A stretch of DNA of 37,666 nt. Source: a virus. The notes beneath the pieces are model-generated. The model was given only the letters and a program-made list of their open reading frames with translations. It ran no database searches and was not told where the DNA came from. The first letter of the stretch is position 1. Every line of letters starts with the position of its first letter. The position numbers and the translations under genes were made by a program. This document shows positions 1 through 37,666 of this stretch, piece after piece. The stretch covers positions 1 to 37,666 of the IMG/VR virus record IMGVR_UViG_3300027335_000007, one strand, 5' to 3'.

Positions 1-403
1 TTCTAAAGATATGACTAGCAAATTCTCTACTATAAGCAATAGTTAAATCTCCTGCACTCCATTCACCCCACTTATCAGCTTTCCATTTTAAATAGTCTAG
101 CTGTTCAGGTGAATGTCTTTCTTCATAATGAGATGCTTGTCCTCTAAAGGCAATTCTACCGTCACCTAACATAGAACCTATTAATAAGGATTTCAATTCA
201 CCTTCAATAGCAGGTGGTTTAAATCTTTCATATCTTTGTAGTGTTGGAATATTATAATCATCTCTCCACCTACACACTCTTTTTTTAGTAGCTTCATATC
301 CTTCTTTACATAGAACTTCTGCTACTTGCTCATCTGTCAATAATAAGTTGGTATATAATTCTGATAACCTATCAGATGTAATTGGACATGGTATCTTTTT
401 CAT
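1..403 (-). CDS. LAGLIDADG homing endonuclease, 5' part (runs off the window)
   Basis: The reading frame opens at 403 after a strong GGAGG site and stays open to the left edge, giving 134 residues of an unfinished protein. Residues about 10-55 look like a helix-turn-helix (LTDEQVAEVL ... RVCRWRDDY). Residues 72-83 (SLLIGSMLGDGR) match a LAGLIDADG helix with its catalytic acidic residue, and the following HYEERHSPEQ...YLKWK is typical of the family. Such enzymes make site-specific double-strand breaks that spread their own gene. Here it lies just downstream of the capsid gene behind a terminator, so a free-standing mobile gene is likelier than an intein; an intron cannot be excluded because the 3' end is missing. 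The motif match is seen in the sequence; the activity is inferred. Confidence 0.82.
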   Translation of the reverse strand, partial: MKKIPCPITSDRLSELYTNLLLTDEQVAEVLCKEGYEATKKRVCRWRDDYNIPTLQRYERFKPPAIEGELKSLLIGSMLGDGRIAFRGQASHYEERHSPEQLDYLKWKADKWGEWSAGDLTIAYSREFASHIFR

Positions 404-469
404 TTATTTGTCCTCCTTGTATTTAAAATTATACAAAAAATGGAAAATGGAAACAAATAAATTTACATC

Positions 470-510
470 TAAAATGAAAAAAGCCACTGTGCAATTAAAC
501 ACAGTGGCTT
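470..510 (-). terminator. Rho-independent terminator after the capsid gene
   Basis: A perfect 11-bp inverted repeat (arms 481-491 and 500-510, 8-base loop) is followed, reading the minus strand, by a T-rich run at 480-470. It lies about 40 bases past the capsid stop codon, ends the head-gene operon and separates it from the homing endonuclease gene. Confidence 0.88.
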
Positions 511-552
511 CAAAACCACGATAAAATCGAATGTTTTAATAGGTTTAATAGA

Positions 553-1434
553 TTAACGAGTTACTGTTAAACGAGTTAAACCACGAGGATTATAAGCCCC
601 GATACCTAAATTCTCGAACACACTGAAACCAATTGTACGAGCCTTTGGATCATCAGCAGAAAGAACAGTCAATTCTGTACGAACAGGAATACGACCAAAC
701 ATTTCAGGTTCGCAACAAACATATACAGTGCCGGGGTTAACCAAACGACTTGTAATGATTTGTGCACCCCAAAGAGTTGCTTGCAAACCTGTCTTTAAGA
801 GGGCGGCTTGACTTTCGATATCCAAAATGTCACGACCAAACTTTCTGATATCAGCATAGTCACGAGCATTGATAAATACACGAGCTACACGGAGATCATG
901 CTTTTCAATTTGTGCATAAGCATCAGCAAGTACTGCACCATTTAAAGGAGCAATAACAGGAATATCAGGATTGGTTTGACCAGCAACACCATCAAAACCT
1001 TGAGTAGCAACTGCATCAAGAATTGCAAATACTCTTTCATCTTCGGCCGCTTGGATTTGGGCACGAGCAAGGTCTTGGGCTCTTTCAATCAAGTCAAATC
1101 GTCTTTCCTTAATTTGTGTTAAAGGAATTTCAGGATTTGATGCAATTTCAAAGAGAGGGAAAATTACTCTTCGTGGCTTGGTAATAGCAAGAATGTTTTC
1201 ACCTTCTTCACCAACTACGAATGCTGTAACATCAGGATCTTTGTCATAGATTGGCAAAGCACCATCAGGTAATTGTTCTACCAAGAAAGTCTTACGACCA
1301 ACAGAGGTATAATCTCTTCTAAGACGAAGTGGTTGTGTCATAGAAGATGCAAGTTTTGCACGACCTTGAGGAGTCTTAATATAGTCAGAAATGATCTTCT
1401 GTTTTACTGCATTATCAACATTTAAATTTGTCAT
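553..1434 (-). CDS. Major capsid protein (HK97-like fold expected)
   Basis: 293 residues. The protein opens with a short helical arm (residues 1-25), then a segment rich in beta structure with VVGEEGENILAITKPRRV (about 73-91), then a long charged helix (about 100-150: LTQIKERRFDLIERAQDLAR) resembling the spine helix of HK97-type capsid proteins. The C-terminal half (FINARDYADIRKF, then VYVCCEPEMFGRIPVRTELTV) resembles the A and P domains. The length is normal for a capsid protein. It is the last gene of the minus-strand packaging and head block before a strong terminator, the usual position. An AAAGG site lies about 12 bases before the start. The assignment rests on pattern and context, not on a database search. 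Confidence 0.78.
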   Translation of the reverse strand: MTNLNVDNAVKQKIISDYIKTPQGRAKLASSMTQPLRLRRDYTSVGRKTFLVEQLPDGALPIYDKDPDVTAFVVGEEGENILAITKPRRVIFPLFEIASNPEIPLTQIKERRFDLIERAQDLARAQIQAAEDERVFAILDAVATQGFDGVAGQTNPDIPVIAPLNGAVLADAYAQIEKHDLRVARVFINARDYADIRKFGRDILDIESQAALLKTGLQATLWGAQIITSRLVNPGTVYVCCEPEMFGRIPVRTELTVLSADDPKARTIGFSVFENLGIGAYNPRGLTRLTVTR

Positions 1435-1455
1435 TTTAACTGCTACCTTTCTTTA

Positions 1456-2097
1456 TTAAATTCTTTGGTCATAGACGAGTTCATCAGAAGATGTATCGCC
1501 TGCAACAGTTAAAATACCAATAGTCCATGAACCACCTGCTGTGGGACCTGAACCATGATCAACATCATGTAAATCAGCATTAGCAGTAGCATTGGTCAAA
1601 TAACCATTTACAGATGCAAACAATTCATCACCAATGGTATAAGCCAAATCAGAATTATCATCTTGAGATTGTGTTTCATAAAGTGTATTACCATAAGTAC
1701 CTTGTGCAGATACATAGGGTCCACGATTTGATGCAACACCGGGTTGATTGGTAAATGCAAGACCTACAGCAGTATTAATGAAAATACCAATTGGCTTTTC
1801 TTTATCATTATCAGCACCACCATTAGCACTACCTGCTGTGGGACCACCATGATAAAATTCACCTTCATCATTACGAGTAAAGGCAATAGAACCACTTAAT
1901 ACACCTAAAACACCTGCTGTGAAACCACTAGCAGTTGTTTTCTTGGTGTTTGTTGTAATAACAGGTGGATTAGTTTGAGTAAAAGAATCAGCAGTCAATT
2001 GACCAACTGTATTGCGAACACCAACATGAAGGATTCGCAATGCACTATTACTTTGAGTAAATCCACCACTCGCTTGTCCAAGTAAAGAAATAGACAT
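1456..2097 (-). CDS. Putative capsid decoration or head-stabilising protein
   Basis: I chose the ATG at 2097 (213 residues) because AGGAG lies 6 bases before it; the frame stays open to a TTG at 2133, which has no good ribosome site. The protein is rich in Gly, Ala, Thr and Asn and poor in Cys, and has two similar loops (GGPTAGSANGG and GSGPTAGGSW). That composition suits an all-beta surface protein. It lies 21 bases upstream of the capsid gene, where decoration or head-fibre proteins are often found. I do not recognise the family from sequence, so the role is inferred from position and composition. Confidence 0.5.
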   Translation of the reverse strand: MSISLLGQASGGFTQSNSALRILHVGVRNTVGQLTADSFTQTNPPVITTNTKKTTASGFTAGVLGVLSGSIAFTRNDEGEFYHGGPTAGSANGGADNDKEKPIGIFINTAVGLAFTNQPGVASNRGPYVSAQGTYGNTLYETQSQDDNSDLAYTIGDELFASVNGYLTNATANADLHDVDHGSGPTAGGSWTIGILTVAGDTSSDELVYDQRI

Positions 2098-2323
2098 GAT
2101 GTCACTCCTAAATCTCTGACTCTCTGTTTTCAAGAGAATGGTTTATGAAAAAAAGTTTTAAAAAGTTTAAAAGTTTGAAATTATTTTTAATAACTTCACT
2201 TTATATACTCTTGTTTAATAGATAAACTATTAAAGATTTAATAGTCATCTACTACTTTTTCATCATCTTTTTTCACATTTATTTTAAATGCTCTTAAACA
2301 TGACTACTTAAGATAACCAAATC
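2098..2323 (-). promoter_or_regulatory. Intergenic region with hairpin and possible capsid-operon promoter
   Basis: This 226-base gap separates the scaffold-like gene from the decoration and capsid genes. It holds an AT palindrome at 2226-2245 (ACTATTA and TAATAGT around a 6-base loop). Just downstream on the minus strand, near 2207-2215, is a TATATAAAG sequence that could be a promoter element. No T-run follows the hairpin, so it is not a standard terminator. An A/T-rich leader with repeated AACTTTTxAA words leads to the next gene. The regulatory reading is inferred. Confidence 0.35.
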
Positions 2324-4396
2324 TTAGCTAAAGAACTTGCTAACATCAGGTGCTGATTCCCACAACTTTGACAATTCATTAGCATCACTTGCTGTTCTAC
2401 TAATATTGCCAAGTGTCTTTACACTAGCTTGTTGTGTCTTTGGTCTAGGAGTAATAGATGCTTTCTTAGAAGATGCTTTACCTTCTTCTTTAGCAGGTGC
2501 TTTACCTTCTTCTTTAGCAGGTGCTTTCTTTGCAGGTGCTTTTTTAGCAGGCTTTTCTTCCTCTTCTTCTTCCTCTACTTCTTCATCCTCAGTTTCTTCT
2601 TCTTCAGTTTCTTCTTCAGATTTTTTAGCTTTGGCAAAACGACTAGCTTTTTTAGATGCTGTTTCAGTTTCTTCAACTTCTTCTTCATCTTCATCACTAG
2701 CAAAAGAGAAAAGACTTGCTAATCTAGGATCAGCATCAGCCATCATATCATCTGAATCAAGACCAAATGGATCTACTTCATCAGATTCAACTTCATCAGC
2801 CATCCAATCAGCTTGTTCTTCTTCTTCAGATTCAACTTCATCTGCCATCATGTATTCAGTTTCATCTTCAGCCATGAACATAGCTTTCTTTGCAGATTGC
2901 TTGCCTTCACGAGCTTCAATTTCTTCTTGATAGAAATGACGAGGATCATTTTGACCAGCTTTTTTATTAGCTTTCTTAGATGCAAACTTTGATGCTTGTT
3001 GTTCCATAGCTTCTTCAGCTTCAATTTCAGCTAAAAGATCTGCTAATGATTCAGTACCATCATCTGCAATACCTTCATCTTCAGCCATATATGAACTAAG
3101 AACATTTGCTAAACGACCAACACCTGCTTTTCTTGAAGATGCAAATCTTTCTACAGGTTGTTCACCATGAGAAGAATAGTTTTGTTCTAAAGCATCTAAA
3201 ACTTCACTGCCTGCTAATCTTTGTCTTAAACGAGCATTTGCTTTTTTAAGTGCTTTGATTTCTTCTTCAAGAACTTCACTATCGCTTAATTCTTCTGATT
3301 CTTCAGATTTTTTAGCTTGTCTTAAACGAGCATTTGCTTTCTTTGCTTGTTTAAGTTCTTCAGCAAGACTTTCAACTTCAGATGAAAGAGTTTCAACTTC
3401 TTCAGCTAATTGTTCAGCTGTTTCTACTGCTTCTTCAGCTAATTGTTCTGCACCATCAGATTTCTTTGATTGTTTTAAACGAAGATTAGCTTTCTTTGCT
3501 TGTTTAAGTTCTTCAGCAAGGTTTTCAACTTCTTCAGCTAATTGCTCTGCTGTAGAAACTGCTTCTTCAGCAATGCTTTCAGCTTCACTTGCATCTTCTG
3601 ATTTCTTGCCTGCTTGTCTTAATTTAAGATTTGCTTTCTTCATTGCTTGCAATTCAGCTTTGAGTTCTTCAACTTCTTCAGCTAATTGTTCGGCAGTTTC
3701 TACAGCCTCTTCAGCTAGTTGTTCAGCTTCACTTGAATCTTCTGATTTCTTACCTGCAAAACGACCACGATTTGCTCTACGAGCCATCATACTCATTTCA
3801 GCCATCATATCTGATTCATCTGACATAAGATCTTCAGCATCAACTTCGCCAAAATAACCTGTGCCTTCTTGAACTACATTTTCAGCAAACATATCTGATT
3901 CATCAGCCATCATATCAAATTCATCTGACATCATATCCATTTCATCAGCTAAAAAAGAAGATGAAAGTTTTCTTTGAAGTGTGGAATTAGATAAATTCAT
4001 ATATGACAAAGCAAGATTTTCAATCGCACGAGCAGATGCTTTACGACCAAGTTTCTTTTCAGCTAATTCAATGCACTTTGATGCTTTTCTTTCCATAGCT
4101 TGCTTTAAATTCAATTCATGTAATTGACTACCTGTTTCATAATCTTCTACAAGGTCTTCATCTACTGCAGGATGATCAGGCATCCAACCTACTGATGCAG
4201 GTGGTGGACCGGAAAGATATGGACCCTTGCGAACACCTTCGCCAAAATCACTATCAATACCATATTCATCTACTTCAGGTTGAGCATAAGATGCAGGATG
4301 TCCAAAAGCATCCCAACCTTGATTATCATAGCCGGGGATTCCTGAATTTGCTCTTCTTCTATTTGAAAAAGATGATCTTCTTGTACGGAATGTCAT
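2324..4396 (-). CDS. Acidic coiled-coil protein with basic tail, probable scaffold or internal head protein
   Basis: I chose the ATG at 4396 because GGAG lies 7 bases before it; an in-frame ATG at 4408 is less well placed. The 690-residue protein is low in complexity. An N-terminal Arg-rich stretch (TFRTRRSSFSNRRR) is followed by acidic Met/Asp runs (DMMADESDM, DLMSDESDMM). Residues about 215-400 hold a tandem coiled-coil repeat, AEQLAEEAVETAEQLAEEVE, each unit ending KKAN-x-x-L-(R/K)-Q (four copies). A lysine/alanine/proline tail (KKAPAKKAPAKEEGKAPAK) near the C-terminus resembles histone-H1 tails. Position between the head protease and capsid genes suggests a scaffold or internal head protein. 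No enzymatic motif is visible. Confidence 0.55.
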   Translation of the reverse strand: MTFRTRRSSFSNRRRANSGIPGYDNQGWDAFGHPASYAQPEVDEYGIDSDFGEGVRKGPYLSGPPPASVGWMPDHPAVDEDLVEDYETGSQLHELNLKQAMERKASKCIELAEKKLGRKASARAIENLALSYMNLSNSTLQRKLSSSFLADEMDMMSDEFDMMADESDMFAENVVQEGTGYFGEVDAEDLMSDESDMMAEMSMMARRANRGRFAGKKSEDSSEAEQLAEEAVETAEQLAEEVEELKAELQAMKKANLKLRQAGKKSEDASEAESIAEEAVSTAEQLAEEVENLAEELKQAKKANLRLKQSKKSDGAEQLAEEAVETAEQLAEEVETLSSEVESLAEELKQAKKANARLRQAKKSEESEELSDSEVLEEEIKALKKANARLRQRLAGSEVLDALEQNYSSHGEQPVERFASSRKAGVGRLANVLSSYMAEDEGIADDGTESLADLLAEIEAEEAMEQQASKFASKKANKKAGQNDPRHFYQEEIEAREGKQSAKKAMFMAEDETEYMMADEVESEEEEQADWMADEVESDEVDPFGLDSDDMMADADPRLASLFSFASDEDEEEVEETETASKKASRFAKAKKSEEETEEEETEDEEVEEEEEEEKPAKKAPAKKAPAKEEGKAPAKEEGKASSKKASITPRPKTQQASVKTLGNISRTASDANELSKLWESAPDVSKFFS

Positions 4397-4420
4397 GTTA
4401 AACTCCATAGGTTTAAAGGT

Positions 4421-5917
4421 TTATCTTAAACTTAAAATCTTAGCTAATCTCACTAAGATCTTTTGTTCTTTATCTGTTAAAGGTTTTTTATAAATTGTAT
4501 CAGCTGTTGCTAAATAAGTATTTACATCACCATATTGTTTTGTACTACCTAAATAACTTGCCAAACGATACAAATGATTTGGGATTTCTACACCATATTG
4601 CTTATTCACATAAGCAACATTCTTGATCGCTGTTTCATTTGATTGAGATAAGTTTACTGCCACTCTTAAATGACTAAAATAATTCTGCTGTAAACTTGCT
4701 TGTTTCTTAGCTTTATCTTTTTCAACCAAACGACCATATAATTTTTCTACTAAAGCATCTATATCTTCATCTGACATTTCTTTTAAAGATACTGTCTTTT
4801 CTTCTGTATCTTCATCTTCTTGTGCTGTTTTAGAAATAGACCAATTCTCAAAATTCAAATTGCCTTCTTTAATCACACTATCATTTTCATGAATGCTAGA
4901 TTTACTCATATCTACTTTAGGTTCTTCTTTCTTGCCTGAAAGTTCTTCTTCTAACTTAGACTTTACTCTATCCATCACTACTTGCTTAATGTGTTCTTCT
5001 AATTCATCAATAGGACTTTTAGCAGGTTCAGCAGGTTTCTTTTCTTCACCACCACCTTCTTCACCACCACTTGAATCATCACCAAAATCAAAAGCTGATT
5101 TGGATTGACTTGCAACCTTTTGAATATCTAAAGTATTTCTTGCGACTGCACCTTTAAATGCAGGTGTAGCTACCCATGATGCCTCAATAAATGTAACACC
5201 ACCATTATCACCTTCTGATTCATGTCCACATAGTTCTGCTACTCTGTGCTTATTACCTTTTTCATCATAGAAAACATTGCCTTTTTCATATTTGATGTGC
5301 TTACACATTTCTGTTTCATCACTCGCAACATTTCCACATTTAGTACATAGGGTATAGTCTACAGAACATCCCATACTCATCGCATTCATTTGACCTGATA
5401 TAATCTGTTGTACTAAATCAGTATGCTTTTTATTAGTAGCTACTAAAATATCTACATAAAGACTATCACCAATATCTCTTAATACTGCATCAATAATCTT
5501 ACCTTTAGATAATTCTTCTACTTGAATATGTTCTACAAAATTATGGGCACCAATAAATGACTTGTAGGATTTCTGTAATACACCTCTTGACCAACAATCT
5601 AAATTATTATTGATATATTGATCGCAATCAGCTTTCACTACATAATCGGCAAATCTTCTATTAATCTTTTCACCTTCAAATTGTACTGAACCTGTCTTTA
5701 CATTTGTAGGTGTATCTACATCTACAGAACATACGATTGTTGAATGTGTTAATAGATATTTATCAGGTGTAAATGTTTCACCTAAAATTCTTTCAGCTTG
5801 TTCTTTTAAACTTGCATCTAATCTTCTATTGCCACTTGCAACACGAATACGATCCCATTCACCACCAAATATCTTTGGTTTAACGATACTTGATTTTGCA
5901 TATCTTAGAAATGCCAT
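4421..5917 (-). CDS. Prohead protease fused to a scaffold-like C-terminal region
   Basis: 498 residues, GGAG site before the ATG. Residues 60-270 look like a phage head-maturation protease: candidate catalytic His in GAHNFVEH (H125/H130), a candidate Ser in NAMSMGCSVD (S181/S185), and ASWVATPAFKGAVAR (246-260), which resembles the conserved PA-x-x-x-A end of these proteases. An unusual Cys/His cluster follows the Ser (C191, C194, C205, H207), suggesting a bound zinc. Residues 270-498 are acidic, Lys-rich and helical, as in protease-scaffold fusions. It sits 12 bases after the 1178-residue gene and upstream of the scaffold-like and capsid genes, which supports a role in procapsid assembly and cleavage. 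Confidence 0.7.
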   Translation of the reverse strand: MAFLRYAKSSIVKPKIFGGEWDRIRVASGNRRLDASLKEQAERILGETFTPDKYLLTHSTIVCSVDVDTPTNVKTGSVQFEGEKINRRFADYVVKADCDQYINNNLDCWSRGVLQKSYKSFIGAHNFVEHIQVEELSKGKIIDAVLRDIGDSLYVDILVATNKKHTDLVQQIISGQMNAMSMGCSVDYTLCTKCGNVASDETEMCKHIKYEKGNVFYDEKGNKHRVAELCGHESEGDNGGVTFIEASWVATPAFKGAVARNTLDIQKVASQSKSAFDFGDDSSGGEEGGGEEKKPAEPAKSPIDELEEHIKQVVMDRVKSKLEEELSGKKEEPKVDMSKSSIHENDSVIKEGNLNFENWSISKTAQEDEDTEEKTVSLKEMSDEDIDALVEKLYGRLVEKDKAKKQASLQQNYFSHLRVAVNLSQSNETAIKNVAYVNKQYGVEIPNHLYRLASYLGSTKQYGDVNTYLATADTIYKKPLTDKEQKILVRLAKILSLR

Positions 5918-5929
5918 TTCATGTACTCC

Positions 5930-8900
5930 TTAGTTGAAACCAAGTATATCTGTGGTTTTGATGAGAAATAAACATTCAGGACAGCATAGAAGTCTTTCAG
6001 ATTTACCACCTACTCTTTTATAGATGGTTTTCTTTAGTTCTACACCTTTGCATCTAGGACAAGTAGGTTTGAGTTCATCTCTACACATCCTATACTTGCG
6101 ATCTTTATCTGCCCAATATAATGCTGTTTTTGCATTAACAGGCTTTGTGCCAAGACCTCCGGGGATTGAATCATATTGCACAGGCTCAATGTCTAAGTCT
6201 GCAATCTGTAAATCCTCTACAGGATATCTTGAGCTACCAAAAGGAAATTGAACATCAACCATACCAATAGCTGGATAAATCGCTACTACTGTTCCGTGAT
6301 GATCTTTACTGCCACCATAAAAAGGAAATACTTTCATACCTATTCTAAAGGTATTAGCTATCTCTTGATAATTGGTGATCGTTGTAGATTTCTTTTTCAT
6401 ATTAAAATCTAGTCCTTTGCTATTATTATTGTTGTTAATAAATACTTTATTAAAGTTTTTATCAGTTCCTAGTCTTGTTTTTTTAAAAATAGGTGGATCA
6501 CTATCATTATTTTGCAATAATTCTAAATATTCTTGTCTTTTCTTTGGATCAGGTATCTTTCTAATTGCATCTATCATTGCTTTAGATCGTTCATCTCTTG
6601 TTGCTTGACTTGCCTTTGCCAAATTCAAATCTGTTGTGATTTGTTTAATCCTCTCTACTCTTTTATTTTCATCTGGTATGAGTAAAGCATCTTCAAAATT
6701 CTTTGTGTATTTCTTAATCTCTTCTTGATGCTTTTTTACCTGTTCTTTTTCTTCTTTTGCCTTCTCCTTCTCTTTTGCCTTCTCCTTCTCTTTTTCTTTT
6801 GCTTCTGCTTCTTCTCTCTTCTCTATCTCTTTTGCCATTTCAGAGACATCCTCTTTTTCTTCAATGTCCATTTTTGTAGGTTTTGCTTTTGTCTTACCTT
6901 TATCTGCATTCGTAAAAAACATTTCATTTGAAATGAAATCTAATATATGTTCCCTTGCCTCTTGTTTTTGTGCATAACTTAATGTAACATTACATTTATT
7001 ATCATCATCATCTCTATCTTTGCTTTTATTCGCAACATCTTGTGGACAATAATCTGCACCTAATAATTTTGCCATTTCACCAACACTCGTATTTTCTACT
7101 ACAGACATTAAATCTTCATCAGATACAGATTTAAATATGGTCTTTAAATTTTCTTTATATTCACCTTGTTCTTTAATTTTTGTCATTTGCATTAATGCAC
7201 CTAAGACTTTAGGATTATCCATTGTTTGAACCATTGCCACAATATCTTTATTCACAGGATATCTTTTTGTTTTTATAAATTCCTTGTCTTGTAATTTTCT
7301 AGCTTTCTCTTCTAATTTTTTAAGTTCATCACTTGCAATAGTAAGATCGCCTGCTAATTTTTGTAATTCTGTTTCTTCTTTTTCACTTAACTTCCCATCC
7401 TTTTCTTTTTTAATTTTCAAAGTAGTTATCTTTTTCTTTAATTCAAACCATTGCATCTGTTTAAATCTTACTTTACTACCATCTAAAAGCTTCTTATTTT
7501 CTTCTTGCTCTATTTCTTTTTTAGTTTCATCTTTTAATGATTGGATTTTATTCGCAGTATTCTTTCTCTCATTTAAAGCACTTTGTGCTGTAATTGCTTT
7601 TTCTTTCTTTTCTAATAATTTCTTATATGCAATCTGGTCTTTTGCCAAATCTTCTTTTTTCACTTTCGGATTAGATTGTGATTTTAATAACTTTTCCTTT
7701 AAGGTTTCTAATTCAGCTTTCACTTCTTCATAAGATGCCACATCTTTTAAAAGACTTTCTTCATCTCTTAATGCTAACTTATAATCATTTTGTTCTATTT
7801 TAGCTGTCTCTTTTTCTATCTTTTCTTTTGCACTTTGTTGTTTAAGAAGTTCTTCATTTAATTTTTCTAATTCTTTTTGATCTTTTGTTTTAGAAATTGC
7901 CTGTTGTATTTCTAAAATACTATTTCCTATGCTTTGAGATTTCTGCTTATTCTCAGTTATCTTTTTACTATTTTCTTCTCTTTTTTTCTTTTCTTTATCA
8001 TTTAATGGCATCTTCATTTTTTCTAAATTAGAAATTTCTTTTTCCCTTTTATCTTGCTTTTCTTTCCTCTTTGCATCTTGCTTTTCCTTATATTCCTTTT
8101 TCTCATTAGGACTCATTCCTTCTGTTGGATCAGCATCAAATAATTCTTGCATTTCATCTTCATTGTTTTCAAACATTGCTGATGCTAGTAGTCCTTCATA
8201 TGCACTTTCCAAAACATCTATTTTTTCTTTATCTTTAAATGGATCTAATTTATCCATTTCTGCTTTTAGTTTATTTCCCATCTCTTTTCTATCCTCAGCA
8301 GGCATCTTTGCATATCTTTCTTTTTCTGATTCTCTTATCCATTCTTTATGTTCTTCTATATCCTGTTTATTCATTGTTGTTAGGTTTTCTAAACCTAAAC
8401 CATTTAATGGATTAAAATGAAATTCTGCCTCTTTCTTTATTGCCATTGCCTTTGCTAATTCTTTTGGATCTTTTATTTTGCTTAAATCCACATCTCTATA
8501 TTTCTTATAATCTGAATGACTTTGTTCTTTCTTTACTGTATTTGTATAAGACTCCATAAAATCATTTAGTTCTTTTTCATCCATATCCACATCTAAACTC
8601 TTTAAATGTTTTTCAAAAGATTTTGGATTAAAAGGTACTTTATTTTTCTTTGCCCATTCATTTACTCTATTCATATCCAATCTAGGTTTAGCAGATACAC
8701 CTGTTTCTACTACAGGTGGTGGTGCTTGTACAGGTGGTGGAGTTTGCTCTTGTGGTTTAGATTGATCCTGTTTAGGTTGTTTTTCCTGTGGTTTAGATTG
8801 ATCCTGTTTGGTTTGATCAGTAACTTTAGATTGATCAGTAACTTTAGGTTGATCTTTTTTAACAGGTGCTTTCTGTTTAGGTGGTGCTTTAGATCCTTCA

Positions 8901-9466
8901 GGTCTTTGCATTCCTAATGCCTGTTGTAATTCAGGTTGAGATAACAATTCTATGATAGCATCTAAAGTGCCTCTTTCACTGCCTTGCTCTATCTGCTTTA
9001 ATTCCTCTAATGCCTTTGCCTTATCATGTCCTCTTAATGCTTTTAATAACTTCTTTGCATTATCTTTTGTCTTTATAGGATCTATTTCTGAAATACTTTT
9101 TTTAGGTGCTTGCTTTTCTTCTTTTTGTTCACCTTTATCTTTTTGACTACCTGCTCCACCTGTTTCTTTTTTTGATCTTGCCTTATCCATACCTTTATTG
9201 AAATCTTCTTTTGCCTGTGCATTTCCTCTTGCATATGCAGTTCCAAAAGATAGTTCTACACCTGTAGCAGTATCTTTATATCTTTTACCTTTTAGTCCTT
9301 TTTTTACTTTATCTGCTAATTCAGGATCAGCAGTACTTTGACTTTTTGTAGTTTCTTTAGCTTGCATCTCTGTTAATTTATTTTGAATAAATTTTGTCAT
9401 TGATTGCAATTCATCTAAATCTTTATCAGCTGTCTTAATATTCAATAAAGGATCTAATACATACAT
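5930..9466 (-). CDS. Giant charged coiled-coil protein with C-terminal SH3-like segment and zinc ribbon
   Basis: 1178 residues, function not recognised. Residues about 95-260 are low in complexity (Lys, Glu, Gln, Pro; repeated DQSKPQEK and KVTDQ). Residues about 350-1000 are dominated by Lys/Glu coiled coil, including a run KEKEKEKAKEKEKAKEEKEQ. A poly-Asn stretch (NNNNN) near 1010 leads to a separate globular end. Residues about 1042-1094 (IGMKVFPFYGGSKDHHGTVV ... VDVQFPFGS) look like an SH3/KOW-type barrel. C1128, CPRC 1136-1139 and CCPEC 1161-1165 look like a zinc ribbon. An internal ATG at 6400 with AAAGGA about 12 bases ahead could also start the C-terminal part alone. The gene lies within the head cluster, 6 bases after its upstream neighbour. 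Confidence 0.6.
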   Translation of the reverse strand: MYVLDPLLNIKTADKDLDELQSMTKFIQNKLTEMQAKETTKSQSTADPELADKVKKGLKGKRYKDTATGVELSFGTAYARGNAQAKEDFNKGMDKARSKKETGGAGSQKDKGEQKEEKQAPKKSISEIDPIKTKDNAKKLLKALRGHDKAKALEELKQIEQGSERGTLDAIIELLSQPELQQALGMQRPEGSKAPPKQKAPVKKDQPKVTDQSKVTDQTKQDQSKPQEKQPKQDQSKPQEQTPPPVQAPPPVVETGVSAKPRLDMNRVNEWAKKNKVPFNPKSFEKHLKSLDVDMDEKELNDFMESYTNTVKKEQSHSDYKKYRDVDLSKIKDPKELAKAMAIKKEAEFHFNPLNGLGLENLTTMNKQDIEEHKEWIRESEKERYAKMPAEDRKEMGNKLKAEMDKLDPFKDKEKIDVLESAYEGLLASAMFENNEDEMQELFDADPTEGMSPNEKKEYKEKQDAKRKEKQDKREKEISNLEKMKMPLNDKEKKKREENSKKITENKQKSQSIGNSILEIQQAISKTKDQKELEKLNEELLKQQSAKEKIEKETAKIEQNDYKLALRDEESLLKDVASYEEVKAELETLKEKLLKSQSNPKVKKEDLAKDQIAYKKLLEKKEKAITAQSALNERKNTANKIQSLKDETKKEIEQEENKKLLDGSKVRFKQMQWFELKKKITTLKIKKEKDGKLSEKEETELQKLAGDLTIASDELKKLEEKARKLQDKEFIKTKRYPVNKDIVAMVQTMDNPKVLGALMQMTKIKEQGEYKENLKTIFKSVSDEDLMSVVENTSVGEMAKLLGADYCPQDVANKSKDRDDDDNKCNVTLSYAQKQEAREHILDFISNEMFFTNADKGKTKAKPTKMDIEEKEDVSEMAKEIEKREEAEAKEKEKEKAKEKEKAKEEKEQVKKHQEEIKKYTKNFEDALLIPDENKRVERIKQITTDLNLAKASQATRDERSKAMIDAIRKIPDPKKRQEYLELLQNNDSDPPIFKKTRLGTDKNFNKVFINNNNNSKGLDFNMKKKSTTITNYQEIANTFRIGMKVFPFYGGSKDHHGTVVAIYPAIGMVDVQFPFGSSRYPVEDLQIADLDIEPVQYDSIPGGLGTKPVNAKTALYWADKDRKYRMCRDELKPTCPRCKGVELKKTIYKRVGGKSERLLCCPECLFLIKTTDILGFN

Positions 9467-9472
9467 TTTCTT

Positions 9473-10141
9473 TTACCATCTTCTTCTTGCTACTTTGGTT
9501 GTATGTAATGATAAATCTCTATCACCTTCTGCACCTAAATTCTCAATATCCTTATCGTTCTCTACAATCCTATTTTGTCTTAAATCTTCTCTTTTAGGTT
9601 TCAGCTTTGGTGATGGCTTTACCATTTCAGATACTCTTTCATCTTCTTTCTGATTATCACTTTTAGTAGCATATTTGCCATGTGGACAGTAAGATGCAAA
9701 CTTCTTATTATGTTTTGACTCGTCCATTTCCACTACATCAAAACAATATGGTGTTAGCTTTTTTCTTACATCTCTTAATGCCTGTGATATCAATAAATAT
9801 CCTTTTCTCTTTTTGATCTCATCATCTTTAATATCCAGCCATATTGATTGCAAATCTCTTAATACTTGTGCTTGACCTTCTAATATATCAAGATACTTTA
9901 AATCTTTATCTAGTGAGATCGCCTCTTCAAAGAATGCCTCAATCGTTAAGAAATGTTTTCTAATACAATCAGGACACCTCTTGCGAACATTATTTAAATG
10001 ATCTTCCAATAAACAAGATTGCTTACAAATCTCTCTCATATTAAATAAAGGATTCATAATAGGCAATAAACCTAAATCACTTTCACTTGCTCTTTTTATT
10101 CTTGTCTTTAAAGAACTTAAACGAAATGATAAATCAAACAT
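9473..10141 (-). CDS. Unrecognised protein with Cys/His cluster, head cluster
   Basis: I prefer the ATG at 10141 (222 residues): AAGGA lies 7 bases before it but only 1 base before the alternative ATG at 10147. The N-terminal third holds cysteines in ICKQSCLLEDHL and RKRCPDCIRKHFL, which could form a zinc site; the middle is helical (EEAISLDKDLKYLDILEGQ). The C-terminal part is charged and ends THTTKVARRRW-like (LHTTKVARRRW). It lies between portal and the 1178-residue gene, so a structural or assembly role is plausible. I do not recognise the family. A 12-bp hairpin covers its ribosome binding site. Confidence 0.6.
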   Translation of the reverse strand: MFDLSFRLSSLKTRIKRASESDLGLLPIMNPLFNMREICKQSCLLEDHLNNVRKRCPDCIRKHFLTIEAFFEEAISLDKDLKYLDILEGQAQVLRDLQSIWLDIKDDEIKKRKGYLLISQALRDVRKKLTPYCFDVVEMDESKHNKKFASYCPHGKYATKSDNQKEDERVSEMVKPSPKLKPKREDLRQNRIVENDKDIENLGAEGDRDLSLHTTKVARRRW

Positions 10142-10145
10142 ATAC

Positions 10146-10184
10146 ATATCCTTTTTTTTAGATTTTTTATATAAAAAAGGATAT
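10146..10184 (-). promoter_or_regulatory. Hairpin masking the ribosome binding site of the 222-residue gene
   Basis: Perfect 12-bp inverted repeat (arms 10146-10157 and 10173-10184, 15-base loop). On the minus-strand transcript the 3' arm is AAAAAAGGATAT, which contains the Shine-Dalgarno sequence of the gene starting at 10141. The portal stop codon lies 15 bases before the 5' arm, so terminating ribosomes could help open it. Structure is seen; regulation is inferred. Confidence 0.55.
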
Positions 10185-10198
10185 TCATTTAATAGTTA

Positions 10199-11926
10199 TT
10201 AAAAACGACCACCTTCACCTTCAGGCTTTGGCTTACTATATTTCAATCCTATGTTTTTTGCTATCAATTCTATCGCATCACTATTCTCTGCTAACATTCT
10301 ACCTGCCTCACCATATATACCTCTCAACACTTCATTAAATGTACTGTCATTAAATGTTAAAGCATCTCTCTTTAGCTTTGCCTTTGTGGTTTCACTGTCA
10401 ATATTCAATAACTCTAAAATCACATCTATATCTAATGATCCCTTTTGATACAGATTAAACAAAGCATCAAAGGTGTCTTGATTATCTCTTAATCCTAATC
10501 TTGTAAATGATAAAGACGGATGAACCACCACTTCTTCACCATCATCATCTACTTCTATAAATCCCATTCTTTCACACATAGGTTTAAGCATATTTTCTTC
10601 TACCATTTCCTGTAGAATTTCTCTCATTAACATATATCTAGTGTTAATGACTTCCAAATGAATACGATCACCACTATATGCACCTTCACCACTTAATAAA
10701 CTTTCTGTTACACCTAAACCTGCATATAGCTGTCTATCTGTCATATCGTATTCAGATGACAGGTCTAACAAGCGACTATCTGCACCCATTTCTTCCCAAT
10801 TCACTTGGAAATTTGAAATAATAGAATAATCAGGATCTTGTAATGCTAAATCTACTTGATCTCTTAATGCCTCTACATCCATTGCATCCATATCCTCTGC
10901 ATATACTAAACGAATAGGTGTTAAGTGTCTTGATGCAATACTTGTCTGTGCTTGTCTTAATTTATCTCTAAACACTAAAATTCTTAAACATCTTTCTAAT
11001 ACACTATGTCCACGAGGTTCATATTGTGATTTCTTTCTTGCCATATAAAACACAAAGCTACCTAGATTTGGATCTGTATTTAATGGTATATTCCTACCTT
11101 CTTTAATTGCATCTACTACATCAGGTGGCATTGATCTAGCTATTCTTAATGCTTCAGGATCATCCATACCTGCTCTCTCTACTACATCTTTTGTCTTGCT
11201 ATCAGGTATTAATTGAATCATCTTTTGATCTGTAAATGGAAAACTCTCCATATGTACTTGTTCAGGTGGCAAAATACGAATAGCTGTCCATCCCTTATAA
11301 TTCTTTTTCATCCACTCATATGCCCTCTCATTACTATCTTCATATTCTTCCCAAAGTTCTTCAATCTGATCTGCTGTACCTTCCCTTAAAGAAATCTTTT
11401 TTTTATGTGTAACTTCTTTAGGCATATCTGGATTGTTATCTTCACAGAATACAAACACTTCACCAAGTAAATTATATTCATGCACAATTTCAATAAGTCT
11501 GTGTAGTAAACCTACTTTCTTTGCCCATTTCTCACAAAAGGATAATGCTTTTCTAGCTAACTCACTGTCTTTAGCTTTTGGCATACCTAATCTAATTTTA
11601 GATAAAGGTAATTCGGTATGTAAATCAATCGCTTGACCAACAAATGGATCTGTACGATAAAAGAATCTAAAGTAGTTTCTCTGTTCATCTTGAGATTGTG
11701 GTAATTCCAAAAAGTCTGTTGAAAGTTCAGGTGAGTAAAAATTACCACCACCACCTAATTGAGTACCACCTGTTGTCATCGCAACCTTTACTCTTGATTT
11801 CATCTCATTAGGTGTTAGCTTTTTTGCAGGCTGTGTCTTTACCTTTTCTCTTGGTCTTACTTTACTGACTACTTTTACATCATCATCTTCAATCGTTGGT
11901 GTCTGTTGGTTTGATTGCTTTGCCAT
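10199..11926 (-). CDS. Portal protein
   Basis: 575 residues from the ATG at 11926, preceded at 6 bases by AGGAAGG; another ATG at 11932 abuts that site. Features typical of phage portals are visible: a disordered charged N-terminus, RNYFRFFYRTDPFVGQAIDLHTELPLS-like entry region (about 83-110), EYNLLGEVFVFCE, a central RILPPEQVHMESFP segment, SQYEPRGHSVLERCLRILVFRD (stem-like helices) and GVTESLLSGEGAYSGDRIHLEVINTR, a strong portal signature. It forms the dodecameric ring at one head vertex through which DNA is packaged. Its place just downstream of the terminase, separated by a small gene and a foreign cassette, agrees with this. Confidence 0.85.
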   Translation of the reverse strand: MAKQSNQQTPTIEDDDVKVVSKVRPREKVKTQPAKKLTPNEMKSRVKVAMTTGGTQLGGGGNFYSPELSTDFLELPQSQDEQRNYFRFFYRTDPFVGQAIDLHTELPLSKIRLGMPKAKDSELARKALSFCEKWAKKVGLLHRLIEIVHEYNLLGEVFVFCEDNNPDMPKEVTHKKKISLREGTADQIEELWEEYEDSNERAYEWMKKNYKGWTAIRILPPEQVHMESFPFTDQKMIQLIPDSKTKDVVERAGMDDPEALRIARSMPPDVVDAIKEGRNIPLNTDPNLGSFVFYMARKKSQYEPRGHSVLERCLRILVFRDKLRQAQTSIASRHLTPIRLVYAEDMDAMDVEALRDQVDLALQDPDYSIISNFQVNWEEMGADSRLLDLSSEYDMTDRQLYAGLGVTESLLSGEGAYSGDRIHLEVINTRYMLMREILQEMVEENMLKPMCERMGFIEVDDDGEEVVVHPSLSFTRLGLRDNQDTFDALFNLYQKGSLDIDVILELLNIDSETTKAKLKRDALTFNDSTFNEVLRGIYGEAGRMLAENSDAIELIAKNIGLKYSKPKPEGEGGRF

Positions 11927-12149
11927 TTTCATCCTTCCTTTGCTTTATTAAATATTTAATCACTGTTTTTAATAACTTAACATGGTCAGGATGTCCTTCA
12001 TAAAACTGCTTCCATGTTCCACCTTTTTCATTATACAATAAAGCAATCTCTTCTATTAAATCTAAATCCTCTTTTTCATCACCATAGGATATTTCTAATA
12101 TTCTTGAAATCACTCTTTGGTATGCCATTCCTAAATGCTTTGGTTTCAT
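11889..12149 (-). CDS. Small protein between terminase and portal
   Basis: 86 residues, mostly helical and charged (VISRILEISYGDEKEDLDLIEEIALLYNEKG, then HVKLLKTVIKYLIKQRKDENG). Its 3' end overlaps the portal start by 38 bases, so the two are probably translationally coupled. An AAAGG site lies about 12 bases upstream of the ATG at 12149. The size and position would allow a small terminase subunit or a packaging accessory, but no DNA-binding motif is evident, and I leave the function open. Confidence 0.6.
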   Translation of the reverse strand: MKPKHLGMAYQRVISRILEISYGDEKEDLDLIEEIALLYNEKGGTWKQFYEGHPDHVKLLKTVIKYLIKQRKDENGKAIKPTDTND

Positions 12150-12202
12150 AATTCATTTAACCTTTCTTGTTTATTACACATCATAATTAAAAGGATTATC
12201 AA

Positions 12203-12478
12203 ATGTTTAATGAAAACCACCAATACTATTCCCTTTGTATGTTCTTTCTCGAAGATTATCTTGAACTAGGTAAACCATATATTTTCTGTTCAGATAAAGA
12301 TACTCTTACTGCTGAATGGTTTGAACTTCAAATCAAACTACAAATCAATTTACTTAATTTAGATAGTGAATTGTATATCAAAAATCTACTTGACCATCGT
12401 ACTAATTTATATAACTATGGTAGGAGATACCTTTTAAAAAAACATATACAAAGCACAGGACTTAAACCACATGGCTAA
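12203..12478 (+). CDS. Small protein paired with a Panacea-domain gene, possible toxin
   Basis: 91 residues, AAAGGA 7 bases before the ATG. It is helical with many aromatic residues (EDYLELGKPYIFCSDKDTLT, then WFELQIKLQINLLNLDSELY) and a basic end (YGRRYLLKKHIQ). No known family is recognised. The stop codon lies inside the start of the Panacea gene (8-base overlap), so the two are surely co-translated. Since Panacea proteins act as antitoxins in several characterised two-gene systems, the first gene is a candidate toxin. It could equally be a small accessory protein. It lies on the opposite strand to the head genes on both sides. Confidence 0.6.
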   Translation: MFNENHQYYSLCMFFLEDYLELGKPYIFCSDKDTLTAEWFELQIKLQINLLNLDSELYIKNLLDHRTNLYNYGRRYLLKKHIQSTGLKPHG

Positions 12479-12872
12479 CCTTATTGATGTTGCGAAATAC
12501 ATTCTTGATACCTATAAAAGTACAACAGGCATAAAACTACATAAACTACTTTATTACTGCCAGCTAAACCACTATATGAAACATAATGGATTGCTTATGG
12601 ATGATGCAGATTTTGTTCTTAAAGATAATGGCATCATTTGTAATACTCTTTACACTCATATCACTCAACTTGTATCAGGCAATGCGAACAGACTTACAAA
12701 TGATGAAGTCTTGTCTATTAATAATACTTTAAATAGATATGGCAAATACACAATCCACGAATTGACTGCTCTTAATAAAAAAGAAATCCCTGTTGGTACT
12801 CTTATTTCTTTTCCTGCTATTCTTGATCTATATCTCTCATCATCTACTGCGACCAATCATACCACGAATTGA
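12471..12872 (+). CDS. Panacea-domain (SocA-like, DUF4065) protein
   Basis: 133 residues. Residues 5-60 match the Panacea core: DVAKYILDTYKSTTGIKLHK followed by LLYYCQLNHYMKHNGLLMDD, then FVLKDNGIICNTLY where the family usually has A-W-x-x-GPV-x-x-VY. Residues 75-105 (LTNDEVLSINNTLNRYGKYT then IHELTALNKKE) match the second half of the domain. Family members include the proteolytic adaptor SocA and antitoxins of diverse toxins. The gene overlaps its upstream partner by 8 bases and overlaps the terminase 3' end by 33 bases tail-to-tail, so its last 11 residues come from sequence antisense to the terminase. The usual PW near the end is replaced by PV. Confidence 0.8.
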   Translation: MANLIDVAKYILDTYKSTTGIKLHKLLYYCQLNHYMKHNGLLMDDADFVLKDNGIICNTLYTHITQLVSGNANRLTNDEVLSINNTLNRYGKYTIHELTALNKKEIPVGTLISFPAILDLYLSSSTATNHTTN

Positions 12873-14681
12873 ATGTTTAGGTAATTTTGGTGCTATACGA
12901 TTTACTGCACTTCCTTCAGGCACTGCTCTGCCAAATACTAATCCTCTACCTAATGGTGATGATCTTGTTGAGCCACCACTAGACATAGATAAAAATTTAC
13001 CTTTACCTACATTTTGACTTGCTACCCAAAACATTCTCACTATCGCATCACTCATATCGTCATGCTTGCCTTCTGTTTGTGGTGCTTCTACTGTTATTAA
13101 ATTCTTACTATGTACTGTCTGTTGCAATTCTAACATTTCTTGAATATATGGTTCATGTCCATCTACATCACAATTCTTTTTATTATATAACACCAATCTC
13201 TTATCCCACATCATATCTTTAAAGTTTTGAAACATTTGACTTGTTAATTGCTTTGTCATTTGTTGTGTCTTTAATTGTGTTATCCCTCGCTTATTTAATG
13301 CTTGCTCAAATGGAATACCTGCCCATTGGTCAAATATCCCTTCTGTAATATAAAATTTCTTTGTGTAGTCTAAAACCCAATCTGCTACATCATCAAATTC
13401 TAATCTTTCTTTATCTGCATATTTACCTACACCTGCTTTAATCATATCTACTTTATCTAAAACTAACTTATCACCATCTAAATGTCCTATTGCTACTGCA
13501 CTACCATCACCTACCAAAGCAACATCTATTCCCATGAAATATGGTTTTCTTGCTACACCTCTTTCTACAGGTCTATGCTTTTCATCTACACAAGCTAATA
13601 AGTCTTTACTATCTTCTATCCAACCACGAGTTCTATCTGTAAATTCACCACCATATTCTGTAAAGAATACAGCTGGATTTTTTAAATAATGCTTTTCAAA
13701 TTCTGTTGCAGGTACTGTTGGATTTACTTCCCATGTTGGTGCTTGCACACATAACATATTTTCTGATGCTTTGCCACCTTGCATACCAATTTGAAATAAC
13801 TTATAAAACAAACCTTGTTTACCTAATGGTGATGAAATAGATATTACACGACCTTCTACGGGCCCAATAGGTATTCTACGATCTGTTGGATCTTTTGGTG
13901 AATAAGCTGATGTAGATGGTACAACTGCATTATATACTTCTTCTGCACCACTTTGACCTGTTTCGGTAAAGTGAGCGATCTCATCCATAATAACACAAAT
14001 ATTACCAGCACCACGAAGACCTTTAGCAACACAACTTCTAAATGTTACTTTTAAGGTAGCTTTGGCACTTGGATCTTCTATATACCTACCATATCTTTCT
14101 ACATCTTTAGGTGTTTGAAATCTAGCATAGGATTGTGTATTGTTTGCAGTGTAGGGTCCAAAGAAGGCACAATTGCGAAAGTGTCCAGAAACCTCGTTAT
14201 ATAGCAAACCTGCCTGATCTTTATCAGTAGCTACTGAAATGATCTGAATGTTATTACTTGCAGGCAATCCATAATACTCTTGTGGATCTTGTTTTCTAAT
14301 AAGTTTATATGTTTCATAGGCGGCGATACAAGCAGAGATAGTTGTCTTACCCGATCTACGACCAATGGACAAAACCATTTCTCTTCTTTCTTTGCCCGGT
14401 ATAACTTGACCAATATTACATCTACCTTCATCAAAGAGTAATTGTAGATATTCTTTTTCTGTAACATCTCTAAAATGTTGCCTTCGCCAATCAGAGATTT
14501 TAAATCTTTTCACATCATCTAGTTCAAGACCATAGTGTGCTTTAAGAATAACCTTTTGCACAGGGAATAAAGTCATACCTAGTCCCCAAGGTGCTTCAAC
14601 AAAGTCAATAATATTTGCATCTTCTTTGGATTGAACACCTGCTTTGGCACTAGCTGAAATTGCAATCGTGGATAAAGCCAT
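12840..14681 (-). CDS. terL: Terminase large subunit (packaging ATPase and nuclease)
   Basis: 613 residues. Walker A is GRRSGKTT (107-114) and Walker B with the catalytic Glu is VIMDE (230-234). SISSP (281-285) is the coupling motif. The nuclease domain starts at FMGIDVALVGDGSAV, with D386 as first metal ligand, continues with FDQWAG (D451) and ends with KHDDMSDAIVRMFW (D541/D542 and D545), all the expected acidic residues. It drives ATP-dependent DNA translocation into the prohead through the portal and cuts the concatemer. The ATG at 14681 follows AAAGGAGG closely. It diverges from the metallopeptidase array, with 76 bases between the two starts. Confidence 0.95.
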   Translation of the reverse strand: MALSTIAISASAKAGVQSKEDANIIDFVEAPWGLGMTLFPVQKVILKAHYGLELDDVKRFKISDWRRQHFRDVTEKEYLQLLFDEGRCNIGQVIPGKERREMVLSIGRRSGKTTISACIAAYETYKLIRKQDPQEYYGLPASNNIQIISVATDKDQAGLLYNEVSGHFRNCAFFGPYTANNTQSYARFQTPKDVERYGRYIEDPSAKATLKVTFRSCVAKGLRGAGNICVIMDEIAHFTETGQSGAEEVYNAVVPSTSAYSPKDPTDRRIPIGPVEGRVISISSPLGKQGLFYKLFQIGMQGGKASENMLCVQAPTWEVNPTVPATEFEKHYLKNPAVFFTEYGGEFTDRTRGWIEDSKDLLACVDEKHRPVERGVARKPYFMGIDVALVGDGSAVAIGHLDGDKLVLDKVDMIKAGVGKYADKERLEFDDVADWVLDYTKKFYITEGIFDQWAGIPFEQALNKRGITQLKTQQMTKQLTSQMFQNFKDMMWDKRLVLYNKKNCDVDGHEPYIQEMLELQQTVHSKNLITVEAPQTEGKHDDMSDAIVRMFWVASQNVGKGKFLSMSSGGSTRSSPLGRGLVFGRAVPEGSAVNRIAPKLPKHSIRGMIGRSR

Positions 14682-14757
14682 AAATGAAACCTCCTTTATT
14701 TTATTTATCTATAATACCTATATAGATAAAACATTTAGAACAGGATTACATATAAAA

Positions 14758-16005
14758 ATGGCAATGACACAAAAACAATATGATGAAACCATCAAAGACC
14801 ATTTTCTAAAAAAAATAGCTTTTGTTAAAGGCTATGTTACTAAAGATTGGACAGGTAATGGTGCATCTTATCCTTATGTTATTAAAAATAAATATGGATA
14901 TTGGTATCAAAGACCTGTTCAGATACCAGCGAATGATTATGGATTCCCATCCGAAATTACGATTGGTGGTTTGATACTACAATTAATAGAAGATCACCAA
15001 TCGGATTTGAAACTTTTAAATCCTCTTCCTAAGTATAAGTCTATGGAATATACAACTATTGGTTTTATTAATTTTATTATCAATAAAGATAGGAATAAAT
15101 TAAGATTAATTCCTAAAAACAAAGACAGCAATGCCTATGAAATATATCTTAGAAATATAAGTCCAAGGGCACACTCTGATTATGAAGATATTGTAAAAGA
15201 TTTGGAAAATATAAAAACCTTAGTTTCTCAAATTAAACTTATTCTTACTTCTATAGATAGCAGTGAAGTAAGTGAAGATAGTGAAAGTGCTATTATTAAA
15301 TTAGCAAATGTTTCTCTACATATCATGTCAAATATGACTTTAAGCCAAACGATCGAATTTAAAAAAGCCTTATCTACAGCTATTGAAAAACTAAAAAACA
15401 CACCTTTTAAAAAAGTTTTTTCTAATTCAGTAATCCTTGTTGGCACAGAAGACCAATCTGACTCTCCTCGTGGAAATGCTATTGCTCGTTATCGGGAATT
15501 AGCAGATCAAATTTTTTATTTTTTAAAATCGGATGGCAGTACTTATTCTAATAAAGAAATTTACATTACTTTGATTCATGAATACGGACATAGATTTCAT
15601 GCTCATTTTATGAAGAATGGTTATAATAATCCTAAAATCAAGAAATTATATTTAGAATCACAAGAAGGAACTAAAACTTGTTATCTTAAAAACCTACCAA
15701 AAATAGGTGATCCTCTTTCCGATTTAAGAGAAGATTGGTATTCTGTTAGAATGGCATCCAATGAATATTATTTAAAAAAGATAGTTGGTGATAACTACAT
15801 CTATGAGAATGAGCGAGGTAGGATTATAGTAGTTCCAAAGAAAGACATTCTTAAAAGAATCACCTGTCCTTCTCAATATGGGGCAAAAAATGAAAGGGAG
15901 TTTTTTGCTGAGATGTTTACTCTTATTGTTTTAGGTTTAGTAAAACCTAATCAAAAAGTACTAGCAGATAAGTTTATGAAAATCATAGAACAAGATTCTA
16001 TTTAA
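14758..16005 (+). CDS. Array zincin-like metallopeptidase, member A
   Basis: First of nine paralogues. I chose the ATG at 14758 (415 residues); the frame runs back to a TTG inside the terminase gene, which is unlikely to be used. The N-terminal 200 residues are unlike the other members (KGYVTKDWTGNGASYPYVIK). The shared core begins about 200 (EFKKALSTAIEKLKNTPFKK). It contains HEYGH at 274-278, KIGDPLSDLREDWY about 315-328, CPSQYGAKNE 370-379 and EFFAE at 381-385. The pairing of HExxH with EFFAE resembles the zinc site of anthrax lethal-factor-like zincins, where the third ligand is a Glu in such a helix; here the spacing is about 107 residues. No signal peptide or membrane segment is seen. 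Substrate unknown. Confidence 0.72.
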   Translation: MAMTQKQYDETIKDHFLKKIAFVKGYVTKDWTGNGASYPYVIKNKYGYWYQRPVQIPANDYGFPSEITIGGLILQLIEDHQSDLKLLNPLPKYKSMEYTTIGFINFIINKDRNKLRLIPKNKDSNAYEIYLRNISPRAHSDYEDIVKDLENIKTLVSQIKLILTSIDSSEVSEDSESAIIKLANVSLHIMSNMTLSQTIEFKKALSTAIEKLKNTPFKKVFSNSVILVGTEDQSDSPRGNAIARYRELADQIFYFLKSDGSTYSNKEIYITLIHEYGHRFHAHFMKNGYNNPKIKKLYLESQEGTKTCYLKNLPKIGDPLSDLREDWYSVRMASNEYYLKKIVGDNYIYENERGRIIVVPKKDILKRITCPSQYGAKNEREFFAEMFTLIVLGLVKPNQKVLADKFMKIIEQDSI

Positions 16006-16016
16006 ATATTCCTTTT

Positions 16017-16085
16017 ATTGCGAATAAGTTTATGGAAGGTCTTGCTGAGTATGCTGGTGAAAAAATAGGCAGTCAATTTCTTTAA
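16017..16085 (+). pseudogene. Remnant 3' end of a lost array paralogue (copy 1)
   Basis: This stretch encodes IANKFMEGLAEYAGEKIGSQ, then FL and a stop. It matches the family's C-terminal IADKF(M) helix but has no start or body. It agrees with the remnant at 19773-19841 in 67 of 69 bases. Relative to that copy, 36 bases are missing between two ATT triplets just ahead of it. Confidence 0.7.
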
Positions 16086-16132
16086 AGATTATCACTATCG
16101 TTCAAAGTGAATTGTCTTAAAACAGGTGTATT

Positions 16133-16148
16133 TAATATCTTATTTATA
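16133..16148 (+). promoter_or_regulatory. Repeated upstream motif, candidate promoter of member B
   Basis: The 16 bases TAATATCTTATTTATA are identical at 17753-17768 ahead of member C. In both places TTAAATTAAAC follows after about 10-13 bases and the start codon about 40-45 bases after the motif. The similar word TATATCTTAT precedes members F and G. A phage-specific promoter is the simplest reading. Confidence 0.4.
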
Positions 16149-16192
16149 AACTTTGTTTAAATTAAACCACATTTAAACAAAGGTATTAAAAA

Positions 16193-17755
16193 ATGAAATT
16201 TTTAAAAAAAGCATATTCCGATGCAGAAGCACAGGTTATTGTTCAAGAATCAGAAACCTTACTAAATGACTTAACTAATACCTTATCCCTAGTGAAAACA
16301 TTAGGATCAAGTGCATTATTTAATCCGATGAGTCCACTACGAGTAAAAATGAAATTATTACTAAAGCAGGTAGTTTCTCATCTTCCTCTTCAAATGTTAA
16401 CTATACTTATGGAAAAAAAAGAAATTCCTAGTAGTAAAGAAAGAGTGGCTTTAGGAAAAATTAAGACTCTTTTATCAAAGAAATCCTACAGCACAGATGA
16501 TTTTAGTATGTTCCAATCTGTTTTTACAGAGATGATTACATGGTGGAAAACTTGGAAAGATATCGATATGTCTGCTGAAGAAGGTGAAGATTTTTTTAAA
16601 GTTAAAGATATTAGAGTTCGTGTAACATCTAAAATCACACCTGCTCTTATGGTGGAATGTAAAGAAATTATTGAAAAAGCAGTGGAATTTATAAATAAAA
16701 GCAATTTACCTAGATTTAAAGAAATGCTTAAGAACCTACAAATTTTTATCGTAGGTGGCAAAAAATCAAGCACCATTGCTTATTATAATCGTATTGATGA
16801 TTTTGTTTATTTACAACATCAATATATCAAATCTGAAGGAATTGAAGATAGTGTTCATAGTGTCATTCATGAACTTGGACACCGATATCTAAATAAAATT
16901 GCAACAGACAGTCAAAAAACAGAATGGAAATCATTTTATAAAGATATCCAATCAAAACAATGGAGTTCTGATTCTGCAAAGTTTTATCCTCAAGTTGGCG
17001 ACAGTCTTTCAAAAGATTTCAAAGTTAATACAAAACATAAATATCCTTTAGATGTTGTTAAAGAAGTAAGATTTGAACCCATGTTTGGTGAAACTGTCCT
17101 TGTTCTTGAAAGTGGTGGCATGGTTTCAAGAGCAGGATTTAGAAAAACACTTGGTTTCCCAACTACATACTCAAGCGATTCACAAGATGAATTTTTCTGT
17201 GAAACTTTAGCTTTAATCCACATGAAAAAATTAAAACCTCTTTATGCAGATGTTAAAGCGAAATTCTTAGAGATTTGGCAAGGTGGTACTTCTGATGATG
17301 ATATTGTTGTTTATACACCACCTACAAAAACACCTGAAGTAAAGACAACACCTAAAGTTGTTGTTGTTCCACCTACACCTGTCACTTACACTGAACCTAC
17401 ACCACCTAAAACTAGAAAACCTAGAACACCTAAAGCACCTGTACCTACACCTACACCTGTACCTACACCTGTACCTACACCTAAAGTACCTGTTGCTCCT
17501 GTGTTCACACCATCTGCACCTGTTGTTCAACAACCATCACCAACAGGATCAAAATTTAATCCATATGCAGATATACCTACCTATTTAAGTAGATTTGAGA
17601 AAACATTAGCTAAAATCAAAATGACTAAAGATAGTTCTACTGAATGGGAAACTAAGTTTATGGCAAATATGATCAAGATGCTTAAACAAAATATACCATA
17701 CACACCTAAACAACTTTTATGGATTGAAAAGACACTTCAAAAGTACTCTATCTAA
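16193..17755 (+). CDS. Array metallopeptidase, divergent member B with Pro-rich linker and C-terminal domain
   Basis: 520 residues, AAAGG 9 bases before the ATG. The zinc motif is HELGH (226-230) and the presumed third-ligand helix reads EFFCE (333-337), with Cys for the usual Ala. The core segment FINKSNLPRFKEMLKNLQIF corresponds to the family's IK-x-SP-x-x-x-F motif, but GDPLSNLR is reduced to GDSLSKDF and CPSQYGA is absent, so it is the most diverged member. Residues about 375-455 are a Pro/Thr/Val linker (PTPVPTPVPTPKVP). Residues about 455-520 (EWETKFMANMIKMLKQNIPY then TPKQLLWIEKTLQKYSI) form a small domain that also ends the 177-residue protein at 33114. No membrane segment is seen. 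Confidence 0.7.
   Translation: MKFLKKAYSDAEAQVIVQESETLLNDLTNTLSLVKTLGSSALFNPMSPLRVKMKLLLKQVVSHLPLQMLTILMEKKEIPSSKERVALGKIKTLLSKKSYSTDDFSMFQSVFTEMITWWKTWKDIDMSAEEGEDFFKVKDIRVRVTSKITPALMVECKEIIEKAVEFINKSNLPRFKEMLKNLQIFIVGGKKSSTIAYYNRIDDFVYLQHQYIKSEGIEDSVHSVIHELGHRYLNKIATDSQKTEWKSFYKDIQSKQWSSDSAKFYPQVGDSLSKDFKVNTKHKYPLDVVKEVRFEPMFGETVLVLESGGMVSRAGFRKTLGFPTTYSSDSQDEFFCETLALIHMKKLKPLYADVKAKFLEIWQGGTSDDDIVVYTPPTKTPEVKTTPKVVVVPPTPVTYTEPTPPKTRKPRTPKAPVPTPTPVPTPVPTPKVPVAPVFTPSAPVVQQPSPTGSKFNPYADIPTYLSRFEKTLAKIKMTKDSSTEWETKFMANMIKMLKQNIPYTPKQLLWIEKTLQKYSI
17441..17482 (+). repeat. 12-base coding repeat in the Pro-rich linker of member B
   Basis: The unit GTACCTACACCT occurs three times (17441, 17459, 17471), encoding Val-Pro-Thr-Pro. 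Such short in-frame repeats readily change copy number and so linker length. Confidence 0.8.
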
Positions 17756-17768
17756 TATCTTATTTATA
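17753..17768 (+). promoter_or_regulatory. Repeated upstream motif, candidate promoter of member C
   Basis: Identical 16 bases to those at 16133-16148. The first three bases are the stop codon of member B, so the motif is shared between the end of one gene and the leader of the next. Confidence 0.4.
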
Positions 17769-17808
17769 TACATCTCTTAAATTAAACATTTGAAAAGAGA
17801 GATGTACC

Positions 17809-18933
17809 ATGAGTTCAATGAGTGATATTGAATTAGAACTAACAAAAAAACAAATTTTAGATGCTTTCAAACCTGTCAAAAAACGAACTAAAGATTTTAT
17901 GTTTGATCCTGAAAGTTATAGGTTAGCAAAATCTATCATTTCTTATTTAGAAAAAAACATACCAAAGTTAAAACTCAATAAACCTATATCTAGCTATATT
18001 ACTTTTAAAAAAGAAATTGAAGATATTGATACTATAGGTTTAAATCCAAACGATAATATTAAGAGTAAGATCATAAATTTTACAGACACATTCGCTAAAG
18101 AAATCAAAAAGATTAAAATCACAGATACTCAAATTACAGAAAATCAAACCTCTTGGGAAGATGCCTCTAAACAAGAAATTGAGATTGTCATTCAACAAGT
18201 ACCTTCTTTAAATCTCAAATTCCTTTCGCAAGTCACTATGGATAATCTCATCAATTTTAAAACAAACATTCTTAAAGCTGTGGATAGAATCAAAACATCA
18301 CCTATCTCTAAACTACATAAAGCTGTCACAGGTGATTTAATTATTGCTACAGATAAAGACATTCAAAAAGAATATGGTATTAAAAAAACAAAAACAGCTA
18401 TTGCTTTTTATTCTCAAAACCATCAGATCGTTGTTTATTATATTGATGAAACTCAAAATGTAGATAAAAGAGAGATTTACATTTCTCTTATTCATGAATT
18501 TGGTCATAAATTTCACGATAAATTCATGAAAGCAGGATTTGGAAGCACAGCAGTCAAAGTATTATATCTTGAAGCAATGAAATCTACAGAACAATGTTAC
18601 TTAGACCAATTACCTAAAATAGGTGATCCTCTTTCTAATTTAAGAGAAGATTGGTGGACAGTTAGGATGTCATCTGAAGATTATGTTTTAACTGAAATCC
18701 AAAAAAGTAACTTAGGTATTAAGTATGTCTACACTAACACGGAAGGTAAAACTATGCAAATAGATAAGAAAGACATTCTTAAACTAATAACTTGTCCTTC
18801 CCAATATGGAGCAAAAAACGAATTAGAATTTTTTGCTGAAATGGTAACACTTATCACTTTAGGATTAGTGAAACCATCTCAACAGGTTATTGCTGATAAG
18901 TTTATGGATATTATTAATAAGTATTCAATCTAG
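17809..18933 (+). CDS. Array zincin-like metallopeptidase, member C
   Basis: 374 residues beginning MSSMSDIELE; the same MSDIE start and an AAAAGAGAGAT leader recur in D and E. Residues 1-145 form a helical N-terminal region, of which 95-160 (FAKEIKKIKITD ... TSWEDASKQEIEIVIQQ) is closely matched in E. The core has IKTSPI (161-166), HEFGH (229-233), IGDPLSNLREDWW (271-283), CPSQYGAKNE (329-338) and EFFAE (340-344), so all presumed zinc ligands are intact. Only 18 bases separate it from D, suggesting one transcript. Confidence 0.72.
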   Translation: MSSMSDIELELTKKQILDAFKPVKKRTKDFMFDPESYRLAKSIISYLEKNIPKLKLNKPISSYITFKKEIEDIDTIGLNPNDNIKSKIINFTDTFAKEIKKIKITDTQITENQTSWEDASKQEIEIVIQQVPSLNLKFLSQVTMDNLINFKTNILKAVDRIKTSPISKLHKAVTGDLIIATDKDIQKEYGIKKTKTAIAFYSQNHQIVVYYIDETQNVDKREIYISLIHEFGHKFHDKFMKAGFGSTAVKVLYLEAMKSTEQCYLDQLPKIGDPLSNLREDWWTVRMSSEDYVLTEIQKSNLGIKYVYTNTEGKTMQIDKKDILKLITCPSQYGAKNELEFFAEMVTLITLGLVKPSQQVIADKFMDIINKYSI

Positions 18934-18951
18934 GCAAAAGAGAGATATATT

Positions 18952-19725
18952 ATGAACACCATGAGTGATATTGAATATGGATCAGATAGACTTAAAGCTG
19001 TTGTTATTGAAGTAGATGGTATTAAGATAAGCATTCAATCTCTTATCACAGAAAAAGACATAGAATTTTTTAAAGCACAATTATCTTTAGCAGGCAAGTA
19101 TATAAGCCAATCCCCTATCCACTCTTTTAAAAAAGTTCTTTCTTCTGTATTCATTGATTTAGGTTCTCATGCTGACTTATATCAAAAATATAATCAAAGT
19201 AAAAATACAGTAGCAGTATATAAAGGTAAAACTAAATCGATTGGTTTTTTCTTTGATTCAATAAAATCTCATCCAGCATACATTACTTTAATCCATGAAC
19301 TTGCACATCAGTTTCACCATACTTTGATTAAAAATAGCTTTGGGAATAAAGTTATTTTAGCTTTATTTAAAAGAGCAACCAATTCAAAGAGGCAATGTGA
19401 ATTATTCACTTTACCTAAAATAGGCGATCCCCTCTCTAACTTAAGGGAAAGTTGGTGGGCTGTTAAGAAAGGTTCAAGAGATGAATATTTATTAACTAAA
19501 ATCATTCGTGGTGTTTATTATTATGAGAATGGAAAAGGTGATGATACGATTTTTACTAAAGAAGAAATCATAGAGATGCTTGCCTGTCCATCTGAATATG
19601 GTGCTTCAAATGCAGAAGAATTTTTTGCTGAGATGGTAACACTTATTACTTTAGGATTAGTGAAACCTAGTCAACAATTAATAGCTGATAAGTTTATGAA
19701 AATCATAGAACAAGATTCTATTTAA
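18952..19725 (+). CDS. Array zincin-like metallopeptidase, short member D
   Basis: 257 residues. It keeps the MNTMSDIE start but lacks about 115 residues of the N-terminal region found in C and E, so it is essentially the peptidase core alone. HELAH is at 115-119, IGDPLSNLRESWW near 157-169, CPSEYGASN 212-220 and EFFAE 223-227. Its last 60 bases, including KIIEQDSI and the stop, are almost identical to those of member A, while the rest differs more. That points to recombination or conversion of the 3' end. The short form defines the minimal catalytic unit of the family. Confidence 0.72.
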   Translation: MNTMSDIEYGSDRLKAVVIEVDGIKISIQSLITEKDIEFFKAQLSLAGKYISQSPIHSFKKVLSSVFIDLGSHADLYQKYNQSKNTVAVYKGKTKSIGFFFDSIKSHPAYITLIHELAHQFHHTLIKNSFGNKVILALFKRATNSKRQCELFTLPKIGDPLSNLRESWWAVKKGSRDEYLLTKIIRGVYYYENGKGDDTIFTKEEIIEMLACPSEYGASNAEEFFAEMVTLITLGLVKPSQQLIADKFMKIIEQDSI

Positions 19726-19754
19726 ATAATCCTTTTATTTAATCTTCTTTGTAA

Positions 19755-19841
19755 ACACCTAATCAACAAGTGATTGCGAATAAGTTTATGGAAGGTCTTG
19801 CTGAATATGCTGGTGAAAAAATAGGTAGTCAATTTCTTTAA
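19755..19841 (+). pseudogene. Remnant 3' end of a lost array paralogue (copy 2)
   Basis: The frame right after a TAA encodes TPNQQVIANKFMEGLAEYAG, then EKIGSQFL and a stop. TPNQQVIANKFM matches the family C-terminus (for example KPSQQVIADKFM in C). No body remains upstream, only the end of D. It lies 20 bases before member E, whose leader follows directly. Confidence 0.72.
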
Positions 19842-19861
19842 AGAAAGAAAAGAGATATGTT

Positions 19862-20977
19862 ATGAACACAATGAGTGATATTGAATTTAAAAGAGCAAAA
19901 GAAGGGATTTTAAAACTCATCTCTAAGATTAGCAATATGACTATAGACGATGATGCTGAGAGTTTAGACTTGGGAAAAGCAATTTCAGCTATTGAAACCA
20001 ATTTACCTAAACTAAAACTCACTTTTGAGAAAAGTTTTGAATTATCATCTATCATCAGTTCATATGAAAGAGAACTTAAAAAAAAACCAATATATTTAAA
20101 AAACGAAAAAGCTGATCTGATTATGTTTTTGTCTTTTTTAAATAATTTTGCTAAGGAAATCGAAAAGATTAAAATCACAGACACTACCATTATTGAAAAT
20201 AAGATGACTTGGGAAGATGCCTTAGATCAAGAAATCACTATTGTGATGCAAAAAGAACCTAACTTAAAGATCAAGATCATTTCGCCTGTATCTATGGAAG
20301 ACCTTTTAGACTTTAAGAAAAACATTCTTAGATCAATAGGTGCGATTAAAGCATCGCCTATTCCTAATTTTGATAAAGCATTAAAAGGTAATTTAATTTT
20401 AGGTACAGAGGCAGATATTAAAGAACAAACAGGTGTTACGACACCATATAAAGTAAGTGCTTTATATGATGAGAAAACAAACGATATTATCTATTTTATA
20501 GATATTGCACCCTTTCAACCAGAAAGAGATATTTACACTACTTTTATACATGAGTTTGCACATAGATTCCATTACAACCATATTAAAGGTGGATTTAAAA
20601 ATCCTAAAATCAGAACACTATATGTTCAAGCATTTAGATCGGAAGAACAATGTTATTTAGACCAATTACCTAAAATAGGTGATCCTCTTTCTAATTTAAG
20701 GGAAAATTGGTATACAGTTAGAAGGTCATCCGAAGAATGGATTTTATCTAAAATTAAAGATAACTCATATGCCTATAAAAACTCTAAGGGTGAACTTAAG
20801 TATTTAGATAAGAAAGACATCCTTAGAAGGATAACCTGTCCAAGTCAATATGGTGCTAAAAATGAAGGTGAATTTTTTGCTGAAATGGTAACACTTATCA
20901 CTTTAGGATTAGTGAAACCATCTCAAAAATTAATAGCTGATAAGTTTATGGAAATTATTAATACAGAATTAATCTAA
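19862..20977 (+). CDS. Array zincin-like metallopeptidase, member E
   Basis: 371 residues beginning MNTMSDIEFK. It is the closest relative of C along the whole length: AKEIEKIKITD (about 97-107), TWEDALDQEITIVMQ (116-130), IKASPIPNFDKAL (162-174). Zinc motif HEFAH 230-234, then IGDPLSNLRENWY 272-284, CPSQYGAKNE 326-335 and EFFAE 337-341. Its stop codon overlaps, tail-to-tail, the stop of a small minus-strand gene through the shared bases CTAA at 20974-20977. C and E are likely duplicates of a common ancestor, with D a truncated sibling between them. Confidence 0.72.
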   Translation: MNTMSDIEFKRAKEGILKLISKISNMTIDDDAESLDLGKAISAIETNLPKLKLTFEKSFELSSIISSYERELKKKPIYLKNEKADLIMFLSFLNNFAKEIEKIKITDTTIIENKMTWEDALDQEITIVMQKEPNLKIKIISPVSMEDLLDFKKNILRSIGAIKASPIPNFDKALKGNLILGTEADIKEQTGVTTPYKVSALYDEKTNDIIYFIDIAPFQPERDIYTTFIHEFAHRFHYNHIKGGFKNPKIRTLYVQAFRSEEQCYLDQLPKIGDPLSNLRENWYTVRRSSEEWILSKIKDNSYAYKNSKGELKYLDKKDILRRITCPSQYGAKNEGEFFAEMVTLITLGLVKPSQKLIADKFMEIINTELI

Positions 20978-21120
20978 GCTGGTGGCAAAGTAGCATCATG
21001 AATTTGTTTAGATAATTTCTCAAATCCTAATATATGAAAAACTTCACTTACAGGATGTCCAATTAAATTATGTAAAGACCATTGATATTTTTCAGGTAGT
21101 CTTGCGATTAGCTTTTGCAT
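20974..21120 (-). CDS. Small conserved-looking phage protein (48 residues)
   Basis: Opens at the ATG at 21120, with AAAAGG 8 bases ahead; an ATG at 21126 is too near that site. The product is 48 residues and includes WSLHNLIGHPVSEVFHILGF followed by KLSKQIHDATLPP. The spaced H-N-x-x-GHP and IHD-x-TLP words recall a small phage protein family with His and Asp at fixed positions, known to me only as uncharacterised. It lies inside the metallopeptidase array on the opposite strand and could be a surviving piece of the original minus-strand gene order. Confidence 0.65.
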   Translation of the reverse strand: MQKLIARLPEKYQWSLHNLIGHPVSEVFHILGFEKLSKQIHDATLPPA

Positions 21121-21196
21121 AGTCATATCCTTTTATATGTTCTGTGTATCATTATTATATAGTGAAAAGAGTAAAAGAATGGCAAGCTGTTTTGAA

Positions 21197-21220
21197 TCAT
21201 AATCTTTTTATATATCTTAT
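21197..21220 (+). promoter_or_regulatory. 24-base repeated leader, candidate promoter of member F
   Basis: Starts TCATAATCTTTTTATATATC and ends TTAT. The same 24 bases occur at 22652-22675 before member G. Both copies lie 35-40 bases before an ATG with an AAAGGA site, which fits a promoter and leader that was duplicated with the gene. Confidence 0.45.
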
Positions 21221-21255
21221 TCCTTATAGATATAAATTTAAAAAGGATAAAGATT

Positions 21256-22647
21256 ATGAATTGGGATGATGAACAACAAGTCTTAGAACAAGCTAAAAAC
21301 TCAATATATGGAATTAGAGATGCTAGTCCTAGACTTAAAAACAATTTACCTTTTCTTTTAAAAGCTGTTAAAGGAAGAATCACAAATTTTAATTATGCTT
21401 CTGAAGAACTTCAAAATAATGAAATCTTATATAACACTGTCAAAAAAACCATCTTATCCCAACCAATGGATTTAAGATATATACCTAAGAAATTTAAAGA
21501 CGATAAAGAAATAATCTTAAAAGCAGTAAAAGATTATTATGGTAATTTTGAATATGCTAGTGACAGGTTAAAACAAGATGAAGATATTATCCGAACCACT
21601 TTAAAAAGCATACCATCCGACAGATTATCTTTTTCAGAAGATTTTATAAAAAGTATGGATATTCAAAATCCTTATCTCATCTTAGATACTTTTAAAGAAC
21701 ATACCTTTGTAATAAACTATCTCAATGAGAAATTAAAATCAGATAAAACATTCATGCTTAATGCTATTAAAATAAATCCATACTTTTTTCTGTATGCAGA
21801 TGATAGTTTAAAGAACGATAGGATGTTTATCATAGATGCTATTAATATAAATCCTGATATCAGAATTATGGATGATAAGATACCTTTAGAAATAAGACAA
21901 GATCCTGAGATTGTTAAAGATGAAAATAGACAGGTCACAAAAGTTAAGCTACGAGAACTACCAATTAATCTCTTCTTTTTCAATATCAGTAAAGAAGAGA
22001 TATTGATTTTCAGAAAGAATTTAAAAGAAACTATCCAGCTGATAAAATCATCTAAAATACCAAATTTCAGTGATGTCTTAAATGGCAACATTTATATTGG
22101 TACTAGAGAAGATCTCATTCTTAATTTTGGTGGATCAGGCATAGATGAAAATGTAGGTGCTTACTATATTGAAAAAATAGGTGTCTTTTATATCCTACCA
22201 ACAAAAATAGGAAGTGTTAGTACTCTCATCCACGAACTTGCACATAAATACCATTATACTTTGATTAAGGATGGATATCGAAATTATGCAATCATGCAAT
22301 TTTTCCGATTTTCCCAATATAGAGAATGTAGTTTTCCACAGGTAGGTGATCCACTTTCAGATCTAAGGGAAGATTGGTGGATTGTTAAGAAAATGGCATC
22401 TGATGAATACTATTTAAAAAGAATACTCTCTAATAATGCCTATGAATATGAGAATAAGAACAAAGATAAAAAAGTCATACCTTATGGTAAAATGATTGAA
22501 CTAATCAACTGTCCTTCTCAATATGGTGCTAAAAACCATAAAGAGTTTGTTGCTGAGTTGTGTACTCTTATCACTTTAAATAAAATGAAATCATCTATGC
22601 AAAAACTAGCTGATGACTTTATCCGTATGCTTGAGGAAGAAATCTAA
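21256..22647 (+). CDS. Array zincin-like metallopeptidase with DUF4116-like repeats, member F
   Basis: 463 residues, AAAAAGGA site. Residues 1-220 hold helical repeats of the DUF4116 type: LKNNLPFLLKAVKGRITNFN (27-46), FKDDKEIILKAVKDYYGNFE (80-99) followed by YASDRLKQDED, and LKSDKTFMLNAIKINPYFFL (160-179) followed by YADDSLKNDRMF. The peptidase core follows: IKSSKIPNF (263-271), HELAH (326-330), VGDPLSDLREDWW (363-375), CPSQYGAKNH (419-428) and EFVAE (430-434). DUF4116 repeats are of unknown function and may bind proteins. The central part is nearly identical in DNA to member G. Confidence 0.72.
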   Translation: MNWDDEQQVLEQAKNSIYGIRDASPRLKNNLPFLLKAVKGRITNFNYASEELQNNEILYNTVKKTILSQPMDLRYIPKKFKDDKEIILKAVKDYYGNFEYASDRLKQDEDIIRTTLKSIPSDRLSFSEDFIKSMDIQNPYLILDTFKEHTFVINYLNEKLKSDKTFMLNAIKINPYFFLYADDSLKNDRMFIIDAININPDIRIMDDKIPLEIRQDPEIVKDENRQVTKVKLRELPINLFFFNISKEEILIFRKNLKETIQLIKSSKIPNFSDVLNGNIYIGTREDLILNFGGSGIDENVGAYYIEKIGVFYILPTKIGSVSTLIHELAHKYHYTLIKDGYRNYAIMQFFRFSQYRECSFPQVGDPLSDLREDWWIVKKMASDEYYLKRILSNNAYEYENKNKDKKVIPYGKMIELINCPSQYGAKNHKEFVAELCTLITLNKMKSSMQKLADDFIRMLEEEI

Positions 22648-22651
22648 TCAC

Positions 22652-22675
22652 TCATAATCTTTTTATATATCTTAT
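22652..22675 (+). promoter_or_regulatory. 24-base repeated leader, candidate promoter of member G
   Basis: Exact second copy of 21197-21220. It begins four bases after the stop codon of member F and lies 36 bases before the start of G. Confidence 0.45.
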
Positions 22676-22711
22676 CTTATATATATATCTACATAAGAAA
22701 GGACAAAGATT

Positions 22712-23872
22712 ATGAATTGGGATGATAAAGAACAAGTCTTAAAGGCAGTACAAAACAATTTCAATAATTATCTATATGCAAGCAATAGATTGAAAAAAGA
22801 TGATGATGTTATCGTAGCTACTTTAAAAAGCATACCCACAAGTAAAATCCCTTTCCAAACCAATTTTATAAAAAGTATGAATATCCAAAATCCATATCTC
22901 ATCTTAGAAGGGTTTAAAGAATATTCATTAGCAATAACTCTTGTAAACCAAAAGTTAAGATCTGATGAAGCATTCATGCTCTATGCTATTAAACTAAATC
23001 CATACTTTTTTGTATATGCAGATGAGAGTTTAAAAAACGATAGGAATTTTCTTATTAATGCTATTAATGTAAATCCTGAAATTAGAATTACATATGACAT
23101 CATTCCTTTAGAATTAAGACAAGATCCTGAGATTGTTAAAGATGAAAATAGACAGATCACAAAAGTTAGACTACGAGAACTACCAATTAATCTTTTCTTT
23201 TTCAATATCAGTAAAAAAGATGTCTTAGCTTTCAGAAAAGATTTAAAAGAAACTATCCAGCTGATAAAATCATCTAGATTACCAAATTTCAATGCTGTCT
23301 TAAATGGCAACATTTATATCGGATCACAAGAAGATCTCATTCTTAATTTTGGTGGTGGTGTATATGTGAATGAAAACACAAGTGCTTACTATACTGAAAA
23401 AGCAGGTATCTTTTATATCCTACCAACAAGAGGAAGTCTTGTTAGCACTCTCATCCATGAGTTTAGTCATAAATACCATTACACTTTGATTAAAGAAGGA
23501 TATGGAAATGATAAAGTCAAAAGATTTGCTCAATTTGCTAAATTTAGAGAATGCACTTTTCCAAAAATAGGAGATCCACTTTCTAACCTAAGAGAAGATT
23601 GGTGGCTTGTTAAAATGGCATCAGATGAATATTATTTAAAAAAGATAGATAGAAAGAAAAACTATATCTATAAAAATATTGCAGGTGATGAAAAAATCAT
23701 CAGTTCGGATAAAATGAGTCAGCTGATCAACTGTCCTTCTGAATATAGTATGAAAAACCATAGAGAATTTGTTGCTGAATTATGCACTCTTATCACTTTA
23801 AATAAAGTCACACCAGCTATGCAAAGTCTTGCTGATGATTTTATCACTCTACTCGAAGAAGAAAGAATATAG
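22712..23872 (+). CDS. Array zincin-like metallopeptidase with DUF4116-like repeats, member G
   Basis: 386 residues. It begins MNWDD like F but lacks about 78 residues (roughly F 17-95), that is one or two repeat units. From IKSMNIQNPYLIL onward it parallels F closely, including DPEIVKDENRQ and RELPINLFFFNIS. Zinc motif HEFSH (249-253), IGDPLSNLREDWW (286-298), CPSEYSMKNH (341-350) and EFVAE (352-356). F and G are therefore a recent duplicate pair differing in repeat number. The gene ends only three bases before member H. Confidence 0.72.
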   Translation: MNWDDKEQVLKAVQNNFNNYLYASNRLKKDDDVIVATLKSIPTSKIPFQTNFIKSMNIQNPYLILEGFKEYSLAITLVNQKLRSDEAFMLYAIKLNPYFFVYADESLKNDRNFLINAINVNPEIRITYDIIPLELRQDPEIVKDENRQITKVRLRELPINLFFFNISKKDVLAFRKDLKETIQLIKSSRLPNFNAVLNGNIYIGSQEDLILNFGGGVYVNENTSAYYTEKAGIFYILPTRGSLVSTLIHEFSHKYHYTLIKEGYGNDKVKRFAQFAKFRECTFPKIGDPLSNLREDWWLVKMASDEYYLKKIDRKKNYIYKNIAGDEKIISSDKMSQLINCPSEYSMKNHREFVAELCTLITLNKVTPAMQSLADDFITLLEEERI

Positions 23873-23875
23873 AAT

Positions 23876-25117
23876 ATGAAACAAGCAGGTACAAACATCA
23901 GATTAAATTTCGTACCACCGTCTTTTAGAGATGATAAAGAAATCGTACTACAAGCAGTAGGTGATTCATATGAAGAATATCTATATGTAAGTGACAGGCT
24001 AAAGCAAGACAAAGATGTTATTCGTACTACTCTAAAAAACACACCTAAATTTTATATCGTGGATGTCTTAAGATGGATGGATTACAAAACCAATCCATTA
24101 TTTAAAGATGAGAAATTTCTCTTAGAATTAATAAAAGAAAATCCACATATCTTCTTTGAGATAGATTTAGCATATCGTAAAGATAAAAAGTTCATGCTTG
24201 AGGCTATTAAAATAAATCATAATTTTTACAATTATGCAGACTATTCTTTAAAAGAACCTACATTATATGCAGATGGCAATATAAAACGATATTGGTTTAT
24301 TGAAAATGCTATTGATGCTAATCCTGCTGTGAGATATCTTGACATACCAAAAGAAGTAGCTAAAAGTCCATATCAAATTGAACCACGAGCAGGCAAAAGA
24401 GTTACTATTAAACATCCATACTTGCCTTTGCTTTTAACTTTTATTAACATTAATAAATATACTCTTTTAGAATTTAAAGAAAACTTGAAACAAGTCACTT
24501 CTTTAATCAAAAAGTCAAAAATCCCAAAGTTTAGTAAAGTCTTAAAAGATAATATTTATATTGCGAATAAAGAAAACCTTAAAAAGTATTTTCTTTTAGA
24601 AGGTTTAGACGATACAAGTGCATTGTACTCAAAAAACCTAGATGATATCTTTTATGTCATGCCATCTAAATCATCTTCAATCTATGATCTTGTGCATGAA
24701 TTTGGACATAAATTTCAGAATACTATGATTAAAGATGGTATGGAAAATGAAGCTATTTCTTCTTTCTTTATGAAACTGCAAAATGATACCTGCTCTATGC
24801 CAAAGCTAGGTGATCCATTATCTGATCTAAGAGAAGATTGGTGGAATGTTAAAATGAGTTCAAGTAATGAGTTTTATTTGAATGAGATAGATAGAAATAA
24901 AAACTACATTTATAAAAATGATCAAGGTGTGGAAAAAACCATCAGTTCAGATAAAATGAAAGAACTAATGGTTTGTCCAAGTCAATATGGTGCATCTAAT
25001 GTACAAGAATTTTTTGCTGAAATGGTAGCACTTATTACTTTAGGTAAAGTGAAACCTAATCAACAATGGATTGCAGATAAACTGATTAAGATCATTAAAG
25101 ATAATTTAGAAGTCTAA
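23876..25117 (+). CDS. Array zincin-like metallopeptidase with DUF4116-like repeats, member H
   Basis: 413 residues starting 3 bases after G; no clear ribosome site is present, so translation probably depends on G. Its N-terminus (FRDDKEIVLQAVGDSYEEYL, then YVSDRLKQDKDVIRTTLKNTP) aligns with the second repeat of F (from about residue 79), as if the first 70-80 residues were lost. Core motifs are IKKSKIPKF (211-219), HEFGH (274-278), LGDPLSDLREDWW (311-323), CPSQYGASN (367-375) and EFFAE (378-382). It ends with a 12-base tail-to-tail overlap with a minus-strand gene. Confidence 0.72.
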   Translation: MKQAGTNIRLNFVPPSFRDDKEIVLQAVGDSYEEYLYVSDRLKQDKDVIRTTLKNTPKFYIVDVLRWMDYKTNPLFKDEKFLLELIKENPHIFFEIDLAYRKDKKFMLEAIKINHNFYNYADYSLKEPTLYADGNIKRYWFIENAIDANPAVRYLDIPKEVAKSPYQIEPRAGKRVTIKHPYLPLLLTFININKYTLLEFKENLKQVTSLIKKSKIPKFSKVLKDNIYIANKENLKKYFLLEGLDDTSALYSKNLDDIFYVMPSKSSSIYDLVHEFGHKFQNTMIKDGMENEAISSFFMKLQNDTCSMPKLGDPLSDLREDWWNVKMSSSNEFYLNEIDRNKNYIYKNDQGVEKTISSDKMKELMVCPSQYGASNVQEFFAEMVALITLGKVKPNQQWIADKLIKIIKDNLEV

Positions 25118-25666
25118 ATAATATGCCACTAAAGATAATCTAACTTCTGCAGGAAAAAACACTGTGTAATCATATTTTTTCCAAAACTTTTCTGCCAAAA
25201 TTTTTACTTGTTCTTCATACATAGATGGTGGAAATTTTTTCAAAATGCCTGACTTTTCTACTTCTACCATTAACTTGTATTGAATGAGTTCTCTATCACT
25301 ATTAAATGGTGGATCATCTGATAACATATTCTCAATCACTTCTCTAATGATAGGAAAATCAAAATAGAAGTAAAATGGTTTGCTTGCATGAAAATCACTT
25401 GCAATTCTAGAAATGTGTTGAAACCAATCTAATGGAAATTCATCACGAATATCTGTAATCTCACCATCACGGATTGCTCTATCCATCATTTTTTGATCAG
25501 ATCCTAAATCTCTTGTTTTAGGATTGTTATCTACAAGTTCTAATAACAATTCATGTACATTTGTACCTCTAGTTTGACTCAAATCCATAAAATGCTCACC
25601 TCTAAATAGAGAATGATTTTGATACATCTTTAGTAAACTCGATCTACGACTTCTATGACTATACAT
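25106..25666 (-). CDS. Unrecognised 186-residue protein inside the array
   Basis: AAAGGA lies about 8 bases before the ATG at 25666. The N-terminus is basic (YSHRSRRSSLLKMYQNHS), and the body mixes helix and aromatic strands (KPFYFYFDFPIIREVIENML, then KILAEKFWKKYDYTVFF). No catalytic or DNA-binding motif is recognised and no membrane segment is evident. It has the orientation of the head genes, so it may belong to the ancestral gene order that the plus-strand array interrupts, or to early-type genes of unknown role. Confidence 0.6.
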   Translation of the reverse strand: MYSHRSRRSSLLKMYQNHSLFRGEHFMDLSQTRGTNVHELLLELVDNNPKTRDLGSDQKMMDRAIRDGEITDIRDEFPLDWFQHISRIASDFHASKPFYFYFDFPIIREVIENMLSDDPPFNSDRELIQYKLMVEVEKSGILKKFPPSMYEEQVKILAEKFWKKYDYTVFFPAEVRLSLVAYYLDF

Positions 25667-25730
25667 ATTGTATATCCTTTCTTTTTTCAGCTATGCCTAT
25701 TAACAATAGACTTTATAAATAAAGTAAAAA

Positions 25731-26000
25731 TTAAAGTGTTTCTCTGATCTTGAGTATTTGGTTTAATGACAGTGGATTTGTCATGCTGTTTAACTCTAGA
25801 TCAAATCTTACTTTTTTTGACTGCCATTCAATAATGGTAAATTGAATTTTTTCTTTTTGCACATACTCAAAGGTATATTGCTTACCATTTGTTTCAACAG
25901 TATTCCAAAAAAGATTTTCTTTAGACTTTAATCTGTGCAATGGGAAAACACCTAATACAGTACAGATCTTTTCATTTACTCTAAAAATATGTTCGTTCAT
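25731..26000 (-). CDS. Unrecognised 89-residue protein
   Basis: AAAGG lies 8 bases before the ATG at 26000. Predominantly beta-like sequence with alternating hydrophobic and charged residues (KQYTFEYVQKEKIQFTIIEW) and a short helix at the end (LSLNQILKIRETL). The gene runs in the same direction as the 186-residue gene 64 bases further on. A possible hairpin (26003-26010 with 26048-26055, one G-U pair) touches its ribosome site. No function can be proposed. Confidence 0.55.
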   Translation of the reverse strand: MNEHIFRVNEKICTVLGVFPLHRLKSKENLFWNTVETNGKQYTFEYVQKEKIQFTIIEWQSKKVRFDLELNSMTNPLSLNQILKIRETL

Positions 26001-26128
26001 GTCTTTTACCTTTCTTAACGACCATTCATATATATGTAAACACTTAAGATAAAAGTTTATTGCAACCTCGACTAATTTTTATTTTATATATCCGTCTTTT
26101 TATATACATCTTAAAAAACAGGTAAAAA

Positions 26129-27808
26129 ATGACTAAGTATAGACAAGCTGAATATGAAAATTGGGATGATTATAATTTTGTTTTAAAAAGAATACAAAAT
26201 GGTAATGGTAGCGAAATTGCTAAAGCAAGCAGGGATTTAAAATCCAATCCTACATTGAGAGAAATTGCTATTGAGAATGGTGCTTTAATATCAGATACTT
26301 ATATGCCTACTAGTAGATACATAAGAATTTCTGATCCAAATCTTGCTATTAAAGGTTTGAAAAATGGTGGCAGTGATCAACTTGGATATTTAGATAGTAG
26401 TCTTACTAATAATAAAGAAGTAGTTTTAGTAGCAGTAAAATTAGATCCAAATAATCTTATGTTTGCAAGTGATGAACTTAAAGATGACTATGATGTTGTT
26501 AGCCTTGCTGTTAAGATAGATGCTAACACTATTCAATTTGCTAGTGATCGTTTAAAAAATGATCTCACTATCGGAAACTACATCCTTGAAAAAAATCCAC
26601 AAGTATTCGTTTCATTAATGAATGACTTAAAGACAAATATTGATTTTGCCATTCAAAGACTTTCACAAAACCTACAAGACCTTAGATTTTTCCCAAACCT
26701 AGTAAATCACATTCAAGTTCAGAAACTTCTTAAAAATAAAAAACTAATTTTGCAATCTGCTGGCATCACACCTGATGCCAAATCAGTTTATCATATTTTC
26801 AATATGGTAAATGAAAATCATTTATCTTTCCTTGATCACATAGCAAATGATTTAAAAAACGATGAAAGTTTTATGCTTAAACTTTTAGAAGTAACACCAA
26901 AAGCATATACCATCCTTCCTGATTCTTTAAAAAATGATCCTGTGTTTATAAATAAAGCAATGGATGTGTCTTTGATTGACACCTATTTGAACTTTGATGA
27001 AGATAAAAAGAAAGAACTTGCAGGAAAAATAACAACTTTAAGTTTGAGTACTGCACCTGCTTTAGATTTTATATTCTATGGTAGAATTACAACACCGGGT
27101 CTTATCCTTTTTAAAAAACATTTGAACTTCACAATTAAAACCATCAAAGGTTCGCCTTTAAAGAACTTCAAAAAAGTCTTTTCAGCAGGTAAAGTTATAG
27201 TTGGTCAAAAAATAGACCTTCTAGCATCTAATATTTTACCATCTGAAATTGCTAGTGAATTACAAACATTTAAAGGTATACTTGCTGGCTTTTTTGATCC
27301 ACGATTTGTAAATAATGTTTACATCATCTTAAATGGTGAAACATATAAAAAATCCGATGCCATTAATCTTATTCATGAACTTGCACATAAATTTCAATAT
27401 CACCATATAAAGAATGGTATGGAAAACAAAAGACTTAAAGATTTATTTGACCTAGCTAAAAATCCAATTGGTGATGAATATTGCGAACTGCCACAAATAG
27501 GTGATCCTTTATCTAATCTTAGAGATCCTAAACTTTGGGGCATTAATAATAGATTAGCTAATTCCGAATATTATTTAAAGAAGATTGACCAATGGAACTA
27601 TATCTATGAAAATGAACAAAAAAAACAAAAAATCTTACCTAGATCTGAAATCAGAATACTTAGCAGATGTCCATCTCAATATTCTAAAATGGCTCACTAT
27701 GAATGGTTTGCTGAAATGGCTACTCTTGCTACTTTAAACCTTGCCAAGACTTCTGAAAAATTGATTGTTGAAGAATTTATTAAAATTGTTAATGAAGAAT
27801 CTATTTAA
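26129..27808 (+). CDS. Array zincin-like metallopeptidase with DUF4116-like repeats, member I
   Basis: Largest member, 559 residues, AGG 6 bases before the ATG. Repeats of the DUF4116 kind run over about 70-290: LTNNKEVVLVAVKLDPNNLM (92-111) with FASDELKDDYDVV, then IQFASDRLKNDL and LKNDESFMLKLLEVTPKAYT (242-261). Core motifs are IKGSPLKNF (339-347), HELAH (416-420), IGDPLSNLRD (457-466; the usual EDWW is altered to DPKLW), CPSQYSK (514-520) and EWFAE (525-529), with Trp replacing the first Phe. It is set apart from H by two minus-strand genes. Its stop shares TTAA with the stop of the next minus-strand gene. Confidence 0.72.
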   Translation: MTKYRQAEYENWDDYNFVLKRIQNGNGSEIAKASRDLKSNPTLREIAIENGALISDTYMPTSRYIRISDPNLAIKGLKNGGSDQLGYLDSSLTNNKEVVLVAVKLDPNNLMFASDELKDDYDVVSLAVKIDANTIQFASDRLKNDLTIGNYILEKNPQVFVSLMNDLKTNIDFAIQRLSQNLQDLRFFPNLVNHIQVQKLLKNKKLILQSAGITPDAKSVYHIFNMVNENHLSFLDHIANDLKNDESFMLKLLEVTPKAYTILPDSLKNDPVFINKAMDVSLIDTYLNFDEDKKKELAGKITTLSLSTAPALDFIFYGRITTPGLILFKKHLNFTIKTIKGSPLKNFKKVFSAGKVIVGQKIDLLASNILPSEIASELQTFKGILAGFFDPRFVNNVYIILNGETYKKSDAINLIHELAHKFQYHHIKNGMENKRLKDLFDLAKNPIGDEYCELPQIGDPLSNLRDPKLWGINNRLANSEYYLKKIDQWNYIYENEQKKQKILPRSEIRILSRCPSQYSKMAHYEWFAEMATLATLNLAKTSEKLIVEEFIKIVNEESI

Positions 27809-28503
27809 CCTTTTTCCATCCTAGCTTTTGCTTCTTTCATCCATTCCTCTGCATCTATCATTTTACCAAAATTCGCAAATATACTTTCTGTCATTTCAGG
27901 TCTTACTTTCGCTTCATCACAGGCTCGCCTAAATGTTTCAGCTAAAAACCCAAACAAAATCTTAAATGCTTTTGAATCCATATCTATCGTTTGGTTTGAT
28001 AACATTTCTTTCTTTTTAATCCAAGCATCACCTACTGCCTTTAAAGCATTTACTCTACGAATAGATAACTGACTTGTATTCTCACCTTTTCTTTCTGCCT
28101 CTGATCTCTCAAATTTTAATGATGCTGATTCTTCTGCCAAACCTTCAATCACTGAATTTAATACATCACCACTCTCAATATTTGTTATTACATTGCCTAA
28201 TATCTTATCCTGCATTAAAGTATTCATCTTATTTAATTGCTGATTTGCTACATTAAGCTGTGTAGATGACATTGCTATCTGTGCTTGTTGAATTGTAGGC
28301 ACAGGTGTACTTGGTGTATTTGTTGGACTAGATGCAGGTTTAGTTTTACGACCCGGTTCGGTATTCATCGTAATTGGTAAACCTGTTGTTGGATGCAACA
28401 TCACTTGATCTGTTGGTTTCAATTCATCAGGTTTCCTCCATACAATCTTTCCTAAATCATCTATTACTTTTACTCTTGCTACATTGGGATCAATCACTGT
28501 CAT
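27805..28503 (-). CDS. Unrecognised 232-residue protein, probably head or packaging related
   Basis: The N-terminal 45 residues look like a small beta domain (VARVKVIDDLGKIVWRKPDE, then VMLHPTTGLPITM). A Pro/Thr/Ser linker follows (PASSPTNTPSTPVPTIQQ). The rest is helical (QQLNKMNTLMQDKILGNVIT; FKILFGFLAETFRRACDEAK). No nuclease or ATPase motif is seen. It is the last gene of the minus-strand group 27805-32981 before the array and may be coupled to its upstream neighbour through a hairpin. A small terminase-like or structural role is possible but unproven. Confidence 0.55.
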   Translation of the reverse strand: MTVIDPNVARVKVIDDLGKIVWRKPDELKPTDQVMLHPTTGLPITMNTEPGRKTKPASSPTNTPSTPVPTIQQAQIAMSSTQLNVANQQLNKMNTLMQDKILGNVITNIESGDVLNSVIEGLAEESASLKFERSEAERKGENTSQLSIRRVNALKAVGDAWIKKKEMLSNQTIDMDSKAFKILFGFLAETFRRACDEAKVRPEMTESIFANFGKMIDAEEWMKEAKARMEKG

Positions 28504-28513
28504 TTATTCATAT

Positions 28514-28558
28514 CCTTTTTTAGATTAGATTTTTATATTAGTATTATATCTAAAAAGG
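28514..28558 (-). promoter_or_regulatory. Hairpin masking the ribosome binding site of the 232-residue gene
   Basis: Arms 28548-28558 and 28514-28525 pair over 11 bp with one bulged base. The 3' arm on the transcript (ATCTAAAAAAGG) carries the AAAAGG site of the gene starting at 28503. The 5' arm contains the stop codon of the upstream gene (28550-28552), so a ribosome finishing that gene would open the hairpin. This is the arrangement expected for translational coupling. Confidence 0.55.
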
Positions 28559-29536
28559 TGCAATAAGGTCTAATATTGTTTGCTTATTCTTTTCTAATGA
28601 TCCAACCACTCGCATTGCATCTGCTTGTGGTGCATCTAAACTTGTTATTGTTAAGTTATCTACTGCCACTTCTGTTTTCACATAGACACCACCTACTAAA
28701 TTATAAGTAATTGTGTTCTGTGTTAATGGATTATATACCATCTCTACTGTATTTCCTGATGGTGCTATAAATCTTACTTTTTGATCTGCTGTACGAATAT
28801 CTGTAAATACATAGATAGGAATAAACTTAATGCTTTTAATAAAATTACTAAAGTCATTTGCCACAGGTGATTCCTTTAATTCACTCATTGGCAAAATTGA
28901 CTTTTCTCTCACCACTTGCTTTCTTCCTAACTTATGATCATCTGATGGATCATATAGCAAATTGTTTTCCATATCATAAATTAAGAAAGGTGGAACACCA
29001 TTAAACAAATCATAGCTATATTGCAAAAACTGAACAATTAAATTATCAAACAAAGACACTGACTGCACAATCACTTGTGTATCATTATCGGGATCTATAC
29101 TCGCAATCATATTAAAATCTTTGTCATTAATAAGATTACATAAGTCTTGTGCAATTTCAGCTAATGTCATCGCATCACCATCTTCACCACCTGTTCTTGC
29201 AAATGAATCACCTACTTTCATTGTAGGCTGTAATTCCATATCTGCTACATTATCACTGTAGATCTGAAATTCATCTAATCTTCTTAATGATGCAGGTGCT
29301 AAAGCATTATTCCCATATTCATCACTATTTACTCTAATCTTTAATGCAGGTCTTGAATCATTGTAATTACCTAATTGTCCTTGACCATGATTTGTTACAA
29401 TTAATTGTGTTTCAAAGCCATATCGGATTGGTGCAGGTACTACACTTGTAATAGAATAATCTGCACTAGGTTTATGTGCGACTAACATCTTAAATGGTTC
29501 AAACAAACTTGTCTTTTTATACATCTGTGGTAGCAT
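28550..29536 (-). CDS. Unrecognised 328-residue protein, probable virion component
   Basis: AAGGAG lies 7 bases before the ATG at 29536. Much of the sequence looks like alternating strands (APIRYGFETQLIVTNHGQGQ; VRFIAPSGNTVEMVYNPLTQ; NTITYNLVGGVYVKTEVAVD), with a short helical part in the middle (EIAQDLCNLINDKD; LIVQFLQYSYDLFNG). No signal peptide or enzyme motif is present. It is 11 bases downstream of the 935-residue gene in one transcript. The beta-rich make-up and position suit a structural protein, but the family is not recognised. Confidence 0.58.
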   Translation of the reverse strand: MLPQMYKKTSLFEPFKMLVAHKPSADYSITSVVPAPIRYGFETQLIVTNHGQGQLGNYNDSRPALKIRVNSDEYGNNALAPASLRRLDEFQIYSDNVADMELQPTMKVGDSFARTGGEDGDAMTLAEIAQDLCNLINDKDFNMIASIDPDNDTQVIVQSVSLFDNLIVQFLQYSYDLFNGVPPFLIYDMENNLLYDPSDDHKLGRKQVVREKSILPMSELKESPVANDFSNFIKSIKFIPIYVFTDIRTADQKVRFIAPSGNTVEMVYNPLTQNTITYNLVGGVYVKTEVAVDNLTITSLDAPQADAMRVVGSLEKNKQTILDLIAPF

Positions 29537-29547
29537 TTTTTTTCTCC

Positions 29548-32355
29548 TTAGAACTCAAAACCACCAAATAAAACATCTTTTAATCCATCAGGTGTTTTAC
29601 TTGTATCTGTTTCAATTTCTATTTCTTCGTTTGTTGTTAGGTTGAACTCATCCTCATCATAATTGTTTACAAATAATGATGCTGTCTTTTCACTATCACT
29701 CGCATTAGCTAATCTAATACTTTCTTTCTGATACTTCTTAGGATTGTCTATTCCCATTTGAGATAAACTTGCAATCACAGGTTTATTGTATTTTTGACAA
29801 GTACCTTCTGCATTCTTAAATACACAAGTTGCACACTTATCCATTTGCAATACAGCAGGTATCATATTTGATCTATGTTGTAATGCACCTTGTTCGCAAC
29901 CTACTTTTTCATAAGCACCTGCATCTACATAGACTTGACCAGATAAACCTTCATGTGCAGTTCTAATAGCTTTAATAGAATCTGCATAGTGATTTAATAC
30001 TTCACTAGCAAATCTTGCTTTAAGCATAATATCCAAATCATTACCGACTGCACCTTCAGCCATCTTTTGTCTTAACCATGTTTCTACTGTATCTTTACTT
30101 GCTAACTTAACACTAGCTTTTTTAGTTTCGATATGCTGTGTATATTGTGTATCTGTATATTCTTTCTTTTGACTTGCACTTAAATGAGTTAAAACTTTTG
30201 CTAATTTCTTTTGTGGATTTGAAATGCCACCTACTAGATGTTCTAATTCAGATCTGTCTAATAAACCACCTGTAACAATAGAATTTAAAGTAGCCTCAAT
30301 TTTACGATTGACTGCCATCACTTCTTTTTCTTTTTGAAGTAAAGGCATTTCACTTGCTTTCTTTAATCTTAATTCCAATTCCTGTTGAATAGCTTTAAAG
30401 TTATTATTCGCTTGCTTTAATTTTGATTGTTCCGACCACTGCTGATTGTCATATTCTTTATCAGAAATATTAACACTCGCATCTTTCATAGCTTGGATGT
30501 TTTGCTTTAATCTTGCAGACAGTTCTTTTTGGAAAGCAACAAAATCATTCTTTGCTTCTTTTAATAAGTTTAACTGTTCGTATCTTGTTTCACTATATTC
30601 TTTATTTGATACATCGGATTGAGATTGTGTAATGAAGTCCAAAGCACTTGAAACTACTTCTTCAGGATTACTACATCCACAAGCTATTTTTTCCATTTGA
30701 TTTAAAGTGATTAAACCTGCTTTGATCATGCGACTAACTTTATCTTTTGCTACTCTTGATCTTACTGCCAAATCTCTTTGTTCTGCATTATCATAATGTC
30801 CAAAGTCATTACTATATGATTTGCCTGCCATTGTCTGTGCATTTAAACCACTACCTAAATAATTTCCTGCTTTTGTCATTACAGGTTTAGATGCTAACTT
30901 TTTCAAGTATTGTGTCTTGGTATGAAAATCACCTTTCATACCAACGATTTGATCTACTTGATTTTTTGTTGTCATTCCCAACTTTACTAGCTGTGATGCT
31001 AATAAAGTAAATTTGTTTTCTTGTGCTTGTATTTCTCTTTGTGCAGGTGTTGTGTAATGTGGATCTATTTCTTGAATGACTTTATTGTGCATTCCTTTTT
31101 TACCTACACCACCACCTTCATAATCCTGTGCTTGTTTTTGTCTAAGTAAATATTCATTTAACTTAGCTGTCTTTTGCTCCAAACTACTTAATCTTGAAAT
31201 CTCTTGATATTGGGATTCATTTAAGAAGTTACTTTTCTTAAAATTCTCTAATAGACCTGCAAACTTATTATTAAGATTATTCAGTTCTCTATCTCTTGTT
31301 GTTCCTACATCTACTGTTTCAGGTACATACTTTGCAAACTTTTCACTTGCCTGTTCGCTTGAATATTTCTTTGTTAAATCTTCTTGATAGGCATACCATG
31401 TTTGTGGCAGTACTTGTGCAGGTGCTTGAGATAAAAATGCTTGCTTTAATCTAGCTTGGTAATTTGTACCACTGCCTAACTTAATACCAACTGTCTTTAA
31501 TTTTGGTGCATAATGTTCAAAGGCTGATTTCCAATTGATATTAGAAACTACCTTACGACCTTGATGGTAATCAAATACACAATCCTTTGATGCTGGAATA
31601 ATGTATTTTGCACTTGCACACCTTGCTTTAATTTGTTTATCCCATTTGCCATTAAACAAACCTTTAAATGCCTCTTCTCTTATATATACTTTGCCATGTA
31701 AACCATGATCACTAGCAATACGATTAGCAACATCATCTGTATATTTATTGCCTATGTCTGTTTTCAAATCTGCAAGAATAACTTTTAAAGGCTCACCATA
31801 AGCAGACCTTCTCATTGCTTTTTCTATTTTTTCTCTGTAATCATCACCGGGCTGTTGTGCTTGTGGTGCATCATATTTATTTACTACTTTGACAAATTCT
31901 CTATTCTTATTTGGTACTAATCCTAAACCATTGGTGCTTTCATCCCACATCTCACTTAATTCTTTTAATGCACTATCTTCATAAAAGCTATTTTCCATCT
32001 GTTCGTAAACATCTTTCTTATTACGAACACCTTCAAGATTAGCTTGTGTTTCCTGTGCTAACCATGAATGATCTACAATAGGTACATATTGAAAAGAACT
32101 TTCTTTTAAGAAATCACCTAAATGGATGCCACCTTCTTCATCTACATGACTAGGTAAAACACTTGATCTAGGTGTATCATTTGGCAAAATGCCACTAGGT
32201 AAAGAAGATAAACCTTTGGCTTCAGGTAGTCTTGCTTTCTCTAATACTCCACCATTATATTCAGTATCGTATTGAAAACCATCGAGCATATAATTTGAGC
32301 CATTGGTTAAAGTATAACCACCATTAGGTAGATATGAATTAGATTGCTTTTTCAT
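29548..32355 (-). CDS. 935-residue repeat protein with duplicated Cys-containing modules
   Basis: Function unknown; likely a large virion or assembly protein. Three kinds of internal repeats are visible. First, four helical units of about 45 residues (362-407, 446-489, 529-578, 682-727), each with a hydrophobic helix, a G-L/M-L/I-T/D turn and a Q/E-x-I/L-x-x-(I/L)-x-G helix. Second, two adjacent coiled units at about 583-625 and 631-668 (ELSARLKQNIQAM; ELELRLKKASEM). Third, two related modules, about 208-261 and 790-846, each with HxGL-x-G-x-VY, an Arg-x-x-x-x-IPA stretch and a final C-V-F. The second module has CATC (841-844) and C853, possibly a metal site. The C-terminus is acidic. Confidence 0.58.
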   Translation of the reverse strand: MKKQSNSYLPNGGYTLTNGSNYMLDGFQYDTEYNGGVLEKARLPEAKGLSSLPSGILPNDTPRSSVLPSHVDEEGGIHLGDFLKESSFQYVPIVDHSWLAQETQANLEGVRNKKDVYEQMENSFYEDSALKELSEMWDESTNGLGLVPNKNREFVKVVNKYDAPQAQQPGDDYREKIEKAMRRSAYGEPLKVILADLKTDIGNKYTDDVANRIASDHGLHGKVYIREEAFKGLFNGKWDKQIKARCASAKYIIPASKDCVFDYHQGRKVVSNINWKSAFEHYAPKLKTVGIKLGSGTNYQARLKQAFLSQAPAQVLPQTWYAYQEDLTKKYSSEQASEKFAKYVPETVDVGTTRDRELNNLNNKFAGLLENFKKSNFLNESQYQEISRLSSLEQKTAKLNEYLLRQKQAQDYEGGGVGKKGMHNKVIQEIDPHYTTPAQREIQAQENKFTLLASQLVKLGMTTKNQVDQIVGMKGDFHTKTQYLKKLASKPVMTKAGNYLGSGLNAQTMAGKSYSNDFGHYDNAEQRDLAVRSRVAKDKVSRMIKAGLITLNQMEKIACGCSNPEEVVSSALDFITQSQSDVSNKEYSETRYEQLNLLKEAKNDFVAFQKELSARLKQNIQAMKDASVNISDKEYDNQQWSEQSKLKQANNNFKAIQQELELRLKKASEMPLLQKEKEVMAVNRKIEATLNSIVTGGLLDRSELEHLVGGISNPQKKLAKVLTHLSASQKKEYTDTQYTQHIETKKASVKLASKDTVETWLRQKMAEGAVGNDLDIMLKARFASEVLNHYADSIKAIRTAHEGLSGQVYVDAGAYEKVGCEQGALQHRSNMIPAVLQMDKCATCVFKNAEGTCQKYNKPVIASLSQMGIDNPKKYQKESIRLANASDSEKTASLFVNNYDEDEFNLTTNEEIEIETDTSKTPDGLKDVLFGGFEF

Positions 32356-32357
32356 TT

Positions 32358-32975
32358 TTATTTATTACCTTTCATATATAAATCAGCTATTCTTAAAGCA
32401 GATGGTCTTTTAGATGTGGCTGTTCTCATCATTGGTGGAATTTGATCTTCTGCAATGTTTTCTGTAATTGCAGGTGGTTCATCTTCTACTTCTTGAGCCC
32501 AACCTTCAGGATCATCTTTTACTTCTTCTACTTGATCAATCACTTTTTCTGCTTCACGAGATTTCATAGACCAATGTGGTGCTTTAATTTCATCATATAA
32601 AGTATCTGTTAAAGATGATAATGCCTCTACAATATTCATATATTGTTTTCGCATAGTCTTGATTTCTTGAATATAACCTTTACCACCAAGATTACCATCA
32701 GGTGAAACATCTCTTGATTTAAGTTTGGCAAAAGTAGTGTATGCTGACATAGCATGACCTAAACTAAATAAAGTTGCTCTTAAAACTTTGGCAAGGTCTT
32801 TACTGCATTTAGGATTAAAGTCATATTCAGATACATTCTTTCTTTCAGATGGTGTAAAACCACCCCATGCCCAACCATCTGTGCTATTACTATTATCTTT
32901 AACAAAGCGAACTTCACCTGCCTGCTTTTTTAATCTTGCCTGTCTTAACTTAAAGCTATCATTGTTATTTTCCAT
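32358..32975 (-). CDS. Unrecognised protein at the head of the 935-residue gene operon
   Basis: 205 residues from the ATG at 32975 (9 bases after AGGAG); an ATG at 32981 is only 3 bases from that site and is possible. A basic N-terminus (FKLRQARLKKQAGEVRF) is followed by a Trp/Gly-rich turn (GWAWGGFTPSERKN) and helices (LAKVLRATLFSLGHAMSAYT; YMNIVEALSSLTDTLYDEIK). The last third is acidic and ends in a basic tail. It lies 2 bases before the 935-residue gene, so the two products probably work together. Confidence 0.58.
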   Translation of the reverse strand: MENNNDSFKLRQARLKKQAGEVRFVKDNSNSTDGWAWGGFTPSERKNVSEYDFNPKCSKDLAKVLRATLFSLGHAMSAYTTFAKLKSRDVSPDGNLGGKGYIQEIKTMRKQYMNIVEALSSLTDTLYDEIKAPHWSMKSREAEKVIDQVEEVKDDPEGWAQEVEDEPPAITENIAEDQIPPMMRTATSKRPSALRIADLYMKGNK

Positions 32976-33113
32976 TTTCATATACTCCTGTTGCTATCTA
33001 TCATTATGTTCTTTATTTAATACTTATTAAATTTTTATCTGAACTTGCAATAAATCTCAATCCTAAGTGTTTATGTATATATCAACTAACCAATCTCGAA
33101 AGGATTGTGATTT

Positions 33114-33647
33114 ATGTACGGAACACTTTCTATTCCTACTTTTGAAAACTTTCTCAATGCAACTCAAAACACTTTTACCAAGTGGTCTGAAAATACCATT
33201 GCAGTGAATGTAAAGAACACCACCTGTGCAATGATCTTTAAATTTGAAAATGGTAATCTTAAATCTACAGGTTTATGGTCTTATCAATCTAAAAAGTTTC
33301 TTTCTACTTTCGATGAAGATAAGAAACTTGCACAAGATCCTACTCTTTCTCTTATGGAAAAAGTTCTTAATGCAATGTCTTTTTGGATTGATAAAGCACA
33401 AGTAGAAAAAAAACCTGAAAGAAAACCATTTAAGAAATTTGAAAAAAAACCTTTAAGTGATGATCAAATTTCTTTCTTTCAAAAAGTTCAAAGTTTATCC
33501 AAAGCAAGTGAAATTGCGAATGATGAATTTACTTTAAAGTTCTCTCAATCCATTATTGACTTGATCAATAAATATGGCAGTAATGCAAAAATCTCTGAAA
33601 AACAAATTCAAATCTCTTTGACCAAATTCAAAAAATATGGAATCTAA
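33114..33647 (+). CDS. 177-residue protein with a small C-terminal domain shared with member B
   Basis: AAAGGA about 10 bases before the ATG. Residues 1-100 are of mixed strand and helix (NTIAVNVKNTTCAMIFKFEN). A Lys/Pro linker (EKKPERKPFKKFEKKP, about 103-118) leads to a helical end, EFTLKFSQSIIDLINKYGSN then AKISEKQIQISLTKFKKYGI. That end resembles the last 40 residues of the metallopeptidase at 16193 (EW-x-x-KF ... P-KQLLWIEKTLQKYSI). Function unknown; the shared end may be a docking module. First gene of a three-gene plus-strand operon. Confidence 0.6.
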   Translation: MYGTLSIPTFENFLNATQNTFTKWSENTIAVNVKNTTCAMIFKFENGNLKSTGLWSYQSKKFLSTFDEDKKLAQDPTLSLMEKVLNAMSFWIDKAQVEKKPERKPFKKFEKKPLSDDQISFFQKVQSLSKASEIANDEFTLKFSQSIIDLINKYGSNAKISEKQIQISLTKFKKYGI

Positions 33648-33648
33648 C

Positions 33649-33873
33649 ATGAATGATTTTATTACTCTCTATGGTTTAAATATCCAAAACGATGGTTATC
33701 TTGACAGTGTTCATCATGAATATACTGCATTTAGATTTTCTAAATCTGATGAAGATACCATCATCACACTTCACTTACCTGTATCTGTTGCAGATAAATT
33801 ATTACACAATGATGATTTTGGCGATGGTTATGAACGATTTAACTTTGTTTTTGATTACATTGTGAGAAGATAA
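33649..33873 (+). CDS. Unrecognised 74-residue acidic protein
   Basis: I use the ATG at 33649, one base after the upstream stop; an in-frame ATG at 33637 would overlap that gene. GGA lies 8 bases before the chosen start. The product mixes strand and acidic segments (HHEYTAFRFSKSDEDTIITL, then DKLLHNDDFGDGYERFNFVF). No family recognised. Translational coupling on both sides is likely because the next gene starts right after its stop. Confidence 0.55.
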   Translation: MNDFITLYGLNIQNDGYLDSVHHEYTAFRFSKSDEDTIITLHLPVSVADKLLHNDDFGDGYERFNFVFDYIVRR

Positions 33874-34071
33874 ATGCAAGATCAAATTACTCAAAATCTT
33901 TATACTTGTCTTGACCTGTTTGAACAGGATGTAAAACAAAAAATCCAAACTGTTCTTTCTACCAATGACTTAACACCTGCACAAGTAAACGAACTAAATT
34001 CTAAAGTGCATACATTCCTAAAACAAAATCTTTCCAATATGGAAGAGGACATCCTAAATCTTTTCAAGTAA
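33874..34071 (+). CDS. Unrecognised 65-residue helical protein
   Basis: The ATG follows the upstream TAA directly, so it is translated by reinitiation. The protein is entirely helical with a single Pro-containing turn (LFEQDVKQKIQTVLSTNDLT, then PAQVNELNSKVHTFLKQNL). It may form a coiled coil or a small helical bundle. It ends with an 18-base tail-to-tail overlap with the deaminase gene. Confidence 0.55.
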   Translation: MQDQITQNLYTCLDLFEQDVKQKIQTVLSTNDLTPAQVNELNSKVHTFLKQNLSNMEEDILNLFK

Positions 34072-34509
34072 AATCATATTGTCTTTTAAATATATTAAAC
34101 CTTGATTATGCACACCACCAAAATCCATTGGACAATATACTTTCTTTATTCCAGCATGATGAATTGCTTTTGCACACATTAAACACGGATCACAATTTAC
34201 TATTAAGATTTTTCCCTGTGTAGATTGACCAATCCTACTTGCATTTAAAATTGCATTTAATTCTGCATGATGACAGCCAACATCATTTTGTGTACCACTT
34301 GATACTTTATTTAAATCTCTTAAACAAATAGAACCACCACATAAATCACCTGTTGAGCAACCTCGTGGATTACCATTATATCCATCTGCAATAATGCTAT
34401 TAGTAGTATCATCTAAAATCATTGCAGATACTTTCCTGCGAATACAAGAACTTGCTTCAGCCAATAAATTACATTGTGCAATTCTGATTTCTAATAAATG
34501 TTTTTTCAT
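34054..34509 (-). CDS. dCMP deaminase-like protein
   Basis: 151 residues. HAE at 81-83 provides the zinc-binding His and catalytic Glu, and DPCLMC (107-112) provides the two zinc-binding Cys. NGNPRG at 45-50 and the extra cysteines C51, C57, C62 match phage and bacterial deoxycytidylate deaminases. The enzyme turns dCMP into dUMP, feeding dTMP synthesis for phage DNA replication. Length is normal for the family. No thymidylate synthase or other nucleotide gene is in the window. A cytidine-type deaminase of different substrate cannot be excluded. The AAGGA site is 6 bases from the ATG and lies in a hairpin loop. Confidence 0.87.
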   Translation of the reverse strand: MKKHLLEIRIAQCNLLAEASSCIRRKVSAMILDDTTNSIIADGYNGNPRGCSTGDLCGGSICLRDLNKVSSGTQNDVGCHHAELNAILNASRIGQSTQGKILIVNCDPCLMCAKAIHHAGIKKVYCPMDFGGVHNQGLIYLKDNMILLEKI

Positions 34510-34535
34510 GTCTTATCCTTATTCTGAATAAGACA
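34509..34535 (-). promoter_or_regulatory. Hairpin closing on the deaminase start codon
   Basis: Eight-base arms TGTCTTAT (34509-34516 on the plus strand) and ATAAGACA (34528-34535) are separated by 11 bases. On the minus-strand transcript the 3' arm includes the first base of the deaminase ATG, and the Shine-Dalgarno AAGG lies in the loop. A nested CTTATTC/GAATAAG repeat is an alternative fold. It could be a translational switch or, as DNA, an operator. Confidence 0.5.
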
Positions 34536-34545
34536 TAATACAAGA

Positions 34546-35415
34546 TTAGTTGCCTGTATTATCTTTATACATAAGAGATAAAAGTTCACCCATCCAGCCA
34601 TCAGGTCTATGTCCTACTAAACCAATATAAAACATAGTACCTTTACTTGGATTAAGATTTACAAAATCACCAATACCATTAGCAAAAGATCTGCTCTTAT
34701 TAGCAATCATTGTACAGTACATTTCACCTTCTTTATTTTGAGTGAAACTGTTAATTGTACCTTGATAATAATTGACAAGATACTTTTCACTATTGGTCAA
34801 AACAGAATCAATGTTCTTAACTGCTTGAGCAACAAAATTTGCACTTTGTTCAATCTTATATTGAGGACTTGGTCTTGAGGATCTGTCTTTAAAATAAATG
34901 ACTTCAAATTGTTTATTAGAGGTTTCTTCTTCTAAAACAGGTTTCTTAAATGAGAAACGATAAAGACCAACCTTCTTGCCTGATGGTGCTTTACCATTAT
35001 AGCCATTAAAACTTAATTCATGTCCAACAGGTTCACCTTCTGTGTTTACTCGCTTAACAGAAATTACACAATCTGTACCACTAGAAACAATCTTAGTAAT
35101 GAGAACTACTTGTAAATGTAATTCACTACACATTTCTTGATTTTGTGGATGATCGCATCTATTTTTATCAATAGAGGCATATTCACCAACAGTCAAATCA
35201 CCTGTGGTTCTATCAGAAGGATCTTTAAATAAAAGACCACATTTAGTGAGTTTTTGTGCAAATTCACTAGATGTCATAGGATTATCACCACCTAAAGATG
35301 ATTTTAAAATTGCCCATGATGCAAAATCTGCTTCTTTACCTGTGGCAGGTGATGGAATTTGTCTAAATACTTTTTCAAAATCAATACTTTGAGGACTTGC
35401 TTTTTTCTTAGCCAT
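34546..35415 (-). CDS. Unrecognised 289-residue protein
   Basis: The start at 35415 has AAAGGA 8 bases ahead. The N-terminus is basic (MAKKKASPQS). The body looks like mixed alpha and beta, with strands such as LHLQVVLITKIVSSGTDCVI and KKVGLYRFSFKKPVL, helices around ANFVAQAVKNIDSVLTNSEK, and a Gly/Trp-rich end (YIGLVGHRPDGWMGELLS). Scattered cysteines (about 58, 88, 96 and 115) do not form an evident metal motif. No family is recognised. It is followed after 36 bases by the deaminase gene on the same strand. Confidence 0.55.
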   Translation of the reverse strand: MAKKKASPQSIDFEKVFRQIPSPATGKEADFASWAILKSSLGGDNPMTSSEFAQKLTKCGLLFKDPSDRTTGDLTVGEYASIDKNRCDHPQNQEMCSELHLQVVLITKIVSSGTDCVISVKRVNTEGEPVGHELSFNGYNGKAPSGKKVGLYRFSFKKPVLEEETSNKQFEVIYFKDRSSRPSPQYKIEQSANFVAQAVKNIDSVLTNSEKYLVNYYQGTINSFTQNKEGEMYCTMIANKSRSFANGIGDFVNLNPSKGTMFYIGLVGHRPDGWMGELLSLMYKDNTGN

Positions 35416-35424
35416 TTTGAATAT

Positions 35425-35458
35425 CCTTTGGAATAAAAGAAAAATGTTTTATTAAAGG
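35425..35458 (-). promoter_or_regulatory. Hairpin masking the ribosome binding site of the 289-residue gene
   Basis: Arms 35447-35458 and 35425-35438 pair over 12 bp with a two-base bulge (35430-35431) and an 8-base loop. The AAAGG site of the gene starting at 35415 is part of the 3' arm on the transcript. Confidence 0.5.
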
Positions 35459-35481
35459 TACTCTTATTAAATAAGTATTGA

Positions 35482-35547
35482 TCACTTTAAATTTAAGTGA
35501 ATATACACCAACAAAATAGACAGCAGGATTACGATTACGATATTCAT
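35482..35547 (-). CDS. Possible tiny membrane peptide (21 residues)
   Basis: A short frame, MNIVIVILLSILLVYIHLNL plus Lys, starts 2 bases after the stop of the gene ending at 35550, with GGA 6 bases ahead of the ATG. Nearly all residues are hydrophobic, as in a single membrane helix. Tiny frames of this size arise by chance in AT-rich DNA, so this is only a candidate. Confidence 0.25.
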   Translation of the reverse strand: MNIVIVILLSILLVYIHLNLK

Positions 35548-35549
35548 AT

Positions 35550-36089
35550 TTAATCCAATTCGATTGACTTGTACATCACATTAGTCATGCAAGTTGCCAA
35601 ATCATTTTTTAATGAATAAGAATTGTTAAAATATAAACATGGCAGGTTTTCATTTCTTACTGCATAAGCAAAACCTTTTTCAGTAAGCACACCTACCTTT
35701 TCATATTCTAAACCTTTTCCCATCACATCTGATAAATCTGTTATGACTTTCTTATAGAGAACTCTATTCTTAACTTTGGTAATGTAAAACTCACCTGTTA
35801 AATTATTGAACTCATATCGCAGTCTAGGATTCATCTCAAAATATGGCATCAAGATTTCAATTTCACCTGTTGGAAATTGAATCCCTCGCACATCTTTAAA
35901 GATTACTTTCTTCATCCCAAAGTTGCCAAATTTCTTATTTAGAAATTTGATCTGATAGCTTACTGCTTCAGACATCTCTAATAAAAGATCATCTAATTCT
36001 GTTCTAGGTTTTTCTTTCAAGACAGGCATATCGGATAACCTTATCCGATTATTCATTGGTGAACAGGTTAAAAGGTTTGATAAGTTCAT
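35550..36089 (-). CDS. Unrecognised 179-residue protein
   Basis: I chose the ATG at 36089, 7 bases after GGAAAG; the frame also has a GTG two codons upstream. The middle is helix-rich (TELDDLLLEMSEAVSYQIKF, then LNKKFGNFGMKKVIFKDVRG). The second half has strands (EIEILMPYFEMNPRLRYEFN; EFYITKVKNRVLYKKVITDL). No motif recognised and no membrane segment evident. It is flanked by minus-strand genes of unknown role. Confidence 0.55.
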   Translation of the reverse strand: MNLSNLLTCSPMNNRIRLSDMPVLKEKPRTELDDLLLEMSEAVSYQIKFLNKKFGNFGMKKVIFKDVRGIQFPTGEIEILMPYFEMNPRLRYEFNNLTGEFYITKVKNRVLYKKVITDLSDVMGKGLEYEKVGVLTEKGFAYAVRNENLPCLYFNNSYSLKNDLATCMTNVMYKSIELD

Positions 36090-36160
36090 ATACACTTTCC
36101 TTATGTATTGACGAATATATAAATATACTTATATGTTTTTTTCAAAGAAAAAACAAGTAT

Positions 36161-36505
36161 TTATCGTATAGATATTACACGATTACTTAAATATTCATCT
36201 TCTACCTGTGCAATAAAATATCCTAGTTCACTTAATGTAAACAAGTTCTTTTCTTTACAGGTATCACTACCTACTTTTACCTTTACTCGCATACCTATTT
36301 CTAGTTCACCTTGATCTTCAAAGGAACACCAACTCACATCTAGTGTGACCATATAACAAACAGCATTTTTCTTAAATGCTTTGCCTATTGGTGAATAAAA
36401 GACTTCACCTCTATACATAGGTCTTTTGTTATATTCGTTTTCCCAATTTCCCTGCACCTTAAAACCATTTTCTTTTAAATAGTTTTTTACTTCCGTCACT
36501 TTCAT
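36161..36505 (-). CDS. Unrecognised 114-residue protein
   Basis: I chose the ATG at 36505 because AAAGGA lies 6 bases before it; the frame stays open to 36574 but nothing supports that start. The N-terminal helix (VTEVKNYLKENGFKVQGNWE) is followed by beta-like segments (AVCYMVTLDVSWCSF; ELEIGMRVKVKVGSD). No family recognised. It is the rightmost credible protein gene in the window. Confidence 0.55.
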   Translation of the reverse strand: MKVTEVKNYLKENGFKVQGNWENEYNKRPMYRGEVFYSPIGKAFKKNAVCYMVTLDVSWCSFEDQGELEIGMRVKVKVGSDTCKEKNLFTLSELGYFIAQVEDEYLSNRVISIR

Positions 36506-36796
36506 AAGAATCCTTTCAAAAAGACAATAAAATCCCTTTAAAGATTTTACAACCTTTATTTTAATTATTCTCATGTTTTTACTTTAAACACCAGCTTAAA
36601 GACAATAAAATCTCTTTTAAGAATTTCCCAACTCTTAATTAAGGTGTCTTTATATGTTTATGTTAGTTTCTGATCCTATATTTACCTTGCACGAAAAGAT
36701 ACCATCAACAAGCATTACTTTCCACAGTTGCAGACCAAGTAAACTCTATTCTCTCTTTCAACACTACACGATATGGAAATTAAGACATTACCATTG

Positions 36797-37098
36797 CCTT
36801 TAAACAGAGGATCTTATTACCCTTTTAAAGGTCTTTTGTTTCCCCATTGTCCGAAGACGAGGAAACCATCTCTTTTGCATCGTTTCAGATGCGAACACAC
36901 ACTAAAACCTCTAAAGATTTTACTTATACTAGATGTATAAATAGAATATATAGATGTATTATATGTATTGGAAGAGATGTTGGAAGCAATAGGAAACACC
37001 TTAATGGATCTTACCGTCCTAACCCCATGCTCTATATTATTTCAAAGGTAAGCACGGATGGTGTCCTGACATCTATCTAAGTATCATTTTCACTTCCA
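36797..37098 (+). ncRNA. Candidate large structured non-coding RNA (core helices)
   Basis: Four successive structures are visible. (1) CCTTTAAA 36797-36804 with TTTAAAGG 36824-36831. (2) GTTTCC 36838-36843 with GGAAAC 36861-36866, enclosing GTC-CGAA-GAC 36849-36858. (3) TTTGCATC 36874-36881 with GATGCGAA 36888-36895. (4) A long nested arm: TGGAAG 36969-36974 with CTTCCA 37093-37098, AGATGT 36975-36980 with ACATCT 37069-37074, AGGAaaCACC 36991-37000 with GGTGTCCT 37060-37067, and CTTACC 37010-37015 with GGTAAG 37047-37052. Helix 3 needs a U-G pair possible only on the plus strand. The true ends are unknown and may reach past 37227. Long phage RNAs such as GOLLD and ROOL are the obvious known comparison; I cannot claim membership. 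Confidence 0.45.
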
Positions 37099-37553
37099 CC
37101 TAAAAAGGATGAAAAAAAGCTACTTTTGAAGTCTTAAACTATGCCTTACAGAATCACTTTAAAAATAAAGTAATCATAACCTAGCACGAGAATAAAGTAA
37201 AGTTCCTAGATACCTGCGATATCTAAAGGTTTTCCCTTATAAGTATTCTTTCTAATCTTAAGCTACCTTTACACCTAAGACTTTATTTACTTGATCGTAA
37301 CCAAGCAGAACCTTATCTACAATTAAACCTGTTTTCAGATTTAAAAGCCTTTACCTTATGGATTACTCTTATATTTAAATCTTTCCCTTTTAGCAAATCT
37401 TTTTTTATCTTTTTTTTATCATTCAAAAAAGCCCTTTAAATTTGCTCTTTTCCTTTAAGGTATATGTTCATATAGGAATGACCTTTAAAATCGTCTATAA
37501 AGCATATTAGATAGGTTTTAGAACATATAGGATTTATTTGCTAGATCGTTTAC

Positions 37554-37634
37554 TTATCCTGCATATAAAAGATAATGGTTTAAAGATTAAAGCAATAAGA
37601 CCTTTCTTATCCAGCTATAAAAGTTTATGGTTTA
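37554..37634 (+). repeat. Imperfect direct repeats at the right edge
   Basis: Two copies of a 28-29 base unit, TTATCC-(TGCA/AGC)-TATAAAAG-xx-ATGGTTTA, lie at 37554-37582 and 37607-37634. The word GTTTACTTATCCT also occurs twice (37548-37560, 37630-37642). A third, weaker unit starts at about 37636 and runs off the window. Iterons, repeated RNA elements or degenerate gene leaders are possible. Confidence 0.55.
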
Positions 37635-37666
37635 CTTATCCTTATATGTTGATAAATCTTATTCTC

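Follow-up and report, generated by a model that had tools for sequence, protein, structure and literature searches.

We found that a block of approximately 660 nt at positions 36668-37328 (minus strand) of the window, by which we mean the whole 37,666-nt stretch of viral DNA analyzed here, is predicted to encode a large structured RNA, and covariation between two phages supports this prediction. The features found in the block are those of a large structured phage noncoding RNA, namely conserved structure, compensatory changes, a noncoding nature, and a location in a phage genome. The explanation that we favor, and regard as probable, is that the block specifies a large ornate noncoding RNA of a new family, transcribed leftward out of a control region that also serves a clamp-loader operon and acting in trans through its fold.

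The window, a viral contig of 37.7 kb, encodes both a portal protein and the large subunit of terminase. Relatives of these two proteins sit on contigs as long as 376 kb, indicating that the window came from a jumbo-phage genome, of which it is a fragment. Among 22 related records, one (G002) contained the homologous region, at 82% identity. This record is 316,221 bp long, and a 20-nt overlap of its ends suggests that the contig is probably circular. The closest kin of the window, G001 and G003, are fragmentary records that seemingly stop short of the RNA locus.

In the alignment of the window with G002, the block was 89.9% identical, with 65 substitutions and indels of 1, 1, 1, 1, 1, 2, and 4 nt. 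Identity was 66% in the left spacer and 58% in the region to the right, and the next two genes (80% and 83%) were also less conserved than the RNA block. The ends of the block (5' near 37328 and 3' near 36668) were set by this conservation, and those of the transcript are guesses. The preliminary description had assigned the RNA to 36506-37227; the conserved element shares most of that span but starts further from the gene on the left and continues for about 100 nt more on the right. Short open reading frames in the block differed in start and frame between the two phages, and together with the frame-shifting indels this ruled out a conserved protein.

The folding energy of a single sequence is little proof by itself, and a homologue was sought for this reason. 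The gene-free stretch did fold better than expected by chance, as had been proposed, with z scores of -4.1 on the minus strand and -2.0 on the plus strand for 36508-37227, and of -3.1 and -2.2, respectively, for 36668-37328. The RNAalifold consensus of the window and G002 on the minus strand comprised 185 pairs, including 13 two-sided compensatory pairs and eight one-sided changes tolerated as G-U, with no pair broken, and its energy had a z of -7.7 relative to shuffled columns. The plus-strand consensus lay 4.8 SD below column shuffles, with nine compensatory changes and one one-sided change. As both sequences contribute to a consensus fold, an independent test was added in which the structure was folded from one sequence only and pairs with a probability >0.5 were used. 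G002 compensated nine pairs of the window-only minus fold against 0.8 expected (none of 5000 randomisations reached nine) and broke 11 against 20.9 under the null, whereas two pairs of the window-only plus fold were compensated (P = 0.11). When G002 alone was folded, ten pairs were compensated on the minus strand and nine on the plus strand. The clearest case was the hairpin at 36797-36831, where CCTTTAAA/TTTAAAGG is replaced by CCTATGAT/ATCATAGG. These counts derive from two members, between which many helices, including large ones, are invariant. The preliminary description had made its claim of a large structured RNA depend on compensatory changes among homologues, and the 13 such pairs found against G002 leave that claim standing.

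Watson-Crick compensation looks alike on either strand, and G-U changes are strand-specific. The eight one-sided changes keep pairing only if the block is read as the minus strand, compared with one such change for the plus fold, and the G-U content of the fold (58 cells versus 21) also favored the minus strand. Two G-U pairs of the closing helix turn into A-C mismatches when read as the plus strand, and the invariant loop, GUC-UUCG-GAC at 36849-36858, is a cUUCGg tetraloop on the minus strand only. Based on the one-sided changes, the closing-helix G-U pairs, and this loop, the plus strand, on which the RNA had originally been placed, was rejected, and the RNA was assigned to the minus strand (leftward). 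The genes to the left of the RNA point the same way, and the delta' gene of the clamp loader runs divergently. The same evidence bears on whether the block is a structured DNA element, such as a packaging or partition site, and not an RNA. Compensatory changes fit DNA hairpins as well as RNA ones; however, the strand bias of the tolerated changes and the G-U content fit RNA, and the cUUCGg loop is typical of RNA, so that we consider a DNA element extremely unlikely.

The predicted minus-strand fold is shut by a long-range helix of 12 bp, the longest of the structure, in which GATCAAGTAAAT (37285-37296) pairs with GTTTACTTGGTC (36733-36744) in the consensus; both strands are invariant, and the helix lies partly beyond the span first proposed. 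Proceeding from the 5' end, it is followed by a 10-bp hairpin at 37254-37282 (one compensatory and one G-U-tolerant change), a 4-bp hairpin at 37226-37238 (one compensatory change), a 7-bp hairpin at 37207-37225 (TAGATAT/GTATCTA with a U-G pair), and a bulged 8-bp hairpin at 37152-37175 (one compensatory and two G-U-tolerant changes). A long arm at 37068-37145 carries three compensatory changes at its tip, and a second long arm at 36991-37067, formed by AGGACACC/GGTGTTTCCT and a 9-bp hairpin at 37024-37058, is mostly invariant. The nested arm described earlier at 36969-37098 survived in part. Its inner helix (36991-37000 with 37060-37067) was kept but is invariant, whereas the outer TGGAAG/CTTCCA helix loses one of its six pairs in G002, and the 3' side of that helix competes with a pairing of 37116-37120 with 37092-37096 that shows two compensatory changes.

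An invariant, interrupted 16-bp helix (36961-36977 with 36752-36769) closes the inner domain at 36752-36977. Within this region are a 53-nt element with a 9-bp hairpin at 36920-36972, a 6-bp hairpin at 36905-36920 (one compensatory change), an invariant 5-bp hairpin at 36877-36892 (GCATC-TGAAAC-GATGC), an 11-bp hairpin at 36838-36866 that bears the invariant cUUCGg loop (one compensatory change), the 12-bp hairpin at 36797-36831 (four compensatory changes and one G-U-tolerant change), and a bulged 7-bp hairpin at 36773-36794 (one compensatory and one G-U-tolerant change). The three hairpins at 36797-36895, where hairpins had been suggested previously, were upheld, two of them with compensatory changes in G002. 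A hairpin of 4+7+5 bp is predicted at the 3' end (36688-36732).

The RNA was compared with known families. When 36100-37666 was searched by cmscan with all 4227 Rfam models under permissive filters at E ≤ 10, unrelated weak matches only were obtained; the GOLLD, ROOL, and OLE models did not match the RNA region at this cutoff, and no Rfam family reached the gathering threshold anywhere in the window. ARAGORN and Rfam gave no match to a tRNA, tmRNA, RNase P RNA, intron, or riboswitch, and ARAGORN found no tRNA in the window; G002 carries one tRNA-Met, located about 85 kb from the RNA. The ROOL model was also negative on 14 relatives including G002, in a comparison whose control set likewise lacked any ROOL. 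These results support an RNA family absent from Rfam 15, in agreement with the new class suggested at the outset, and do not support the identity with GOLLD or ROOL that had been offered beside it.

To our knowledge, very few large ornate RNAs are known, and their functions are mostly obscure. GOLLD expression rises during lysis, and GOLLD has a conserved 3' region. GOLLD and ROOL form RNA-only cages, that of ROOL being a homo-oligomeric nanocage. The window RNA resembles ROOL (RF03087) in being ornate, phage- or prophage-encoded, about 0.57-0.66 kb long, and independent of a protein gene, but no match to ROOL in sequence or structure was obtained, the Rfam ROOL model and the defining ROOL fold were not found, and there is no tRNA island. 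It is like GOLLD in being a large ornate phage RNA and differs in its length of about 660 nt and in having no match to the GOLLD model. OLE is likewise highly structured, at about 600 nt; however, the window RNA does not match the OLE model and is borne by a jumbo phage. GOLLD, ROOL, and OLE form homo-oligomers, GOLLD and ROOL often lie near phage tRNA islands, and GOLLD members often exceed 800 nt (PMC12286853). OLE occurs in extremophilic and anaerobic Bacillota (PMC12054373), and the lncRNAs of phage K (PMC9241854) served as further comparison literature. A GOLLD, ROOL, OLE, or HEARO RNA, an intron, or a ribozyme that has diverged beyond the reach of the models would agree with the size, the ornateness, and the phage setting; given the Rfam and ROOL results and the lack of a tRNA island, we judge this highly unlikely.

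Further members of the family were sought. Five exact patterns from conserved blocks were run against 2.9 million viral contigs, and G002 was the only true relative. Pattern matches in L058, L059, L061, and L191 were dismissed as chance or protein-coding, as were seven 18-mers in species genomes, all due to chance. BLAST against phages and plasmids returned no homologue of the RNA, and covariance models R1 and R2, built from the block, detected G002 only among 35 related records; two-sequence models and pattern prefilters reach near relatives only. The family is likely rare. A defence-associated RNA was also rejected, as PADLOC on ten proteins (those of the eight window genes that run up to the RNA, and delta' and delta of G002) gave a deaminase domain only. 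Apart from a dCMP deaminase, the genes neighboring the RNA had no Pfam match. A dCMP/cytidine deaminase-like protein is encoded at 34054-34509 (minus strand), as part of the cluster of genes that lies downstream of the RNA.

The next gene downstream (36161-36505, minus strand, start near 36505) encodes a 114-aa protein that is 76% identical in G002, where the arrangement is the same. The protein had no Pfam or PHROG match, and its gene was found in no relative besides G002. Between the RNA and this gene lie two tandem AT-rich hairpin repeats (36520-36642, minus strand), which occur as a degenerate pair in G002 and are possible terminators or processing sites. No GC-rich terminator was found, and no sigma-70 promoter was recognizable above chance. 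The gene is on the same strand and starts about 160 nt past the block, a position kept in G002, as would be expected if the block were a very large regulatory 5' UTR of this gene. However, the block far exceeds known riboswitch and attenuator leaders in size, the spacer to the gene is poorly conserved (66%), and its two AT-rich hairpins resemble ends and not a switch. Moreover, the gene was seen in no further relative, whereas the place of the RNA is kept by another kind of structured RNA in sister phages (see below). We therefore consider a cis-acting leader improbable. The large size of the RNA, its conservation in excess of what a leader would require, and the poorly conserved spacer with AT-rich hairpins favor a separate, trans-acting RNA.

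In G002, the RNA is flanked by leftward genes on one side and by an AT-rich stretch on the other, beyond which clamp-loader delta', clamp-loader delta, and ribonucleotide reductase are encoded, in this order, on the opposite strand. Positions 37465-37489 of the window (minus strand), upstream of the RNA, hold a 25-nt element whose sole other copy was at G002:889-913 (plus strand), just upstream of the delta gene, with no copy expected by chance. It is possibly a promoter or leader element, and its presence upstream of both RNA and delta hints at common control with replication genes. The G002 region adjoining the RNA has about 19% GC and bears repeats. The 53-nt element of the RNA occurs three times in G002, all in this part of the genome; the two extra copies are in the AT-rich stretch beside the RNA, 132 nt apart, and belong to an 86-nt repeat (L056:2990-3222). 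Short interspersed AATAAATCTTATCTTC-type repeats were also observed next to the RNA in G002 (L056:2728-2893) and are possible iterons or promoters.

These surroundings raise the question of whether the locus is an origin and the RNA an origin transcript, an R-loop primer, or a replication regulator. The GC-skew sign of G002 flips at the RNA, with the detrended cumulative minimum at 315 kb, the AT-rich region is repeat-bearing, the adjoining genes specify the two clamp-loader subunits and ribonucleotide reductase, and the triplicated 53-nt element, confined to this region, could pair with one strand there. On the other hand, the corresponding slot of G004 is not at a skew extreme (its minimum is at 114 kb), gene orientation flips at the slot and is sufficient alone to yield skew, and an origin has no need of 660 nt of compensated RNA structure. 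A replication-linked role of this kind is accordingly given a small chance.

Because the RNA of G002 sits beside clamp-loader genes, the slot upstream of delta' was examined in relatives. All nine lower-GC relatives examined had an ORF-free gap there, of 480-1015 nt, and that of G004 was the largest in its genome. No such gap was present in the high-GC distant relatives G010, G011, G014, G017, G018, G019, and G022, or in the 485-kb phage LR745208.1. In L145, whose delta' is closest to that of G002, the slot holds protein genes instead. Eight distinct sister jumbo phage sequences carried a structured RNA in the slot, termed class B, in the same direction as the window RNA. Its conserved core of about 240 nt (minus strand) is at L148:3171-3410, L157:3183-3422, L159:3177-3407, L161:3171-3413, L162:3170-3412, L165:3171-3410, L152:3046-3274, and L153:3033-3212, with nhmmer E values of 4e-27 to 5e-65 among the eight sequences. 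Covariation was observed at 29 of 58 pairs, and the minus strand was favored by G-U cells (67 versus 36) and energy (-35 versus -28). Class B matched no Rfam family and nothing in sequenced phages.

The two RNAs are alike in slot, direction, covarying structure, and the lack of an Rfam match, but the conserved core of class B is shorter and no similarity between them was detectable. Models tried both ways revealed no likeness in sequence or structure, and the class B model R3, with filters off, gave nothing above noise in the RNA block of the window or of G002. One slot thus contains two RNAs without detectable relation, which have either diverged beyond detection or filled the slot on two occasions. 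The slot gaps of G021, L151, L156, and L160 lacked class B. Among gaps with neither class A nor class B (L147:2930-3437, L151:2716-3500, L156:2941-3500, and L160:1494-1889), that of L147 gave a plus-strand fold stronger than those of shuffled sequences (z -3.3) and the other three did not.

That an unrelated structured RNA is kept in the slot of sister phages argues for a role of an RNA made there. It is possible, and we propose it tentatively, that in this jumbo-phage clade one slot, facing away from the clamp-loader genes, is set aside for a large structured RNA and that lineages fill it with unrelated RNAs. If so, the RNAs would share one conserved task connected with the replication of the genome or with the timing of replication, and the RNA itself would be replaceable or evolving past recognition. 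With another, unrelated family at that site beside replication genes, the new family offers a comparative handle that the known ornate RNAs lack, namely a fixed genomic context that points to the timing and the partners of the RNA.

Under the explanation that we favor, a new family of trans-acting RNA, the RNA would be transcribed leftward, as a separate transcript, from the control region common to the divergent clamp-loader operon and would fold into a multi-arm structure shut by long-range helices. Judging from its size and structure, it would most likely function in trans through its fold while the phage infects its host, serving as a scaffold or binding platform, and by analogy with GOLLD and ROOL it may possibly self-assemble.

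Two further observations were made elsewhere in the window. The sequence at 26129-27808 (plus strand) is predicted to encode a phage protein that contains three DUF4116 repeats (E 1e-24). The intergenic regions 25731-26129 and 32981-33114, both divergent, had in common a motif recognized by eye, TTGCAATAAA...TAAGTGTTTA(C/T)(A/G)TATATA, which is a candidate phage promoter.
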